This document shows positions 1 to 60,504 of a DNA stretch of 60,504 nt, piece by piece. Origin of the DNA: a bacterium (GTDB lineage: Bacteria > Verrucomicrobiota > Verrucomicrobiia > Verrucomicrobiales > Akkermansiaceae); the NCBI GenBank assembly GCA_018222765.1, contig JAAEZT010000023.1:1-60504 (forward strand). The letters are read 5' to 3'. Both the position numbers and the translations under genes were made by a program. The first letter of the stretch is position 1. Each line of letters begins with the position of its first letter. The notes under the pieces were generated by a model. That model worked only from the letters and a program-made list of their open reading frames with translations. It was not told the origin of the DNA and did not search any database.

Positions 1-731
1 TGCGACACGTCACGCCCAACCATCAAACGCACCATCGCATCATGCTCGATTTCCTCCCGCTCAAGCTTCCCGGCATTTTCGCCATCGCGAAATACCACCA
101 CGCGATCGGCCAGTTCCTTCACTTCGCTGAGGCGATGCGAAATATAAATCACACTCACGCCCCGTTCCCGCAAATCCCGGATCACCTCAAAGAGCCGTTC
201 GGCTTCGCTCAGCGAAAGACTCGAAGTCGGCTCGTCCATGATGATCACCCGTGCCTTCGTCGAGAGCGCCTTGGCGATTTCCACGAGTTGTTGTTTTCCG
301 AGAGTGAGATCACTTAGAATGGTGTCGGGTGCGACATCCAAGCCAACCATCTCAAGCACGCGCTGCGCTTCTTCGTGGATAAGCTTTTGATTAATCCAGC
401 CAAACTTCCGCGGCTCGCGGCCGAGGAACATGTTCTCTTCGACCGTAAGATTATCCGCAAGGTTGAGCTCCTGGTGAATCAAGGCCACGCCCGCCTCCTG
501 GGCTTCATGCACGCCGGAGAACTGCCGGGCTTTTCCCTCGATCAACAACTCGCCTTCGTCGGCACCCTGCACGCCGGCAAGTATTTTCATCAGGGTGCTT
601 TTCCCCGCCCCGTTCTCACCGATCAGGGCTACCACTTCGGCTTCGCGGACCTGCAGGTCCACGCCCGACAGCGCAACCACTCCGGGAAAGCGTTTCGTGA
701 CCCCCCTGACCTCTAGGAGACAATCTCCCAT
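1..731 (-). CDS. Sugar ABC transporter ATP-binding protein (RbsA/MglA type), partial
   Basis: This is the N-terminal part (about 243 codons) of a sugar-importer ATPase; the gene continues beyond base 1. Visible in order are a Walker A GENGAGKST (residues about 38-46), an ABC signature LTLGKQQ (about 140) and a Walker B IIMDEPTSSLS (about 163-173). This is the first nucleotide-binding domain of the double-domain RbsA/MglA/XylG family, normally about 500 residues. The protein would power sugar import from the cytoplasmic face of the inner membrane. Its ATG overlaps the TAA of the upstream binding-protein gene by one base (TAATG), which points to translational coupling in one operon. The permease gene should lie beyond the window. 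The sugar cannot be assigned from sequence. Confidence 0.93.
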   Translation of the reverse strand, partial: MGDCLLEVRGVTKRFPGVVALSGVDLQVREAEVVALIGENGAGKSTLMKILAGVQGADEGELLIEGKARQFSGVHEAQEAGVALIHQELNLADNLTVEENMFLGREPRKFGWINQKLIHEEAQRVLEMVGLDVAPDTILSDLTLGKQQLVEIAKALSTKARVIIMDEPTSSLSLSEAERLFEVIRDLRERGVSVIYISHRLSEVKELADRVVVFRDGENAGKLEREEIEHDAMVRLMVGRDVS

Positions 732-1726
732 TACTTGCCAAGCTTCTCGTTCAAGTCCTTCCAGAAGGCCTCGACGTTGTCCTTGCGAATCTGACGGGCC
801 GGAATGTCGATGAACTTGTTCTCGGGAATGACCGAATCGTCACCCTTCGAAAGAGCATGCAAGACCTTGATCGAACGGTTGCCGTACTCGTAGGGATCCT
901 GTACCACCGTGCCGTAAATCTCTCCGTCCTTGATGGCCTGAAGAGTGTTCTCGTCTTCATCGAATCCAATCACCTTCACCTTGCCCAGATCTCCGCGCTC
1001 TTTGAGCACGTCGAGAATAATGGGCGGGTTGTAAGCGAACAAACCGACCATGGCATCGACATCGGGATTCTTGGTGAGCTCGTCCTCGACGTATTCCTTC
1101 GCCTTGTTGCGGTCGAACAAATCAGTGCGCGTGGCCAGCACGGTGTACTTTTCACCCTTCACTACTTCCCCCGGGGCATCATAGCGGGTGGGATCCTTCT
1201 CACGCTCCATCAGGCAGTCGATCACGCCCTGACGACGACGCTTGGCATTGTCCTGCTCCAGTCGTCCGATGAAGAGAATGACCTCACCGCCATCGGGAAG
1301 GGCTTCCTTCACCAGCTCACCGCACATCCAGCCGGCGTCGTAATTGTCCATGCCAACGTAGAGCTTGCGCTTCGAAGAAGGAGCATCGGTATCCATCGTA
1401 ATGAGAAGCGCGTTCTGCGCCACTTCATCGAAAATGTCCGACTGGTTTTCCGGATCGATCGCAGCAACCGCAATTCCGGCGACGCCTTTCGAGAGCAAAT
1501 CCTCCAAGGCCTTCCTCTGCTCCGTGCTGCCGTTTGGCATCAGAACCTCCACCTCAACGCCGAGCTCCTTCCCGGCATCCTCGCCGCCCTTCTTGCAAAT
1601 GTCCCAAAAGCTGGCGACACCGGTCGTAACTAGCGCAAATGACTTCCCATCCTCATCCTTATCGCCACACCCGGACAAACAAATTCCCAATCCCAACAAC
1701 AAGGCACCAAATCGTATCTTCATCAT
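731..1726 (-). CDS. Sugar ABC transporter substrate-binding lipoprotein (RbsB-like)
   Basis: A 331-residue periplasmic binding protein of the type-1 (ribose/galactose, Peripla_BP_4) fold. It starts with a lipoprotein signal whose lipobox LSGC gives Cys20 as the lipidated residue, so it should be membrane-tethered on the periplasmic side. Sugar-binding family features include a central VGMDNYDAG segment, an FIGRLEQDNAKRRRQG segment and a C-terminal VIGFDEDENTLQAI hinge region. It is the first visible gene of the operon, and the ATPase follows with a one-base overlap. Two adjacent ATG codons could serve as the start; both keep the whole signal peptide. The substrate is unknown: ribose-like or another monosaccharide or polyol is a family-level guess. 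Confidence 0.92.
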   Translation of the reverse strand: MMKIRFGALLLGLGICLSGCGDKDEDGKSFALVTTGVASFWDICKKGGEDAGKELGVEVEVLMPNGSTEQRKALEDLLSKGVAGIAVAAIDPENQSDIFDEVAQNALLITMDTDAPSSKRKLYVGMDNYDAGWMCGELVKEALPDGGEVILFIGRLEQDNAKRRRQGVIDCLMEREKDPTRYDAPGEVVKGEKYTVLATRTDLFDRNKAKEYVEDELTKNPDVDAMVGLFAYNPPIILDVLKERGDLGKVKVIGFDEDENTLQAIKDGEIYGTVVQDPYEYGNRSIKVLHALSKGDDSVIPENKFIDIPARQIRKDNVEAFWKDLNEKLGK

Positions 1727-1943
1727 TCACCCATCCAATTCCACCCGGGACCACCAGACCAGCGAAAAAACAGGTGGATTCGCGTCACCCCAGCGGGCCC
1801 TTGTCCCCTCCCAGCCACGGAAAAACCGGACTCCGGCCCAATCCGCATCTCTATCACACCCAGATATTCCGACAGCCTGACATTTCATTCGATCCTTTCG
1901 GTGAGCACCGAACAAGCGAACGACACGCTGGCTCAACCAACTC

Positions 1944-3098
1944 TCAGCGCACCAGGGGATTCCCCGGAACCCTCAGGCCATCGTTGGGGAAATTCGGAGT
2001 CAGAGGACTTGGTTTTGGCTTCGAGGTGGGAGCAGGCGCCGGACCGGCCGATTTCAAGACAGCCTGAACACGGGTAAAATCATGCTCGATTTCCGCGGAA
2101 CGTAGTGAGCCATTGCTGGCAGCCGCAAGTTTCCCGTAGGCCGCATTGATACGTTGCAATTCTTCGAGCGTGCGCATCTTTGCTTCGCGGGCGAGGAGCT
2201 GGCGATGGCTGTTCCGGACCTTCACCTCAAAGGCCACTTCGGGAAATTTCTCCAGACGCGCCAACTCGGTGACGATTTTCTTCGCCCAAGCGGTTCCGGC
2301 AACATTGCAAAAGGGACGATCTTTGAATGCGATCAACTCAGTCCAGGCCTCCTTCGGCGACAAGGAGAGGATTGTCTTTAACTCCGCGCTCAAAGCGGCC
2401 TCATCCGGCTTCCCGCCATTCTCCAGCGCAAACCATTCCCGCAATCCCACCGAACCTTCTTTCGGGAATTCATGCTGCAAACCGGGCCATGGCTCGATGA
2501 AGGTCTGCAATCCCCTGCTCCGGTAATGTACCAGCGCCTTGAGCGAGAAAAGGTAGTTAGGGTCCATCCGACCTACTCCGATAAATACCTTCGTTTTCTT
2601 GTCGAGCGCCGCGGGATTCTTCATCCGCGAGTCAATGTGGCCACCCATCAGGATCGCGCCTCCCGCGATCCCCGGCTCGGCTTGCAAGAGCGTATCAGTC
2701 ATCCAGCCACCCTTGCTATATCCCGCCAAGTAGACGCGCTTGAGATCCAGGCCCTGCGACTTTGCCAACTCATCGCGGACATAGCGGAAGGCCTTCACTT
2801 CCATCGCAAGATCAGCCGGTTCGATTTTGTATTTCCCCCGCTGCACATACCCCATCCCCACCACGATCCAATCCTTCGGTCCGGTGTGCGCCCGCGTCAT
2901 CTTCCACTCCGGCTTGGCATTGAATCCGTGATAAGAAAACACCACCGGCCAAGACTTGGCGGGATCGTGATTCTCCGGAAACGAAACCAACACATCATCA
3001 GCCACCCCGGGCACCTTCAGTTGAATTTCATAGGCCTGAAGCAAAGACCCAAAGCAGAGCCCGAGAACACAAAAAAGAGAATGAGATTGTATCAACAC
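1944..3098 (-). CDS. Secreted alpha/beta-hydrolase (esterase/PHB-depolymerase-like)
   Basis: A 384-residue protein with an N-terminal signal peptide ending near LLQAYE. The core has the alpha/beta-hydrolase layout: an oxyanion segment FSYHGFNAKPEW (about residues 52-64), a nucleophile elbow GYSKGG (about 145-150, G-x-S-x-G), an acid-region segment VFIGVGRMDPNY and a late histidine in GLQHEFP. The C-terminal third is charged and helical and ends in a low-complexity Pro/Lys stretch, so it may be a separate domain. It is probably a periplasmic or secreted carboxylesterase. It lies 217 bp upstream of the sugar-transport operon on the same strand, so co-transcription is possible but not shown. The natural substrate is unknown. 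Confidence 0.75.
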   Translation of the reverse strand: MLIQSHSLFCVLGLCFGSLLQAYEIQLKVPGVADDVLVSFPENHDPAKSWPVVFSYHGFNAKPEWKMTRAHTGPKDWIVVGMGYVQRGKYKIEPADLAMEVKAFRYVRDELAKSQGLDLKRVYLAGYSKGGWMTDTLLQAEPGIAGGAILMGGHIDSRMKNPAALDKKTKVFIGVGRMDPNYLFSLKALVHYRSRGLQTFIEPWPGLQHEFPKEGSVGLREWFALENGGKPDEAALSAELKTILSLSPKEAWTELIAFKDRPFCNVAGTAWAKKIVTELARLEKFPEVAFEVKVRNSHRQLLAREAKMRTLEELQRINAAYGKLAAASNGSLRSAEIEHDFTRVQAVLKSAGPAPAPTSKPKPSPLTPNFPNDGLRVPGNPLVR

Positions 3099-3124
3099 AG
3101 GCCCGCATCCTAGGCGAATCCTGA

Positions 3125-3310
3125 AAAATTCCAGCCAAATTGAAAACCCTCAGCAATTTCGGTGCGGTCATGCCTCCTTTCGAACAAAAAGGCGGCGTCC
3201 GGCTGATCTATTCCGTAGCCGAGCCCATGGTCTTCCAGCTCTGCGAACTTTTCTGCAGAAAGCCCAACCGCAAACAAGAAGAGCACCAAGGGGTCGAGTC
3301 CCTCATTTAG
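3125..3310 (+). pseudogene. Remnant of an ArsR-type winged-helix regulator (C-terminal piece)
   Basis: A short frame, open from just after a TGA at 3122 to a TAG at 3308-3310, reads like the end of an ArsR-family repressor. A recognition-helix-like LKTLSNFGAV is followed by a wing and dimer segment GGVRLIYSVAEPMVFQLCEL. In intact ArsR proteins these correspond to 'HLKxLxxAGLV' and 'YxLxDPxVxxLCDL'. The N-terminal half of the winged helix is absent, so this is either a decayed gene or a tiny ORF (ATG at 3170, 46 codons). It sits 46 bp upstream of the helicase gene on the same strand. The similarity is judged by eye. Confidence 0.4.
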
Positions 3311-3356
3311 GAATTCCTGCCTTCGCTAATTCCTTCGCCCGGCATAGTCTTCTTTC

Positions 3357-6008
3357 GTGGCCGGTGACCTCGACTCCTTCTTCTCTGATGCGGATTGGCA
3401 CCATCGTTTTGACGAGCACATCCTGGCACATGGAAAGAAACTCTCCTCGCCCCGCTTCCTCAGTGCACTCAATCTCGAGGAAATCGAGGACGGCTTCATC
3501 TTGACCGGACGCGTCGACGATCACGATGCCGAAGTCAACCTCTGGCCCGAGTCCGACACTCATTGGGAATTCGACACCTCCTGCACTTGCGATTACGGAC
3601 CGCACTGCCCGCACGCCGCCGCCGCACTGCTCCGCGCGTCCCGGCCCAACACCCTCGCCCGACTTCTTCGCGGCGGAGGAGAAGTCACGCCAGCTCCCAA
3701 GAAAACCTCCGCTCCAGCCGCAAGAGTTTCCGAAGAAGTCCACACCCCAAGCTTTCACATCGAAGTCGCCGAGGAACCCACCTCCGGACGCGTAGTCCAA
3801 CTGCTCCTCCAGGCTCTCAAGTCAAAACAACGTGACACCTGGCTCGTCGCCCGCCCCGTCGTCCGCTACGGACCGCACGAATTTCCCCTTATCAAATCCA
3901 GCGAAGAATCCCCCGTTCCCCGCGACCGGGCCGCCGAGTTCCGCGCCATGGAAGAGCTTACCCAACTCGGCCTCACCAATCTCTCGACCAATCCCACCTA
4001 CCGCTTCCTTCTTTCTCTGGCCAAAAAACAATCCGCCGAATTCTCCGCCGAAGGATGTTGGTTTCCCGAACCCCACCTCTCCACTCCCGCCGTCTACTGG
4101 CCCTGGTTCCGCGCCAAGGCTGTGCCCATGCTCGAAGCGAAAGGCTGGAAAATAGAAATCGATTCCGACTTCGGATTTCAGGTTCATCGCCTCAACGACG
4201 AAGAACTCCATGCCTCGCTCGAACCGGCTCCCGGCGGTTGGTTCACTCTTTCCGTCGGCATTGATCTCGATGGTGAACGTCTCGACCTCCTCCCCATCCT
4301 CACCGGCCTCCTCGACAGCGACACGCTCGACCAACTCCAGGATCTCGAGGACAACGAAACCCACCTCATCTACCTTCCCAGCGGCGGCGCCCTCCAAGTC
4401 CCCGCCGGACGACTTCGCACCATCCTCCACCACCTTGCCTCGCTGACCGATCCGAGAGCACCCTCGCTTCATCCTCTCGATGCCGCCGCGCTCCTCAACG
4501 ACGAAGCCCTCCCCATCGACCCTCCCCCCGAACTCGCCGAACTCCGCGCCCGCCTCAAAAAAGACGAGGAGGACGAAAGCCATTTCGAACAACCCGAAGG
4601 CCTCCTCGCTGAGCTCCGCGACTACCAAAAAACCGGCGTGGAATGGATGCGCTTCCTCTCCGCTCACAATCTCAACGGTGTCCTCGCCGACGACATGGGC
4701 CTCGGAAAAACCCTGCAAACCCTCACCCACATTCTTCAGCAAAAACAACGCGGCGTAAAAGGCCCGGTCCTCGTCATCGCTCCCACCTCCGTCGTCCCCA
4801 ACTGGATGTCCGAGGCCAAAAAATTCACGCCTTCCCTCACCCCCCTCATCCTCCATGGCCCGCAGCGCAAGCGCGTCTTCTCCCACATTCCCCACGCCGA
4901 CATCGTCATCACTTCCTTCGCTCTCCTCCAACGCGACATTGAGGAACTCAAAAAACACGACTTCGCCATCGCCATTCTCGACGAAGCCCAACACATCAAA
5001 AACCCTTCCGCCAAAGTCTCCCAGGCCGCCTGCCAGCTCAAAGCCCGCCAACGCCTCTGTCTCTCCGGCACGCCCATCGAAAACAACCTTGGCGAACTCT
5101 GGTCGCTCTTCCGCTTTCTCATTCCCGGCTTCCTCGGATCGCTCGACCGCTTCCGCAAGCTCTACCAAAATCCCATCGAAAAAGAAGAGGACGACGAGCG
5201 CCGAGATCTCCTCCGCGCGCGGCTCTCCCCGCTCATTCTCCGGCGCACCAAAGACCAAGTCGCCAAAGAACTCCCGCCCAAAACCATCCTCGTTCATCCC
5301 GTCGAACTCAGCTCGGCCCAGCGCGACCTCTACGAAACGGTCCGCGCCACCATGGACAAAAAAGTTCGCAAAGCGATCTCCGCGCAAGGACTCGAGCAAT
5401 CCCAGTTCGCCATCCTCGATGCCCTCTTAAAGCTCCGTCAAATCTGCTGCCATCCCTCCCTCCTCAAACTCCCACCCGGCGAGGCCAAAAAAACCGACAA
5501 GTCAGCCAAACTTGACTACCTCTTCGAGCTCCTCGAAACCCTCTTCGCCGAAGGCCGCCGAGTCCTTCTCTTTTCGCAATTCACCTCCATGCTTGCGCTC
5601 ATCGAACGCGAGCTCACCGCCCGCCGCATCCGCTACCTCCTCCTCACCGGAAACTCAAAAGACCGCGGCGCTCTCGTCGACAAATTCCAAAGCGAAAACA
5701 TCCCCATTTTTCTCATCTCCCTTAAAGCCGGCGGCACCGGCCTCAACCTTACCGCCGCCGACTCGGTGATCCACTTCGACCCCTGGTGGAATCCCGCCGC
5801 CGAGAACCAAGCTACCGACCGCGCCTACCGTATCGGCCAGCACAAACCCGTCTTCGTCCACAAACTCATCTGCAATGGCACCGTCGAAGACCGCATTCAC
5901 CAACTCCAACAAAAGAAATCCCACCTCGCCGACTCCCTCCTCTCTAGTGCCAGCCAGAGTAGGCCCGATCTGGAATCGCTCCAGGAACTCCTAAAACCGC
6001 TGGCCTAA
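3357..6008 (+). CDS. SWIM zinc-finger SNF2-family DEAD/DEAH-box ATPase
   Basis: An 883-residue Swi2/Snf2-type DNA translocase, probably acting on protein-DNA complexes or RNA polymerase in the manner of bacterial RapA/HepA relatives. The N-terminus has a SWIM zinc finger (C76-x-C78 ... C84-x-H86). The helicase core follows: motif I DDMGLGKT (about 445-452), Ia VIAPTSVVPNW, II DEAQH (about 541), III LSGTPIENNLGELWSL, then C-terminal lobe motifs V LKAGGTGLNL and VI DRAYRIGQ (about 820). The start is GTG at 3357. High GC and strong codon bias leave long open frames on the opposite strand that are not genes. Nothing in the context gives a specific pathway. Confidence 0.95.
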   Translation: MAGDLDSFFSDADWHHRFDEHILAHGKKLSSPRFLSALNLEEIEDGFILTGRVDDHDAEVNLWPESDTHWEFDTSCTCDYGPHCPHAAAALLRASRPNTLARLLRGGGEVTPAPKKTSAPAARVSEEVHTPSFHIEVAEEPTSGRVVQLLLQALKSKQRDTWLVARPVVRYGPHEFPLIKSSEESPVPRDRAAEFRAMEELTQLGLTNLSTNPTYRFLLSLAKKQSAEFSAEGCWFPEPHLSTPAVYWPWFRAKAVPMLEAKGWKIEIDSDFGFQVHRLNDEELHASLEPAPGGWFTLSVGIDLDGERLDLLPILTGLLDSDTLDQLQDLEDNETHLIYLPSGGALQVPAGRLRTILHHLASLTDPRAPSLHPLDAAALLNDEALPIDPPPELAELRARLKKDEEDESHFEQPEGLLAELRDYQKTGVEWMRFLSAHNLNGVLADDMGLGKTLQTLTHILQQKQRGVKGPVLVIAPTSVVPNWMSEAKKFTPSLTPLILHGPQRKRVFSHIPHADIVITSFALLQRDIEELKKHDFAIAILDEAQHIKNPSAKVSQAACQLKARQRLCLSGTPIENNLGELWSLFRFLIPGFLGSLDRFRKLYQNPIEKEEDDERRDLLRARLSPLILRRTKDQVAKELPPKTILVHPVELSSAQRDLYETVRATMDKKVRKAISAQGLEQSQFAILDALLKLRQICCHPSLLKLPPGEAKKTDKSAKLDYLFELLETLFAEGRRVLLFSQFTSMLALIERELTARRIRYLLLTGNSKDRGALVDKFQSENIPIFLISLKAGGTGLNLTAADSVIHFDPWWNPAAENQATDRAYRIGQHKPVFVHKLICNGTVEDRIHQLQQKKSHLADSLLSSASQSRPDLESLQELLKPLA

Positions 6009-6038
6009 TTCCAAGATCGAGGCCAAACTTCCCATATC

Positions 6039-6662
6039 ATGATCAGGCATCTTCTTCTTGCGTGCTGTCTCTTTGGCTTAGTCCATGGAGAGGAGCCAAG
6101 CATTGCAGAATTCCTCCCTGACCTCAGCGCCCCCGAATTCAAAACGCGCCAAGCAGCCATGGAAAAAATCCAGGTCTTTGCCAAAAAGAATCCTGAAAGC
6201 TTTCTCAAAGAAATCCCTCCTCTTCTGAAAAAAACCAAAGACCCTGAAATCCACCTGCGACTTCGTGAGGTCGCGATGGGATTGAAATTCAAAACCACGA
6301 AATCACTTTTCGGATTTACCTTTCTCTTGAATCGAGCGTCCAAATTTGAAAATCAGATTGTCTCCGGAGTCGTGCTAATCGATGTCGTGGATGGCCACCC
6401 CGCCAAACGCGATGGCCTCAAGGCACGAGACATCATCCTCGCTCTCAACGGGAAACCATTTGCCAGAAACCTCCCCGAAGAGGAAATCCGGAAGATCTTC
6501 GCCTCACAAGCCCCCGGAAAAAAGGTGGCTCTCATGGTGCAACGCCACGGCGAAACCCTCGATATCGAGGTCAGCCCGATGGAGGTTGACGTCGATCAGG
6601 ACATTAAAGAAAAGCTCCTTCTCGATTTCGACGACTGGCTCCGCGAGCAAACAAAAGACTGA
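6039..6662 (+). CDS. Exported PDZ-domain protein
   Basis: A 207-residue protein with a clear signal peptide (MIRHLLLACCLFGLVHG). Residues about 25-85 are helical (SAPEFKTRQAAMEKIQ..., PEIHLRLREVAMGL), resembling a small armadillo/HEAT-like or adaptor segment. A PDZ domain follows at about 105-185, with the typical VIDVVDGHPAKRDGLKARD and DIILALNGKPF segments. No protease domain is present, so it is more likely a periplasmic scaffold or substrate-recognition protein than a DegP/Ctp peptidase. It follows the SNF2 gene by 30 bp on the same strand and may be co-transcribed with it. The specific role is unknown. Confidence 0.8.
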   Translation: MIRHLLLACCLFGLVHGEEPSIAEFLPDLSAPEFKTRQAAMEKIQVFAKKNPESFLKEIPPLLKKTKDPEIHLRLREVAMGLKFKTTKSLFGFTFLLNRASKFENQIVSGVVLIDVVDGHPAKRDGLKARDIILALNGKPFARNLPEEEIRKIFASQAPGKKVALMVQRHGETLDIEVSPMEVDVDQDIKEKLLLDFDDWLREQTKD

Positions 6663-6853
6663 CCCTTGTGATTTCCACAAAGAGCTGGTGGCTTCGTCTC
6701 CTTCCCCATGTGCGCCATCTGCCAAGGCAGCCTTACTGAAGCCAAGGAATAAAATTCCCAGGCTCCAATTTCGCTCGATGAGATGGCAGATTGTCACCTT
6801 CCCGAGCGAGAAGGCCAACGCCCAAGGTCGATTCCTATCAGAGTGGATGGACC

Positions 6854-8050
6854 CTACCGAACCTCTCCGGGCCCGAAATCAAATCCAAACTGCAACCAAA
6901 CAGAATCCTCGGAACCCTCTTCAAGGTCGTCGTGGTTATACTGCAAGCGCACGCAAGATCTGGTATCCTTGTAGAGAGCAATTTCGCGGGTTAAGGCCAG
7001 GGAGAGTCGTTTCCGTTCCTCAGATGCGAAGGCATACTCCACTTCGCCCTCGTCGATTTCCGCTCCTGCTTCCGCTCCTTCGATCCATCCATATCGAAAA
7101 TCGCCAACCCATTCATCGGAGAAACGATACTTCGCAACCGCCATCACACTTGATTGCGAGGTTTTTCCACGATTGGACGCATTCTCAGCATGTTCCCACT
7201 CCACTTCCCTTAGGTAATATTCGAGACCAAGGGAGATTTCCTTCCCTCCTGATTCCAACCCTTTCTCCCTCCAGGTGTATGTATAGTCGGTCGAGTAAAT
7301 CGACGTATCATGCCCATAGCCGTTTTCTCCCCATGCACCATTCAAGCCAAAGCGGTGCTGGTGAAAATCAGTGTGATTGTATCCAAATAAAACACGGATG
7401 GTAGCGAGATCCCCGGAAAAATAAGCATTCTCGCTTTCTCCTCCATGCCCGTGCTCATCCTCATCACCATGGTCATCCTCATCACCATGGTCATCCTCAT
7501 CATCATGCTCACCGTCTTCTTCATGACCATGTCCATGTTCGACAGCCTCACCAAAGCTTCCGGAAATCGTTAAAAAACCTGTGTCGAATTCCCTCATCCA
7601 GGTGAGTTCTCCGCCATCAGTGCGCAGACCTTCCTCACCCAGAAATAATCCAGTCGAAAGATTGGCATCAACAAAATCCCAGCTGTGCAAGTGCTGATTA
7701 TTCTGACCTCCCAGTCGATTCAAGAATCGTCCGCCACGAATTTCAAAACCATCCACTCCCGCATACTTTAAAAAGCCCTCCTCCCACTCTGCCTCCATCT
7801 TATGGTCCGGGGTAGAAAAAGCATTCATGTTCACAAACCCGGAGATGTCATCGCCATAGTGCAGGTTCGTTCCCAAATCCAAACCCTGGAGCGCAAAGTT
7901 GTTATTCGGATCATGACCATGGGAGGCCAAGTCTTCGAGGTGATCCGCAGAACTCTCTCCCGCAATAGCCCGCATGTGCAATGTCGGCTCCAATTTCAAT
8001 TCTCCCAAAACCGGCAACGCCGCTAACACACTTAATCCTATGATTCGCAT
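6854..8050 (-). CDS. His/Asp-rich outer-membrane beta-barrel protein, probable zinc-regulated porin
   Basis: A protein of about 398 residues with a signal peptide (MRIIGLSVLAALPVLG), many alternating amphipathic strands and a C-terminus ending FGFDFGPGEVR, as expected for an outer-membrane barrel. An acidic, histidine-rich stretch in the middle (HGHGHEEDGEHDDED and onward) probably forms a metal-binding loop. An upstream ATG at 8068 would add six residues, but it lies inside a TGCAA-type palindrome that ends right at ATG 8050, so 8050 is preferred. The palindrome, shared with the tonB and znuD-like genes nearby, suggests derepression under metal starvation. 'Zinc-regulated outer-membrane porin' is inferred from context; strand topology and substrate are unproven. 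Confidence 0.72.
   Translation of the reverse strand: MRIIGLSVLAALPVLGELKLEPTLHMRAIAGESSADHLEDLASHGHDPNNNFALQGLDLGTNLHYGDDISGFVNMNAFSTPDHKMEAEWEEGFLKYAGVDGFEIRGGRFLNRLGGQNNQHLHSWDFVDANLSTGLFLGEEGLRTDGGELTWMREFDTGFLTISGSFGEAVEHGHGHEEDGEHDDEDDHGDEDDHGDEDEHGHGGESENAYFSGDLATIRVLFGYNHTDFHQHRFGLNGAWGENGYGHDTSIYSTDYTYTWREKGLESGGKEISLGLEYYLREVEWEHAENASNRGKTSQSSVMAVAKYRFSDEWVGDFRYGWIEGAEAGAEIDEGEVEYAFASEERKRLSLALTREIALYKDTRSCVRLQYNHDDLEEGSEDSVWLQFGFDFGPGEVR
7456..7512. repeat. 18-bp tandem repeat encoding the His/Asp-rich loop
   Basis: Two full copies of CATCCTCATCACCATGGT (7456-7473, 7474-7491) and a degenerate third lie inside the outer-membrane protein gene. On the coding strand each unit gives a six-residue D/H/E-rich repeat (DDHGDE-like). 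Because the unit is a multiple of three, copy-number change would lengthen or shorten the metal-binding loop without a frameshift. Confidence 0.85.
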
Positions 8051-8071
8051 AACGCAACTGGGTTGCATTTA
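8049..8071. promoter_or_regulatory. Candidate Zur/Fur-family operator, site 1
   Basis: The 15-bp core CGCAACTGGGTTGCA (8053-8067) is an imperfect inverted repeat inside a 23-bp partly symmetric block. It matches three other palindromes in the next 4.5 kb. It lies immediately upstream of the preferred ATG (8050) of the His-rich outer-membrane protein gene. Confidence 0.7.
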
Positions 8072-8284
8072 AGCCCTACAACGTCAAACCTGTATTTCAA
8101 AAAAAAGACTGGCATTACCTATTCGAAAATTCCGATCCGCTTGGAGAGATTTCCTTCAAACTACTTCCCCCCAACTCACGCAGTCCTGAAAACTTTCAAT
8201 AGCAGCTGTCCTCTTTACTTTATCTTTTCGCGACGAGTGTTCGTCTCCCTCGCCTTACTCATTGTGCTTTTTGAGGACAGCTTT

Positions 8285-9106
8285 TCAACGAAGTTGGAAA
8301 TTGAAAGGGATTGCTGTCGACGAGGCAATCGGTTGGCCTAGACCATTCATGGCCGCTCTAAAACGAAACTTCTTAGCTGCGCTGAGAGCAGCTAGATCCA
8401 GCGAGGGATCCCCGCTGCTTTGGCAAATTTTGCTGCCAAGAACGTCTCCCTTGGTTCCGATCGTCACCATCACGATCACCCGTCCCTGGATATTTTTTCG
8501 TTTTGCGCTTTTGGGGTAACTTGGAGTAGACCGCGAAATTAGGGTCGGGTTTTTGGCCTTTTTACTGGCCAAAGCTGCCCGTTGCCGGGCTATTCTTTTT
8601 TGCTCTTCCGCCTTTTTGTCCCTCAAACTCGGGCGGGTAGGTTTTGTAGCGAGAGCTTCTTGAGCGAAGGGATTTTCAAATTCCAGTTCCTCCAGGAATT
8701 CGATGGAAGTATGCTTGGGCGTGGGGATTGACACCAGATTCGGGGAGAAATGTGTTAGAGAAGGCGATGCTATCGCTTGTCTTTGAATCGGTGATGGGAG
8801 GGTAAGCACATTGCGGGAATGCACTTGAGGAGTCGGCTCCGCTTCTTTCGATTGGTCGTTGGTGCTTGTGTCGAGATAGGTCGTGAGAGCTGGTGAAGAC
8901 GGGGGACTAAGTTGGATCAGGTGCTGGGAGATGGCAATCGAAGCCAAGACGCCACAAAGAGCAACGAGAATTCCGAGAGCTCCGGAAAAAGAAGACAGGA
9001 GACGGGGAGGCAGCCCATTGCTTGAGGTCAACAGAGTAGGCCAAGCCAGATTCTCCGAAATGGGAGCCAGCTTGAGCTTCCGGGATCCTGGACGCTTCTT
9101 GATCAT
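8285..9106 (-). CDS. tonB: TonB-family energy transducer
   Basis: A 273-residue protein with one membrane anchor near the N-terminus (LLSSFSGALGILVALCGVLASIAI, about 36-60). A long Ser/Pro/Lys-rich periplasmic spacer with a Lys/Arg/Ala helix follows (KKAEEQKRIARQRAALASKKAK, about 165-190). The C-terminal TonB domain (about 197-273) has the conserved YPKSAKRKNIQGRVIVMVTI, GSKICQSSGDPSLDLAAL and AAKKFRF segments. It would pass proton-motive energy from ExbBD to outer-membrane receptors, most likely the ZnuD-like receptor at 12.6 kb. No exbB or exbD is in the window. The gene is divergent from the Fur-family regulator, and palindrome site 2 lies 24-38 bp upstream of its ATG. Confidence 0.88.
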   Translation of the reverse strand: MIKKRPGSRKLKLAPISENLAWPTLLTSSNGLPPRLLSSFSGALGILVALCGVLASIAISQHLIQLSPPSSPALTTYLDTSTNDQSKEAEPTPQVHSRNVLTLPSPIQRQAIASPSLTHFSPNLVSIPTPKHTSIEFLEELEFENPFAQEALATKPTRPSLRDKKAEEQKRIARQRAALASKKAKNPTLISRSTPSYPKSAKRKNIQGRVIVMVTIGTKGDVLGSKICQSSGDPSLDLAALSAAKKFRFRAAMNGLGQPIASSTAIPFNFQLR

Positions 9107-9126
9107 TGCCTGAACAAGAGATGGCG

Positions 9127-9149
9127 TTAATGCAAGTTACTTGCAAGAA
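9127..9149. promoter_or_regulatory. Candidate Zur/Fur-family operator, site 2
   Basis: The core TGCAAGTTACTTGCA (9131-9145) is a perfect palindrome around a central T. It lies 24 bp upstream of the tonB ATG on the minus strand and 81 bp upstream of the TTG of the Fur-family gene on the plus strand, so it could serve both divergent genes. On the tonB strand it is followed by ATTAA, a possible part of the -10 region. Confidence 0.75.
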
Positions 9150-9226
9150 AGAAATCAGAGATCGGACTGAATTCCTTTGGACGCGATGATCCTCCAGATA
9201 GGTGAAATTATCAACGCGCGAGAAAA

Positions 9227-9676
9227 TTGCCTTCGTTTTCCACCGGAGACAGTTCAAACTTCAGCCAAGTCGTGAAAAAACAACTCTCACTCTGCCGGGA
9301 AAACGGATTACGCATCACCTCCACACTCAAGGAGACCCTGAAGCTCCTCGAAAACGCCGCCGTTCCCATGTCCTTGGCCGAGCTTGAGGAAAAAATCACA
9401 AGTTGTAATCAGTCCACTATTTACCGTTCGGTCCAACGACTCAAAAAAATCGGAGTAATTAAACAACTCAATTTTGCCGAACAAGGGACAAAGTTCGCTC
9501 TGGCCACCAGAGAAGACAACGACGACTTTCTCATCTGCAAGGCCTGCGGAAAGGTTGAAGCGCTCGAATCCCCTTCCCCTCTTAAGGATCTGAAGAACCG
9601 GCTGATGCAAAAGACTGGCTTCCGTGGGCTCTCGCATGAGCTGGAATTTTACGGGGTTTGCCCGCAATGTGTTTAG
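9227..9676 (+). CDS. zur: Fur-family transcriptional regulator, probable Zur
   Basis: A metalloregulator of 149 residues from TTG 9227; GTG at 9272 would give 134 residues and also fits the family. The winged helix carries the family signatures RENGLRITSTLKETLKLLE and the recognition helix TIYRSVQRLKKIGVI. The C-terminal dimer and metal domain has two CxxC pairs (CKACGKVEALE and the terminal YGVCPQCV), the structural zinc site of Fur/Zur proteins, and LSHELEFYG supplies a conserved His/Glu. The His-rich stretch usually before the first CxxC is replaced by REDNDDF. Its neighbours are a ZnuD-like receptor, TonB and a His-rich porin, so zinc is the likeliest signal; Fe or Mn sensing is the alternative. 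The symbol rests on context. Confidence 0.8.
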   Translation: MPSFSTGDSSNFSQVVKKQLSLCRENGLRITSTLKETLKLLENAAVPMSLAELEEKITSCNQSTIYRSVQRLKKIGVIKQLNFAEQGTKFALATREDNDDFLICKACGKVEALESPSPLKDLKNRLMQKTGFRGLSHELEFYGVCPQCV

Positions 9677-10011
9677 AGGAAATCCTTCTTTATAGGCTGA
9701 GGTTGACTCATAGCAGGCGACCTTCCCTATGAAGAAGGGGATAGAAATTCGTTCTTCGTTTGCATCAATCTAGTTGAGCTTCTCGGTCACTCCCATCCGT
9801 CTTGGGAAATTTCATTCCCAGTCTCCCAACCTTTTGAACTACGACCGCCATGTGAATGGGGACTGACGCATTTTAAGATAGAACCAGCTCGCAAAGCACA
9901 CATCCTTTCCTGGAAGTCCAAGTTCTTGGGCCGCCGGTTAATACTAAGCACAAAAAGGGCGGGACTCTCATCGTCCCGCCCCTTTGCATAGCTATTCAGA
10001 AAATTAATCGA
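9677..10011. other. Intergenic region, no gene seen
   Basis: This stretch lies between the convergent ends of the Fur-family gene and the PEP-CTERM gene. It has no credible ORF on either strand, and no tRNA or repeat was recognised. The only clear element is the terminator hairpin at 9952-9985. Confidence 0.6.
9952..9985 (-). terminator. Rho-independent terminator of the PEP-CTERM gene
   Basis: A perfect nine-base-pair GC stem, GGGCGGGAC (9957-9965) with GTCCCGCCC (9973-9981), is separated by a seven-base loop. On the minus strand it is followed by a T-run (complement of 9952-9956). It lies 27 bp downstream of the stop at 10012. Confidence 0.88.
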
Positions 10012-10764
10012 CTAGCTGCGACGGCGGCGGGCAAGTAATCCAATTGCCGAAAACGCGACCAAGAGCGTCGATGATGGTTCGGGCACAACAACAAATGTGA
10101 AGGAAGAATTCGCAGTGTAGGGAACCGAGCCGGCTCCATCAGTGCGGGTTGCTGAGGCAGTGAAATCCAGAACGTATGTTCCCGCTTCGGTAAATGCCCA
10201 GTTCCGCTCTTCGTGTCCACCAGCGGGAAAAGTGAACGTATTCGTGGCTTCAGCCTCAGAAATTCCAAATTCGAAGGTTCCTCCATTGTTGAAGTAGAGA
10301 GAGAACTGTCCAGGTCCGGTCGATCCATTGAGAGTATATGAAACATCACTCCAAGTAACTCCGGCAGGCTGCTCAAGCTCCTCAGTCCCCAAGCCGAGAA
10401 TCACCGAGCCGACTCCGTCTGAGTCCTGAGAGATCAAGTAGAGAGTTGAGCCTTCGGTTGCTCCGGTGCCGCTGAGCAAAGCCTGATCCGTGCCAACGGG
10501 AACAACAACACTTTGATTAACTCTCACTTCCAGTTCGTCGGCTTCATATTCCTCATCATTTACAATGACCCCGCCGACAGTGGCGGTGTCATCGCCCTCC
10601 CCGAGGTGATAGCCAAACTCAAATTCTCCATCGTGGAGGCCTACGGCAAAGTCCCCGTGACCCGACGTAAACAGCGCCGCCGTGGCGCTACCGGAAAAAC
10701 CAAGAGTTGCAGATAAGCAAAGAAGATGAGCCAAAGACCGTGAATTAACTGGTGCTGTTTTCAT
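10012..10764 (-). CDS. Choice-of-anchor M domain protein with PEP-CTERM anchor
   Basis: A 250-residue exported protein. A signal peptide (MKTAPVNSRSLAHLLCLSATLGFSGSATA) is followed by one beta-rich domain resembling the actinobacterial surface-anchored repeat (TIGR03769, 'choice-of-anchor M'). The hallmark is GGHEERNWAFTEAGTYVLDFTA near residues 177-200. The C-terminus is a textbook PEP-CTERM signal: VPEPS, a hydrophobic helix, then RRRRS. An exosortase should process it; one is encoded at 24.9-25.9 kb. In Actinobacteria this domain family often accompanies metal ABC transporters, and here palindrome site 3 lies upstream beside other metal-uptake genes. A surface metal-binding or metal-presenting role is inferred. 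Confidence 0.85.
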   Translation of the reverse strand: MKTAPVNSRSLAHLLCLSATLGFSGSATAALFTSGHGDFAVGLHDGEFEFGYHLGEGDDTATVGGVIVNDEEYEADELEVRVNQSVVVPVGTDQALLSGTGATEGSTLYLISQDSDGVGSVILGLGTEELEQPAGVTWSDVSYTLNGSTGPGQFSLYFNNGGTFEFGISEAEATNTFTFPAGGHEERNWAFTEAGTYVLDFTASATRTDGAGSVPYTANSSFTFVVVPEPSSTLLVAFSAIGLLARRRRS

Positions 10765-10784
10765 TACGGGGCGGACCCTAGCTC

Positions 10785-10807
10785 TTAATGCAACTTAGTT
10801 GCAATAA
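10785..10807. promoter_or_regulatory. Candidate Zur/Fur-family operator, site 3
   Basis: The core TGCAACTTAGTTGCA (10789-10803) is a perfect palindrome around the central base within a longer A/T-flanked symmetric block. The nearer core edge is 24 bp upstream of the ATG of the PEP-CTERM protein, the same distance as site 2 from tonB. On the coding strand TTGTTA and TTAAGA flank it about 16 bp apart, so it could sit between -35 and -10 boxes. Confidence 0.78.
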
Positions 10808-10819
10808 CAAATTTGATTT

Positions 10820-12559
10820 TTATTCGGTAACGGTTTCCAGCCTGAAAAAAGAGGAATCTTGATCGGATGCCGGATTGAGAATGTCCCGCTTCATAAAAAG
10901 TGAGCGGGCATTTCCGGTGATAACCGGCCGCTCATGAAGGCGAAACGGCAGTCCGTCAGATCCGACCTCTCCCAAAGCAATGGGAAGTCCATTTCGTCCC
11001 CTCCCGGCCCCGATGATCTCCCACGATTCTAGGTCTTGTGAGAAAGAAGGGAAGAGAGCGGGAGCCTCATCGCTGAGGCTGTCCTTGTGAAGATCTCGCA
11101 TAAAGCTGAAACGGCCGATCCGGTCGCGGCTGATGTTCCCGATCACGGAACTTTCATCAAAAGTAACCGGATCCGCTCCCGCGACATCCAAGAGATATTC
11201 GAGCTGATTGCAGATCGTATCTCCGTCAAAGTTGCCGGCAGGATCGGAGAGGGCTCCAGCTGACAAACCATACGCCCGCTCGTAGCTGTCGGCCCATTCC
11301 ATATAGGAATGACCAGCGGACACATTTGCACCGCAACGCATCAATAATTGGCGACTCACTGAGACAGGGCTGTTGCCAGCATCGAATCCTATCGCGACGA
11401 AGGACAAGTGATGGATCCCTTGTTCCGTAAAATACAGTTTGCCGGTCCGCTGTCCGTTCGAAATGAACCAGGAATCACTGGCGTCAAGTCCATCCCTCGT
11501 GTCAACGAGAGTGGCGGAACTCAAGTCCATGGCGATTACTTCTCCGGGGCCTACGTGCTTCACCAGGGTAAGCGAGACCCCTCCTTCAAATGTCGGCAAA
11601 CTGGTAGCTGAGACCGCGGAAATACCCACCGTGTCGCTAGTCGCCGGATTGTTGAGGTCAAAAGTAAAGGGCATTTCAAAACCCGTGATTGTTGGATCGC
11701 TCGAGGGCGTCGTCGCATGTAGATAGCAGTGCTGCTCGGCGTATGTGACCGATACCCTCCTGTCGCGACAGAGGAGCGCCCAATCGCCCCTGTCCAAGGA
11801 AAGGCTTGCCTCCATCTCTGATAGGGCCCCTTCATGGGGCACTTGAAATGTCATGGTGAAGGGATGGGAGGTATCAGTTCCATCAACAAGCCTTCCGTAG
11901 ACTTCCATGTTTACCTCATAGACGCCCGGCTGCGTAAAAGCCCAGTTATAGTGTGTATGAGCCCCCGGCCGGAGGATCGTGATCTCGTCATCAACATCGA
12001 TGCCATCTGAGGTATCAAAGCCGATTTTTCGGGGAGTAAATCCGCTGCCGTCCTGCCATGTCCCCAAAAGGCCTCCCCGGTCCGGCCCCGAACCGGTCAT
12101 GGAAAGCAAACGCAAGTTGATGTTCCCGTTTCCTATCGGTGTGTAACTGTCGCCACTCCCGGTCAGAAAGGCGTTGTTCGGAATAAGAACCCGGAGGCCG
12201 AGGAATTGCGTACCTTCGACAAAGCCCTGCGGGATTCTCCAGATGGGAACTCCTGCCGGGAGGAAAAAATCGGTCGCGCTCCCCGAGACCTGGCGTGTCA
12301 GGGGCGGGAGGACGAATTCGAGAGCATCGGCCTCAATACGAACAACGTCATTGACACCAGGATTATCGAAGCTGGTACTCAGAGTATACGAGACTCCCGC
12401 CCACCAACCGGCCTCATCATCATACTCCATCTGAATCTCAGTATGCCCCCTGAGCAAGTCGAAGGAAGGAGACGAGGCCAAGGCCAAGGGGCTCAGGATA
12501 GGTGAAAGTATGGCGCTGGCGACGAGCGCACAGAGATTTTTATTGCAATCAATTTGCAT
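10820..12559 (-). CDS. Secreted protein with tandem choice-of-anchor M domains
   Basis: A protein of about 579 residues. The chosen start gives a signal peptide (MQIDCNKNLCALVASAILSPILSPLALASS); a longer frame to 12649 would put 30 unlikely residues before it. At least two beta-rich domains resemble the choice-of-anchor M family: HTHYNWAFTQPGVYEVNMEV in the first half and the divergent GKLYFTEQGIHHLSFVAIG in the second. A later segment, SYERAYGLSAGALSDPAGNFDGDTICNQLEYL, is a calcium-binding-like linker common in Verrucomicrobiota exported proteins. No PEP-CTERM or other anchor is seen at the C-terminus, unlike the smaller neighbour. It diverges from the ZnuD-like receptor across palindrome site 4. 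It may bind metal at the surface or in the periplasm (inference). Confidence 0.78.
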   Translation of the reverse strand: MQIDCNKNLCALVASAILSPILSPLALASSPSFDLLRGHTEIQMEYDDEAGWWAGVSYTLSTSFDNPGVNDVVRIEADALEFVLPPLTRQVSGSATDFFLPAGVPIWRIPQGFVEGTQFLGLRVLIPNNAFLTGSGDSYTPIGNGNINLRLLSMTGSGPDRGGLLGTWQDGSGFTPRKIGFDTSDGIDVDDEITILRPGAHTHYNWAFTQPGVYEVNMEVYGRLVDGTDTSHPFTMTFQVPHEGALSEMEASLSLDRGDWALLCRDRRVSVTYAEQHCYLHATTPSSDPTITGFEMPFTFDLNNPATSDTVGISAVSATSLPTFEGGVSLTLVKHVGPGEVIAMDLSSATLVDTRDGLDASDSWFISNGQRTGKLYFTEQGIHHLSFVAIGFDAGNSPVSVSRQLLMRCGANVSAGHSYMEWADSYERAYGLSAGALSDPAGNFDGDTICNQLEYLLDVAGADPVTFDESSVIGNISRDRIGRFSFMRDLHKDSLSDEAPALFPSFSQDLESWEIIGAGRGRNGLPIALGEVGSDGLPFRLHERPVITGNARSLFMKRDILNPASDQDSSFFRLETVTE

Positions 12560-12562
12560 TAG
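12540..12562. promoter_or_regulatory. Candidate Zur/Fur-family operator, site 4 (divergent promoter)
   Basis: The core TGCAATCAATTTGCA (12544-12558) is an inverted repeat between two divergent genes. It lies 20 bp upstream of the GTG of the TonB-dependent receptor and overlaps the ATG (12559) of the M-domain protein. One repressor bound here could silence both genes. Confidence 0.72.
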
Positions 12563-12578
12563 TGGGAAAGAAACGGAA

Positions 12579-14852
12579 GTGAGGTTGAGACACAAGACTT
12601 TTTTATTTCTCTCCGCCGCAACCTTAATTTCCTTGGGCCAGGAGAGCAATCAGAAGGAGGACATTAACGAGTTGCCATCTGAGCAAAGCATGGGCCTGGA
12701 TGGGGTCTATGTTCTGGAAGATATTCAAGTAGTCGCTTTTTCCGAGGAGGACGCGAATTCCGGCTCAATCATGGGCGATTTCTTTGGAGGCGATACGGGA
12801 CTCTCTTTTGGAAGTGGCTTTTCATCCACCATGGGGGGAGAACGACTTCAGCGAATCTTGAGACCAACTCTAGGAGATACCCTCGCGGGCCAACCCGGAG
12901 TAACTTCAAGCTCGTACTCTTCTGGAGCGACTAGGCCGATCATTCGGGGCTTGGATGGTTTTAGGGTGGCCACCCAGATCGATGGACTCGGAACGATGGA
13001 CCTCGGACCTGAAAGTCCCGACCACGGGGTGGCCATCGACCCTCTCATTGCGAAGTCCATCGAGATTCATCGGGGCCCGTCGGCTTTGCGCTTTGGAAGC
13101 GGGGCGATTGGTGGTGCGGTCAACGCCATTACCGGCATCCGACCGACCTTGATCCCGGAAGGGGATTGGGAAGCGACCTTGACGACTGGCTACAATACCC
13201 AAGGGGACGGGAAACATGCCAAACTCGGCGCCAAGGTTGCAGAAGGTTTATGGGCTTTCAGCTTCTTCACCAGTCAGCATGAATCGGGCGACACTTCCAT
13301 CCCGGGCCGGGCATGGACGCAGGAGTACGAAGACGTGATTCAGCCCCGAACATTTAATGATGGTCCTATTTTCCTCTCAAATCCAACAAAAACTCTACCC
13401 AACTCTTATCATGATTCAGCGACATATTCAGTCGGAGCAAGCTTTGGAGTCCCTGATTCGGTCGAGTTTGGACTTTCGCTTACCCGATTCGATTCAGACT
13501 ACGGGATTCCTTATTTCTATGATGGAACCGAGACTGGCAGGCCATTCGGACAATCACATACGGAGTCCGAACTCAGCCGTTTCGATACTGACTTTAGCTA
13601 TCTCCCGCAAGGTGGTTGGGGACCATTCAGTAAATTAACAGCCCGGCTCGCGAAGGGATGGTACGACCGGGACGAGAAGTTCGAAGGTCTGAATCTAGGC
13701 GACATAGAATTGGACGAGGGCACCAATTTTACCGGGATCGCATTTGAACGTGATGCCACGGAGGCTCGATTTGAACTGCACAACGGAAATCGTGATTCTA
13801 CGCTTCACGGGATAACGGGAACTCACTTCGAGAAGAGTCGTCTCCACGCTCGACGGTTCACCCTTCAGGTCGCCGGAACGGACGATACACTTCTGAGGCA
13901 AGAAACAGCTGCAATTTATTCCACGCAAAAGTTATCGGGGGAGGAATGGAGTCTCGAACTTGGAGTCCGTGGAGATTTTGGAGACGTCTCACGAACAGAT
14001 CCAGGCAACGCTCTTGTCGATGAGCGAACAAATACTTTCTCGCAATCGATGTCTTTAGGATGGGATACCGACCGAATCCCAGGCCTGGTGCGATTCGGTG
14101 CAAAATTGACCACATCTCTCACGGAGAGAGCTCCCTCAGCGGTGGAGCGCTACGCCTTTTGGGACAATGAATCGCTTGGCAACATCATTATCGGCGGTGA
14201 CGTCGCAGCGGTCTTTTTGGATGACATCGATGGCCCGCTCGATAATGAAAAGGCAAAACATATTGAGCTCTCCTTTGCGGCAGATTGGGGCTGGGGAAGC
14301 GCGGTTCTAACAGGATATGAAACCGGTTTCGACGACTTCATCTTTCTGGAACCCAGGCCCGACCTCGGATTCGAGAACACCGCAGTCTACGTCGCGAGAG
14401 ACGCCAGGATTCGAGGAATCGAAGCGATGACGAGATTCTCGCTGTGGGAGTCAAAAGACCTGGAACAAAAACTAGAATTGGAACTGTCGGGTGACTGGAT
14501 GGAGAGCCGGGACCTTGAGAGGAGACAGGAGCTTCCCCGCATGCCAACCGCAAAGATATCAAGCATGCTGACTTACCAAATGCCATCGTGGGATTTTCAC
14601 CTCGAGCTCAGGCGAAGCTTTGGAAGTGGGAGCACCCCGCTGGAGCCGATTCCTGAGTTTTCGACCTCACCTTACACCCTTCTGAACGCAGGAGCCACGT
14701 GGCAACCCGCGTGGGCAGATGACGCCCTCACGATTTCCCTGCGCGGCACTAACCTGCTGAATGAAGAAATCCGCGAGCACACCTCCTTTCGAAAAGAAAC
14801 CTCTCCTCAGCCCGGAAGAGGGATGAGTGTGGAGCTCGAATGGACTTTCTAA
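12579..14852 (+). CDS. ZnuD-like TonB-dependent outer-membrane receptor
   Basis: A 757-residue receptor from GTG 12579, chosen because it begins the signal peptide (VRLRHKTFLFLSAATLISLGQ); an upstream ATG at 12510 would cross the operator. The plug domain has TLGDTLAGQPGV, ATRPIIRGLDGFRV, then SPDHGVAIDPLIAKSIEIHRGPSALRFGSGAIGGAVNAI. This 'SRPxIRGLDGxRV ... SPDHAxxxDP' pattern is characteristic of the ZnuD zinc-receptor subfamily. A 22-strand-type barrel follows, ending ELEWTF with the usual terminal Phe. It should import zinc or a zinc complex across the outer membrane with the TonB at 8.3-9.1 kb. Palindrome site 4 lies directly upstream. The usual znuABC inner-membrane transporter is not in the window. 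Confidence 0.9.
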   Translation: MRLRHKTFLFLSAATLISLGQESNQKEDINELPSEQSMGLDGVYVLEDIQVVAFSEEDANSGSIMGDFFGGDTGLSFGSGFSSTMGGERLQRILRPTLGDTLAGQPGVTSSSYSSGATRPIIRGLDGFRVATQIDGLGTMDLGPESPDHGVAIDPLIAKSIEIHRGPSALRFGSGAIGGAVNAITGIRPTLIPEGDWEATLTTGYNTQGDGKHAKLGAKVAEGLWAFSFFTSQHESGDTSIPGRAWTQEYEDVIQPRTFNDGPIFLSNPTKTLPNSYHDSATYSVGASFGVPDSVEFGLSLTRFDSDYGIPYFYDGTETGRPFGQSHTESELSRFDTDFSYLPQGGWGPFSKLTARLAKGWYDRDEKFEGLNLGDIELDEGTNFTGIAFERDATEARFELHNGNRDSTLHGITGTHFEKSRLHARRFTLQVAGTDDTLLRQETAAIYSTQKLSGEEWSLELGVRGDFGDVSRTDPGNALVDERTNTFSQSMSLGWDTDRIPGLVRFGAKLTTSLTERAPSAVERYAFWDNESLGNIIIGGDVAAVFLDDIDGPLDNEKAKHIELSFAADWGWGSAVLTGYETGFDDFIFLEPRPDLGFENTAVYVARDARIRGIEAMTRFSLWESKDLEQKLELELSGDWMESRDLERRQELPRMPTAKISSMLTYQMPSWDFHLELRRSFGSGSTPLEPIPEFSTSPYTLLNAGATWQPAWADDALTISLRGTNLLNEEIREHTSFRKETSPQPGRGMSVELEWTF

Positions 14853-15098
14853 CATTTCGAAAAAGAAGAGTTCCGGCGGATCCACTCCCGGGGTGACAAA
14901 AACTCAATCCTATTGTCGCCTCTCTCGCGAAAGACTCCCACGCGGTTCAAATAAAAACTCAGGAGGTTTTTAACTCCGCCGCGTTCATCCTGCACATGAG
15001 GCAGAACCTGATCCAACCAACATAAGGAATGCGGAAAAGCACCCGATCAATAAGATGTCGGGGTCCTGGTTTTCATATCTTTAAAAAGGAACCACACC

Positions 15099-15494
15099 AT
15101 GTGCCATATCGTCTTGAAACAATCGAAGACCTCTCCCGGTAATCTGAACATGAACTACCGCATCGCTCACTTCGACGAAATAGAGGCCGTCCCCTGCCCC
15201 TGCGGAATGTCCAAGCGCGCCTTTGCAACACCGGATAATCCGACCGCGTCGATTCACTACGTTAATATTTCTATCGATGCCAAAACGCACTATCACAAGA
15301 CTTTCACCGAGATCTATCTCATCCTCGAAGTGGAGGGTGAGGCCTTCATCGAACTCGACGGCGAGCGCCTTCCGGTCAAACCCATGACCACCATCATGAT
15401 CCAGCCCGGCTGCCGCCACCGCGCCGTGGGGAAAATGAAACTCATCAACACCGCCGTCCCCACTTTCAATCCTGAAGACGAATGGTTTGACTAA
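15099..15494 (+). CDS. Cupin-domain protein
   Basis: A 131-residue single-domain cupin. ATG 15099 is preceded by AAAAAGGA at good spacing; an in-frame ATG at 15150 (MNYRIAHFDEIE) is an alternative. Cupin motif 1 is represented by HYHKTFTEIYLILEVEGEAFIELDGE (about 66-91), with histidines and a glutamate that can hold a metal. Motif 2 is PGCRHRAVGKMKLINTAVP (about 107-125). Cytoplasmic, with no signal peptide. Similar small cupins include sugar isomerases and mannose-6-phosphate-isomerase-like proteins, but the function cannot be set by sequence. It ends just before, and slightly overlaps, the longest possible frame of the next gene. Confidence 0.82.
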   Translation: MCHIVLKQSKTSPGNLNMNYRIAHFDEIEAVPCPCGMSKRAFATPDNPTASIHYVNISIDAKTHYHKTFTEIYLILEVEGEAFIELDGERLPVKPMTTIMIQPGCRHRAVGKMKLINTAVPTFNPEDEWFD

Positions 15495-15504
15495 GAGAAA
15501 AGTG

Positions 15505-16464
15505 ATGAAACGAATGCAATTAGGTTTTCAAGCGATCAGGAAAATGACGCGCTCTCTCAAGTGGAAAGCTCTCCCTCTCCTCTCCGCCGTATGCTTCGCG
15601 CCAACTGCAGGTTCAGCAGATGAATCCCCTTGGAAGAACGGAAGGCACGCCCTGACAGTCGACGAGCGAAAGCGAACGTTCATCCTCGAAATTCCCCCGG
15701 AGCTCAAAGCCGGAGCTCCCCTCGTCATGGTCTTCCACGGGACTGGTGGCTCCGCCGCAGCGGCGCAACGAGACTGTGGCTTTAGCGCGCTCATCGAGAG
15801 GCAAAACTTCGTTGCCGTTTACCCGAATGCCACGCGTGAAACCAATCCTGAAAAAACGCCTCAGTTTCAGGTCGACTATGAATTCCAACGCGGCTGCAAG
15901 GTTGACGATCTTCGCTTTATCAAGATCCTCCGGGATCGCCTCGTGCAGGACCTCAAGCTTGATCCCGACGCTGTGTTCGCAACCGGTATGTCAAACGGTG
16001 GCGACATGAGTTATTTCCTAGCCAGCCAAAAAAAGCCCATTGTCAAAGCAATCGCCCCGGTCGCGGGGACGATGATGGCGTCATGGGGAAAAGGGCTCAA
16101 TCCAACGAGGCAAACCTCGATCTTAGCGATCCACAGTCGCGACGACAAAATAACTTTGTGGGAAGGTGACCTCGACAATAGAGACGGCTGGGGCGCTTAC
16201 TACGGCATCGAGGCCGTCATGAATCTATGGGCCAAGGGCCTTGCTCTGATACCCGCAGTGCCAGACGACAAAACGAGAGGTCGCCAACTCCGCAAAGGCC
16301 TTGTCCTCAGGAAATGGCTAACACAAAAAGATGACACCGAAATGAAACTTTATGAGTTCGAAAGTATTGGACACACTTGGCCACCCTACCTCGGCAATAA
16401 GAATGTCAGCACTGCCGAGGAGATTTGGCGTTTCTTCGATGCTCATCGGACGAAGAGCAAGTGA
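15505..16464 (+). CDS. Secreted PHB-depolymerase/feruloyl-esterase-like hydrolase
   Basis: A 319-residue protein from ATG 15505. A TTG at 15487 is possible, and the signal peptide itself may begin at the later Met (MTRSLKWKALPLLSAVCFAPTAGSADES). The domain matches the esterase family of polyhydroxybutyrate depolymerases/LpqC: VFHGTGGSAAAAQ (oxyanion region), ATGMSNGGDMSYF (nucleophile Ser in G-x-S-x-G), IHSRDDKITLW (acid) and GHTWP (catalytic His). It is likely periplasmic or secreted, hydrolysing ester bonds in a polymer or in plant- or algal-derived polysaccharide. The intact H-x-W near the C-terminus is typical of this family. It is 10 bp downstream of the cupin gene, probably in one transcript. 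The substrate is unknown. Confidence 0.85.
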   Translation: MKRMQLGFQAIRKMTRSLKWKALPLLSAVCFAPTAGSADESPWKNGRHALTVDERKRTFILEIPPELKAGAPLVMVFHGTGGSAAAAQRDCGFSALIERQNFVAVYPNATRETNPEKTPQFQVDYEFQRGCKVDDLRFIKILRDRLVQDLKLDPDAVFATGMSNGGDMSYFLASQKKPIVKAIAPVAGTMMASWGKGLNPTRQTSILAIHSRDDKITLWEGDLDNRDGWGAYYGIEAVMNLWAKGLALIPAVPDDKTRGRQLRKGLVLRKWLTQKDDTEMKLYEFESIGHTWPPYLGNKNVSTAEEIWRFFDAHRTKSK

Positions 16465-16586
16465 CGCAACGGCCGCAAAATCCATCTGCCTAGAGCGCCT
16501 TGGCAGCATTGCAGTTCATCGCGCTACCCCGATTCCCAATGAACACTGTCACGGCAAACTCGATCCCAAGGTCAAAGACCGACAAC

Positions 16587-17162
16587 GTGAAACAACTTAT
16601 CCTTCTCATCTTTCTCCTTGTTTGCTCCTGCTCGGATCCCAAACCCGCTGCGGCCGCCCCCCCAACTTACCACACCCTCCATCGGGAAAATGCCAAAGGC
16701 ACTTTCTTCCACTTCGATCACGAAGGTAAGCTCTACCTCGCCTGTTCCATTCATCAGGGAAACAATTCTCCGGGCATCAAACTCGTTCGGCACGAAAGCG
16801 ATGACTTTGTCATCGTCGGAAAACAAATCCACCATCAGAAAGACCTCCGCGTTCTCAAATTCAACTCCGACAACATCGGCGAAAAAACCGCTCTGCCCTA
16901 CCACCCTGAACCATCCGTGAGCAGGGGAGACGAAGTTGTCATCCTAAATCGCGGTCAGAAAATCCCCGGCACCGTACACCAAACTCCAACTTCCAAAGAC
17001 CACCACTACTACCTCGAAACCAAGAAGGCATTCGCCGCCGACGGCATGAGCGGCTCTCCGGTTTTCAGCGTACGACTTGGCACTGTCGTCGGCGTGCTTC
17101 AGACCGCCAACAACAAAACAAACGCTACCATCGGAGGGTTCGAATTACTGGAGATGCCCTGA
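16587..17162 (+). CDS. Small trypsin-like serine protease-fold lipoprotein
   Basis: About 191 residues from GTG 16587, which begins a hydrophobic signal with a cysteine-rich end (VKQLILLIFLLVCSCSD); a TTG at 16500 is also open. The body resembles a short chymotrypsin/trypsin-like domain: LYLACSIHQG (candidate His), KDLRVLKF (candidate Asp) and ADGMSGSPVFS (candidate Ser in G-x-S-G-S-P), followed by VVGVLQTAN. The order His-Asp-Ser matches the fold. It is probably a membrane-attached periplasmic protease or an inactive relative. It lies downstream of the esterase on the same strand. Confidence 0.6.
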   Translation: MKQLILLIFLLVCSCSDPKPAAAAPPTYHTLHRENAKGTFFHFDHEGKLYLACSIHQGNNSPGIKLVRHESDDFVIVGKQIHHQKDLRVLKFNSDNIGEKTALPYHPEPSVSRGDEVVILNRGQKIPGTVHQTPTSKDHHYYLETKKAFAADGMSGSPVFSVRLGTVVGVLQTANNKTNATIGGFELLEMP

Positions 17163-17285
17163 CTCATTTGAGAAAACCGATTTACTTGACTATATGGGTC
17201 ACCATCGAACCGATGCACGACAGCGAAGTCGTGATCAACCCGCGACCAAGAATGTCATCCACCTACTGAAACAAATCCGGCCAAA

Positions 17286-17315
17286 TAAAAAAGGGAGCCG
17301 GTAAAAGCTCCCTCT
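17286..17315 (-). terminator. Rho-independent terminator downstream of ssb
   Basis: The stem AGGGAGC (17292-17298) with GCTCCCT (17307-17313) encloses an eight-base loop. On the minus strand it is followed by a T-run (complement of 17287-17292). It lies 30 bp after the ssb stop and closes the pth-rpsF-ssb cluster. Confidence 0.88.
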
Positions 17316-17344
17316 GAAAATTTTGGTCTGAAATTACTCAGATC

Positions 17345-17836
17345 CTAAAACGGAATGTCATCGGCATCATCATCGAAGCTTGATGCTGCTGCTCCTCCGC
17401 TTTGTGGTGGGGCGGAATCTCCGGACGGCTGCTGTTGTTGCTGGGCGGGTCTCGATTGTTGCTGATTGCCACCCTGGGCATTTCCGCCACCGCCACCTTG
17501 TCCCTGACCGCCGATAAACTGCATGTTCTCTCCGACAACACGAAGCCGGCTACGTTTCTGACCGGTGGCTTTATCGTCCCACTGATCGAGCTGCAAGCGA
17601 CCCTCAATGAAGACTGAGCGGCCTTTGCTGAGATACTGTCCAGCGAGCTCAGCGGAGCGCCCCCAGAGGGTGACGTCCACATAGGTGACCTCCTCAATGC
17701 GTTCCCCGCTATCGCCGGTACGAATCCGGTTGATGGCCATCCCCAAGTCAGTAACTGCGGTCCCTTTCGGGGTGTAACGAATTTCAGGATCTCGGGTGAG
17801 ATTTCCAAGAAGCATGACTTTATTGACGCTGGCCAT
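17345..17836 (-). CDS. ssb: Single-stranded DNA-binding protein
   Basis: A 163-residue SSB that coats single-stranded DNA in replication and repair. The N-terminal OB-fold (1-110) begins MASVNKVMLLGNLTRDPEIRYTPKG and includes TYVDVTLWGRSAELAGQYLSKG. The C-terminal tail is glycine/glutamine-rich and ends in the acidic tip DDADDIPF, which recruits partner proteins. It follows rpsF by 24 bp, the usual bacterial order; rplI, which often follows, is not present and a terminator comes next. Confidence 0.97.
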   Translation of the reverse strand: MASVNKVMLLGNLTRDPEIRYTPKGTAVTDLGMAINRIRTGDSGERIEEVTYVDVTLWGRSAELAGQYLSKGRSVFIEGRLQLDQWDDKATGQKRSRLRVVGENMQFIGGQGQGGGGGNAQGGNQQQSRPAQQQQQPSGDSAPPQSGGAAASSFDDDADDIPF

Positions 17837-17860
17837 AATGATTGAGGGGTGATGATTTTA

Positions 17861-18148
17861 TTAGGAAAGACGCTGATAGTGCTGAAGATGCACCGCATCG
17901 TTGTGAGTCAGGCGGGCGTTGATCTTCTCAACAGCATCTGACTCTGCTTCGAATTTGTAGCTCACATAGTGACCTCCGTCGAGCTTGCGGGCATTGTAAG
18001 CGAACTTTCGGCGACCGAGTTGCTTAATTTCGTCAAGTTTGGCGCCCTCTTCTTCGATCTCTTTACCAACAACGCTAACGAGCTCGTCAACGCTTGTTTC
18101 ATTCCCCTGGGTGTTCAGGACAATCATGCCCTCGTATTTGCGATTCAT
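17861..18148 (-). CDS. rpsF: 30S ribosomal protein bS6
   Basis: A 95-residue bS6 starting MNRKYEGMIVLNTQGNE. A longer frame to 18256 exists, but its extra residues lie inside pth in another frame. Family landmarks are GRRKFAYNARKLDGGHYVSYKFEAES and the C-terminal LTHNDAVHLQHYQRLS. Its start lies inside the last 50 bases of pth, an unusually long overlap that implies translational coupling. It belongs to the small-subunit platform with bS18. Confidence 0.95.
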   Translation of the reverse strand: MNRKYEGMIVLNTQGNETSVDELVSVVGKEIEEEGAKLDEIKQLGRRKFAYNARKLDGGHYVSYKFEAESDAVEKINARLTHNDAVHLQHYQRLS

Positions 18149-18734
18149 CTTCCGTTTGTTTTGGCGGTTTTTTTTGTGAACGAGTGTTGAACTCGTTAGC
18201 GGCTTTTTCGACTCCACTCGAAGCGGCAAGCTGCACAGCATCGGCTGCTCTTGCAAGCGTGTTTTCGAGGAGTTCGCGTTCTTCGAGGCTAAATGTGCCC
18301 AGGACGTGCCCTACGAGAGCCTCCCCAGTGGCTCCGCTGATGCCAACTTTCAATCTGGAAAATTGATCATTTGGCAGATGAGCCAGCAGAGAACGCATGC
18401 CATTATGGCCTCCGTGCCCGCCCTTCATGCGGAAACGCAAAGTTCCGAGCGGCAGCGCCACGTCATCGAATACCACAAGAATCTCCTCCGGTTTCCACCG
18501 GAAAAACCGGGCGAGAGAGCCAATGGCTCGGCCACTTTCATTCATGAAGGTCTGCGGTTGCACCAGCATGAGATCTCCGACCTTGCAAATCCGAGACTCC
18601 CATTTCGATACCGGCTGAAAAGAAGCCCCGACCCGATCAGCGAGAACATCGAGCACCCGAAAGCCCACATTGTGACGGGTCTTGAGATACTTCTCTCCAG
18701 GATTTCCAAGTCCCACGATACATTTCAGGCTCAC
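18099..18734 (-). CDS. pth: Peptidyl-tRNA hydrolase
   Basis: A 211-residue cytoplasmic enzyme that recycles peptidyl-tRNA released from stalled ribosomes. Conserved residues are visible: Asn in GLGNPG (about 10), catalytic His in TRHNVGF (about 21), Asp in VVFDDVALPLG, and the GGHGGHNGMRSL loop. The C-terminus carries a charged extension (SQKKPPKQTEDESQ and onward) that reads through the rpsF start region. It lies downstream of rplY, from which a terminator-like hairpin separates it. Confidence 0.95.
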   Translation of the reverse strand: MSLKCIVGLGNPGEKYLKTRHNVGFRVLDVLADRVGASFQPVSKWESRICKVGDLMLVQPQTFMNESGRAIGSLARFFRWKPEEILVVFDDVALPLGTLRFRMKGGHGGHNGMRSLLAHLPNDQFSRLKVGISGATGEALVGHVLGTFSLEERELLENTLARAADAVQLAASSGVEKAANEFNTRSQKKPPKQTEDESQIRGHDCPEHPGE

Positions 18735-18769
18735 GGCGGGACTTTAGGAGGTTTCTTGAAGAAGACATT

Positions 18770-18804
18770 AAAAAACGCCCGGCTGCCACCGGCAACCGGA
18801 CGTT
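18770..18804 (-). terminator. Terminator hairpin between rplY and pth
   Basis: The stem CGCCCGGCTGCC (18776-18787) with GGCAACCGGACG (18791-18802) has two mismatches and a three-base loop. On the minus strand it is followed by six T. It would end or attenuate prs-rplY transcription before pth. Confidence 0.8.
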
Positions 18805-18825
18805 GTAAAAAGTAAGGAGAGGAGC

Positions 18826-19461
18826 TTATTCAGTAGCGGCCTCTTCAGCTGGAGCTTCTTCTGTCTCTTCGCTGCTTTCTTCGGCCTCCTCGGACTTGGT
18901 CACGCGAGACTCATTAACGATCGCAACGAGAACATCACCAGCAAGAGTCGGAGTGACGCCTTCAGGAAGGTCGAGATCGGAGATTGAGATGGAATCACCC
19001 ACTGCGAGGTGCTCAATATTAGCGTGAATGATCTCAGGAAGGTCTTTCGGCGAACAGGAAATTTCAAGGTCGCGGATAAGCTGCTCAAGAACACCACCGG
19101 CTTTAACACCCTCTGGCTCGCCGTGAACCTCTACAGGAAGGCTGGCGGTAATCACCATGCCTTCGGTTACGGCTAAAAAGTCAGCGTGAACCAAAGCTCC
19201 GGTCAGGGCATCGTGCTGGGTGCTCTGAAGGAAAGCCGACTGGGTCTTGCCCCCATCAATTTCAAGATCCACCAAAATACTCTCGGAAGCGCTGTGTGCG
19301 AGCATGTCAGTCAGGGTCTTGGTATCGACCTTGATGTTGAGATTTTCTTGGCCCTTACCGTAAACCACGGAGGGAAGTTGGCCTTCGCGGCGCATTTGCT
19401 TGAGAACGCCCGAACCAGTGCGCTGGCGGGTAGTTGCTGATAAGGTAAGGGTCTTAGCCAT
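18826..19461 (-). CDS. rplY: 50S ribosomal protein bL25 (Ctc form)
   Basis: A 211-residue bL25 of the long Ctc type: an N-terminal 5S-rRNA-binding domain (MAKTLTLSATTRQRTGSG..., LPSVVYGKGQ) plus the C-terminal TL5 beta domain (VEVHGEPEGVKAGGVLEQ, LPEGVTPTL). It ends in a Glu/Ala-rich acidic tail. ATG 19461 is chosen; the frame opens two codons earlier at a TTG. The neighbours prs upstream and pth downstream are the standard bacterial arrangement. Confidence 0.95.
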   Translation of the reverse strand: MAKTLTLSATTRQRTGSGVLKQMRREGQLPSVVYGKGQENLNIKVDTKTLTDMLAHSASESILVDLEIDGGKTQSAFLQSTQHDALTGALVHADFLAVTEGMVITASLPVEVHGEPEGVKAGGVLEQLIRDLEISCSPKDLPEIIHANIEHLAVGDSISISDLDLPEGVTPTLAGDVLVAIVNESRVTKSEEAEESSEETEEAPAEEAATE

Positions 19462-19510
19462 GGTCAAAATGGGTTAATTTCCGGCGGATGGTGCCGCGCG
19501 GGGCGGTTGA

Positions 19511-20473
19511 TTACTCGGAAGGACCGTCAATGTCAAAGAGAGAAGTGACCGATTTTCCAATGTGAATGCGATGGATCGCTTCCCCGAGAATCGGAGCGAT
19601 GGAAACTGGCTTCACTTTTCCAATCGCCTCGACCGGAGTGGAATCGGTCGTAATGACCTCCTCAATCACGGATTCCTCAATCCTCTGGTGCCCCAAATCC
19701 CCGATAACAGCGTGGGAAACGGCCGCAAAAATACGCTTGGCGCCACCTGCTTTCAGGATTTCCGCTGCCGCACAGAGAGTTCCGGCAGTTTCAGTCATAT
19801 CGTCGATCAAGACGACATCCCGGCCGTCGACGTCGCCGATGACCTGCATGGCTTCTACCTCAGTGGCGGAAACACGATGTTTTGCCACAATTGCCAGACG
19901 AGCTCCGAGGGCGTCTGAATAGGCCCGAGCCATTTTCACGCCACCGACATCGGGAGAAACGACGGTAAGATCTTTGCAGCCATCGCCAAATCGCTCCCGT
20001 AATTCCCGAATCACAACGGGCTTTCCGTAGAGATGATCAACGGGAATATTGAAAAAACCCTGAATCTGGGCGGCGTGGAGATCCATCGTGACTACCCGGT
20101 CAACTCCGGCTGCGGAAAGAAGATCTGCCACGAGTTTGGCGGTAATGGGAACCCGCGGCTGGTCTTTACGATCCTGACGGGCGTATCCGAAGAAGGGAAT
20201 GACCGCATTAATCCGGCCGGCACTCGAGCGTTTCGCCGCATCCACCATAATCATCAGCTCCATAAGGTTGTGATTGGTCGGCGGACAGGTCGGCTGAATG
20301 ATGAACACATCCTCACCCCGGATGTTCTCGTTAATCTTCACGAAGGTCTCGCCATCTGGAAAAGCCGTTACGCTTACATCGGCGAGAGGAACATCAAGAC
20401 AAGAGGCAATGTCGTTGGCCAAAGCAGGGTGGGCCGTGCCTGAGAAGAGTTTCATGCCGAAGTTTGCGATCAT
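19511..20473 (-). CDS. prs: Ribose-phosphate pyrophosphokinase
   Basis: A 320-residue PRPP synthetase, converting ribose-5-phosphate and ATP to PRPP for nucleotide, His and Trp synthesis. Landmarks are FGYARQDRKDQPR, VDRVVTMDLHAAQIQGFF (metal/ATP), the PRPP-binding loop VVLIDDMTETAGTL and SHAVIGDLGHQRIEES. ATG 20473 (MIANFGMKLFSG) is chosen; 20455 (MKLFSG) is nearly as good, and a longer frame would overlap the upstream gene. Only 13 bp separate it from the stop of the O-antigen-ligase-like gene, so the polysaccharide locus may read into it. Confidence 0.96.
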   Translation of the reverse strand: MIANFGMKLFSGTAHPALANDIASCLDVPLADVSVTAFPDGETFVKINENIRGEDVFIIQPTCPPTNHNLMELMIMVDAAKRSSAGRINAVIPFFGYARQDRKDQPRVPITAKLVADLLSAAGVDRVVTMDLHAAQIQGFFNIPVDHLYGKPVVIRELRERFGDGCKDLTVVSPDVGGVKMARAYSDALGARLAIVAKHRVSATEVEAMQVIGDVDGRDVVLIDDMTETAGTLCAAAEILKAGGAKRIFAAVSHAVIGDLGHQRIEESVIEEVITTDSTPVEAIGKVKPVSIAPILGEAIHRIHIGKSVTSLFDIDGPSE

Positions 20474-20486
20474 CTGTGAGCGAGGA

Positions 20487-22694
20487 CTAACGGTTCTCGG
20501 CCGAGGAATCAAGAACCGCTTCAGGATTGGCGATAGCTTCAATCTCTTCGGGCGTTAATTCGGCCGGCTTCACCCGCCCGAATTTAAAAATCCTTAACGA
20601 TTGCTCCAACTTATTCCAATCTTTCGTCCATTGTAGCTCGATTGGCTCAATTAGCTGCTGAGACGCCTTATAACGAGTTTCCGCCGCCAACATCAAAGCA
20701 TGGGCACGCTCCGGATCACGAGGCCTCGCCTCTTTCCAAACCCGATCCCCCTCTCGATAGAGCCGCTCCCCTTCAAAGAAGGCCAACCACGATTCGAGGG
20801 CAACCCGCATGTTGTAAGAGTCCTTCCTCTCCTGACCAAAAACCTTTCCACGCATTTCTAGCCGCTCTTTCGCCAGTCGATAAAACTTCTCGGCCTGACC
20901 TTTAAGCCCCTTCCTATACGCATCATAGCCACGGGCGTATGCACCTCGCGCGGCAAAAAACTGTGATCGGAGATGGAATTCCAGCGGCCACAACTTTTCC
21001 ATCGCTCTACGATGTCCCCGATCTGCCGATTCAAAATTTCCAAGAGCGTCATCAAGTTGAGGCATTCCACTCAGCGCAACCGGAGAATGAGGGTTTAATT
21101 GCAGCGCCTTCCCAAAGGAAACCTTGGCGCGCTCTCGAAATCGTCGCGCTTGCTCCACAGCACGTTTTTGATCCGACACCATCGCATAACTCATCAGCGC
21201 CTGCCCGGCACTCTCAAAGGCCTTGGGATCCCAACTCAAACGACCCGCCTCGTCCAATTTGGCAACCAAAGAAAAAGCATCCGATTCGTCCACAACATTG
21301 CCGAACTTCTCCAAGGCCCCCTGTGTGTCCAAGTAAGCATTCGAGAACCTCCACCCCATAATACCCGAAATCACCGCAATACTAACGACAATCATTCGTC
21401 CCAAAGCCTTTACAGCAAACGGCGCTCTTCCCGGTCCCCCGGCATTTCCCAAAATCCCCAACTGCAAGGCCACCAAAATCACACACGCCGGCACATGAAG
21501 CAAAAAACTGAAATAGCACTGCGCCAATATCGCCGCCAAACCTGCTGCCGCACCAAGCTGCCACATTGGCAAATCATCCTCTTCCCTTCTCCCATCATGA
21601 TTCCCAATAATTTGAAATGTCCCCAAGACTCCATGGGCAATCAATAGAACAATAATAATCAGGAACCCCACTGCTCCATAATCAGACAAAACCTGAAGAT
21701 ATTCATTATGCGCGAAATCAGGCAGGCCAATTCGCACCCGCAAGGTATATGGATCCCAATTTTCCAATGAAAGATAGGAAAACGAACGGGGGCCTTGCCC
21801 AAGAATCGGCGAATCCAAAAAAATCTCAAATGCCATCTGCTGCATCGCCACCCTCCCGCCATCATTCACTTGAACTTCCGCTACAGGTCCCACTTCCCTA
21901 CCCGCTTGCTCCGCTCGATTTAACGAAATCTTTTTTACCGCCCAAATTGATGAACAGGCTCCAAGTACGACAAAAAGAGTACCTAACAAGGCTACCGGCC
22001 CCAGCAACTTGCTCTTTCGGCTCCACAGGTATCCCATCAGCAAGAAAAGCCAAACTGCGATTCCTATCACTAGAGAAACCCATCCACCCCGCGAGCCACT
22101 CAGAACCACCCCCGATAAGAGTCCAACTACCATCAACCCACAAAAAACTCTCAAAAGCCGCTGCTTCCCAAGAAAAAGATACGAGAGAAAAAAAAACAAC
22201 GAGCCGTTTAGAAATGCCGCAAACGGATTGTAGTGACCAAATAGTCCCGATACAAATCTCATTTCTTCGGGATTCTCTTTCCACACAAAAAAGCTATTCC
22301 CCTCGGGCATTTGAAATGCGGACACCCCCAAATGCGTCACGCATATTACAGCCAAGCCCGCGATCATTGCCCGCTTGAAGTAAAAATTGGAATCCAAAAC
22401 CAGACAATACACCCCAAGAAACACCACCACCTGCACAATATCCGGAATTGCCAATCCGAGGGGACCCACCAACAATGCTCTTGCTATAAAATAGGCCGCC
22501 CCCAAAAAGACCATCAGCATTAATCCTGCTCGCCCGGATCCCGCGGTCGAACGTATCGCGAACAAGGCGAGAGCCCCACTCAAGACAAGCATTCCGGCAC
22601 CTACCCGAGTATAGACCAAGTCCACTCCGGCCGCAGCAATCAGAATGAAGCCAATCACCCCCGATACTGCAACAAGCCAATCAATTTTCCTCAT
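20487..22694 (-). CDS. O-antigen ligase/polymerase-like membrane protein with C-terminal TPR region
   Basis: A 735-residue protein. The first about 430 residues are hydrophobic with roughly a dozen membrane segments and a large periplasmic loop holding DSPILGQGPRSFSYL and AHNEYLQVLSDYGAVGF. The latter is the hallmark H-N-x-x-L of the Wzy_C/O-antigen ligase (WaaL/PglL) superfamily. The remaining about 300 residues are helical and TPR-like (KVSFGKALQLNPHSPVALSGM...). It may polymerise or transfer a lipid-linked glycan at the outer face of the inner membrane. It follows the initiating glycosyltransferase gene by 10 bp and ends the polysaccharide run before prs. A second Wzy-like protein is at 41.5-43.0 kb. 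Confidence 0.85.
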   Translation of the reverse strand: MRKIDWLVAVSGVIGFILIAAAGVDLVYTRVGAGMLVLSGALALFAIRSTAGSGRAGLMLMVFLGAAYFIARALLVGPLGLAIPDIVQVVVFLGVYCLVLDSNFYFKRAMIAGLAVICVTHLGVSAFQMPEGNSFFVWKENPEEMRFVSGLFGHYNPFAAFLNGSLFFFLSYLFLGKQRLLRVFCGLMVVGLLSGVVLSGSRGGWVSLVIGIAVWLFLLMGYLWSRKSKLLGPVALLGTLFVVLGACSSIWAVKKISLNRAEQAGREVGPVAEVQVNDGGRVAMQQMAFEIFLDSPILGQGPRSFSYLSLENWDPYTLRVRIGLPDFAHNEYLQVLSDYGAVGFLIIIVLLIAHGVLGTFQIIGNHDGRREEDDLPMWQLGAAAGLAAILAQCYFSFLLHVPACVILVALQLGILGNAGGPGRAPFAVKALGRMIVVSIAVISGIMGWRFSNAYLDTQGALEKFGNVVDESDAFSLVAKLDEAGRLSWDPKAFESAGQALMSYAMVSDQKRAVEQARRFRERAKVSFGKALQLNPHSPVALSGMPQLDDALGNFESADRGHRRAMEKLWPLEFHLRSQFFAARGAYARGYDAYRKGLKGQAEKFYRLAKERLEMRGKVFGQERKDSYNMRVALESWLAFFEGERLYREGDRVWKEARPRDPERAHALMLAAETRYKASQQLIEPIELQWTKDWNKLEQSLRIFKFGRVKPAELTPEEIEAIANPEAVLDSSAENR

Positions 22695-22704
22695 GAGAAT
22701 TTTT

Positions 22705-24114
22705 CTATCGAGCTCCCTTGCTAAACAACACTGCGGGAATCGTCATGATTAGAATTCGAAAATCCTCCCACAACGACCAACGATCAATATAGGCGACATC
22801 CAACTTCACCCACTCATCAAAGTCGGTAATATCACTTCGTCCGCCAATTTGCCAAAGACATGTAATGCCAGGCTTCATGCTAAGGCGACGACGATGAGCC
22901 GAATCTGCAATAGCGTCGATCTCATGAAGCGGCAGAGGGCGGGGCCCCACCAAGCTCATCTCACCTTTCAGCACATTGATCATTTGCGGAAATTCATCGA
23001 TACTGAATTTCCTCAAAATCCGGCCAAAGGGGAAAATTCGGGGATCCCCTTCCAACTTAAAAGCCGGCCCATCTACTTCGTTCCCGTGCTCCTCTTTAAT
23101 TTTTTCCAAAAGCGTTTCCGCATCGGGCACCATCGTCCGAAATTTATATATTCGAAACGATTTCCCATAAAGTCCGGCACGTTTTTGGGTAAAAATAGCC
23201 GGAGCACCCGGACTTGCAATACGAATCCCAATGATCGCGACGACCCAGAGCGGACTGGTGAAAACCACAAAAAGAAAAGCGCCAATATAGTCGATCACCT
23301 TTTTAGCAAACAACTGCCACGACAATTCAGGGGTTGAACGAAAAACCAACATTGGCTGTCCGCCTATAACATCAAAACTGGGACGCGCGACCTGAGTCCG
23401 TAAAAATGTCGCTCCGATCCACGCTTCCACCCCTTGGATTTCGCAGGCTTCCACAGCACGCGCTATTATTTCAAACTTGGTATGACCGGCCAGAAAAACC
23501 ACTCGTTGAACCGATTCGTTGGATATTAACTTTTCAAGCTCCTCAATCGAATGTTTATCAATATGGAAGTGAGATACAATTTGCCAGGCGCTATAGACTT
23601 CCGAGTCAACCTCGTTAAGAAAGCCCTCGATTTCTTTAACTCCCCCGGCGAGCACGACCCTCTCTAGAAAACCTTTATCCTTCGCCCTCCTTCGCAAGAA
23701 CTTGGTCGTGAAGTGCATTCTGATTGCCAATAGGGCAAACACCATTGTGAAACCCGTTCCAAAAATTAACCGTCTCGTCCCTTCGAACTTTCCAAACACG
23801 GACACACACCCGACGACGAAGACCATTAAGAGAACACCTCGAAGAAGACCATTAAAACTCTGGGAGACGCTCTTGGATAAGAGGCGATCATAATGCCCAA
23901 ACTTTTCCAACAGAAGGGGCGTCAATGGAACGGCAACAAAGACAACCCAAGTCATCCCCTCGAGACCAGTCTCTCCCCCGCCCGTCATTCCCAGGACTGA
24001 CCGAAGGGGCTCGCGAATCGCTGCCGCCAAAACAAAAGAAAACCATACAAGAACCGCATCAAAGACCTGCAGAGCCTGAATCGATAAATGCTGCTTAGCC
24101 CCTCTCTCACTCAT
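22705..24114 (-). CDS. Polyprenyl glycosylphosphotransferase (initiating, WcaJ-like)
   Basis: A 469-residue integral membrane enzyme. Four N-terminal membrane segments (to about 125) precede a CoA-binding-like Rossmann domain (VVLAGGVKEIEGFL...). A fifth membrane segment (KVIDYIGAFLFVVFTSPLWVVAIIGI, about 270-295) leads into the bacterial sugar transferase domain: FTQKRAGLYGKSFRIYKFRTM, RKFSIDEFPQMINVLKGEMSLVGPRP and KPGITCLWQIGGRSD. It transfers a sugar-1-phosphate to undecaprenyl phosphate, the first step of repeat-unit assembly. It overlaps the epsI-like gene by 8 bp. It is the only initiating transferase seen in the locus. Confidence 0.95.
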   Translation of the reverse strand: MSERGAKQHLSIQALQVFDAVLVWFSFVLAAAIREPLRSVLGMTGGGETGLEGMTWVVFVAVPLTPLLLEKFGHYDRLLSKSVSQSFNGLLRGVLLMVFVVGCVSVFGKFEGTRRLIFGTGFTMVFALLAIRMHFTTKFLRRRAKDKGFLERVVLAGGVKEIEGFLNEVDSEVYSAWQIVSHFHIDKHSIEELEKLISNESVQRVVFLAGHTKFEIIARAVEACEIQGVEAWIGATFLRTQVARPSFDVIGGQPMLVFRSTPELSWQLFAKKVIDYIGAFLFVVFTSPLWVVAIIGIRIASPGAPAIFTQKRAGLYGKSFRIYKFRTMVPDAETLLEKIKEEHGNEVDGPAFKLEGDPRIFPFGRILRKFSIDEFPQMINVLKGEMSLVGPRPLPLHEIDAIADSAHRRRLSMKPGITCLWQIGGRSDITDFDEWVKLDVAYIDRWSLWEDFRILIMTIPAVLFSKGAR

Positions 24115-24904
24115 GATTCAATATCCCTCCTTCAGAAAGAGATGGGTCCGTTCCTTCACCAGAATCAGCTACAATAAGGGGCAATAGCTCCTGCAGAAAC
24201 TCTACGATATGTTGCTTTGTTTCCACCTCATCCAGAACCTCCATCGATCCTACCACGAAACCTTGATCAACAAATTTTTGGGAGATGAATGAAGAAACCG
24301 TTGCATAGGCCCAACGCTGGTCATAGCCCTTGAAGAGGCGGTCCTTAATATCTTCACCAGTCCGTTGGTAATGCCCCGAGACAATTTTAGAATGTCCGAA
24401 AAAGGTATAATAAAAAGCTCTCCACTCATACGACTGCTCTCCATTCGGCAACAACACGGCAACCGGGTCACCACTCTCATTCTTCTCCATTCGCGCGATC
24501 CGGCAGATGATTTCCTTCACCGGCAATCTCTCTCCGTTTGGAAGAATATCGTCCCAGATAAAATACCTCTCGCTGGCAAACTCCCATCCTTGGGCCCGCA
24601 GACAAACTTCAGGCCGATGAATACTTTGGCTCAAATTCTTCCCCGAAAAAACAATCGACACCTGCACGGGCGGCTTGGTTTTCCCAAGGTGACGATACTC
24701 CATTCTCTCAAATTCGGTATCGCCCGGAAGGACAGCCTTTTCACGAGATCCCACTTCCTGCGGCCTCCCTGACCAATCTCCAAACTGCTCAGGCAATTCT
24801 TTGGAGAGCCTCGACGCTCTCATCTGAGCCCCTTTCGGAAAGGCAATGACAACCCCCACAAAAGTGATCACCACAGCTAGTAAAATCGCAGCTCGCTTTT
24901 TCAT
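24107..24904 (-). CDS. EpsI family exosortase-associated protein (DUF3485)
   Basis: A 265-residue protein with an N-terminal membrane anchor (AAILLAVVITFVGVVIAF) and an extracytoplasmic domain. Family signatures are ELPEQFGDWSGR, VSIVFSGKNLSQSIHRPEVCLRAQGW and YEWRAFYYTFFGHSKIVSGHY. EpsI proteins are encoded next to or fused with exosortases and serve the coupling of PEP-CTERM sorting with polysaccharide export; the biochemical role is unresolved. Its ATG overlaps the exosortase stop by 4 bp, showing tight coupling. Confidence 0.9.
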   Translation of the reverse strand: MKKRAAILLAVVITFVGVVIAFPKGAQMRASRLSKELPEQFGDWSGRPQEVGSREKAVLPGDTEFERMEYRHLGKTKPPVQVSIVFSGKNLSQSIHRPEVCLRAQGWEFASERYFIWDDILPNGERLPVKEIICRIARMEKNESGDPVAVLLPNGEQSYEWRAFYYTFFGHSKIVSGHYQRTGEDIKDRLFKGYDQRWAYATVSSFISQKFVDQGFVVGSMEVLDEVETKQHIVEFLQELLPLIVADSGEGTDPSLSEGGILNHE

Positions 24905-25908
24905 TCTGCCATCGCCCCTTTCATCGTTGATTTTGTACTTTTTACAGACCGCTTTACCTTTCTCCTTCGTCGATTCTTAAAATTCAAAAGGTAATCAACT
25001 AAATAGAGTCCGGATAATGCAATTGGGAAAAAGAGCAATAGGCCCGCCCAATCATGATACGTTTTCTTCGCAAACTCTCCCATCCCCAATTGCGCAAGGA
25101 TCAAGATGGTAAAGATTCTCCCGAAATTGCCAATAATCGCCAGCGGCAGGGAGGAGGCGAAGAGAACCGCCTTCTTCCAGAGAGTCTTTTGCGTGTAATT
25201 GGCATAAACAGCAGCGATCATCACCAGCGCCATCAACGAGCGGATGCCACTACACCCGGCCGCAATCTCCAAATCGGTCCCTTTGACCGACACTGTCGAT
25301 CCCGACAAGGTCAAATCCATCCCCACCAACATTCCGACATGATAGCACAACTTCGTAATCAAGATCTGAAGTCTTCCGGTAAGCAGAGTCTCCAACCCGG
25401 GAACCGGAATTGCAAACCAAAAGAAAAAAGCCGGAAAAATCACCGCCTTGGTAATCTTCCATCCAAAACAATAGTGGGTGATTCCAATAATCACGAATGG
25501 CACCCCAATTAGCGCAAGACGAGGCTGAATAGTGCGAATAGAAGCGAGGTATAGAAGCAATCCAAACACCAAAGCAATCAGACCCCACGACGAGGGGGAA
25601 ATCTTTTCGCCCTTTGTATTTTTCCAAGCAATCCAGATCATCGCACAAAATGCGACCGGGATAAATCTGCCATGAAGAAATCCATTTATTGGATTACAGG
25701 CTATCCAGGTCCACGTGGCGAGAGTCTTCCCGGTTGCAGTTGGATATGCCGGATAGGAAACATACATAAGGAAGAGAGCCACGATTGCCCCCACTCCCAT
25801 TGCCAATGTGGAAGTTCGAAAACTCGCGATATTACAAAAAACCGGACCCTTAGCCTCTATATCCTGTTGCTGATTTTTCGCCATGTTCGTTTTATTATTA
25901 AGGTTCAT
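24901..25908 (-). CDS. Exosortase
   Basis: A 335-residue polytopic membrane transpeptidase of the exosortase/EpsH family, cutting PEP-CTERM proteins and probably attaching them to a glycan or lipid. About eight membrane segments are seen. The catalytic triad residues are in place: Cys219 in AAGCSGIRSL, Arg264 in GNFGRIFTILILA and His285 in YHDWAGLLLFF. ATG 25908 is preceded by GGGATGGAAT; an in-frame Met nine codons later is possible. It overlaps epsI by 4 bp and follows the DUF1800-DUF1501-pseudopilin-like trio. A matching PEP-CTERM substrate is encoded at 10.0 kb. The exact Xrt subclass was not assigned. Confidence 0.93.
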   Translation of the reverse strand: MNLNNKTNMAKNQQQDIEAKGPVFCNIASFRTSTLAMGVGAIVALFLMYVSYPAYPTATGKTLATWTWIACNPINGFLHGRFIPVAFCAMIWIAWKNTKGEKISPSSWGLIALVFGLLLYLASIRTIQPRLALIGVPFVIIGITHYCFGWKITKAVIFPAFFFWFAIPVPGLETLLTGRLQILITKLCYHVGMLVGMDLTLSGSTVSVKGTDLEIAAGCSGIRSLMALVMIAAVYANYTQKTLWKKAVLFASSLPLAIIGNFGRIFTILILAQLGMGEFAKKTYHDWAGLLLFFPIALSGLYLVDYLLNFKNRRRRKVKRSVKSTKSTMKGAMAE

Positions 25909-25926
25909 TATTCCATCCCGACAAGC

Positions 25927-26442
25927 TCAATTAGCTTCGGAGAGAGTCTTCCGATCAGGGTATACCACATCATCGGAAGTCCACATCACCCTATCTTTCC
26001 CGGCAGAACGGATTTGAATCCTTGAGCTGCTTTCGCGATGAAATAAAATGGGGATCCCGTTCCGGTCAAGCAACTCACCTTCCCGATTAACTGAGGAATG
26101 ATCGGGCGATATCCAAGCGGTCCTCTCAGGGTTTGCTCCTCGCAGAAAGGAGGTTATCGCTTCGTTATCAGGCAGGAAAAAGGTGTCAAAATTTTTGATG
26201 ATTAACTGGCAGTCGGTTAGAAGGAGTGAAACCGCCTCCAAATCATTCTCAATACTCCTATTCTCTGCAGCATATTCCTTGTGAAAGAGAGACCGGGTGA
26301 TCACACGCAATGATGGCTTCGCATACGTGCTCGAAATGGAAACCTCTTCCGCCAGAGTAGTCCCTTCAAAAGAATCAAAGGATTGAGCGATGAAGCCACC
26401 AATCGTCACGAGAACACAAACGATGACCGCCCACTTCTTCAT
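25927..26442 (-). CDS. Membrane-anchored protein with pseudopilin-like C-terminus
   Basis: A 171-residue protein with one N-terminal membrane segment (WAVIVCVLVTIGGFIA). The end, LLDRNGIPILFHRESSSRIQIRSAGKDRVMWTSDD, resembles the calcium-loop region of GspG-type major pseudopilins ('DxWGNPxxY ... SxGxDGxxGTxDD'). No prepilin peptidase cleavage motif (G-[FIL]-T-x-x-E) is visible. Its ATG overlaps the stop of the DUF1501 gene by 4 bp and the exosortase follows 18 bp later. It probably acts with that pair at the cell envelope, but the function is unknown. Confidence 0.6.
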   Translation of the reverse strand: MKKWAVIVCVLVTIGGFIAQSFDSFEGTTLAEEVSISSTYAKPSLRVITRSLFHKEYAAENRSIENDLEAVSLLLTDCQLIIKNFDTFFLPDNEAITSFLRGANPERTAWISPDHSSVNREGELLDRNGIPILFHRESSSRIQIRSAGKDRVMWTSDDVVYPDRKTLSEAN

Positions 26443-27845
26443 CCCAAATCCATCAATCCCAGCGGAGGGCTCTCACTAGTCACATCATAAAAACGCCCAA
26501 GATTTGGAAGAACCAATGGCAGATTACTTTTGGAAACTCCCATCCATAAAGCCAACTCGGCAAAATATTCATCAACCGAGGTAGAAGGTATCAAGCGGCC
26601 CCGACCGGTATCCAACGAGCTTCCCGGAGCAAGGTCAGGGTAATCACCATAGACTTGTTTTCCGTTAACCGATCCTCCCACAACAAATTGGTTGCCTCCC
26701 CATCCATGATCACTCCCTCCACCGTTCGCAGAAAGGGTACGCCCAAAATCTGAAGCGGTAAATAAAGTCACACTCTCTTCTAGATTCATCTCAATAACGG
26801 CATTTTGAAATTCATTAATGGCCTGACTGAGCTGCTGTAACATGGCAGGATGTCCGCTCAGCGAACTATGATGATCCCAACCGGGTGCCATAACAAAAAA
26901 CGTCTGACGTTTCTTGTTTAGCCCATCCCGGGCAGAAATCCCTTTTGCCACATCCTCTAATTGCATCGAAATAGGATTAGAAGTCGTGAATGAACTTCCC
27001 AACGGATCTGCCGCAGCCAAAGCCTCCCCATATTCCCGCCCCGCAGCAATCGCACCTTTTGTTCGCTCTACAAATGTCTTCTCAAAAACATTTCGATATT
27101 CGGCATCTAAAATACTCTCAATCGCCGTTCGTCTACTCAAAAAATAAGGTTGATCCCAATCCGCTAATCCCGGGACATCCCCCGGATTTTTTGTGAAGAC
27201 ATTAGTGCCCGCGCTCGTCTGAAAAAGATTAAGCCCTGCCAGAGAAATATTCATCGAAACCCCGCTAACTCCGTTAGTTTCTTTGAGACAATCTGCCAAC
27301 CGCCCTCCCCATCCGGCTTCCGGCGAGCGATTGTCTGAAAGTCCTGATTGCCAGTGCTGTTGTTGATCCGAATGGGAAAATAGTCCTAAAGGCAATTTTG
27401 CGGAACCATCCAATATTTCGCTCACTGTTGTTGGTTCAACCAAGGTCCCGACATTCGCAACAAAAGCGGCTTTCTCCCCTTCATAAAGTGCGAGCAACTC
27501 GCTCATGCTACTGTTAAGCGCGAGCTGACGTCCATCGGGAAGGGTCTCCGATAAAGCCGACAAATCGCTCGGGGACAAGGCCAGACTCCCTCTTGCAAGA
27601 GCGTATTCATCGTAAGCCTCACCACCGTTGGGAGTGAGCATATTGAATGAATCGTTGCCCCCCGCTAAGAAGACACAAACCAGCGCCTTGTAATCTTCCT
27701 CCGGGGTATCATCTGCAGCCGCCAAAGTTCCCGCAAGTCGCAGGTTAAAAATCGTCGACAACGCCGCAATAGAGCCAACTGTTGCACAACCCGCTTCGCC
27801 TAAAAATCGGCGGCGATTTAAGAACTCCGAATGTTTTTTCACCAT
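26439..27845 (-). CDS. DUF1501 domain protein with Tat signal
   Basis: A 468-residue exported protein. The N-terminus has a twin-arginine motif (NRRRFLG) followed by a hydrophobic stretch (CATVGSIAALSTIFNLRLAGTLAA), so it should be exported folded, perhaps with a bound metal. The body matches the DUF1501 (sulfatase/alkaline-phosphatase-like) family: ALVCVFLAGGNDSFNMLTP near the start, APGWDHHSSLSGHPAMLQQL and TASDFGRTLSANGGGSDHGWGGNQFVVGG. DUF1501 genes are nearly always next to a DUF1800 gene, as here; the catalytic role is not established. Confidence 0.9.
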   Translation of the reverse strand: MVKKHSEFLNRRRFLGEAGCATVGSIAALSTIFNLRLAGTLAAADDTPEEDYKALVCVFLAGGNDSFNMLTPNGGEAYDEYALARGSLALSPSDLSALSETLPDGRQLALNSSMSELLALYEGEKAAFVANVGTLVEPTTVSEILDGSAKLPLGLFSHSDQQQHWQSGLSDNRSPEAGWGGRLADCLKETNGVSGVSMNISLAGLNLFQTSAGTNVFTKNPGDVPGLADWDQPYFLSRRTAIESILDAEYRNVFEKTFVERTKGAIAAGREYGEALAAADPLGSSFTTSNPISMQLEDVAKGISARDGLNKKRQTFFVMAPGWDHHSSLSGHPAMLQQLSQAINEFQNAVIEMNLEESVTLFTASDFGRTLSANGGGSDHGWGGNQFVVGGSVNGKQVYGDYPDLAPGSSLDTGRGRLIPSTSVDEYFAELALWMGVSKSNLPLVLPNLGRFYDVTSESPPLGLMDLG

Positions 27846-29999
27846 CTATTTAAGAACAGTAAACTCTGGCGAAGTGACGATCAAATGCACCGCAGTGAAG
27901 ATTTTGTTATGGTTGGTGAGTTGATTTAATAGCTGCTCCCTGACTACTGCCTTGGTAGTGGAGCTCATCGTCCCATAGGTCAGAATGGTATCCAGGTGCT
28001 CAATCAACGCGTCAATATCATCCAACATTCCGATCTCATCAGAGTAGTCTATTGCCCTCATCCAGTGACCTTCGTAGGAAGTATACCTCAACCTGTCATG
28101 TGTTGCCAACAACGAACTTGCAGTCGCGATTTGTAACTCCGGCGCGACCAAGCCTCTTGCGCGTAGGTCTCCCACTGGTGAATAATCAGACTGATAAAAA
28201 TTAAATACCGTTGGAGAAGACATTACAAATTGCCCAAATTCTGTATTCAAAGTAGGGGCAAAAACTCCATAACGCCCAGACTCATCAGACTTTGCAAATG
28301 CCCTCATGATGTGCGTCATTCTAATCAATGGCTCTCTTATTTTGCCCCTGATCCCAGTCCCTTCATCTGTCGTCCTAGCTTCAGGGTCGAGCAGGATCGC
28401 CTTGACCACTCTCCCCAAATTACCACTACCCGCCTCCCAAGCGAGAGAAACCCTCCGCAAATACTCTGGGCTGGGATTGGACGAAGTCAGACGTTGAATC
28501 AATAAGCGAGAAATAAATGGTGCCGTATTATCGTGCGCTACAAGAGCATCCAATGCCTGTTGCACATCTTCTTCACCTGTCTGACCATCTGGAATAACAA
28601 CGCCGCCAAACAAATACTTGGGGCCTGGCTCATGCTCCTCATCCCATACTTTCATTGGCCACTTATAATCATCTCCAGTTGCTGAATCATAGAAGCTCGT
28701 TGCCGGAATCCCCCTGTTTGTCGTTCCGTTACTCATCCCGGTAAAAACCTTGGCAAGCTCCGTAATCACAGAATTGTCATAAGTAGGAATATCATTCCCC
28801 TCAATATCCTGGCGGCGGGACCCATCCATCTCCAATTCCCACAATCCAATCGTGAAAAGCTGCATTACCTCACGAGCAAAATTTTCATCCGGGAATCGCT
28901 GCGTCGCCATATTGGATTTGCGATTATTCATATGGGACAAATAGAAGCCCATCGACGGGCTATAAGTGACATGGTCGAGAATATCCCGATAACTGCCAAA
29001 TGCCTCCTCAATAAATGGATCATAGTAGGATGCATGGGTAAGAGGATTATCGCCAATGACAGAGCCAGGCTCGTTGTTCACGACCAAAATCTGACTGAGT
29101 GCATAAGCCATTCGATGACGCAATTGATCATCCGCGACGAGTACTGATCGCCACCAGCCATGCCGCCAAAGTAACGCGCTAAAAGGCTGGCCCGTTTTAG
29201 ACATTTCCTGTCGCGTCTTGGTTCCGGATAGAGCGATCTGTGATTTGAGCCACCCTGTCATCCCATTCTGCATGACCTCCTCAATGGACTCGGTAGTCGG
29301 ACCAAAAGTTGATTGAACCAAAAAACGCGACGCCTCCTCCTTAGTCGGTAACCTTTGTGGCAAGCTCTCTCCATTTGCCAATGTCACACCTTCCGGCTGC
29401 TCCATCAGGCTCAACGCCATCTCGAAATCAGGGATATCCAGTGAGCCGGATCCATGCATATCACCGTCATCCCAACCCAAAAGAGATTCCTCCCAGGCTG
29501 TTAGACCATCCTGATCCTCATCGACATCCCCCACCATCAAACGATACACCCCACCTGTTCCATTCACGGGAAGCATGATAGAACGGCCCTCGTCAATTAC
29601 AGATGGGCTCAAAAACACCAATGAATCCCATGATGAAGTATCGTTATTCCACATCTGGACAGTGTAGACTTTCCCCGCAATCCCATCCCACTGAAGCTTA
29701 AATTCATTTTGGTCTAGAATCGCCGGGGCCAGCTGCAGAAGACTTTGAGGATCCAGTGGATCTGTTCCCGCAACCATCTCGTCAAAGTTCGAACACCCGT
29801 CGAAATCTGAATCTGTCTCGTCAACCAAAATGCCGGGATACCGGGACTCCCAAAATTCGGAAGCCTGATTTCCATCCAAATCCACAGCTGCCACCGCATA
29901 CCCGGAGCAAAGACTTATTCCAAATCGAAATGCACCCCAAATGACTCGAATTAAGGCCGTCTTTACTGTAATTTTCTCAATCACTATCCTTTTCTCCAC
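27846..29999 (-). CDS. DUF1800 domain protein with TSP3-like calcium repeats
   Basis: A 717-residue exported protein. After a hydrophobic N-terminal segment come two thrombospondin-type-3-like acidic segments, DETDSDFDGCSNFDEMVAGTDP (about 60-80) and DVDEDQDGLTAWEESLLGWDD (about 157-177), around a beta domain. The DUF1800 domain starts near EEASRFLVQSTFGPTTESIEEVM (about 225) and continues with RHRMAYALSQILVVNN, NFAREVMQLFTIGLWELE and IRGKIREPLIRMTHIMRAF. The stop codon abuts the DUF1501 start. The function of DUF1800 is unknown; in Planctomycetota and Verrucomicrobiota it pairs with DUF1501 in exported systems. Its place inside an exosortase/polysaccharide operon suggests an envelope role. 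Confidence 0.9.
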   Translation of the reverse strand: MEKRIVIEKITVKTALIRVIWGAFRFGISLCSGYAVAAVDLDGNQASEFWESRYPGILVDETDSDFDGCSNFDEMVAGTDPLDPQSLLQLAPAILDQNEFKLQWDGIAGKVYTVQMWNNDTSSWDSLVFLSPSVIDEGRSIMLPVNGTGGVYRLMVGDVDEDQDGLTAWEESLLGWDDGDMHGSGSLDIPDFEMALSLMEQPEGVTLANGESLPQRLPTKEEASRFLVQSTFGPTTESIEEVMQNGMTGWLKSQIALSGTKTRQEMSKTGQPFSALLWRHGWWRSVLVADDQLRHRMAYALSQILVVNNEPGSVIGDNPLTHASYYDPFIEEAFGSYRDILDHVTYSPSMGFYLSHMNNRKSNMATQRFPDENFAREVMQLFTIGLWELEMDGSRRQDIEGNDIPTYDNSVITELAKVFTGMSNGTTNRGIPATSFYDSATGDDYKWPMKVWDEEHEPGPKYLFGGVVIPDGQTGEEDVQQALDALVAHDNTAPFISRLLIQRLTSSNPSPEYLRRVSLAWEAGSGNLGRVVKAILLDPEARTTDEGTGIRGKIREPLIRMTHIMRAFAKSDESGRYGVFAPTLNTEFGQFVMSSPTVFNFYQSDYSPVGDLRARGLVAPELQIATASSLLATHDRLRYTSYEGHWMRAIDYSDEIGMLDDIDALIEHLDTILTYGTMSSTTKAVVREQLLNQLTNHNKIFTAVHLIVTSPEFTVLK

Positions 30000-30083
30000 C
30001 GCTCGTAAGGCGCGGGAACCTAATCATATTGGAATCGGGAGTCAACTCGCCCAATATATTTAACGAATCCCAAACGAGATGGG

Positions 30084-31229
30084 TCACTTGTCACAAAATA
30101 CCTTCGCGTAAATAGACAACGAACGATGAGCGACCTTCTCCCATGTTAAATTTTCCATCACATACCTCTGCCCGCGCTCACCCATCGCAGCCAAATCTCC
30201 ACGTTGATTCCAAGCCATGGCCAGGCCCTCTTGGATTCGAAATTCATCCGGTTCCACTACAAATCCAGCTTCAGCCTCTTCTACAAATTCCGCGATTCCC
30301 GCTTCCCGCGAAACCAGAACAGGACGTCCTGCCAACATGGCCTCCACAATAGTCAGTCCAAATCCATCGAATCTGGAACAGAGAACGGAAATGTCGGCTC
30401 GGGAATGAACCGCCACCGAATGATCCTCCAGCCTTCCGGTAAACCGAATACGGCCACCCAACCCCAACTCCCCAGCCAGAGACTCCAAATAGCCAAGATC
30501 CTCCCAATCGTTTCCGCTTAAAACCAGGCACACATTTGCATCTTCTGGAATCATAGTTAGAAATCCCGCATATCCTCGAATCAGCAAATCTAGGCCCTTA
30601 TGATTCCGATCCATCCGCCCAAGATACTGAATCAAAAAATCCCTCCCCTCTCCAGGAATTCGGGTATCAGGACCAATTCTCTTCAACTCTCCGGGATCAC
30701 AGCCATTGCCCAAGACATGAACCGGGACGTCGCAACCAAGTTCCTTCAAGGGAGCTTCATGAGATGCCGACAACAACTGCAAAGCGGCTGCGTTCTTGAT
30801 CACCCACTTTTCACACAAATGCCAATAAACATATTTTAGAACGGCCCGATGCCTCCGTAGCTTCTTCACATACGGGTCATGAGGCATGAAAATATAGGGA
30901 ATCCCTCTACTATGCAAAGCCCTCGCCAGCCCGAATACCTGCGGGCTGTACGTCCCATGCAAGACGGCGCCATCCAGACTCAATTCTCCACTATCCAATG
31001 CCTCCAAAAATCCCGCAGAAATTTCAAAGGCATGGCGAGATTGATGTGGAAATTTCAATAGAAATGGATCTTCGGCAAATTCCTTGTTCTTCGCCGGAGT
31101 CGATCGAAACGTGATTACCGGAACCTCAATTTCTTCAAGTTCAAAGAATGCCTTCCCAAGCCCGTGGCAGAAACTGGTTAGTCCCTCTCGCCCGGGATAA
31201 TAGGACAATATGTGTGCCACCTTCATCAT
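30084..31229 (-). CDS. Glycosyltransferase family 4 protein
   Basis: A 381-residue GT-B fold transferase. The N-terminal acceptor domain begins MKVAHILSYYPGREGLTSFCHGLG. The C-terminal nucleotide-sugar domain shows IQYLGRMDRNHKGLDLLIRGY, VLCSRFDGFGLTIVEAMLAGRPVLVSREAGIAEFV, where the E-x7-E-like motif of GT4 enzymes lies in FDGFGLTIVEAM. It adds one sugar to the lipid-linked repeat unit at the cytoplasmic face. The start overlaps the stop of the kinase-like gene upstream by 4 bp. Donor and acceptor cannot be read from sequence. Confidence 0.9.
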   Translation of the reverse strand: MMKVAHILSYYPGREGLTSFCHGLGKAFFELEEIEVPVITFRSTPAKNKEFAEDPFLLKFPHQSRHAFEISAGFLEALDSGELSLDGAVLHGTYSPQVFGLARALHSRGIPYIFMPHDPYVKKLRRHRAVLKYVYWHLCEKWVIKNAAALQLLSASHEAPLKELGCDVPVHVLGNGCDPGELKRIGPDTRIPGEGRDFLIQYLGRMDRNHKGLDLLIRGYAGFLTMIPEDANVCLVLSGNDWEDLGYLESLAGELGLGGRIRFTGRLEDHSVAVHSRADISVLCSRFDGFGLTIVEAMLAGRPVLVSREAGIAEFVEEAEAGFVVEPDEFRIQEGLAMAWNQRGDLAAMGERGQRYVMENLTWEKVAHRSLSIYAKVFCDK

Positions 31230-32494
31230 CGGCTTCTCTTTTTAAATTCCTCCAAAATATGATCTAAGACCTCCGCTGCTACCTCCTCAACGGTTCTTCC
31301 GCCATCGACCAAGGAGGCTTGTGGACCATATTCAACTGCCAAATCTCGATAGCTTCGAAGTTGGCGCTCCAGCTCTTCCTTCGAAACCTCTTCCTTTCGC
31401 GCCAGAATCGTATCTGCATCTGTATGCAACAAAATGATTCGGTCTGGTTTGGGAAGGAAACGAAACACCAACTTCGCCACCCTGGGGCTTGCCCCATAGC
31501 GGTACCTTTTTGGGTCTGCCAAAAGATCCAGATAAAAGCGATCAGACAACACCATTTCACGCTTCGCTCGAAGATGGATGAGATAACGAAACGAAGCCCA
31601 CCACCAATAAATAAATATTTTCCCCAATTGTAGGCAGGACAAAAAGTATGACTTTGGTAATTGCGCGTGAGGATCAGTCACGGGAACTCCTTCACGGGGC
31701 CGCTCCGGGCCCAATGAGGGTAGCCAATGCACTGGTATGAACTTCAGCCGAGAGCGCCTTAGATTTTGCGCCAAATGTTCAATCACTGTCGACTTTCCAC
31801 TTCCATCGGGGCCCAAAATTCCAATCCACGGAAATGCCACCCGGCGATGAAACCCAAGTTCACACCACCAGTGCCCTCGAACGCGATTTGCCGTCGAAAA
31901 GGGGCGGCTCCTCAAACACCGAAAGGCCAAAACCTGCCTCATTCTACTCACCCAATGAGTTGCTACCGCAGCGTCACCTCTTTCAGCGATCCGATACAAT
32001 TTTCCACTCAAACGGCGGCCAAAAATACGCTCCAGACACTCGCGAAAATTCAATTCATCTTCCCGTGCCGCTAATTGAATGAACCCAAGGTAGCGCTTGT
32101 CGCATCGCCTCCCCCACAACAACCCGGTCATCCATACAATAAACGCATCGTGCCCCAGCGCCGGTCTTGGCACTCCATCTTCTCCCACCTCTACTTTGCT
32201 CCAAAACAATTCCTGGTCCAAATACTCAAATCCATTCCACTCAAAGATCGGAAGCAAGTCGCACTGCCCCCAATCATAATAGTGTTGGACAACATACTGC
32301 CTCGGAACTCTCAGCCATGGTTCTCCAAAAAGACGCTGGCAAGACTCCTTCGCAACCTTGCAATCTTTTACGGCAATATCCCAATCACTGTATTTGCCCT
32401 GTTTAAGTCCACCTCTCAAAAAGCGAAGAAAGGCAACCCCCTTTGGATTTGCCTCTACAAAATCAGCTAGAACTTTTTCAGAGCGTAAACTCAT
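31226..32494 (-). CDS. Two-domain protein: nucleotidyltransferase-like N-terminus, thymidylate-kinase-like C-terminus
   Basis: A 422-residue fusion. The first about 200 residues hold a nucleotidyltransferase-like segment (GGLKQGKYSDWDIAVKDCK, the SDxD pair at about 35-38, and YDWGQCDLLP). The second half is a P-loop kinase: WIGILGPDGSGKSTVIEHL (Walker A, about 228-246), VLSDRFYLDLLADPKRY (DR-Y as in thymidylate kinases) and IILLHTDADTILARK. Such fusions occur in polysaccharide loci, and phosphorylation of a glycan or lipid precursor is a reasonable guess. A paralogue with a ruined P-loop is at 38.4-39.4 kb. It is co-translated with the GT4 gene downstream (4-bp overlap). Confidence 0.75.
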   Translation of the reverse strand: MSLRSEKVLADFVEANPKGVAFLRFLRGGLKQGKYSDWDIAVKDCKVAKESCQRLFGEPWLRVPRQYVVQHYYDWGQCDLLPIFEWNGFEYLDQELFWSKVEVGEDGVPRPALGHDAFIVWMTGLLWGRRCDKRYLGFIQLAAREDELNFRECLERIFGRRLSGKLYRIAERGDAAVATHWVSRMRQVLAFRCLRSRPFSTANRVRGHWWCELGFHRRVAFPWIGILGPDGSGKSTVIEHLAQNLRRSRLKFIPVHWLPSLGPERPREGVPVTDPHAQLPKSYFLSCLQLGKIFIYWWWASFRYLIHLRAKREMVLSDRFYLDLLADPKRYRYGASPRVAKLVFRFLPKPDRIILLHTDADTILARKEEVSKEELERQLRSYRDLAVEYGPQASLVDGGRTVEEVAAEVLDHILEEFKKRSR

Positions 32495-32514
32495 TACTTC
32501 TCACTTTCTGAAGG

Positions 32515-33357
32515 CTAACCCTTGGAAACTTTAATGAGCGGAAAGATAGCCCGATAGAGTCGCTTCAACACAAATTTCTTTAGGCCAAAATACCCGAACA
32601 GAACACCATCCAAAAACCAGATCCAAGGAGGGTTTGACACGAACTTCCACCCATAAACCCTTCGAATCGCATTTGATTCAGCATATTGTTGCTCCAAAAC
32701 CAAACGCTCGGACGCGCCGTCACAATCTTTGTTTTTCAAGCTTAGATTTTTTCCGTGAATTCGGAAATCCGCCAAAATCGCATGCATGTAGCAAAACTTC
32801 TTCCCTAGACTTGCCAATCGATTGTAAAATTCCCCATCCATTACATACCGATAGTTAATATCAAGATGGATACCCTTCGCAATCGTCGTGTCATTTCGAT
32901 AAAATGACGAAGTGGATCCGATATAGCAACCGTAGTAGCACAACATGGATTTCTGAAATGGAAATAGCGTCATCGTTCTTTGATGGCTTCCGTCCTCGTT
33001 TACAAAATTCCATCCACCATAGATGACGTCGGCATCCTCCTTCCCTTCGGCAAATTTCAGCACCGCCTCCAAAACCCCTTCCCTAAGCCTGTCATCTGAA
33101 TTCAACCACATCACCCACTTCCCCTTCGCTGCAGAAAATCCCTTATTGATAGCATCACTCATTCCCTCATCAGGCTCCTGCACAAACTTCGCATGGGGAA
33201 ACTCCGCCACGATTTCCGCCGTATCGTCTGTTGAGCACCCATCATAGATCAAATGCTCCAGGGTAACTCCTGACTGCCCCGCTACGCTTTCCAGGCATTC
33301 ACGAATATGATGCCCGTAATTGTAGCTGGCGGTCACAATTGTGAAATCAGGATTCAT
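32515..33357 (-). CDS. Glycosyltransferase family 2 protein
   Basis: A 280-residue GT-A fold enzyme. The N-terminus has TIVTASYNYGHHIRECLESV and LIYDGCSTDDTAEIV, followed by MSDAINKGFSAAKGKWVMWLNSDDRL, which contains the nucleotide-sugar/metal-binding NSDD (DxD-like). The acceptor region includes DVIYGGWNFVNEDG and a CYYGCYIGSTSSFYRND loop. It closely resembles WcaA-type transferases of colanic-acid-like clusters. It is cytoplasmic, with a membrane-associated C-terminus (LDGVLFGYFGLKKFVLKRLYRAIF). Donor unknown. Confidence 0.9.
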   Translation of the reverse strand: MNPDFTIVTASYNYGHHIRECLESVAGQSGVTLEHLIYDGCSTDDTAEIVAEFPHAKFVQEPDEGMSDAINKGFSAAKGKWVMWLNSDDRLREGVLEAVLKFAEGKEDADVIYGGWNFVNEDGSHQRTMTLFPFQKSMLCYYGCYIGSTSSFYRNDTTIAKGIHLDINYRYVMDGEFYNRLASLGKKFCYMHAILADFRIHGKNLSLKNKDCDGASERLVLEQQYAESNAIRRVYGWKFVSNPPWIWFLDGVLFGYFGLKKFVLKRLYRAIFPLIKVSKG

Positions 33358-33374
33358 TCTATTTTTTACTAAAG

Positions 33375-34556
33375 TTACTCGTTTCCGACTTTGCGGATTG
33401 CGTCAGCCAAGATCTGAAGGTGACAATGAGCGCTAAAATTTTCGCAAAACGCCTTCCGAAGATTTTCAGGACGGTCTCTTCCTATCGATGCGATTAATTG
33501 TTCAGCCAACGACTGCACATTGCCGGTTTCCGCAACTGGCAATCCAATCGAGCCTATTAAATCCGGCAACATTCGCCAATCAGAACAAACCGGGGGGATC
33601 CCAAAAGCTAATGCCTCCACAGCAACCAAGCCAAAACTCTCTGCCTCATACTTCGTAGGAAAACAAAGACAATCCGTCCTCAGAAAAAACTCACGTTTTT
33701 CTTTTCCTCCAATAAACCCAATATAATCGACGAAATCTTCTCCGATCTCCGACTTCAACTTTTCAAACCGATCTTTGTCCTCGTGACCGGGAAACTCTCC
33801 AGCAACTGTGAGTTTCAATCGAACTCTTGTCTTGCTTTCGGCCAAAATCTCATTGGCTCGGACCACAGCCGACATGGCATCCCACAGACCTTTTCCGGCA
33901 TGGCAATGTCCGAGATATCCAACCTCATAAACCAATTCTTCATTTGCCTCATTGAATTGCTCAAGTCTTTTCATCCGATTCTCAAAAACAGCCTCTTCAA
34001 AATCCGGACAAGGGTCGGAGATTCCATTAGGAACAATGAATGTTTTCTTTGGTGAAAATGCCGCCGAATCTTGTGTCCCCCATTGAGTCAAAGAAAAGGA
34101 CGCGGCGTGCCTCCGTAAAAAAGCTCGATTCAAAAAACCCGATACCCTGCCCAATCGTGAGCCACTTTCTTTTTGCAACCGCGTCCAGCCCCCAAGTCCC
34201 ACCGCATGCCAATGACAGATCAAACGCGGAAAAAATGGACGACACAATCCAAGGACAATCCAATCTCTAACCATCGCCGAGACCTTCGGCGGAGCCGGGA
34301 TGTAATACATCGTTTTAACATTAGATACCACTCGACACTTGATCGCAGCAATTGCGAACTTGATCGCTCGAAAAAATTTACTAATCCCAGAGGTCCCAAT
34401 GTCCTCGAAACTATGCGACAATCGAGCATCGACATGATGGATTTCAAATTCTCCATATTCTCCGGATTCAAGTCCGTCCAACATGAGTTTGACCATGGCA
34501 CTCTGCCCATGATGAGGAGGCGGAACATGGGCAAAAACTACTATTTTCACGGCCAT
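33375..34556 (-). CDS. Glycosyltransferase family 4 protein
   Basis: A 393-residue GT-B enzyme. The N-terminal lobe has VVFAHVPPPHHGQSAMVKLMLDGL and the central linker FIVPNGISDPCPDFE. The C-terminal lobe has VGYLGHCHAGKGLWDAMSAV, YIGFIGGKEKREFFLRTDCLCFPTKYEAESFGLVAVEALAFGIPPVC, which contains the GT4 E-x7-E motif. It lies 17 bp upstream of the GT2 gene in the same operon. Sugar specificity unknown. Confidence 0.9.
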   Translation of the reverse strand: MAVKIVVFAHVPPPHHGQSAMVKLMLDGLESGEYGEFEIHHVDARLSHSFEDIGTSGISKFFRAIKFAIAAIKCRVVSNVKTMYYIPAPPKVSAMVRDWIVLGLCRPFFPRLICHWHAVGLGGWTRLQKESGSRLGRVSGFLNRAFLRRHAASFSLTQWGTQDSAAFSPKKTFIVPNGISDPCPDFEEAVFENRMKRLEQFNEANEELVYEVGYLGHCHAGKGLWDAMSAVVRANEILAESKTRVRLKLTVAGEFPGHEDKDRFEKLKSEIGEDFVDYIGFIGGKEKREFFLRTDCLCFPTKYEAESFGLVAVEALAFGIPPVCSDWRMLPDLIGSIGLPVAETGNVQSLAEQLIASIGRDRPENLRKAFCENFSAHCHLQILADAIRKVGNE

Positions 34557-34637
34557 AAATCGAACCCCTCAAATATATGATTCAACATTTCAACCTCCAA
34601 GATCTCGTCCATTTTCAGCTGTTTCCCCTGCCCGATG

Positions 34638-35912
34638 CTATTCTTCTGCTCTTGCAAAACTATCTTTGTAGGCTTGGTCCAACTCCTCAGCAACTCTCCT
34701 CCAAGTATACACTCCAGCCCTCTCAATTGACGCATTTTGAATAGCATTCCAACTCTCTCGACGATCTTTCAGAGAGACAATGGCATCTGAGAGTCCTTCA
34801 ACAATCTCCTTCCGATTGCCGGGCTTAATTTTAATACCACAATCCTCAGTCACAATCATTCCCGGTCCGGCCCAATCTAAACAGATCACCTGACGACCCA
34901 GCGCAAGAGATTCCAAGACAGATTGCCCAAACACCTCATTCATCGCCGGATGAATCAAGGCATCTGAACTCCTCATCAATTCATAGACATTCTCCAAGCT
35001 TGGTAGTTTTCCTAAAAACCGAACCCTTTCTTCAAGTCCCCGCTTTTTGACCTGCCGGCCAAGAGCCCTTGATTCTGGACCTTCCTGGAGAATCAATAGC
35101 TCCACGTCCACTCCTTTCTCCACAGCTCTTGCAACCGCATCGATCGACAAGTCCACCCCTTTCCAGTGCACCAAACGACTTGCACTCAGCAATCGAATCG
35201 TCCCCTTGGGCGCCTCTTCCAGTGCAGGATTCCCTTCAATAAATGTTGCGACCTCGTCGTCACCACAACCAGATTGTGGCACAAGGCGAACATCTTTGGC
35301 ACCAAGTTCTTTAAGCGACTTCACCGAAGCATCCGTTGCACCAAGCGCAACGGAACACTTTTCATACGCTTCTTGCGTAGATCGCAGGCCACATCCAAAC
35401 CGATAAAGCGCGGCTCTGAGCCTGTCCCGAATCCACAGCCTCGGAGCAAGATCACCGATCAATGCAGGCGGGCTCATTTCAGCTCCGCCTACCGGACCCA
35501 CCACCAAGGGTAGTCCAAAAGCAGCCAGTGAAGTGGCAGGGAGAATACTCCCAAAGGTGAGATGATGAACCAAATCCACCGGATGCTTTCCTAGGTGTTC
35601 AACCGCTGCCGCATGCATTTTTTTCTGCCAAAGAAGATAGTATGCCTTGAGACCCAACGCCCCTCTCTTGAAGGAAATCAACCACTCGGGGGGGTCAACG
35701 TAGATCCAGTTGACATCTTTCACCCTCGGATCATCGCTCGCCTCAATTGCAGGCTGATGTTTTGTCCGGGTGATCACCGTCAATTGATAACCATATTCTC
35801 CGGCCATATAGGCTATCAAGTTCCACCCTACTCCCGGCTCAGCACCCCGATCAGGGGCACACGCGTATGCCGAAATCAGCAATCTTTTGTGATGTTGGGA
35901 GGATTTATTCAT
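34638..35912 (-). CDS. Glycosyltransferase family 4 protein (paralogue A')
   Basis: A 424-residue GT4. The N-terminus LLISAYACAPDRGAEPGVGWNLIAYMA and the VDLVHHLTFGSILPATSLAAFGLPLVVGPVGGAEMSPPAL block closely match the enzyme encoded at 37.0-38.3 kb, so the two are paralogues. The donor lobe shows IRLLSASRLVHWKGVDLSIDAVA, LGKLPSLENVYELMRSSDALIHPAMNEVFGQSVLESLALGRQVICLDWAGPG, with the E-x7-E-type motif. It should add a sugar to the growing repeat unit. It lies 81 bp upstream of the next GT gene. Confidence 0.92.
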   Translation of the reverse strand: MNKSSQHHKRLLISAYACAPDRGAEPGVGWNLIAYMAGEYGYQLTVITRTKHQPAIEASDDPRVKDVNWIYVDPPEWLISFKRGALGLKAYYLLWQKKMHAAAVEHLGKHPVDLVHHLTFGSILPATSLAAFGLPLVVGPVGGAEMSPPALIGDLAPRLWIRDRLRAALYRFGCGLRSTQEAYEKCSVALGATDASVKSLKELGAKDVRLVPQSGCGDDEVATFIEGNPALEEAPKGTIRLLSASRLVHWKGVDLSIDAVARAVEKGVDVELLILQEGPESRALGRQVKKRGLEERVRFLGKLPSLENVYELMRSSDALIHPAMNEVFGQSVLESLALGRQVICLDWAGPGMIVTEDCGIKIKPGNRKEIVEGLSDAIVSLKDRRESWNAIQNASIERAGVYTWRRVAEELDQAYKDSFARAEE

Positions 35913-35977
35913 ATGTTGGTGTCCACATAATTTTAAATTAAAGCATCGGCTGGGTCCTTCCTAAGATGGCAATCTAC

Positions 35978-37051
35978 TCAATTCCATAGAGATGGCTCCA
36001 TTCTATTCTCCAAAACTTCCAGCTCTTCCTCGAAATCCAATCCGCTAAATTTCTTGGAATACGAAATTCCGAGAAATAGCCACAAGTTCAAGTCGTCCCA
36101 CCCACATTTCTTGAGGTAATTTTGATAAGGTTGATGCTGCACTCTTTCGAACAACACGTCTACGAGCTGGGCTCCGCTCAGCTCGTCAACCAACCTTGCC
36201 GTCATTACCATCCCATGTCCCAAATCTAACCCGCCAATTCCATCCGCCCTCGCCCATTCCCAATCGATCGCAGCCAGTCCGCTCTCGTTTTTCCTCAAAT
36301 TCCACGGTGCAAAATCGCCATGCAATAATGCTTTTCGAACACCCATTCCTCGAAAACGTTTTCGAAATTCTGAATTTAATCTGAAGAAGAACGGGCGAAG
36401 CCACTCTACATTTTCAAGAAGCACAAATTCCTCAGCTAACCAGCCTTCTAACAATTCGATTTCTTCCCCATTTTTAAAATCTCGCGGTCCTGAATAGGGA
36501 AAATGAGCTAAACAAATAGCTGCCCATCCCTCACCAGTTTCAATTCCGCTCAGCTTTGGTACTCCCCGATATTTCTCCGACTCGCTTTTCAAAAAATTGC
36601 CCTCAGCCAGAATAGCATCAACGTTCTTTCCCACCGCCAGTTTGGTAACTTTTATCTTTTGATTGGATTCTCGACTCAACAAAACGCACCTCAACCCATG
36701 ATCAGGATTGCAGCCCAAAAAACCAATTTCCGAACACTCCCGTAACCACGAAATTTCCGAGGCCCTATTAAAATCAGGATGTTTCTTCAAAGCAAGATAG
36801 CCTCCAATTCGTATAAAGGCACGAATTCCCCTAGCTAACAACCTAGCTCTACACTTCATCGGACGATACAGGTCCAAAACCAATTTTGCCATTTCTTTGT
36901 CTGCAGGAAGTCCTAAAGAAATCCGGTCATTAATCACTATCGTTCTGACAGGGCACCTCCCCAACGCTATTTGTTGTAGCACCTCAAAAACCGCATCCAA
37001 ATCATGGCGCCAACTTCTAAAGCCTTCCGAATCTATCCGTTCAACTCTCAT
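35978..37051 (-). CDS. Aminoglycoside/choline-kinase-like phosphotransferase
   Basis: A 357-residue protein of the APH/choline kinase superfamily. A candidate ATP-anchoring Lys is in KVTKLAVG, and the catalytic loop is KALLHGDFAPWNLRKN (about 240-255). The metal-binding segment is AAIDWEWARADGIGGLDLGHG (about 260-280). All core motifs look intact, so activity is expected. Homologues in glycan loci phosphorylate sugars or lipids, or choline/ethanolamine for decoration; the acceptor here is unknown. It overlaps the upstream GT4 gene by 11 bp and sits between two paralogous GT4 genes. Confidence 0.78.
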   Translation of the reverse strand: MRVERIDSEGFRSWRHDLDAVFEVLQQIALGRCPVRTIVINDRISLGLPADKEMAKLVLDLYRPMKCRARLLARGIRAFIRIGGYLALKKHPDFNRASEISWLRECSEIGFLGCNPDHGLRCVLLSRESNQKIKVTKLAVGKNVDAILAEGNFLKSESEKYRGVPKLSGIETGEGWAAICLAHFPYSGPRDFKNGEEIELLEGWLAEEFVLLENVEWLRPFFFRLNSEFRKRFRGMGVRKALLHGDFAPWNLRKNESGLAAIDWEWARADGIGGLDLGHGMVMTARLVDELSGAQLVDVLFERVQHQPYQNYLKKCGWDDLNLWLFLGISYSKKFSGLDFEEELEVLENRMEPSLWN

Positions 37052-38303
37052 CTGACTCGCAATCTCCAGCCAATCGTTTATAGCTAGCTATCATTTTCTC
37101 CCGCTTTGCCTTCCATGAATACTCAGTTTTCAATCGCTTCCAGCCCCGTTTCCCATCTCTGACTACACGCTCAGGATCAATCAAATAACTGCGTATCGCA
37201 TCCACGATTCCAACAACTACATCTGATTTTCGGCGATGAGGATTGACTCGAATACCACAATCTTCCGCTACCGACATCGCATGTCCTCCGCAATCCAAGA
37301 CAATTGCCGGCAAGGCCCACTTAAATCCTTCCAATACCGTTAGGCCACCGCTTTCATACAAGCTCGGTGCTACCAACACATCTGCCTTTTGATACCACGC
37401 ATCCAGTTTCTTACGAGGAAGTGCACCAATAAACTCCACACGATCTTCAAGATTTAGCTTCCCCACTTGTTTGGTAAGTCTCTTACGCTGGTCCCCCTCA
37501 CCAACAATTGAGAGCTTAACGCTCCCGTCGCCTATCTGCGACAGCACCTCCAAAAGTAGATGGATTCCTTTTAAATGATGCAGCCGGCCCACAAAAAGCA
37601 AATGAAGCGTTCCTTTCTCCGGTGGCTTACGTTGAGGAGGGATCTCCTCCGCGATATCCACTCCAATTGTAGGCATTAGTTCACTCTTAATCCCGGCGTT
37701 TGAGAACACTCTCTGTGTCCCGATAGTGCTCGCGTATACCTCTCCTCCATTTGAACCAATTGGATTTATTCGACTAACCATATTGGCACTGAGAAAAGTT
37801 ACAATGTTGCGGAACAATTCACGCCCCATTCCCATGATTCCCCCACCACTGAAGATTAAAGACAGAGGAGCGGTATCAGCCCCGCCTACCGGCCCCCAGA
37901 CAATCGGCCTCCCTTTCAAAAAAACCGGATACCTAAATGAAGCAAAAGTCACATGGTGGATAATATCTATCCCCTCAGAACGAAGTAATTGGTCCACCTT
38001 CCTCGTAACTGCCCATTGCCAAAATATGTAGTATGGAAGTAGAACCCATCCCCATTTTTTCTTATACTTGGACCAGGTTTCGTTAAGATCAAAATACGCA
38101 AATCTTACTTTTGGAAAATGATCTGGATGATCAGCATACCACTTTTCAATCCGTTCACGATTCTTTCCCTGGGTCAGGACAATCACATCAACCTCTTTCG
38201 CCATTTCATGGCCCCACCTCCAACCTACCTCAGGTTCCGACCCCTCATCTGCCTCACAGGTAAAAGCAGAAATCAGGACTTTAGGACGCGAAGTGTCTTT
38301 CAT
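37041..38303 (-). CDS. Glycosyltransferase family 4 protein (paralogue A)
   Basis: A 420-residue GT4 with the same opening (VLISAFTCEADEGSEPEVGWRWGHEMA) and central block (GIDIIHHVTFASFRYPVFLKGRPIVWGPVGGADTAPLSL) as the enzyme at 34.6-35.9 kb. The donor lobe reads LHLLFVGRLHHLKGIHLLLEVL, FIGALPRKKLDAWYQKADVLVAPSLYESGGLTVLEGFKWALPAIVLDCGG, with the second Glu of the GT4 motif in GGLTVLEGFK. It has a strong basic C-terminus. It is cytoplasmic or peripheral at the membrane and acts in repeat-unit assembly. Confidence 0.92.
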   Translation of the reverse strand: MKDTSRPKVLISAFTCEADEGSEPEVGWRWGHEMAKEVDVIVLTQGKNRERIEKWYADHPDHFPKVRFAYFDLNETWSKYKKKWGWVLLPYYIFWQWAVTRKVDQLLRSEGIDIIHHVTFASFRYPVFLKGRPIVWGPVGGADTAPLSLIFSGGGIMGMGRELFRNIVTFLSANMVSRINPIGSNGGEVYASTIGTQRVFSNAGIKSELMPTIGVDIAEEIPPQRKPPEKGTLHLLFVGRLHHLKGIHLLLEVLSQIGDGSVKLSIVGEGDQRKRLTKQVGKLNLEDRVEFIGALPRKKLDAWYQKADVLVAPSLYESGGLTVLEGFKWALPAIVLDCGGHAMSVAEDCGIRVNPHRRKSDVVVGIVDAIRSYLIDPERVVRDGKRGWKRLKTEYSWKAKREKMIASYKRLAGDCESDES

Positions 38304-38367
38304 AACAAATTTTCTCCACGGGCTTCAAAATTCAGCAAGGTCCGACGAACACAAAAAATTTTTATTA

Positions 38368-39411
38368 CTACGCATCCTGGTCATAACCGTCCCTTCCCAT
38401 CTTCAGTTGTAATATTTTACCGATATCGTCCATCATTCGAATAGAACAGTTCCAACTTTTCGGCACAGCAACACCATCCAACTGATCAACTTGGCCCTTC
38501 TTAATAACCAAGCGATTTTGCCCTAGTCCTTTAAAAACCTTTAACCACTCAACTATTCTTTCAAACAAATTGATCCTTGTGGGTGAAACGACGATAACTC
38601 CCCCAAAAAAACATCGAACTCCAGAAACTGATTTCTCAATAGCTTCCATCGACTCGTATTCATCAAGATCAGATCGTATCCAAACCACACCGGGAGGAAC
38701 CACGAAATAGTTTCTAAGCTCACCCAGCCAATGCTTGATCCATCCAATTGCTGAAATAAAAGGGGACCTTCCCAGTGATTTCATTTTAAGAGCTCTTCTC
38801 AGCTTTTTAGCCAGCAACATAAGATCTTGGTCATTGAGATCTCGGTGGAAAACCTTCTCTCCAACACCCTCCCCAACCTCGCCAAATCTATCTTTCAAAC
38901 AATCGATAAATTCCAAAGACTCACTTGGGTTTTTCAATAATAGATCAATTTTCTTCCAGTATGAAGATTTCAAGGCCCCTCCCCAAAGAATACCTATCAG
39001 GAAGATTAAAACAGCTTCGTGAGCAGGCCTCGGCACACTCCATGGCCCCTCAGTAACCAATTGACCTAGAAATCGCTCTTTGCTTAGAATCGGTAATCCG
39101 TGCCAACACAACGCTCCAGGGTAGAGATCAACGTGCCAATATTTTTTTTCATCTTCGAATCGAAACCAAAGCGCATGAAAGTAATCCCGCTCGTGAACAT
39201 GCCCGAGTTTTCCCCCAAACTCTTTAACCAGTTTCAGCAATAATACTGCAGAGGCTCTCAAATCTTCTTTGGGGACAAAAATATCCAAATCGTTGCCAAT
39301 CTCCACCGGGAGCTCCTCATAGTTACGAAGAATCACCGGAGAAAAGCCCATTTCCTTTAATTGGGCCGCCAATTCTTCCAAAAATTTCTGGCTGGTATTG
39401 GATAATTTCAC
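38368..39411 (-). CDS. Nucleotidyltransferase-like protein with degenerate kinase domain
   Basis: A 347-residue protein related in layout to the fusion at 31.2 kb. The N-terminal half has GNDLDIFVPKEDLRAS (D-x-D pair at about 38-40) and WHVDLYP, like the partner's SDWDIAV and CDLLP. After a helical region (LKDRFGEVGEGVGEKVFHRDL) comes VVWIRSDLDEYESMEAIEKS, the place where the partner has its P-loop; the glycines and the Walker Lys are gone (Lys to Glu by alignment). The remaining C-terminus is short, without the DRxY motif. It is probably catalytically dead as a kinase and perhaps a regulatory or structural partner. It overlaps the GT2 gene by 4 bp. Confidence 0.62.
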   Translation of the reverse strand: MKLSNTSQKFLEELAAQLKEMGFSPVILRNYEELPVEIGNDLDIFVPKEDLRASAVLLLKLVKEFGGKLGHVHERDYFHALWFRFEDEKKYWHVDLYPGALCWHGLPILSKERFLGQLVTEGPWSVPRPAHEAVLIFLIGILWGGALKSSYWKKIDLLLKNPSESLEFIDCLKDRFGEVGEGVGEKVFHRDLNDQDLMLLAKKLRRALKMKSLGRSPFISAIGWIKHWLGELRNYFVVPPGVVWIRSDLDEYESMEAIEKSVSGVRCFFGGVIVVSPTRINLFERIVEWLKVFKGLGQNRLVIKKGQVDQLDGVAVPKSWNCSIRMMDDIGKILQLKMGRDGYDQDA

Positions 39412-40355
39412 TTCAAGCCAAATATCTGATGTTTCAATCGGTTCATCACATAAGAAGGCTGTAAAAAACCACCTAATCCCAGCCTTAGGATCCCACCGAC
39501 CAAATCCCCTCGTGCTCTTGCAAAACCTGCACCTCTGTAAAGCGCCTTTGCATAAATTTTCCGCGCCCTATTAATTCTTCCTAAAACCGAAACCGAATTC
39601 CACCTCTTTAGAAATTCATCACGGTCAGGTTCCCCTACTCCTCTTCGCCGCGCTCTTAGACACTCCCGCACCCATTCAAATTGCATTCGCGTTCTCATGA
39701 AGCTTGACGTCACTGCTGACTCTCCATGAATCCGATACTTTACCAGTACCTCAGGCTGTGCCAAAACTAGGTGCCCTGCCTCTGCAATTCTATTCCATAA
39801 ATCAATATCGTCTGCAGGCCAAAACCGACCTCTAAACTGAAGGTCTGTATCCCTGACTATTTCCGCCCGCAAAATGACACATGGGCAAAATAACCCGAAA
39901 GGTTCATCGCCGCTGAGGTAGTCATCCAACCTAGGTCTGTCCAACAAGTCTAAACGACCTTTTCCCATGTAGGCATCGTTCTCCCCTAAGTACTCTACCA
40001 ATCCTGAAGAACAAACCAGTTCCCTATTTTCGTCTAAAAAAGATATCTGACGCTCAATTCGCTCCGGATAGGCTACGTCATCGGCATCCTGAATGAGATA
40101 AAAGTCTGCGTCATTTTCAAGAAATGCCTCATTTAATACCGCGGCTTTTCCTCTATTTTCAGCATGCCTGACAATGATAACTTTTCCACTCCTCTCCAGA
40201 TCTCCTATCGATTTCACCGATCCGTCGGTTGATCCATCATCCAAAACAATCAATTGGTCAGCCGGTCGAGTCTGATGAAGAATGGACTCAACTGATTCTC
40301 TAAGAAATTCCCCTCCGTTATAGTTCGGAATAAAGACAGTTATTTTGGGATGCAT
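39408..40355 (-). CDS. Glycosyltransferase family 2 protein
   Basis: A 315-residue GT-A enzyme. Conserved segments are ITVFIPNYNGGEFLRESVESIL, LIVLDDGSTDGSVKSI, GKAAVLNEAFLENDADFYLIQDADDVAYPERIERQISFL (the DADD metal motif, about 91-95) and GRFWPADDIDLWNRIAEAGHLVLAQPEVLVKYRIHGES with the acceptor-side EDxD-like element. It belongs to the common repeat-unit-building GT2 group (rhamnosyl- or galactosyl-like). Its stop overlaps the next gene by 4 bp. Confidence 0.92.
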   Translation of the reverse strand: MHPKITVFIPNYNGGEFLRESVESILHQTRPADQLIVLDDGSTDGSVKSIGDLERSGKVIIVRHAENRGKAAVLNEAFLENDADFYLIQDADDVAYPERIERQISFLDENRELVCSSGLVEYLGENDAYMGKGRLDLLDRPRLDDYLSGDEPFGLFCPCVILRAEIVRDTDLQFRGRFWPADDIDLWNRIAEAGHLVLAQPEVLVKYRIHGESAVTSSFMRTRMQFEWVRECLRARRRGVGEPDRDEFLKRWNSVSVLGRINRARKIYAKALYRGAGFARARGDLVGGILRLGLGGFLQPSYVMNRLKHQIFGLK

Positions 40356-40369
40356 GAACTCCTTGAGTG

Positions 40370-41431
40370 CTACTTTCCTAATCGCTCCCTGAAGTACTTT
40401 CGCCCCGGGACTTCAACTGCCTGATAAAGAACCCATGCCAATACAACAGAGCCTACAAGTGTGGTCCCTATGTATGCTCCTTTCACAAGAAAATCTGCAC
40501 TCTCAATTTTGACGTTTAAGCCCTTTTCCAAAACCACCTTGGAATAACGTTGCACACCATCATGAAGAAGATAGACGCCAAAACTAATCTCCCCTCCCAA
40601 CACCCATTTTTTCCCAGCAATCATCGATCTCGCGCCAGGTTCTCGATCTCGATCCCCCAAAAGAACGATCACAGTGCCCGCGCATAAGCTCATCAGAAGC
40701 CACTCGGAAAACGCCCAACCTGAGAGCACTGGAAAAAAATGACCTAAAGTTGATCCAGCCAATAGAACCAACATGGCCAATGACACCCGATGTTTGACTT
40801 TAATCAACACCTTACGGGTTAAGAATAACTGACCTAAAACCATACCCAATATGAACTCCCATATTCTCATCAAGGGAAACCGATGCGCGCAATAAAAGTC
40901 GCTCGGATCCCAAAAAACCATAGACGCAGTCATTGAGAAAAAGAATAGAAGGAGCAACCAAATACTACTTCTTCTCTGAATGGCGACGAGAATTGGAAAT
41001 GCTGCATAGAAAAAGAACTCAACACCCAGAGTCCAACCAGGTCCATTGAATCTTCCATTGGAAAAATCAAACCAAGACTGCTGCATCAACAAAGTGAGCA
41101 ACAGTGACTCAATCCTGTTCCCGCTCTCAAAACCCGGGGAAAACCAATCGATCGGAAAAGTAAATATAAGGCACAGGAGATAAAGTGGGTAGATCCTCGC
41201 AAATCGATTCACCGCATACTCCCGAATCGTCCACTCTCGATTAAAATAAACAACATTCAGGATAAAGCCACTCAGGACAAAAAAGCATACAACCCCAAAA
41301 TGTCCAAATCCAACCAGAACACCTGATACTATATCTTGTTTTTCGAGCCAGCCTACTCGCTGGCCCCCGTGGCAGACGACCACAAGTAAGGCCAAAATGG
41401 CCCGTAGCCCCGTCAATGAATCTAGCTTCAT
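40370..41431 (-). CDS. Acyltransferase 3 family membrane protein
   Basis: A 353-residue protein with about ten membrane segments. Family signatures are LDSLTGLRAILALLVVVCHGGQ (catalytic-type His in the first segment), VCFFVLSGFILNVVYFN and FARIYPLYLL. Members of this family (OafA/ExoZ type) add O-acetyl or other acyl groups to polysaccharides at the inner membrane. It lies between GT2 and Wzy-like genes, consistent with modification of the repeat unit. A second family member is at 47.8-48.9 kb. Confidence 0.93.
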   Translation of the reverse strand: MKLDSLTGLRAILALLVVVCHGGQRVGWLEKQDIVSGVLVGFGHFGVVCFFVLSGFILNVVYFNREWTIREYAVNRFARIYPLYLLCLIFTFPIDWFSPGFESGNRIESLLLTLLMQQSWFDFSNGRFNGPGWTLGVEFFFYAAFPILVAIQRRSSIWLLLLFFFSMTASMVFWDPSDFYCAHRFPLMRIWEFILGMVLGQLFLTRKVLIKVKHRVSLAMLVLLAGSTLGHFFPVLSGWAFSEWLLMSLCAGTVIVLLGDRDREPGARSMIAGKKWVLGGEISFGVYLLHDGVQRYSKVVLEKGLNVKIESADFLVKGAYIGTTLVGSVVLAWVLYQAVEVPGRKYFRERLGK

Positions 41432-41497
41432 TTTTGAACGAAATTAGAGAGTCCTCGATAACAAGGAATCAGCATGCCCGGATCCGTCCAAACAAAA

Positions 41498-43042
41498 CTA
41501 TGCCAGAGCTCCTTCTTCAAGATCCCGACTTTCTTCAATGTGCTCCTCACAAACCGTCTTAAGAAGCCGGTACATTCCTGCACTCAGGATAAGCGGGGCC
41601 AAGTCGTTGTTGTAAGCCCCATAAATAAAGAGAAACTTGAGGGGGACGTATGCCGCTATAATCGTAAAGAAACCAATAGTAAACCTGAGCCCTTCCGAGG
41701 TTCCATAAATTGACAGTTTCCCCCAAAGCCTCACATATTGCACCGCAATGGCTATCGCAAGAATCACGTATAAAATGAGCCCAAACACTCCAGCAAACTT
41801 GATAGCAGAAAGGGGACCACTATGGAGATCACCAGTGATCGTATAATACTCAGCCATTTGCTCAGGCGTCGCTGAATTCGTACGCTGAAGGAAGCTAAAA
41901 TACTCCATTTCACTTCTTGGAAATCCAAATCCATCCCCAATCCACCAATTCTTGATATTATCGCCCTCCAAAACCGTTTCCCACATTTCGAGCCGCCATT
42001 CCGTGCTTCCCTCCGCATCCTCAATGACTGACCGATCCCAATTCGCTGGCACAAATGAAAGAGTTCGCTGAATCCGTTCATGGACAGGTACAAGCTGCTG
42101 AACGATGGCAATTGTTCCTATACCGAGAACGGCTACAGCCACACACACTAGGATCCCACGCCCTCTAAGCCATAGCCACGATGCAAACACAAAATAAAAT
42201 CCAACCGCAACAAAGGCGCTTCGAAATCCCGAAACAAGTGCAGCCAAAATAGCAATCCCAAACAGGGCTGCCAATCCCCATTTCCGGGGATTTACCAAAA
42301 ACAATGGACAGCAACGCGCGCCCACATAAGCTGCCCCGGCGATTGCCATCGCCCGAGTATAGCTGGTCCTTCCTACCGCAGCATCATTTCCCCCATATGG
42401 ATCAAGCACCGCTGACATGTTCGGCAGGAATCCCGTGTAAAACTGATACATCACTATTCCTATAGGCGGGACGAGAAAGGCAATCATTCCTCCAAGTCCA
42501 ATCACCACCGCAGAGATCAAAGCCCATCGCGGAAGTTTCTCCACGATGGTAATTCTAGCCCGCTGGCTGGACAACATCACGTATCCGGCCAACGCGATCC
42601 CCACTTCAATGTAGGGCCTTGCTCCAATATTGCTTCCATTAGAGAAGGCCGCCACTCCAATGGGATTGCGAAAGTATCCTGCAGCCAGAATTGCAACAAT
42701 AGACAGAAGAATAATATCGATCCCAGTAAAATGAAAGTTCCATGATTGCCTTCTGGCTGCGAGAGCAAGGCTCCACGCAAATACCCCAAAACCCACCGCC
42801 AGATTCGACACCGAAAATGGTAAGGGAAGTAGCGGAATATGCCCCGACCAAATGGCGAATACTGGGACCAATACCCAGATATTGTCCCCGAGACCCACAA
42901 AAATGAGGATCACCACGATCACACTCACGGCGATAATTGCCGTCATGGTGTCCTGTCGTCCTACTGCAGATCCCAGGAAGATCGACCCGAGAACGACCAC
43001 GACCAGCACAGTCGCGAGTGTGAATGTTTTTTGGGTATTCAT
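41498..43042 (-). CDS. O-antigen/exopolysaccharide polymerase (Wzy-like)
   Basis: A 514-residue polytopic membrane protein with about twelve hydrophobic segments. The large periplasmic loop (about 340-415) carries RLEMWETVLEGDNIKNWWIGDGFGFP and GDLHSGPLSAIKFAGVFGLILYV, matching in position the Wzy_C/O-antigen ligase loop (G-x-G-x-x, H-x-x-x-L). It probably polymerises flipped repeat units. Unlike the 20.5-kb homologue it has no TPR extension. Its placement beside Wzx- and acyltransferase-encoding genes supports the polymerase role. Confidence 0.8.
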   Translation of the reverse strand: MNTQKTFTLATVLVVVVLGSIFLGSAVGRQDTMTAIIAVSVIVVILIFVGLGDNIWVLVPVFAIWSGHIPLLPLPFSVSNLAVGFGVFAWSLALAARRQSWNFHFTGIDIILLSIVAILAAGYFRNPIGVAAFSNGSNIGARPYIEVGIALAGYVMLSSQRARITIVEKLPRWALISAVVIGLGGMIAFLVPPIGIVMYQFYTGFLPNMSAVLDPYGGNDAAVGRTSYTRAMAIAGAAYVGARCCPLFLVNPRKWGLAALFGIAILAALVSGFRSAFVAVGFYFVFASWLWLRGRGILVCVAVAVLGIGTIAIVQQLVPVHERIQRTLSFVPANWDRSVIEDAEGSTEWRLEMWETVLEGDNIKNWWIGDGFGFPRSEMEYFSFLQRTNSATPEQMAEYYTITGDLHSGPLSAIKFAGVFGLILYVILAIAIAVQYVRLWGKLSIYGTSEGLRFTIGFFTIIAAYVPLKFLFIYGAYNNDLAPLILSAGMYRLLKTVCEEHIEESRDLEEGALA

Positions 43043-43063
43043 AGATTATAATTATTGTAGTTT

Positions 43064-43966
43064 CTATTCCGCGTTTGTTCGAAAAAATTTGACGAGTCCA
43101 GACAAGATCCCACGTGCAAAAATCTTCACGCTGTCTCTTCTAGTATTATATTCCACAATCAAGTTCGGATCGATCACCACTCGCTCGAATCCTCTCTTTG
43201 CGAGATCCCGGTGGAAGACGACATGCTCGCACCAAACTTCAACCCTCGGATCATCGTTGGCCTCCACCCGGTAGGAAACCCCCTCCAAGCTTTTTGCCTG
43301 ATAGATCCCCAGGCCATTGAATCCACTTTCCACCCTGTGAAGATTCTCTCCGACAAGTTGGGAATCCACTGCCTTTCGTCCTCCAAAGATGCTCTCCTCT
43401 GTGCAGGGACCTTCAAGGCCCTTAGGACGATAGGCAAAAGCATCATAATAGACATCCCCATAGATGCCGGTTTTGCATCTTCCATTAGCCGTCGCAACAT
43501 CCCACTCACCACTCTTTCTCAAGGTGTCAAAAAAGCCCTCAATCGAGAATCCATAAACGTCCCAGTCGAGCATGACAACCCAATCGATGTTATCATATCC
43601 GATCTTTTCCTCAATGAGATCGAGATAGCGATTTCGATAACGCACCATTTTCTCAATCCTGTAATGAGAGAAACTGGGATTCACCGAGCTCTCCAGTCTT
43701 TTGGGGAGAGTCACAGTCCCGAAGTCATTCATTTCGACAATCGCAGTAGAGTCACGCTCTTCCAATCTCTTCAGCGTCTTCTTCGTCCCATCTTTACTGT
43801 CATTTTCAACCAGCACGATTCGCAATGAGTTAAAAAGCGGACGCAGAGATTCCACTCTATCAAGATTCCTCTGAAGATTAAGATCACAATCCCTAACAAT
43901 CCCACAAAACACTACATTCCGGTTGCCAAACTCAGCTTTGTCCTGACCTGAACTAATGTTTCTCAT
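43064..43966 (-). CDS. CAP59/GT69-like glycosyltransferase
   Basis: A 300-residue soluble protein. NVVFCGIVRDCDLNLQRNLDRVESL, VLVENDSKDGTKKTLKRLEE, a conserved R-x-R-N segment (RYRNRYLDLI), then DWVVMLDWDVYGFSIEGFFDTL (D-x-D-like) and GIYGDVYYDAFAYRPKG. This order resembles the fungal mannosyltransferase CAP59/CMT1 (GT69) and Anp1 families. Bacterial relatives occur in polysaccharide clusters. It probably adds mannose or a related sugar, by inference. It overlaps the pyruvyl-transferase gene by 4 bp. Confidence 0.65.
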   Translation of the reverse strand: MRNISSGQDKAEFGNRNVVFCGIVRDCDLNLQRNLDRVESLRPLFNSLRIVLVENDSKDGTKKTLKRLEERDSTAIVEMNDFGTVTLPKRLESSVNPSFSHYRIEKMVRYRNRYLDLIEEKIGYDNIDWVVMLDWDVYGFSIEGFFDTLRKSGEWDVATANGRCKTGIYGDVYYDAFAYRPKGLEGPCTEESIFGGRKAVDSQLVGENLHRVESGFNGLGIYQAKSLEGVSYRVEANDDPRVEVWCEHVVFHRDLAKRGFERVVIDPNLIVEYNTRRDSVKIFARGILSGLVKFFRTNAE

Positions 43967-45069
43967 GCGGTCCTGAAAATACTCGTCAGATAATTCATTG
44001 AAGACTCACGATGCTCAGCAATGGCATTCACCGTCTCTGGAGTCCTCCCCTCGAAATAACCCTCTTCGGGGAACTGGTCCAGATCATTGGTGATCCGATT
44101 CCCCAACAGGTAGCGGTCTCTCAGATCAGTCAATCGAGGAGATCTCCATTCCTCCGCAAAATAGGCAAGGAATGGCGTCTCTTTCTTCACTGCAAAAATT
44201 ACTCCATGAAATGAATCCGTAATAAAAAACTTCGCTCGCATAATTAACTGCGTCCACTCGAATGGTCCCATCCCATCCAGAACAAGATCAGCCCACTCTG
44301 CATCCGCAAAACCGTCAAGGGTAACTCGCACCGCGACGACAGGAACACTTCCGTGCACCTCCCTGGCTCGCCGAATCACCCGAGCCATCCCACCCTTTGG
44401 CTGTGACCCGATCACATAGGTAAGAATGTACTCAGGCGGCAAATCCACCTTTTCAAGATCCGCATTATCATCATTCAGATCAATGAGAAGAGTGGGATCA
44501 GCAACAATTGCGGCTTTCTTCCCGGTCAACTCCAAAATTAGATCATAGGAAAACTGATTCCTGACGCTGAGCCGATCAATCTCCCCAAGCCACTCTTTAA
44601 CCATCGCAGTTTGAAACGACGGTTGATCGGATGAGGTGCAACAAGGGGCGTAAGTGGCTTTCACCCCCTCGAACCCTTCCCCCAACTCCAAAAAATATGG
44701 GCCCGGTCGATCAAAGCGCCAAATCTGATCACTTCCCGCAATCACGTGGGTATATCTCTCGGACAATTCCGCCACCTCTTCCGCCGTCTGACAGCGGGGC
44801 GACAAAGACCAATAGCGATCGCGGAATCGCTGAAAATTTTGCACTGTCGACTGTCCAAATCTAAGATCAGAAACCCTTTTCTGCAAAGCCCTTATGGGAC
44901 CGTAGCGCCTGAACCCCCATCCCTTTAAGAGACTTCTCTGGGTATTGAAGACTGAGTAATCAATGACTTCGACTTCCCTTCCTTCTCTCCTCAATACCTC
45001 GTTTAAGGAGGCACACTGTAAGGCAGCCCCAAAATTAAAGTTATTGTGAAATGTAATTATTCCTACCAT
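43963..45069 (-). CDS. Polysaccharide pyruvyl transferase family protein
   Basis: A 368-residue member of the PS_pyruv_trans family. The N-terminus VGIITFHNNFNFGAALQCASLNEVL is typical, followed by HVIAGSDQIWRFD, LELTGKKAAIVADPTLLI and the C-terminal AKFFITDSFHGVIFAVKKETPFLAYF (the conserved SFHGxxFA). These enzymes add ketal-linked pyruvate from PEP to sugars of exopolysaccharides or cell-wall polymers, giving negative charge. Its neighbours are the flippase (adjacent) and the CAP59-like transferase. Confidence 0.92.
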   Translation of the reverse strand: MVGIITFHNNFNFGAALQCASLNEVLRREGREVEVIDYSVFNTQRSLLKGWGFRRYGPIRALQKRVSDLRFGQSTVQNFQRFRDRYWSLSPRCQTAEEVAELSERYTHVIAGSDQIWRFDRPGPYFLELGEGFEGVKATYAPCCTSSDQPSFQTAMVKEWLGEIDRLSVRNQFSYDLILELTGKKAAIVADPTLLIDLNDDNADLEKVDLPPEYILTYVIGSQPKGGMARVIRRAREVHGSVPVVAVRVTLDGFADAEWADLVLDGMGPFEWTQLIMRAKFFITDSFHGVIFAVKKETPFLAYFAEEWRSPRLTDLRDRYLLGNRITNDLDQFPEEGYFEGRTPETVNAIAEHRESSMNYLTSIFRTA

Positions 45070-46614
45070 TTAGGTTGTGTTTTTTAGCTTGGAAATAGCA
45101 CCAACAAGACCTTCTTTTATACCTTTTTTTTCGTACTCAGAAACCCCAAATAGATAGGCCAACATACCCCACAAAATGGTGATAATTGATACCGAAGCAA
45201 TCAATTCGATCCATGTTCCCGGAACCCAATAAGATCTTCCAATGAACCCAATTCCTCCAACAGCCAGAATCAAAACAGCAGGCTTAAAGTAGCTCGATAC
45301 AAAATATTTTTTAGTAGAAATTCCAACAAGACGGGCAGTGTACCACACCAAAACAGGCCTTCTGATAAACGAAATAACCAATGTCGCAATGATGACTCCC
45401 ATCACGCCAACTTCTGTGTAGCCTACAAACCAAATACTCAAAAATAAATTAAGAATAGCAGCCGGAAGCATCGTCATGACCAGAAAATTTAACCTCTTCA
45501 TTCCAAATAAAACCGACCATTGAGTTCCCCCAGCAGCAAACGTCATAAATTCTATCACTGCCAAGCCAATCATCAAACTGGCCACAGTCGACCATCCGTT
45601 TGGAATACTGCTTTTAAGCCAAAGTTCCGAAAAAGGATGGGCAAATAATGCCACCAAAATTAGCACCAAGCCCCCAATAATCATCGTGTATCGAGTTCCT
45701 ACAGTCAAAATTCGCCTCACCTCCTCGATATCGCCTTTCACAAATACATCGGTAGCCCTGGGACAAAGTTGACCGGCAATTGTCGATACAAATGGCTTTG
45801 TCGCGGTTGAAACACGAGAGGCCGCATTATACATTACGAGATTTATTGGAGATGAATACGATGCCAGAATCAAAGGATCTGTCTTTTCACTGAAAAGCGT
45901 CGTTAGCTTCAACAAAGAGACTTTGCTGCTCAAACCCAACAATTCCCGGCAACATTTCCGACAAAGAGAGGAAAAATTTAGGTGAAGAGGACCATGAAGG
46001 TGCCTCGCTATAAAAACTAGTAAAATGCTAGCCAATGCCTGCACCCCAACCTGCACTATTACCCAGGTTAATACTTTATCTTGTGCATTCGGGATCAAAA
46101 TCCAATGGAGCAAGGCCGAACCAGCAGAGATCCCAGCGATCACCATACTTGATAAATCGAATCTCTCATATGCCGAGATTAAAGAAAACCAACCTTGATT
46201 GAAGAATCCTATCATCAGCATCCCCGCTCCATAAATCTGACAGGCTCGAATTGCTAGGTCAGGAGACCCGTTCCCATCCCACATTTTCTCCACAATCAAG
46301 GGTGCTCCGAAATAGATTATGGTCGTTCCAACCAGACCGACCGAAAGATATATCGCAATCCCTGAGCACAAGAATTCTCCAAATTTTTTCCTCTCTTCTT
46401 TTGCACTCGCAGCTGAAAGTTCCCGTGATAATGAAATTCCTATGCCAAGATCAGCGAGTTGCGCAATCCCAACTACAGCCACCAATACCAATACTAGAGA
46501 GTATCGCGCCTCTCCCATCTCTCCGAGGAGAAATGGAATCATGATGAACCCAATAATGCCAATTGCTACCGTCGAACCCCAGCCAGCAAGCAAGTTTTTA
46601 AGAATCTTGATCAA
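45070..46614 (-). CDS. Polysaccharide flippase (Wzx-like, MATE superfamily)
   Basis: A 514-residue membrane protein with about 12-14 segments of the MurJ/Wzx/MATE superfamily. The N-terminus has ILKNLLAGWGSTVAIGIIGFIMIPFLL and then LADLGIGISLSRELSAA. The centre has LTTLFSEKTDPLILASY and VSTATKPFVSTIAGQLCPRATDVF. It should flip the lipid-linked repeat unit to the periplasmic face for Wzy. The gene is visibly AT-rich compared with the ends of the window. It directly precedes the pyruvyl-transferase gene (no gap). Confidence 0.9.
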   Translation of the reverse strand: MIKILKNLLAGWGSTVAIGIIGFIMIPFLLGEMGEARYSLVLVLVAVVGIAQLADLGIGISLSRELSAASAKEERKKFGEFLCSGIAIYLSVGLVGTTIIYFGAPLIVEKMWDGNGSPDLAIRACQIYGAGMLMIGFFNQGWFSLISAYERFDLSSMVIAGISAGSALLHWILIPNAQDKVLTWVIVQVGVQALASILLVFIARHLHGPLHLNFSSLCRKCCRELLGLSSKVSLLKLTTLFSEKTDPLILASYSSPINLVMYNAASRVSTATKPFVSTIAGQLCPRATDVFVKGDIEEVRRILTVGTRYTMIIGGLVLILVALFAHPFSELWLKSSIPNGWSTVASLMIGLAVIEFMTFAAGGTQWSVLFGMKRLNFLVMTMLPAAILNLFLSIWFVGYTEVGVMGVIIATLVISFIRRPVLVWYTARLVGISTKKYFVSSYFKPAVLILAVGGIGFIGRSYWVPGTWIELIASVSIITILWGMLAYLFGVSEYEKKGIKEGLVGAISKLKNTT

Positions 46615-46762
46615 ATAGAATTCTCGTAAGTGTTTGATTCAACTATCCAAAAAAAATATTTTGTTGTTCGTTCTGAGCCCGAGGCTATCGGCTGTCTTTG
46701 AAATTTTCCTCCCTTAGCCTGTTTATGCTAGGCAAATTGGATTGAAAATTTTCAGCGTCTTT

Positions 46763-47770
46763 TCAATTCACCGCAAGATAAACGTCTTCTACAGGGCGAC
46801 GCTCTGATCGTGCAAACTTTGTGACTTCTTTGAGGCATCCTACTGCTACGAGGGCAATAATTTCATGACTATCATCGATGGGTAAAAGTCTCCGTGCTTC
46901 ATCGTCAACCCGAGTACTGACACACCAATTTAGAGGACACGCCCCAAATCCTTTGGCATGCAGACAAATTAAGAGTGATTGCAAGAAAATCCCGCCATCC
47001 ACATAACATTCATTTCGTTCTCCCACTAGATAAAATTCAGAGAGGTCAACACACACGGCCAATAACCTATTAATTTCCGGAGCAAATCCTTTCGATCCTC
47101 CTTGAATCTGGCATAGCTGTCGTATTTTGGCCTCATCATTGAGGCCATAGACTTTCCATGGTTGGCGATTGCAAACAGAAGGAGCCCGCATCGCCAGACA
47201 AATCGATTCCCTAAGATCATCTTCCGAAATTTTCTCGCCCGAAAATTCTCTAACACTGTGCCTTGCCTGATAAAACTTTGAAAAATTGAATTCCAATTTT
47301 TTTAAATGCTCTTCTTTTTCAAAAATTCCAATAGCCTTTTGATCTTCAAACTCGGAACTGAGCTCTATCTTTGATTTCAACCTATCAAATCTATCCTGGA
47401 GGTCTCTGAGAGATCCTTCATATTGAAACCTGTAAAAATAGTCTCCCAAGGATGCAAGCGCGTCCTGTACAGTCCAGTCTGAGCCGAAGGACTCATAGTA
47501 GTTCTCAATAAGAATAATCAGATTAGTGACGACCGGAATCCCAAAGGCCTTACGGGGTTTGGGAAGCGCGAGGCCCTTTTCGATGCGGTGGTAGTCAATT
47601 GCGATCAACGAACGTAAATTTTCCTTTCTACCACGATGTGAAAAAACACTTGAGCTTCTTGAAAAACGTCTGGCGTCACGGAAATAGGCCTTTACTAGAG
47701 CGAGTGGTTTGAGCGACCTGAAAATGAGCTCCTTAATCGGTCTGGGAACGAGTGATTTGATGAATTCCAT
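46763..47770 (-). CDS. Nitroreductase-family protein with N-terminal extension
   Basis: A 335-residue protein. About 165 residues of basic, helical N-terminal extension precede a nitroreductase FMN domain: FYQARHSVREFSGEKISEDDLRESICLAMRAPSVCNRQPWKVY (R-H-S-x-R start), VDGGIFLQSLLICLHAKGFGACPLNW and ALVAVG near the end. Such extended nitroreductases recur in exopolysaccharide loci next to pyruvyl-transferase genes. A redox step on a sugar or polyprenyl intermediate is possible, but no activity is established. It is preceded by a 16-bp gap from an acyltransferase gene. Confidence 0.8.
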   Translation of the reverse strand: MEFIKSLVPRPIKELIFRSLKPLALVKAYFRDARRFSRSSSVFSHRGRKENLRSLIAIDYHRIEKGLALPKPRKAFGIPVVTNLIILIENYYESFGSDWTVQDALASLGDYFYRFQYEGSLRDLQDRFDRLKSKIELSSEFEDQKAIGIFEKEEHLKKLEFNFSKFYQARHSVREFSGEKISEDDLRESICLAMRAPSVCNRQPWKVYGLNDEAKIRQLCQIQGGSKGFAPEINRLLAVCVDLSEFYLVGERNECYVDGGIFLQSLLICLHAKGFGACPLNWCVSTRVDDEARRLLPIDDSHEIIALVAVGCLKEVTKFARSERRPVEDVYLAVN

Positions 47771-47786
47771 TTGATTACCGAGACCT

Positions 47787-48875
47787 TTAAGTTGACTCGC
47801 TTTCCTTCATGGCGAGTTCTTTCCTCGATTGATGCCATTTGGGCAAGCGCTTGGTTAGATTGGTGAGAGATTTTTCCAAGGTCTCGTGAGTAACGATCCC
47901 AACCACGACTCCTCCAATACCCAAGATGGTTATCACTAAATATATATGATCTGAGACAATCTGAGGATACTTAGACGAACAGATTTTTAAACCTAGTGAC
48001 ATGAATGTCGCATGGACCAAATAGATCGAATAAGAGGCTTTTCCCAGATAAGTCAAAAGTGCAGAAAAATTTAAAACTCTTCTCTTTTCAAGAACAACCA
48101 CCCCTACAAGAAAAGTTTGAATCAATAAAGCCCTAAACAACCTGTTCGTCGTGAGTTCGTGGCTCTGCCCCCCATTTACCGAAAAAACCAAAAGGATCAG
48201 CATAATCCCTATCTGAAAACTCGAGAGAGCCGATAATCTTCCCCTATTTGCCAAATCTCTGACGACAAGAGCTCCTCCAATCCCCGAAATAAAGAGCCAA
48301 CGGAGTTGATGAAAAACCCATGGTGAAAGCGTGGCTCTATCGGCTGGAAAAAACTCCATGAGTGCCTGGATTAGGATGAAGGCCACAAATCCCCACGCCG
48401 CCAATCGTCGATTGACTAACATGAACACAACAAAAATGAAATAAAAGAAAGCTTCGTGAACCAAGGTCCAGCCCACAGTCACAATTGGCGAAGTATTTAA
48501 ATCGAGGAACATGAGCGAGGTCATCAGTCTGGACAGATCAATCTCCTCTCCAATTCCTGTTACCATTGAGAAAGCTGCCTGGGCAATGGTAATAGCAGCA
48601 TAAAGAGGCCAGATTCTAGCCCACCTCCGCCAAAGGTATCTGGCACAACGATCGGGTTTACCGAGGTCGTCATAGTGCACAAAGCAAATAACAAATCCGC
48701 TGAGACAGAAGAAAACATGAACACCATATTTCCCCCAGTAGCTGTAGTTTGTGGGTTCATCTATGAACCCTTGGTCAGCTGCGATAGCGCCTCCGTGATA
48801 AACAACTACCGCCAGCGCAGCCAACGCTCGGAGAGCTTCTAGCGAAGCAAGTCGTTTTGAATGGTTAATCGACAT
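47787..48875 (-). CDS. Acyltransferase 3 family membrane protein (second)
   Basis: A 362-residue protein with about ten membrane segments of the OafA type: LASLEALRALAALAVVVYHGGAI, VHVFFCLSGFVICFVHY and YLWRRWARIWPLYAAITIAQAAF. It also has VGWTLVHEAFFYFIFVVFML and LGKASYSIYLVHATFM, as in O-acetyltransferases. It would acylate the glycan. It sits 51 bp downstream of cysN and directly upstream of the nitroreductase gene. Either it or the homologue at 40.4 kb could be the main O-acetyltransferase. Confidence 0.93.
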   Translation of the reverse strand: MSINHSKRLASLEALRALAALAVVVYHGGAIAADQGFIDEPTNYSYWGKYGVHVFFCLSGFVICFVHYDDLGKPDRCARYLWRRWARIWPLYAAITIAQAAFSMVTGIGEEIDLSRLMTSLMFLDLNTSPIVTVGWTLVHEAFFYFIFVVFMLVNRRLAAWGFVAFILIQALMEFFPADRATLSPWVFHQLRWLFISGIGGALVVRDLANRGRLSALSSFQIGIMLILLVFSVNGGQSHELTTNRLFRALLIQTFLVGVVVLEKRRVLNFSALLTYLGKASYSIYLVHATFMSLGLKICSSKYPQIVSDHIYLVITILGIGGVVVGIVTHETLEKSLTNLTKRLPKWHQSRKELAMKESEST

Positions 48876-48926
48876 TTGACTTTGGAGTGGACCGTCCTTG
48901 CCACTAAAGAGTCGAAGAATTTGATC

Positions 48927-50171
48927 TTAAACGATCATCCCAGCTGCAACAGTCTCATTATTGCCAGGATCAATCAAAACGAAGGACCCGGTATGACGAT
49001 TCTTATTGTAAGAATCGTAAAATAAAGGTGTGGCTGTTCTAATTTTCACTCGCCCAATTTCGTTGAGTGCAAAGGAAGAGGTGTCTTCAATTTTTCGAAG
49101 AGTATTGATATCGATTTTATAGTTCGCTTCATACACTATTGCCTTTGTTTCTCTGGTCGTATGCTTGACAATGAACTTATTTCTTGGGTTGAGATTGGAA
49201 TTTGAAAACCAACAAATCATCGCCTCAATATCTTGTCCCTGATGCGGAGGACTATTTTCTTTCACCAACATGTCACCTCTCGACAGATCGATTTCATCTT
49301 CAAGAGTAATTGTGACTGACTGCGGTGCAAATGCCTCTTCAATTTGCTTTTCATCCTGATGAATTGTTTTCACTTTCGTAGAAAATCCTGAAGGTAGTAC
49401 GACCACCGAGTCACCTGATTTGAAAACGCCTCCAGCGACCCTTCCAGCGAAGCCCCTGAAATCATGAAAATCAGTGCTCTGAGGTCGAATGACCCACTGC
49501 ACCGGGAAACGAGCCTGGACGTGATTCTCGTCTCCCCCCACATAGACATTTTCTAAATGGTAGAGAAGACTCGCACCTTCGAACCAGGTCATGCTCTTTG
49601 ACTTATCGACAACATTGTCTCCGTTGAGCGCCGAAATTGGGATCGGGGTAATATCGACGATATTATCAAGACGAGACGCGAAAGCTTTGTAGTCAGCAAC
49701 GATCCTATCGTAAACATCCTGATCGTAGTCCACGAGATCCATCTTATTTACCGCGACAACGACATGTTGGATACGCAGGAGATTGGCAATAAAAGTATGG
49801 CGTTTGGTCTGCTCGATTACGCCTTTCCGGGCGTCGATGAGAATAATGGCCAGATTTGCGGTCGAGGCCCCGGTCACCATATTGCGGGTGTATTGGATAT
49901 GTCCGGGGGTATCAGCGATGATAAACTTCCTCTTTGGCGTCGCAAAATAGCGATAAGCGACATCAATAGTGATTCCTTGTTCTCGTTCAGCTTTGAGGCC
50001 ATCAGTCAACAGGGCTAGATTCACGTTTTCGTCACCCTTCTTGCGTGACGATTCTTCAATCGCCTCCAACTGATCTTCAAAAATCGATTTTGAATCGTAC
50101 AAAAGCCGGCCAATCAAGGTAGATTTTCCGTCATCAACTGAACCAGCAGTCGTAAATCTTAAAAGGTCCAT
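48927..50171 (-). CDS. cysN: Sulfate adenylyltransferase subunit 1 (GTPase subunit)
   Basis: A 414-residue EF-Tu-like GTPase that drives APS formation with CysD. GTPase motifs are G1 GSVDDGKSTLIGR (residues about 10-22), G2 region GITIDVAYRYF, G3 DTPGH and G4 NKMD. ATG 50171 (MDLLRFTTAGSVDDGKS) is chosen; the frame extends to 50225, but the extra residues precede the conserved start. The C-terminus ends NNETVAAGMIV, as in short CysN proteins without a fused CysC. In this locus cysN is separated from cysD by a gene for an exported protein. It lies within the polysaccharide operon, so its product may serve glycan sulfation. Confidence 0.96.
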   Translation of the reverse strand: MDLLRFTTAGSVDDGKSTLIGRLLYDSKSIFEDQLEAIEESSRKKGDENVNLALLTDGLKAEREQGITIDVAYRYFATPKRKFIIADTPGHIQYTRNMVTGASTANLAIILIDARKGVIEQTKRHTFIANLLRIQHVVVAVNKMDLVDYDQDVYDRIVADYKAFASRLDNIVDITPIPISALNGDNVVDKSKSMTWFEGASLLYHLENVYVGGDENHVQARFPVQWVIRPQSTDFHDFRGFAGRVAGGVFKSGDSVVVLPSGFSTKVKTIHQDEKQIEEAFAPQSVTITLEDEIDLSRGDMLVKENSPPHQGQDIEAMICWFSNSNLNPRNKFIVKHTTRETKAIVYEANYKIDINTLRKIEDTSSFALNEIGRVKIRTATPLFYDSYNKNRHTGSFVLIDPGNNETVAAGMIV

Positions 50172-50196
50172 GAAAAATATTCGTATATTTTGTTTC

Positions 50197-51504
50197 CTAT
50201 TTTCCGGGAACAAATGAGCCCCCAAGAATCAATTTTTTTTGATCTGCGGAGTTTGGAAAGAGTCCGGTAATTTCTCCCTGCTTGTCATATTGAGCCACTA
50301 TGTATGCAGAAAACGCATGTTGCTCAATTTTGAGATCTTTGAGGAAAACTGACTCTCCCGCAGCAGAGGCGGCGCTAGCACCCTCTTCGAACGCCATATA
50401 GAGGCGGAGGTGATGCATTTCATTCAAAGACCTCGAACTAATTGATTCAGTCGTCCAGCGCCCCTTTTTCTCAAAGTATTTGCCTTCAATAAGAGCACCA
50501 AATCCATGGTGCCACGCAAAACCACTAATTCGTTTATTCCCGGTAGGAAGGTAATAAGAAAAACTTACAGTATAGGACCCAGCTTCGGAAATTGGAGGCA
50601 ATGCGTTCGCAAGAGTGGCATGTGGGTTGACGGGTTTTGGCGGGATCATTACCTTCAGACCGAGTTGACCATCATCAGTTTTTGAAGATGGCTCGGTTCT
50701 TAAAGCAGTCATCGTCAGTGCCCCAGTTTTTCCACTGACAAGGTCGTTACTATATACCAACCATGGATCAGGTTCATACCCTTTTGCCCCCACAAACTCC
50801 CCTAAATTTTTAGCCTTCGTTGTTCCCCGCTCCTTTTTTGCTCCGGTAATCTCGATCACATTTTGAATTGGGCTATCCATACTCAATTTGCCCGATTTAT
50901 CGTAGCTAACAACAACTTCAATTCCATCGCCAAATCTCCGTAGATGATACGCAGGTGCAGCCGTGCCATCCTGCCCAACCCGAGCCATAAAATCTATCGC
51001 CTCCACAAGCTTGGGGTCAGTTTTAGTGGATTCTAAAAGCTCTTTGGCTGCCGTAGCCTCTTTAATTTTTCCAGACTTAGTTAGAAAGATAATTTGTTTT
51101 TTTAAAGCCATTTCCATCTTGCCCGCAATCGATATTAATTGCTTGGCGGCCTTTCTTTCTCGTTCAGTTTGAGCTCTTTCGTAGAGTCTGCGGCCATTTT
51201 TTAGATCTATCGGAGCAGTTTTCCCCAAACTGGTCAAAGGCCACATCTTGCTCTTTGTCAGTTCCTTTTCCTTTCGAACCTGTAGAACATCCTGAAGTCT
51301 TCCCGATTTTTGATACGAGCCTTCAATTTTATCCAGTGACTTCAAATAACTTTTACGAAGTTTATCAAGAGAGTCTTCCTTTTCATGATTCACGCGAAGA
51401 ATTTGTGCCTGATAAGCAATCTTCAATTCATCGACAGTTAACGCGAATGAGTTTGCGAACATGGGCACACAACAAAGGGCAAAAATAGATTTAAATTTGT
51501 TCAT
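50197..51504 (-). CDS. Exported coiled-coil protein inserted between cysD and cysN
   Basis: A 435-residue protein with a signal peptide (KSIFALCCVPMFANSFA). Residues about 25-165 are highly charged and helical (LDKLRKSYLKSLDKIEGSYQKSGRLQDVLQVRKEKEL, RAQTERERKAAKQLISIAGKM), a probable coiled coil. The C-terminal half is beta-rich with a jelly-roll-like appearance (ISEAGSYTVSFSYYLPTGNKRISGFAWHH, LNEMHHLRLYMAFEEG), perhaps carbohydrate-binding. It lies 25 bp upstream of cysN and 32 bp downstream of cysD, all on one strand. I do not recognise a named family. A role at the envelope with the sulfated glycan is speculation. Confidence 0.7.
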   Translation of the reverse strand: MNKFKSIFALCCVPMFANSFALTVDELKIAYQAQILRVNHEKEDSLDKLRKSYLKSLDKIEGSYQKSGRLQDVLQVRKEKELTKSKMWPLTSLGKTAPIDLKNGRRLYERAQTERERKAAKQLISIAGKMEMALKKQIIFLTKSGKIKEATAAKELLESTKTDPKLVEAIDFMARVGQDGTAAPAYHLRRFGDGIEVVVSYDKSGKLSMDSPIQNVIEITGAKKERGTTKAKNLGEFVGAKGYEPDPWLVYSNDLVSGKTGALTMTALRTEPSSKTDDGQLGLKVMIPPKPVNPHATLANALPPISEAGSYTVSFSYYLPTGNKRISGFAWHHGFGALIEGKYFEKKGRWTTESISSRSLNEMHHLRLYMAFEEGASAASAAGESVFLKDLKIEQHAFSAYIVAQYDKQGEITGLFPNSADQKKLILGGSFVPGK

Positions 51505-51536
51505 GGCGTTTAAAGAATAGCATTTCTATCGACCTT

Positions 51537-52442
51537 TTAAAAGTAGCCTTCCTTCTTCCGGTCTTCCATCGCAGTTTCGGACCGTTTGTCGTCTGCGCGG
51601 TTACCTCGTTCGGTTTGACGAGCCGCCGCGACTTCTTCAATAATCTTCTCTATGGTATCAGCGCTACTCTCGACAGCACCAGTGATGGTCGCATCACCCA
51701 TTGTGCGGAAGCGGATCATCTTCCGTTCGACAGTCTCACCATCGCGTGGCTGCACAAATTCCGAGACGGCCAGAATGACTCCATTGCGTGTCACGGTATC
51801 CCGCTCATGGGCATAGTAGAGACTTGGGAGCTGGATGCCTTCCTGATGCATATACATCCAGATGTCCATCTCCGTGAAGTTGGACAGGGGAAAGACCCGA
51901 AAATTCTCACCTGATTGTTTGCGACCATTAAAAAGATTCCAAAGTTCCGGGCGTTGATTTTTGGGATCCCATTCTCCAAAGTCGTTCCGGTGGGAAAAGA
52001 AGCGTTCTTTGGCGCGGGCTTTCTCCTCATCCCGGCGGCCTCCTCCTAAAACCGCGTCGTATTGCTGATCCTCAATTGTCTCCAACAGAGTCACTGTTTG
52101 AAGTTTGTTGCGGGAGGCATTGAGTCCCGTTTCTTCGACGGCTGTTCCCCGGTCAATGGAATCCTGAACCAAGCCAATGTGTAATCTTGCTCCGATTTTC
52201 TCCGCATAGGCGTCACGGAATTCAATGGTCTCAGGAAAGTTATGACCCGTATCCACGTGGACCAAGGGAAAAGGGATCCTCGCTGGGTAAAAAGCTTTTC
52301 GCGCAATATGCGCCATCACTATCGAATCCTTCCCCGCTGAAAAAAGGAGGCCTGGATTTTCAAACTGGGCTGCAGTTTCCCGGAGAATGAAAATCGCCTC
52401 GGCCTCGAGTTGATCGAGGTGACTTAAGTTGTAGTCGGACAT
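51537..52442 (-). CDS. cysD: Sulfate adenylyltransferase subunit 2
   Basis: A 301-residue PP-loop ATP pyrophosphatase subunit making APS from ATP and sulfate. Motifs are LDQLEAEAIFILRETAAQF, PP-loop LFSAGKDSIVMAHIARKAF (about 33-51), PFPLVHVDTGHNFPET, LGGGRRDEEKARAKERFFSHR and VFPLSNFTEMDIWMYM. The C-terminus is basic and ends GYF, as in other CysD proteins. Together with CysC (52.5-53.1 kb) and CysN it would yield PAPS. Confidence 0.97.
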   Translation of the reverse strand: MSDYNLSHLDQLEAEAIFILRETAAQFENPGLLFSAGKDSIVMAHIARKAFYPARIPFPLVHVDTGHNFPETIEFRDAYAEKIGARLHIGLVQDSIDRGTAVEETGLNASRNKLQTVTLLETIEDQQYDAVLGGGRRDEEKARAKERFFSHRNDFGEWDPKNQRPELWNLFNGRKQSGENFRVFPLSNFTEMDIWMYMHQEGIQLPSLYYAHERDTVTRNGVILAVSEFVQPRDGETVERKMIRFRTMGDATITGAVESSADTIEKIIEEVAAARQTERGNRADDKRSETAMEDRKKEGYF

Positions 52443-52544
52443 AAGATAAGTAAGTTAATCAGGTTTGTCAGGTTTTTGCTCGGGGCTCTTCTAAGACTGG
52501 CTGGAGTCACTGGCAAGTGAAAAATGTCCACCTCAAAGCACAAC

Positions 52545-53120
52545 TCAGAACAAACTACTGATTTGGGTGGCTGCGTCCTCAATCTTGATCGTTTCAGTAT
52601 CAATGAGCAAATCGGGATTCAAAGGCTCTTCGAACCCACTGTCTTTCCCAGTAAATTGTTTGATCTCGCCAGCAGCCACTTTGGCATAAAGACCTTTGGG
52701 ATCTCGTTGGGCGCAAGTTTCATAAGAGGCCTTGATGAAGATGTCCTTGAAAGTCGAACCGACGATCTCCCGCGCTTGATCTCTTAGTGCCTGCTTTGGA
52801 GTGATCACAGAGACAATGACGATGATCCCCTGACTCGCAAACATCTTGGCGACTTCAGACACGCGGCGCACGTTTTCCTCGCGGTCCTCGTCGCTGAATC
52901 CCAGGTCGGAATTCAGGCCATGCCTAAAATTATCGCCATCCAGAATAACGACAAACCGACCCTGGTCATGGAGCTTTCGTTCCACTGCGGCCGCAATGGT
53001 AGATTTACCCGAACCACTCAATCCATACATCCAAAGCACACAACCCTTCTGCCCGAGGAGAGCTTCTTTTTCGTCAGAAGAAACGAAACGATGAAATTGA
53101 GTATGAATATTCTCAGCCAC
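52545..53120 (-). CDS. cysC: Adenylylsulfate kinase
   Basis: A 191-residue APS kinase forming PAPS, the donor for sulfotransferases. The P-loop is GLSGSGKST (about 33-41). DGDNFRHGLNSDLGFSDEDREENVRRVSEVAKMF carries the substrate-binding Asp/Arg residues, followed by ETCAQRDPKGLYAKVAAGEIKQFTG. It overlaps the WecG-type gene upstream by 8 bp. No PAPS reductase (cysH) is present, which favours a sulfation role over sulfate assimilation in this locus. Confidence 0.96.
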   Translation of the reverse strand: MAENIHTQFHRFVSSDEKEALLGQKGCVLWMYGLSGSGKSTIAAAVERKLHDQGRFVVILDGDNFRHGLNSDLGFSDEDREENVRRVSEVAKMFASQGIIVIVSVITPKQALRDQAREIVGSTFKDIFIKASYETCAQRDPKGLYAKVAAGEIKQFTGKDSGFEEPLNPDLLIDTETIKIEDAATQISSLF

Positions 53121-53871
53121 GGATATGGTCTTTTATAGTGTAAAAAAGGAAGAGCGAATTATAGATGGCGTACCGTTTCCAAAGTCGACGGGGTTCGGCA
53201 CAAAGGCGGTAGAGCCACTCCATACCAAATTTTTGAATAAACCCCGGAGCTTGTTTTACCTCGCCGGCGTGAAAGGCAAACGCCGCGCCAATCCCAAAAT
53301 ATACGGCAGGAGGAAGGGAATTAAGGTGGTCGGCAATCCATTTTTCCTGCTTGGGACAGCCTAAGCCAACCCAGACAAATCGAGCGCCCGATTCGCGGAT
53401 AAGAGCCTTGATTTTCTCATGCTCTTCAGCGGGCCATTCTCCAAAAGGAGGTGAGTAAGTCCCGGCAATTTCATTGGATTCAAACCGCTCGGAAAGCTGA
53501 TCAAGAGTTTCCTGTTTTCCACCAAGAAAGAAGTGGGATCGATCTGAATCACCTTCGGTAGATTTCAGCAATTCGAGCATTAAGCTTGGCCCGTAAACTC
53601 TCTCTTCCAATTTCTCTTCTTCAGGCAACTGGGCATTCACCGACCACAATAGAGGCGTGCCATCAGGGCAAATTAGATCGAACTTCAAGAGAGCTTCACC
53701 GAACAACTGATCGTGACGTGCATGGGCAAGAACGTGGGTGTTGGCGGCGCTCACAGCATAGGCCCGATTCCCACGATGTGCCGCTTCCATACTCCAACTC
53801 GTCGCATCAGCATAGGTGGTCACTGCGATTGGATACCCAAGCACGTTTCGAGTTTTTAGTGAGCTTGGCAC
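53113..53871 (-). CDS. WecG/TagA/CpsF family glycosyltransferase
   Basis: A 252-residue GT26-family enzyme. Signatures are SAANTHVLAHARHDQLFGEALLKFDLICPDGTPLLW, FFLGGKQETLDQLSERF, FVWVGLGCPKQEKWI and AAFAFHAGEVKQAPGFIQKFGMEWLYRLCAEPRRLWKRY. These proteins typically add the second sugar (for example N-acetylmannosaminuronic acid or another sugar) to polyprenyl-linked GlcNAc-type intermediates. It is preceded by gmd (6-bp gap), consistent with early repeat-unit assembly. Confidence 0.95.
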   Translation of the reverse strand: MPSSLKTRNVLGYPIAVTTYADATSWSMEAAHRGNRAYAVSAANTHVLAHARHDQLFGEALLKFDLICPDGTPLLWSVNAQLPEEEKLEERVYGPSLMLELLKSTEGDSDRSHFFLGGKQETLDQLSERFESNEIAGTYSPPFGEWPAEEHEKIKALIRESGARFVWVGLGCPKQEKWIADHLNSLPPAVYFGIGAAFAFHAGEVKQAPGFIQKFGMEWLYRLCAEPRRLWKRYAIYNSLFLFYTIKDHIRG

Positions 53872-53877
53872 TTGAGT

Positions 53878-54996
53878 TTATCCTTCGGTAGCAACGGAAA
53901 CGTGGTGGCCATGCCTTTTAAGAAGCGCGTGTTGCTTCGCTTTTTCAAGATCAAAGGAAACCATCTCGGAACACATTTCCTCAACGGTAATTTCCGGAAC
54001 CCATCCAAGCTTCTCTTTGGCTTTGGTCGGATCTCCCAGGAGCGTCTCGACTTCAGCCGGCCGGAAGTATCGGGGGTCTACGCGAACAATGACATCTCCA
54101 AGATTGATCGCGGGGGATTTTTCGTGATCGACTGCCGAGACGGTAGCGATCTCATCAACACCCTCGCCGGAAAATTCCAACTCAATGCCGGCTTCTTTGG
54201 CCGAAAGAGTGACAAATTCACGGACTGAAATCTGCTTGCCAGTTGCGATAACAAAATCATCTGGCTCGTCTTGCTGAAGCATCATCCACTGCATGCGAAC
54301 GTAATCTTTGGCGTGACCCCAGTCGCGAAGGGCGTCCATGTTTCCAAGGAACAAACAATCCTCCAAACCCTGGGAAATATTTGCGATGGCCCGGGTAATC
54401 TTGCGTGTCACGAAGGTCTCACCCCGTCGAGGCGATTCGTGGTTAAAAAGAATTCCGTTGCAAGCATACATGCCGTATGACTCGCGGTAGTTTACCGTAA
54501 TCCAGTAGGCATACATTTTTGCAGCCGCGTAAGGAGAGCGGGGATAGAACGGAGTGGTTTCCTTTTGCGGAACTTCCTGCACCAATCCGTAGAGCTCGGA
54601 GGTCGAGGCTTGGTAGAATCGGGTCTTTTTTTCCAGCCCTAAAAAGCGAATCGCCTCCAGCAGTCGAAGGGCCCCGATGGCATCAACATCCGCCGTGTAT
54701 TCCGGCGATTCAAAGGAAACCGCAACATGAGATTGAGCGCCCAGATTGTATACTTCATCGGGTTGAATTTCACTAATGATCCGGGTTAAGTTCGAGGTAT
54801 CTGTGAGATCCCCATAGTGCAATTTGAAGCGTGCACTTTCGACATGAGGATCTTCATAAATATGATCGACTCGCTCGGTGTTGAATGAGGAAGCCCGACG
54901 CTTGATGCCATGAACTTCGTATCCTTTTTCAAGAAGGAATTCCGCCAGATAGGAACCGTCTTGACCGGTGATGCCTGTGATAAGTGCTTTCTTCAT
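53878..54996 (-). CDS. gmd: GDP-mannose 4,6-dehydratase
   Basis: A 372-residue short-chain-dehydrogenase-type enzyme converting GDP-mannose to GDP-4-keto-6-deoxymannose. Nucleotide motif [15 protein letters not shown] is at the start, then [58 protein letters not shown] (catalytic Y-x3-K), and [21 protein letters not shown]. It works with the adjacent fcl gene (11 bp downstream of it) to make GDP-L-fucose. Confidence 0.97.
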
Positions 54997-55007
54997 AATA
55001 AATGGTA

Positions 55008-55943
55008 TTAAAGTCGCGCCGTCCCTTCTTCGAGGGTCGCTAAAAAATCTTGATACGCGCCTTTGAGTCCGTCTTCAAAAGCAATCTTAGCAATCCATCC
55101 CGTTTCGTTGAGAAGGCTCACATCGAGCAGCTTGCGTGGTGTCCCGTCTGGTTTTGATGGGTCGGTTTTGATCTCTCCTTCAAACCCAACCGTTTTCGCA
55201 ATCGTGCGTGCCAGATCCAAAATAGTGATATCCTCTCCGACACCGAGATTCACCCAATCGGGTGGGCTCTCGTGATCGAGCAAATGAAAGCAAGCTTCCG
55301 CCAAATCATCGACGTGAAGAAATTCCCGGCGCGGAGTCCCGCTCCCCCAAATCGTCACATCCGAATGACCTCTCTCCTTCGCTTCATGGAAGCGCCGAAT
55401 CATCGCGGGTATCACATGCGAATTTTCAGGATGATAATTGTCACCCGGACCATAGAGATTCGTAGGCATCGCCGAATGATACAGCAGACCATACTGGGCG
55501 CGATAATGTTGGCACATTTTTAAACCCGCAATCTTGGCGATCGCGTATGCCTCATTGGTAAGCTCCAATGGGCTTGTTAACAGACAATCCTCGGGCATTG
55601 GCTGAGGAGCCATTTTGGGATAGATACAAGAACTTCCGAGGAACAACACCCTGCCTACTCCCGCCTGCCGCGAGCCTTCAATTAGATTCGAGGCGATGGC
55701 GAGATTCTCAAATATGAACTCAGCCGGATAGGTCGAATTAGCATGAATACCGCCCACTTTCGCAGCAGCGATAATCACTTGATCCGGTTCATGATCTTCA
55801 AGCCATTCGGCGACGCTGGCTTGATCGAGAAGATCCAATTCGTCACGGCTTGCCGTCAGGATCTCATAGCCTCCTCTTTTCCTCGCCTCGCGAACGAGTG
55901 CGCTTCCCACCATTCCACGGTGTCCTGCGATGAAAATCTTCAT
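55008..55943 (-). CDS. fcl: GDP-L-fucose synthase
   Basis: A 311-residue epimerase/reductase yielding GDP-L-fucose from the Gmd product. Motifs are [14 protein letters not shown] (NADP binding), [44 protein letters not shown] (Ser and Y-x3-K), and [30 protein letters not shown]. Its ATG overlaps the aminotransferase stop by 4 bp. Together with gmd it strongly implies fucose in the glycan. Confidence 0.97.
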
Positions 55944-57052
55944 GATTTAAAGAATGATTTTACGACCTCAACCACGCGCTCCCGACGTTCTTCTCCAAGC
56001 TCGCCAAAAATGGGAATACTTAATGCCTCCGACGCCAACTTTTCAGCGACCGGAAGTGCTCCAGCCTCAAGGTGAGAAAAGCACTCCTGTTTGTGCAAGG
56101 GAACTGGGTAGTATACTTCACACCCAACCTGACTTTTCAGTAAGTGGGCTTTGAGCTCATCCCGCCGGCCGTGGACCTTCAGGGTAAATTGATTCCAGAT
56201 CACGCCCTCTTCAGCTGTTCCCGGAAGTGGCAGGGTTACTTGCTCTGAATCCAGTTCCGCAAATTCCTCCAGATAATATCCGGCATTTTCAGCGCGGGCC
56301 TCACCATAAGAATCGAGATGAGGTAATTTCTTTCTCAACAAGGCCGCCTGTAATGCATCAATCCGGAAATTTCCCCCGACCATAGCATGATAGTATTTGG
56401 GATACATTCCATGATTTCGCAACTGCCGAACTTTCTCTGCCAACTCATCGTCCAGACAACTCACAAGACCACCATCACCATAGCCACCCAGATTCTTTGA
56501 GGGGAAAAAACTATAGGTTCCTAAGTGCCCAAAGGTGCCGCATTTACGCGAATCAACGCTCGCACTGAATGATTGCGCGGTGTCCTCAATAACGGCGAGA
56601 TCATGTTCATCGGCAAACTCCATCACTCCTGCAATCTCACAACTCCGCCCAAACAAATGGACCGGAATGATGGCTTTAGTTTTCGATGTGATCCGGCTCT
56701 TCACCGATTCCAGGTCGATATTGAAACTGTCCTCCAGAGAGTCCGCAAAGATTGGCGTGGCACCGACTCGAACTACACTTCCCGCAGTAGCGAAAAAGGT
56801 AAAGGAGGGACAAATTACCTCATCTCCCGGTCCCACACCGGCCGCAAGAAGAGCCACGATCAGGGCGTCCGTCCCAGACGACACTCCAATCGCATGAGGC
56901 ACTCCGAGATACTCCGCGGCTTCTTTTTCAAAAGCCTCAACTTCAGGACCCAAGATAAAATATCCCGAATCGAGAACGCTCTCGAATACCTGTAATAACT
57001 CGTCCCGCAGAGGCGCATTTTGCGCGGGAACATCTAATAATGGCACATTCAC
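55940..57052 (-). CDS. DegT/DnrJ/EryC1 family sugar aminotransferase
   Basis: A 370-residue PLP enzyme from GTG 57052 ([23 protein letters not shown]); a TTG at 57079 is possible but its extra residues look like leader sequence. Family signatures are [51 protein letters not shown] and [17 protein letters not shown], in which the Lys binds PLP. It probably makes a 4-amino or 3-amino sugar nucleotide (WbpE/FdtB-like); substrate unknown. It is the first biosynthetic gene after the regulator pair, 175 bp downstream of the nusG-like gene. Confidence 0.92.
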
Positions 57053-57064
57053 AACAAAAAAATG

Positions 57065-57077
57065 GCTAGCTGCCGCC
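57065..57077 (-). promoter_or_regulatory. ops-like element upstream of the first biosynthetic gene
   Basis: The minus strand reads GGCGGCAGCTAGC, close to the RfaH-recruiting ops core GGCGGTAGC. It lies 12 bp upstream of the chosen GTG of the aminotransferase, in the leader of the transcript that follows a NusG paralogue. It could be chance or coding if the TTG start is used. Confidence 0.25.
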
Positions 57078-57192
57078 AATGGTCAGTTACTCACATCCAA
57101 CCGAGTAAAACCAATAAAATCCAGCAACCTGGGACCGAAAACAATGGAAATCCTGTCTCAGTTAGCGATATAGACTCATGGAACAAGGTTTT

Positions 57193-57210
57193 GTTCAATT
57201 AAAAATGAAC
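57193..57210. promoter_or_regulatory. Inverted repeat GTTCA-N8-TGAAC, copy 2
   Basis: GTTCAATTAAAAATGAAC (18 bp) lies between the nusG-like stop and the aminotransferase start. Its length and outer half-sites equal those of the repeat upstream of the GbsR-type gene. A third half-site, GAAC at 57181-57184, lies next to it and forms a small hairpin with GTTC at 57193. Candidate operator for the GbsR-type protein. Confidence 0.5.
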
Positions 57211-57227
57211 TTATTTGGAAATCGCTG

Positions 57228-57791
57228 CTAATCTCCCTTCCAGCCTTCCGGGATGTCCGGGTTAGCCAGGATCAAACTATAAAGGCTCACCTCTACCGGT
57301 TTCGATTCTCCCAGAAACTCGAGCAACAAACTCACCCGCTCCGCGCCCGGCCTTACCTCGACCACCCGCCCTTCCATCCCCTTGAATGGCCCCTCCCCCA
57401 ATTCGACCTCATCTCCCACCTCCACTTTCCAGTTTACAACAATCTCTTCGTCGTCCGTTTGATGACGAGCCATCTCAGCCTGGAGGTCCTCCACAAATTG
57501 ATCCGGAACCGCCGGAGTATCATCTCCAAAAGTTACGATGCGACTGACTCCAGCCGTGTAGGTTACCGCCCGACTCAGTTCCAAATGAGAAAATTTTGCT
57601 AGTAAATATCCTGGAAACAAGGGCTCCACCCACCAAACGCGACCCCGCCGGGTCGTCTTTTGGTAACGCAGTCGCGGCAGGAAGACTTCGACACCCTCGA
57701 GACGCCGGAGATTCGCCGTCGCCAAACGTTCACGCTTCAGCTGGGTACGCAAGACATACCAATTCGGCTCTGATCCTTTTTCCGAGTCCAT
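57228..57791 (-). CDS. NusG-family antiterminator paralogue (RfaH/UpxY-like)
   Basis: A 187-residue protein from ATG 57791 (MDSEKGSEPNWYVLRTQLKRERLATANLRRL). The N-terminal NGN domain has WYVLRTQLKRE, VEVFLPRLRY and PLFPGYLLAKF, and the C-terminal KOW domain has VGDEVELGEGPFKGMEGRVVEVRPG. It lacks the fused context of the housekeeping nusG (secE, rplK), so it is a specialised paralogue. Such proteins (RfaH, UpxY, LoaP) ride on RNA polymerase and let it read long polysaccharide operons; here it heads one of about 38 kb. A single base separates its ATG from the stop of the GbsR-type gene. Confidence 0.88.
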   Translation of the reverse strand: MDSEKGSEPNWYVLRTQLKRERLATANLRRLEGVEVFLPRLRYQKTTRRGRVWWVEPLFPGYLLAKFSHLELSRAVTYTAGVSRIVTFGDDTPAVPDQFVEDLQAEMARHQTDDEEIVVNWKVEVGDEVELGEGPFKGMEGRVVEVRPGAERVSLLLEFLGESKPVEVSLYSLILANPDIPEGWKGD

Positions 57792-57792
57792 T

Positions 57793-58293
57793 TCAGCTAC
57801 CCAAGAATTTCTGAAGGAGGGGAAGCACGACCTTGGCACGGCTGGACCATCGGCTCAGCCGTTCCAAGCGACCGGCATAAAAATCCGATCGAACATCTCC
57901 CGGCATGTCTCCAACCATCTTCTTCAATGAGTCCAATTTCTCCTCTCCACTTGAAAGATGGGGCCTAACTTGCTCTTTAATAAAGCCTCCCACCAATCTC
58001 TTCAGCTCGACATCCGGTTCATAATAAACCCTCCTGCCAGAGGTTACCTCGGCTTCCCTTACCGCTCCAAGTTCCCTAAGACTCCGTAAACCCTGACTCG
58101 CTGATCCTTTACTAATCCCCAAGCGACATACCAAATCATCGAGGGAAATTGGATCCGGAGAGATGAAAAGCAGGCCATAGATCTCCCCAATCGATTTCGG
58201 AAGGCCCAATATTTTCACCCCATCGCAAAAGAACTCAATCACCTGCGACTCGAAATCACTGAGAGCCTTTTCACTCCGATCCCCATCTGCCAT
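57793..58293 (-). CDS. GbsR/MarR-type winged-helix regulator
   Basis: A 166-residue DNA-binding protein from ATG 58293 (MADGDRSEKALSDFESQVIEFF); a GTG two codons upstream is less likely. It has the GbsR pattern IGEIYGLLFISPDPISLDDLVCRLGISKGSASQGLRSLRELGAVREAEVTSGRRVYYEPD, a winged helix with the SKGSASQGL recognition helix. The following helical C-terminus probably dimerises. It is the first gene of the polysaccharide locus, translated together with the NusG paralogue. A perfect 8-2-8 inverted repeat lies 29 bp upstream, which suggests autoregulation. The ligand is unknown. Confidence 0.85.
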   Translation of the reverse strand: MADGDRSEKALSDFESQVIEFFCDGVKILGLPKSIGEIYGLLFISPDPISLDDLVCRLGISKGSASQGLRSLRELGAVREAEVTSGRRVYYEPDVELKRLVGGFIKEQVRPHLSSGEEKLDSLKKMVGDMPGDVRSDFYAGRLERLSRWSSRAKVVLPLLQKFLGS

Positions 58294-58629
58294 AAACACA
58301 ACTTTTCACAAAACAGCTCTTTGTTCAAATCTATTTGAACTCAAAACCGGGACAATCAACCTCCCTGCACAGCGTCACCCACCGTAAACTCTTTAAAGTA
58401 TAACCATGAGAGGAGATTTTCGAAACTCATCACCAGAAAATCCCCAGATGTGAAGAAGGCCGGGCGATCGCCATTACAGGTGCCAATTCTAGCACCAGAC
58501 GAGTTTAAGTAATCACCCTAGCGAAACCTGGAAAACATCTTCACTCCCCAGCCCACCACCTAGTCAAACTCCACGAGCTGGCCACGACCATTAAATCTCT
58601 GGGCGCAAAAAGCCCTTCCTGAAAAAAGT
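58294..58629. other. Intergenic region upstream of the polysaccharide locus
   Basis: This stretch lies between the regulator start and the end of the DUF1080 gene. It holds the inverted repeat at 58323-58340 and a weak GGGC/GCCC hairpin near 58600. No ORF with good coding character or RNA gene was recognised. The promoter of the polysaccharide locus should be here, but no clear -35/-10 pair can be named. Confidence 0.55.
58323..58340. promoter_or_regulatory. Inverted repeat GTTCA-N8-TGAAC, copy 1
   Basis: GTTCAAATCTATTTGAAC is a perfect 8-bp inverted repeat with a 2-bp centre. It lies 29 bp upstream of the GbsR-type gene. Winged-helix dimers of the MarR/GbsR group bind such 16-20-bp palindromes, so it is the best candidate operator for this regulator. 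Confidence 0.65.
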
Positions 58630-59247
58630 CTACAGTTCTTTGATGCGCAGATTTTTCAGACTGATGATCGCTCCGTGGCCACAGAAGCACAGATGCCCCT
58701 TCCGGCGTTTTGCTCCGTTGTGCTTTGGTTTGGATTTGTTCACCTCATCAAGGTTGGCCTCCATGATCACTACACCATTCAGCTCCACTTTCACATTGGG
58801 TCCATTGACTGTGACAATCTCTTTGTTCCACTCTCCAACAGGTTTGAGATGACCCTTTTTGGCTGCTACTAGTGTGTAGAGTCCGCCATGAAACTGGTAG
58901 TCCTTGAGCTTGGCATACTTCGGATGAGTGTTGTCAAGAATTTGAATCTCCATACCGGTATACGCAGGATCTCCCTTTCCCGGATAATGAATCCCCAATC
59001 CATTGTTCGCTCCGGCAGTCAGTTTGAATTCAAATTCAAAAACATAGTTTGAGTATTCCTTCTCAGTGATCAGGAAACGACATTTCTTCGTCGATTCGAT
59101 AATCCCTCCTTCTTTAATGACATAACCAGACTGCTCTGGTTTTCCGGCTCCACCCCAACCGGTGAAATCTTTTCCGTTAAACAAGGACACAAATTCCCCG
59201 GCATACACCGAGCTAACACAAGCAACCGCTATTAATAATTTTTTCAT
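58630..59247 (-). CDS. DUF1080 (3-keto-disaccharide hydrolase-like) secreted protein
   Basis: A 205-residue protein with a signal peptide (KKLLIAVACVSSVYAGE). It carries one DUF1080/LamG-like jelly roll: FVSLFNGKDFTGWGG, SNYVFEFEFKLTAGANNGLGIHY, GMEIQILDNTHPKYAKLKDYQFHGGLY and GAIISLKNLRIKEL. The family is abundant in Verrucomicrobiota and Planctomycetota, and some members act on 3-keto sugars formed by Gfo/Idh partners. Its ATG overlaps the Gfo/Idh stop by one base (TGATG), so the two proteins probably act in one pathway. Confidence 0.92.
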   Translation of the reverse strand: MKKLLIAVACVSSVYAGEFVSLFNGKDFTGWGGAGKPEQSGYVIKEGGIIESTKKCRFLITEKEYSNYVFEFEFKLTAGANNGLGIHYPGKGDPAYTGMEIQILDNTHPKYAKLKDYQFHGGLYTLVAAKKGHLKPVGEWNKEIVTVNGPNVKVELNGVVIMEANLDEVNKSKPKHNGAKRRKGHLCFCGHGAIISLKNLRIKEL

Positions 59248-60326
59248 CAGGATAGTTCTACTGTTTTTCCAGTCCGGAAACTTTCATCGGCCGCGGCAAC
59301 AATGCGCATCGAATTGATGGCATCATCCATGTGATCACCCAGATCCATGTCCTCACGAATCGCTTTCAGAAAGTATTCCTGCTCGCGATGACACAAGCCA
59401 TCGTGATCCGGCTCGTCCGATGTTTCGATCCAATCGTCGGTTTTGACAAAATTCCCTTCGTCATTCAATTCGCTGTGATGAAGACGAAGCGACTCCGTCT
59501 TCGAGTGCGAATCAACGTCCGCAGATGCTCCCTCTCCGGCGGCATCCTTGGCGCAAATCGTGACGCACCCTTGCGGGCCTACAACGTCCTTCACGAAGAA
59601 GGCGGTCTCGCTCATCATCGGACCCCAGCCAGCTTCATACCAACCAACACTGCCGTCCTCGAAAGTTACCTGCAGGTGACCGTAATTGATTTTTCCTTCC
59701 GGCAGTTCGTCAGTAAGACGCGCTCCGATTCCACTCACGCGCACCGGCTTACTCCGTGTCATTTGGCACATCACATCCACGTAGTGAACACCGCAATCAA
59801 CGATCGGGGAGATCGACGACATAAGATTCTTGTGAGTCTCCCAATTAGGGCCACTCGACTGCTGATTGAGGTTCATCCGCATTACCAGCGGCTTGCCGAG
59901 AGTGTGGGAAATCTCGATGAATTTGATCCAACTCGGATGATGGCGGAGAATGTATCCGATAACCACCTTGCGTCCCGTTTCCCGTGCCTTGGCGACAATC
60001 TCTTCAGCCTCCGCGACGGTCTCGGCGAGAGGTTTTTCGATAAAGACATCCGCCCCGGCATCCATCGCAGCCTTGGCATAGGCTGCGTGGGTATCAGGAT
60101 AAGTAGAAATGGAAACGGCATCCGGCTTCGTTGCTTCCAGCGCTTCATAAAAATCTCCGAACTCCGCGTAAGAAGCTCCGAGATCTTCATTCAAAGCCGC
60201 CCGGCTCCCCTGGGAGCGAGTGACAATTCCACAAATCTCAAATCCATCAATGGCGTGATATGCCCGAGCATGTGACGTTCCCATGTGCCCGGCACCAACG
60301 CACAGGACTTTAATCGTTTTACTCAT
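59247..60326 (-). CDS. Gfo/Idh/MocA family oxidoreductase
   Basis: A 359-residue NAD(P)-dependent sugar dehydrogenase-like protein. The N-terminal Rossmann motif is VLCVGAGHMGTSHARAYHAI (G-x-G-x-x-G), followed by the conserved DVFIEKPLAETVAEAEEI (EKP) at about 95-112. The C-terminal domain shows SPIVDCGVHYVDVMCQM, a His-containing active-site segment. It is cytoplasmic, without a Tat or Sec signal. Pairing with DUF1080 suggests keto-sugar metabolism. It overlaps the small membrane-protein gene by 8 bp. Confidence 0.93.
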   Translation of the reverse strand: MSKTIKVLCVGAGHMGTSHARAYHAIDGFEICGIVTRSQGSRAALNEDLGASYAEFGDFYEALEATKPDAVSISTYPDTHAAYAKAAMDAGADVFIEKPLAETVAEAEEIVAKARETGRKVVIGYILRHHPSWIKFIEISHTLGKPLVMRMNLNQQSSGPNWETHKNLMSSISPIVDCGVHYVDVMCQMTRSKPVRVSGIGARLTDELPEGKINYGHLQVTFEDGSVGWYEAGWGPMMSETAFFVKDVVGPQGCVTICAKDAAGEGASADVDSHSKTESLRLHHSELNDEGNFVKTDDWIETSDEPDHDGLCHREQEYFLKAIREDMDLGDHMDDAINSMRIVAAADESFRTGKTVELS

Positions 60327-60504
60327 TTTCTTCGTATTCGCGTTGCTGTTCTAACATGACTTCCTCATCAATTTTCGGAGGTCCTTTTCGGAGAATTTTA
60401 ATTGCTTGGACAAACTTTACCATTCCCCCGATCACACTGCCAAGAATGAGGATCGCGATGGTAATGATGGCCCAATCGCCACTCTGGAGTGCGAGAAGGT
60501 TCAT
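60319..60504 (-). CDS. Small single-span membrane protein
   Basis: A 61-residue protein with one membrane segment (WAIITIAILILGSVIGGMVKFV) and a charged tail (EEVMLEQQREYEENE). The first visible ATG is the last codon of the window, so the gene may begin upstream. It overlaps the Gfo/Idh gene by 8 bp and belongs to the same operon. No family recognised. Confidence 0.6.
   Translation of the reverse strand: MNLLALQSGDWAIITIAILILGSVIGGMVKFVQAIKILRKGPPKIDEEVMLEQQREYEENE

Follow-up and report, generated by a model that had tools for sequence, protein, structure and literature searches.

Genes and palindromic sites of the cluster

The window is the whole stretch of DNA that was analysed, 60,504 nucleotides (60.5 kb) from a bacterium of the Akkermansiaceae. 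The genes and candidate operator sites are listed below with their positions in the window; mismatches are counted against the family consensus, and the palindromic sites have no strand.

6854..8050, minus strand: HisOMP, a His/Asp-rich predicted outer-membrane protein; begins with MRIIG at 8050 or at an ATG further upstream, at 8068
8285..9106, minus strand: TonB-type energy coupler; Pfam TonB_C, 73 bits
9272..9676, plus strand: FurW, a paralogue of the Fur family; 134 aa when read from GTG (149 aa when read from TTG 9227); Pfam FUR, 63.4 bits
10012..10764, minus strand: choice-of-anchor-M domain protein with a PEP-CTERM tail; NCBIfam NF038134, 85.1 bits (above the cut-off of 55); Pfam PEP-CTERM
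10820..12559, minus strand: choice-of-anchor-M domain protein, second copy; NF038134, 67.9 bits (cut-off 55), and TIGR03769, 54 bits, both above their cut-offs
12579..14852, plus strand: TonB-dependent receptor; Pfam plug and barrel; best named model ZnuD
8050..8070, no strand: candidate operator 1, TAACGCAACTGGGTTGCATTT; overlaps the start of the HisOMP gene; 1 mismatch
9128..9148, no strand: candidate operator 2, TAATGCAAGTTACTTGCAAGA; between the divergent tonB and Fur-family genes; 2 mismatches
10786..10806, no strand: candidate operator 3, TAATGCAACTTAGTTGCAATA; upstream of the PEP-CTERM/choice-of-anchor-M gene; 1 mismatch
12541..12561, no strand: candidate operator 4, TATTGCAATCAATTTGCATTA; between the divergent M-domain and TonB-dependent receptor genes; 1 mismatch

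HisOMP had no Pfam or NCBIfam match and is presumably an outer-membrane protein; its relatives adjoin the operator in loci L049 and L253. The receptor scored 151.5 bits against the NCBIfam ZnuD model, far under the cut-off of 950, yet no other named model scored higher, and by this profile match we call it ZnuD-like only.

The earlier note had described four copies of a TGCAA-N5-TTGCA palindrome in a zinc-type cluster. All four 15-bp cores lie where it had placed them, at 8053-8067 (with one mismatch), 9131-9145, 10789-10803 and 12544-12558. The exact palindrome occurs three times in the 60.5 kb against 0.12 expected, and at least three copies were reached in 0 of 100 shuffles. With one mismatch allowed, the 15-mer by itself is weak and barely above chance in the window, with six matches (two of them elsewhere, at 39783 and 40540) against 2.6 expected and six reached in 6 of 100 shuffles. 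The four sites span 4.5 kb, and their flanks widen the core to TAAYGCAA-N5-TTGCRTTA. At two or fewer mismatches this longer pattern matched exactly the four sites in the window against 0.06 expected, a figure that is not a blind test, as the pattern was refined after the sites of the window and its relatives had been seen.

Two of the sites are exactly 24 bp from a start codon, again as claimed earlier: the site at 9131 from the ATG of tonB (9106), and the site at 10789 from the start codon of the PEP-CTERM gene (ATG, 10764). Of the two possible ATG codons of HisOMP, one (8050) is 2 bp away from the site at 8053 and the other (8068) lies partly inside it. The site at 12544 and the start codon of the M-domain gene (ATG, 12559) overlap; 20 bp separate this site from the likely GTG start of the receptor (12579). 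The probable GTG start of FurW (9272) is 126 bp from the site that lies between it and tonB. Scans for promoter-like and terminator-like sequences gave no excess over shuffles. Operator 2 is the same in locus L071 of genome G031, operator 3 is the same in L071 and L072, and the M-domain/site/receptor order of operator 4 recurs in locus L056 of G082.

Recurrence of the site at zinc-type genes

The sites, the gene families beside them and their conservation across genera are direct results of the computation. Elsewhere in this genome, a perfect site at C75:65197, with a second copy of the core at 65226, precedes a COG0523 GTPase operon (X199-COG0523-MerC-like). A weaker site at C84:13761, with two mismatches to the degenerate consensus and three to the strict one, precedes a znuA-X143-znuC-znuB operon. 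The importer is of the Znu/Azt type, and its presumed zinc specificity is a family-level assignment only; its ZnuA-family solute-binding protein scored 184.5 bits with a manganese model and 179.4 bits with the zinc model AztC, none above cut-off. The scan of the whole genome at three or fewer mismatches returned 14 sites, and the control pattern gave 9. Two of the seven sites at two or fewer mismatches lie inside unrelated coding genes, and three of the eight exact 15-mer copies are inside coding genes.

Outside genus g3, the site (three or fewer mismatches) was found in 87 of 120 znuA upstream regions of family genomes, compared with 0.6 in shuffles and 0 for the reversed pattern. A few of these regions, at contig ends, were shorter than 430 bp. 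The test left out 7 of the 145 genomes: G003 (region past the contig end), G107 (not among the listed matches), G057, G109, G097 and G110 (weak match only) and G103 (none). The 33 regions with no site at this threshold include all five of G001, G005, G015, G018 and G029, which carry only a diverged Zur-clade member. No site was found at this position in genus g3 (0/18), the genus without the regulator. The znuA genes of g3 are distant (30-42% identity), and some may not be orthologues. The site was likewise found upstream of none of ten second ZnuA-family genes (0/10), which are the ten second, lower-scoring matches (32-34% identity) outside g3, minus a second strong match in G112, each assumed to be of the C65 type.

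Overall, the motif is present in 101 of 145 family genomes, and the strict pattern gave 230 sites in the 145 genomes against 37 for the reversed control; the degenerate pattern was set up after viewing the sites of relatives. The operator was also found beyond the family, in class-level genomes. Zinc-linked genes beside it in relatives include HisI (PRA-CH) with COG0523, and ZepA-like, ZnuD-like and His-rich genes. A zinc-type gene lies at or near the site in 19/30, 15/20 and 14/20 loci of three locus sets; no gene of these kinds was found in 11/30, 5/20 and 6/20, respectively. Genes were called by BLAST to the genome's own proteins, by family searches or by eye (His-rich), at distances of up to about 400 bp and with some starts uncertain. 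The second set was picked by site quality among the matches listed, from the portion for which no loci had yet been taken and leaving out known znuA places, and the third (20 stretches) holds 25 of the 28 class-level sites outside the window's own genome. Other genes that turn up repeatedly beside the operator encode X199, FeoB-like proteins, MerC-like proteins and His-rich barrels.

The earlier note had proposed looking for the motif at other zinc genes of the genome; it is there, before the znu and COG0523 operons of this genome and before znuA in most relatives, and the absence that would have spoken against that note's reading was not observed. The recurrence in znuA regions, the two operons in the same genome and the zinc-linked neighbors, including a HisI paralogue and a TonB receptor, together make it very probable that the operator governs a zinc regulon of the Zur type.

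Candidate regulators

The earlier note took the Fur-family protein at 9.2 kb to be Zur and the palindrome to be its operator. The operator part has held up, as a Fur-family-like operator of a zinc-type regulon; the identification of FurW as Zur is not well supported. Near-identical copies of FurW occur in 3 of 145 family genomes, with one more at 53% identity, while the motif is present in 101. Genome G082 has the M-domain/site/receptor order, but its best FurW match, at 40% identity, is the C21-type gene of that genome. FurW is also without His89, Cys108 and His111 in 3/3 FurW sequences; these residues, the candidate sensing ligands of the clade, are kept in 86-87 of 87 other aligned members. 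FurW scored 33.5 bits with the Zur model (cut-off 167) and best with a Fur model (55.9 bits, cut-off 220), below both cut-offs.

A second Fur-family gene, linked to ruvB and found here at C21:15986-16414, tracks the motif and is more likely than FurW to encode the cognate Zur. At E ≤1e-45, this C21-type gene is found in 107 of 145 family genomes, and genus g3 has neither the gene nor the znuA site. Four genomes of g10/g13 that are at least 94% complete (G010, G069, G139 and G127) have no clade member at E ≤1e-15 and no znuA site at three or fewer mismatches. A znuA site and no clade member at E ≤1e-15 was seen in G068 and G054 (92% and 89% complete) and in G130 and G140 (78% and 81%). Across the class, 14 genomes have the gene (E ≤1e-25, a threshold set once the list had been seen), and 9 of them carry the motif, compared with 8 of the 127 that lack the gene (Fisher p 8e-7, treating genomes as unrelated by kinship). 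Within the family, the association without g3 is only p 0.026, on the same treatment. A Zur-clade gene adjoins znuA in G015 and a HisOMP gene in G005 and G029. For genera g6, g15 and g2 and genome G109, with a diverged Zur-clade gene, we looked for an operator variant; no common 8-5-8 palindrome was seen across ten loci.

The C21-type protein scored 43.7 bits with Pfam FUR, above the cut-off of 23.1, and its profile matches solved Fur-family structures, Zur among them. Its four-Cys structural zinc site is nearly invariant (Cys95, Cys98 and Cys136 in 81/81 and Cys139 in 79/81). There was no Zur model among its seven NCBIfam matches at E ≤0.001, the best being a Fur model (39.3 bits, cut-off 220). 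Aligned by HMM to 3mwm, which we take to be ScZur, C21-type proteins show no conserved Cys at the canonical hinge M-site (ScZur C79/H87 type). These ScZur residues are as given in part of PMC11077047. Three other Fur-family genes of the genome were set aside as the cognate regulator, because their features point to roles in iron, Fe-S and peroxide regulation: C3 is without the C-terminal Cys pairs, C65 is beside sufC/sufB, and C55 is beside katG.

FurW retains the Fur domain, the four structural Cys, Cys51 and the conserved HTH arginine, and its dN/dS of 0.09-0.14 over three genomes suggests that it has been maintained by purifying selection. In G031 and G138 the longer reading of its gene holds a TGA, and the open frame begins at the equivalent of GTG 9272. 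Its place inside the cluster, with a site between its gene and tonB, and the presence of diverged members of its clade close to genes of the zinc type in G109, G005, G015 and G029, also speak for FurW reading the sites, alone or with the C21-type protein; set against its narrow distribution and missing residues, we hold this to be doubtful. FurW could tentatively be a zinc-blind Zur paralogue, with the DNA-binding half and structural zinc site kept and three presumed sensing residues lost, which binds the same operators or pairs with the C21-type Zur regardless of zinc. Such a protein would be a built-in brake, or a competitor that reshapes the zinc response. It would offer a naturally occurring example of a metal sensor that is still in use although its sensing site may be gone.

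The proposed regulon and its relation to known systems

Our main reading, to which we give a probability of roughly 0.8, is that, in this lineage of Verrucomicrobiota, a Zur-type repressor has TAAYGCAA-N5-TTGCRTTA as its operator, with the ruvB-linked C21-type protein as the cognate repressor and FurW as a diverged second copy inside the regulon. We infer repression, with zinc as co-repressor. Under zinc-replete conditions, a Zur dimer loaded with zinc would sit on sites at or near start codons and block the genes for the TonB-dependent receptor, its TonB, the two secreted M-domain proteins, the His-rich outer-membrane protein, the Znu/Azt-type ABC importer and the COG0523 GTPase operon. When zinc is scarce, these genes would be expressed.

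The other readings are less likely. Chance palindromes, or a functionless repeat element, would fit the one-mismatch 15-mer in the window and the copies inside coding genes, but position and gene content recur across many genera, and the 87 of 120 znuA regions against 0.6 expected led us to reject this reading as barely credible. A manganese or iron regulon under a Fur/Mur-type protein is quite unlikely: the higher manganese score of the ZnuA-family protein and the FeoB-like genes near the site in some relatives would agree with it, but the genome has three other Fur-family genes as candidate iron, Fe-S and peroxide regulators. HisI paralogues with COG0523, ZepA and anchored-repeat surface clusters are moreover tied to Zur in the parts consulted of PMC2770081, PMC10957091 and PMC6711530.

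A nickel regulon with a Nur-like repressor is very unlikely, given targets such as znuA/aztC-type importers, the COG0523 GTPase, HisI and ZepA-like and ZnuD-like proteins. The PDB matches include structure 3eyy, presumably S. coelicolor Nur, which favors it. The same is true of the Streptomyces Nur-box consensus, tTGCaa-N5-ttGCAA, which has the same core (excerpt of PMC3919588). No nickel gene was recognised behind the site among the targets looked at, in a general survey in which a portion of the neighbors was run against family libraries.

On the Zur-type reading, operator and regulator give a concrete, testable basis for zinc control in Verrucomicrobiota, and further zinc genes could be found from the site alone. 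Genus g3, probably Akkermansia, lacks both the regulator and the znuA sites, and one may ask how zinc is controlled there. An aimed literature text search returned, among the matches listed, no described Zur regulon in Verrucomicrobiota, only the Luteolibacter palindrome discussed below, and the words Verrucomicrobi- and Planctomycet- are absent from the main text of the review PMC6103462.

Zur regulons are known from Proteobacteria, Firmicutes, Actinobacteria and Cyanobacteria (parts of PMC6103462 and PMC2770081). As in these, we find a Fur-family protein, a palindromic operator, and a znuABC-type importer, COG0523 GTPase, HisI paralogue and TonB-dependent receptor among the proposed targets. 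The operator differs from that of E. coli Zur, TRWNAYRWTATAWYRTNWCA (PMC6103462, in part), and the C21-type proteins are without the canonical hinge M-site Cys. A Zur without the M-site is described for Synechococcus (excerpt of PMC11077047; see also PMC9337993), and the likeness of the C21-type protein to it is drawn at the level of the Fur family. The S. coelicolor Nur box shares the spacing and, matched by eye, the core (PMC3919588, in part), but governs a nickel regulon, whereas the targets here are of the zinc type. Luteolibacter yonseiensis, from the same broad lineage, has one palindrome near zepA, the single site reported in that paper for the lineage, which was called similar to clostridial sites; ZepA is a PEP-CTERM zinc-binding secreted protein with a Fur-family gene nearby (PMC10957091, in part). 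ZepA-like genes with the motif H-X2-9-H-F/Y-H adjoin the operator in L058 and L068; unlike ZepA, both M-domain proteins of the window, and also HisOMP, are without it. Finally, Corynebacterium diphtheriae has an anchored-repeat ABC cluster under Zur (excerpt of PMC6711530). Like that cluster, the regulon proposed here combines surface proteins with an anchored-repeat-type ABC importer, and the M-domain proteins of the window match the same model group (TIGR03769/TIGR03772/TIGR03773); the C. diphtheriae proteins are sortase-anchored in a Gram-positive organism, whereas here there is PEP-CTERM or plain secretion together with a TonB receptor.

The predicted operator in the window and its genome

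The four palindromic cores lie where the earlier note had placed them, and the two 24-bp spacings from site to start codon that it had reported, at tonB (9106) and the PEP-CTERM gene (10764), are right.

6854-8050, minus strand: His/Asp-rich predicted outer-membrane protein (HisOMP)
8049-12562: four copies of the predicted Zur operator
9272-9676, plus strand: Fur-family protein (FurW)

The window holds 3 exact copies of TGCAA-N5-TTGCA against 0.12 expected. The symmetry extends into the flanks of the cores, giving TAAYGCAA-N5-TTGCRTTA, which at two or fewer mismatches finds the four sites and no others in the window (0.06 expected). Two further 15-mer copies with one mismatch each (39783-39797 and 40540-40554) gain no support from the extended consensus. 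Pfam and NCBIfam identified TonB, one Fur-family protein and two choice-of-anchor-M proteins near the sites, one of the latter with PEP-CTERM. ZnuD was the best named model for the TonB-dependent receptor, scoring well under its cut-off, and the His-rich protein had no match in either database.

The 4.33 Mb assembly (87 contigs) contains 8 exact 15-mers, against 0 for the reversed control: three in the window, two adjacent at C75:65200/65226 and three within unrelated coding genes. The strict 21-mer at three mismatches gives 14 sites versus 9 for the control; at two or fewer there are 7, namely C75 (0 mismatches), the four window sites and two within coding genes. Behind the C75 pair come, in a row, X199, which matches no family, a GTPase of the COG0523/CobW type and a MerC-like protein. 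At C84:13761 a site lies upstream of a gene of the ZnuA family, behind which come an unknown gene, an ABC-type ATPase and a permease of the ABC-3 family. For the ATPase and permease zinc Azt models score best, and for the binding protein a manganese model, with AztC in second place; no score reaches its cut-off. The second ZnuA-family gene, on C65, has none of the 14 sites. The earlier note had proposed looking for the motif at other zinc genes of this genome and its relatives; it was found before the C84 operon and before relatives' znuA.

The predicted operator among relatives

By named records, the kin are Luteolibacter, Haloferula, Rubritalea and Roseibacillus, beside uncultured Akkermansiaceae/Verrucomicrobiales (best 80 of 268 matches). 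A site within two mismatches of the strict pattern occurs in 101 of the 145 family genomes, and strict-pattern sites total 230 (reversed pattern, 37). Independently of these site lists, the roughly 400 bp preceding each genome's best znuA were searched where possible, in 120 genomes outside genus group g3, which appears to be Akkermansia itself, and in 18 of the 19 g3 genomes. With a degenerate pattern, defined after the relatives' sites had been seen, and three or fewer mismatches, 87/120 regions outside g3 had a site (dinucleotide shuffles 0.6, reversed pattern 0). The same search found none upstream of the 18 g3 znuA genes, which are just 30-42% identical, or upstream of the second ZnuA-family gene (0/10).

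The other family sites neighbour HisOMP, X199/COG0523/MerC, TonB receptors, ZnuD with M-domain proteins, and FeoB-like proteins. PEP-CTERM proteins bearing the ZepA three-histidine motif are found near sites, and a HisI (PRA-CH) gene adjoins COG0523 near a site; HisI paralogues and COG0523 are described as part of Zur regulons (PMC2770081). Genes of these kinds occurred in 19/30 loci of one set and 15/20 of another. X199, the MerC-like protein and COG0523 occur together near the operator in several relatives, and X199 and X143 lack a family match (L031 5237-5836 and 6860-7522; L030 6699-7130). Three genomes encode His-rich barrel-like proteins close to the operator (L060 606-1457, L062 1562-2404, L066 1437-2423). 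The FeoB-like proteins (L255, L267, L272, L370) are possibly a metal importer different from FeoB; both proteins scanned (L255, L272) have FeoB_N and Gate domains, and the L370 gene stops ahead of the site.

At class level, the search covered 141 genomes, 21 of them from the family; 17, counting the own genome, have a site at one or fewer mismatches. The 20 stretches examined cover 25 of the 28 sites outside the own genome, and 14 carry the same gene kinds as in the family. In G212 (L353), two sites lie ahead of a Fur-family gene. In three genomes outside the family, prepilin-like (FTLVELL) genes adjoin the operator, with choice-of-anchor-M genes next (L360 3316-4026, L364 779-1519, L370 1517-2239).

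The candidate regulator

The genome holds five Fur-family genes, among them FurW and a ruvB-linked gene.

Contig C21, 15986-16414: ruvB-linked Fur-family gene (C21 gene)

The C3, C65 and C55 genes have iron/Fe-S/peroxide-like features or settings. By eye, C65:43875-44213 (L010) adjoins sufC/sufB and C55:951-1295 (L011) adjoins katG. The group made up of FurW, the C21 gene and related sequences is split from these three by a well supported branch (96/95), in a tree where the three branches are very long and 10/22 inner branches are open. C21-type genes occur in 107/145 family genomes (E ≤1e-45), and 61 of the 74 named loci that could be tested have them directly after ruvB; none matched in the 19 g3 genomes (two by deduction). 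Outside g3, no clade member reaches E ≤1e-15 in 10/120 genomes. Among these, four that are ≥94% complete have no znuA site at ≤3 mismatches, G004 and G017 have distant Fur matches only and no site, and G068, G054, G130 and G140 (78-92% complete) have one. G001, G005, G015, G018 and G029 have only a diverged clade member (40-48% identity) and no znuA site. Clade member (at E ≤1e-15) and znuA site are associated over all 138 genomes (p 4e-9) and with g3 left out (p 0.026), as are regulator gene and motif at class level (p 8e-7), all uncorrected for kinship.

The earlier note had taken FurW to be Zur. FurW shares 36% identity with the C21 protein, and its conservation in G031 and G138 is 95%. His89 and Cys108 are kept in 81/81 C21-type and 6/6 other aligned clade members, and His111 in 86/87 other than FurW; all three are absent from 3/3 FurW sequences. 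Conservation and HMM alignment to 3mwm suggest that they are the sensing ligands. The C21-type protein, the preferred candidate, itself has no canonical M-site; PMC11077047 gives a precedent for such a Zur in Synechococcus. Between the three genomes, FurW has a dN/dS of 0.09-0.14 and the C21 gene one of 0.14-0.26, each from few changes. These values do not suggest that FurW is decaying. Most likely, the C21-type protein would repress in the ordinary Zur manner, at operators on or near gene starts. FurW may be a second reader of the same operators or else a zinc-blind modifier.

Relation to known Zur regulons

Zur regulons are well known. Among the matches listed (open-licence texts, few subscription journals), none described one in Verrucomicrobiota. 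For Luteolibacter yonseiensis, a single palindrome close to zepA is in print (PMC10957091), and the operator core resembles that of the nickel Nur box (PMC3919588).
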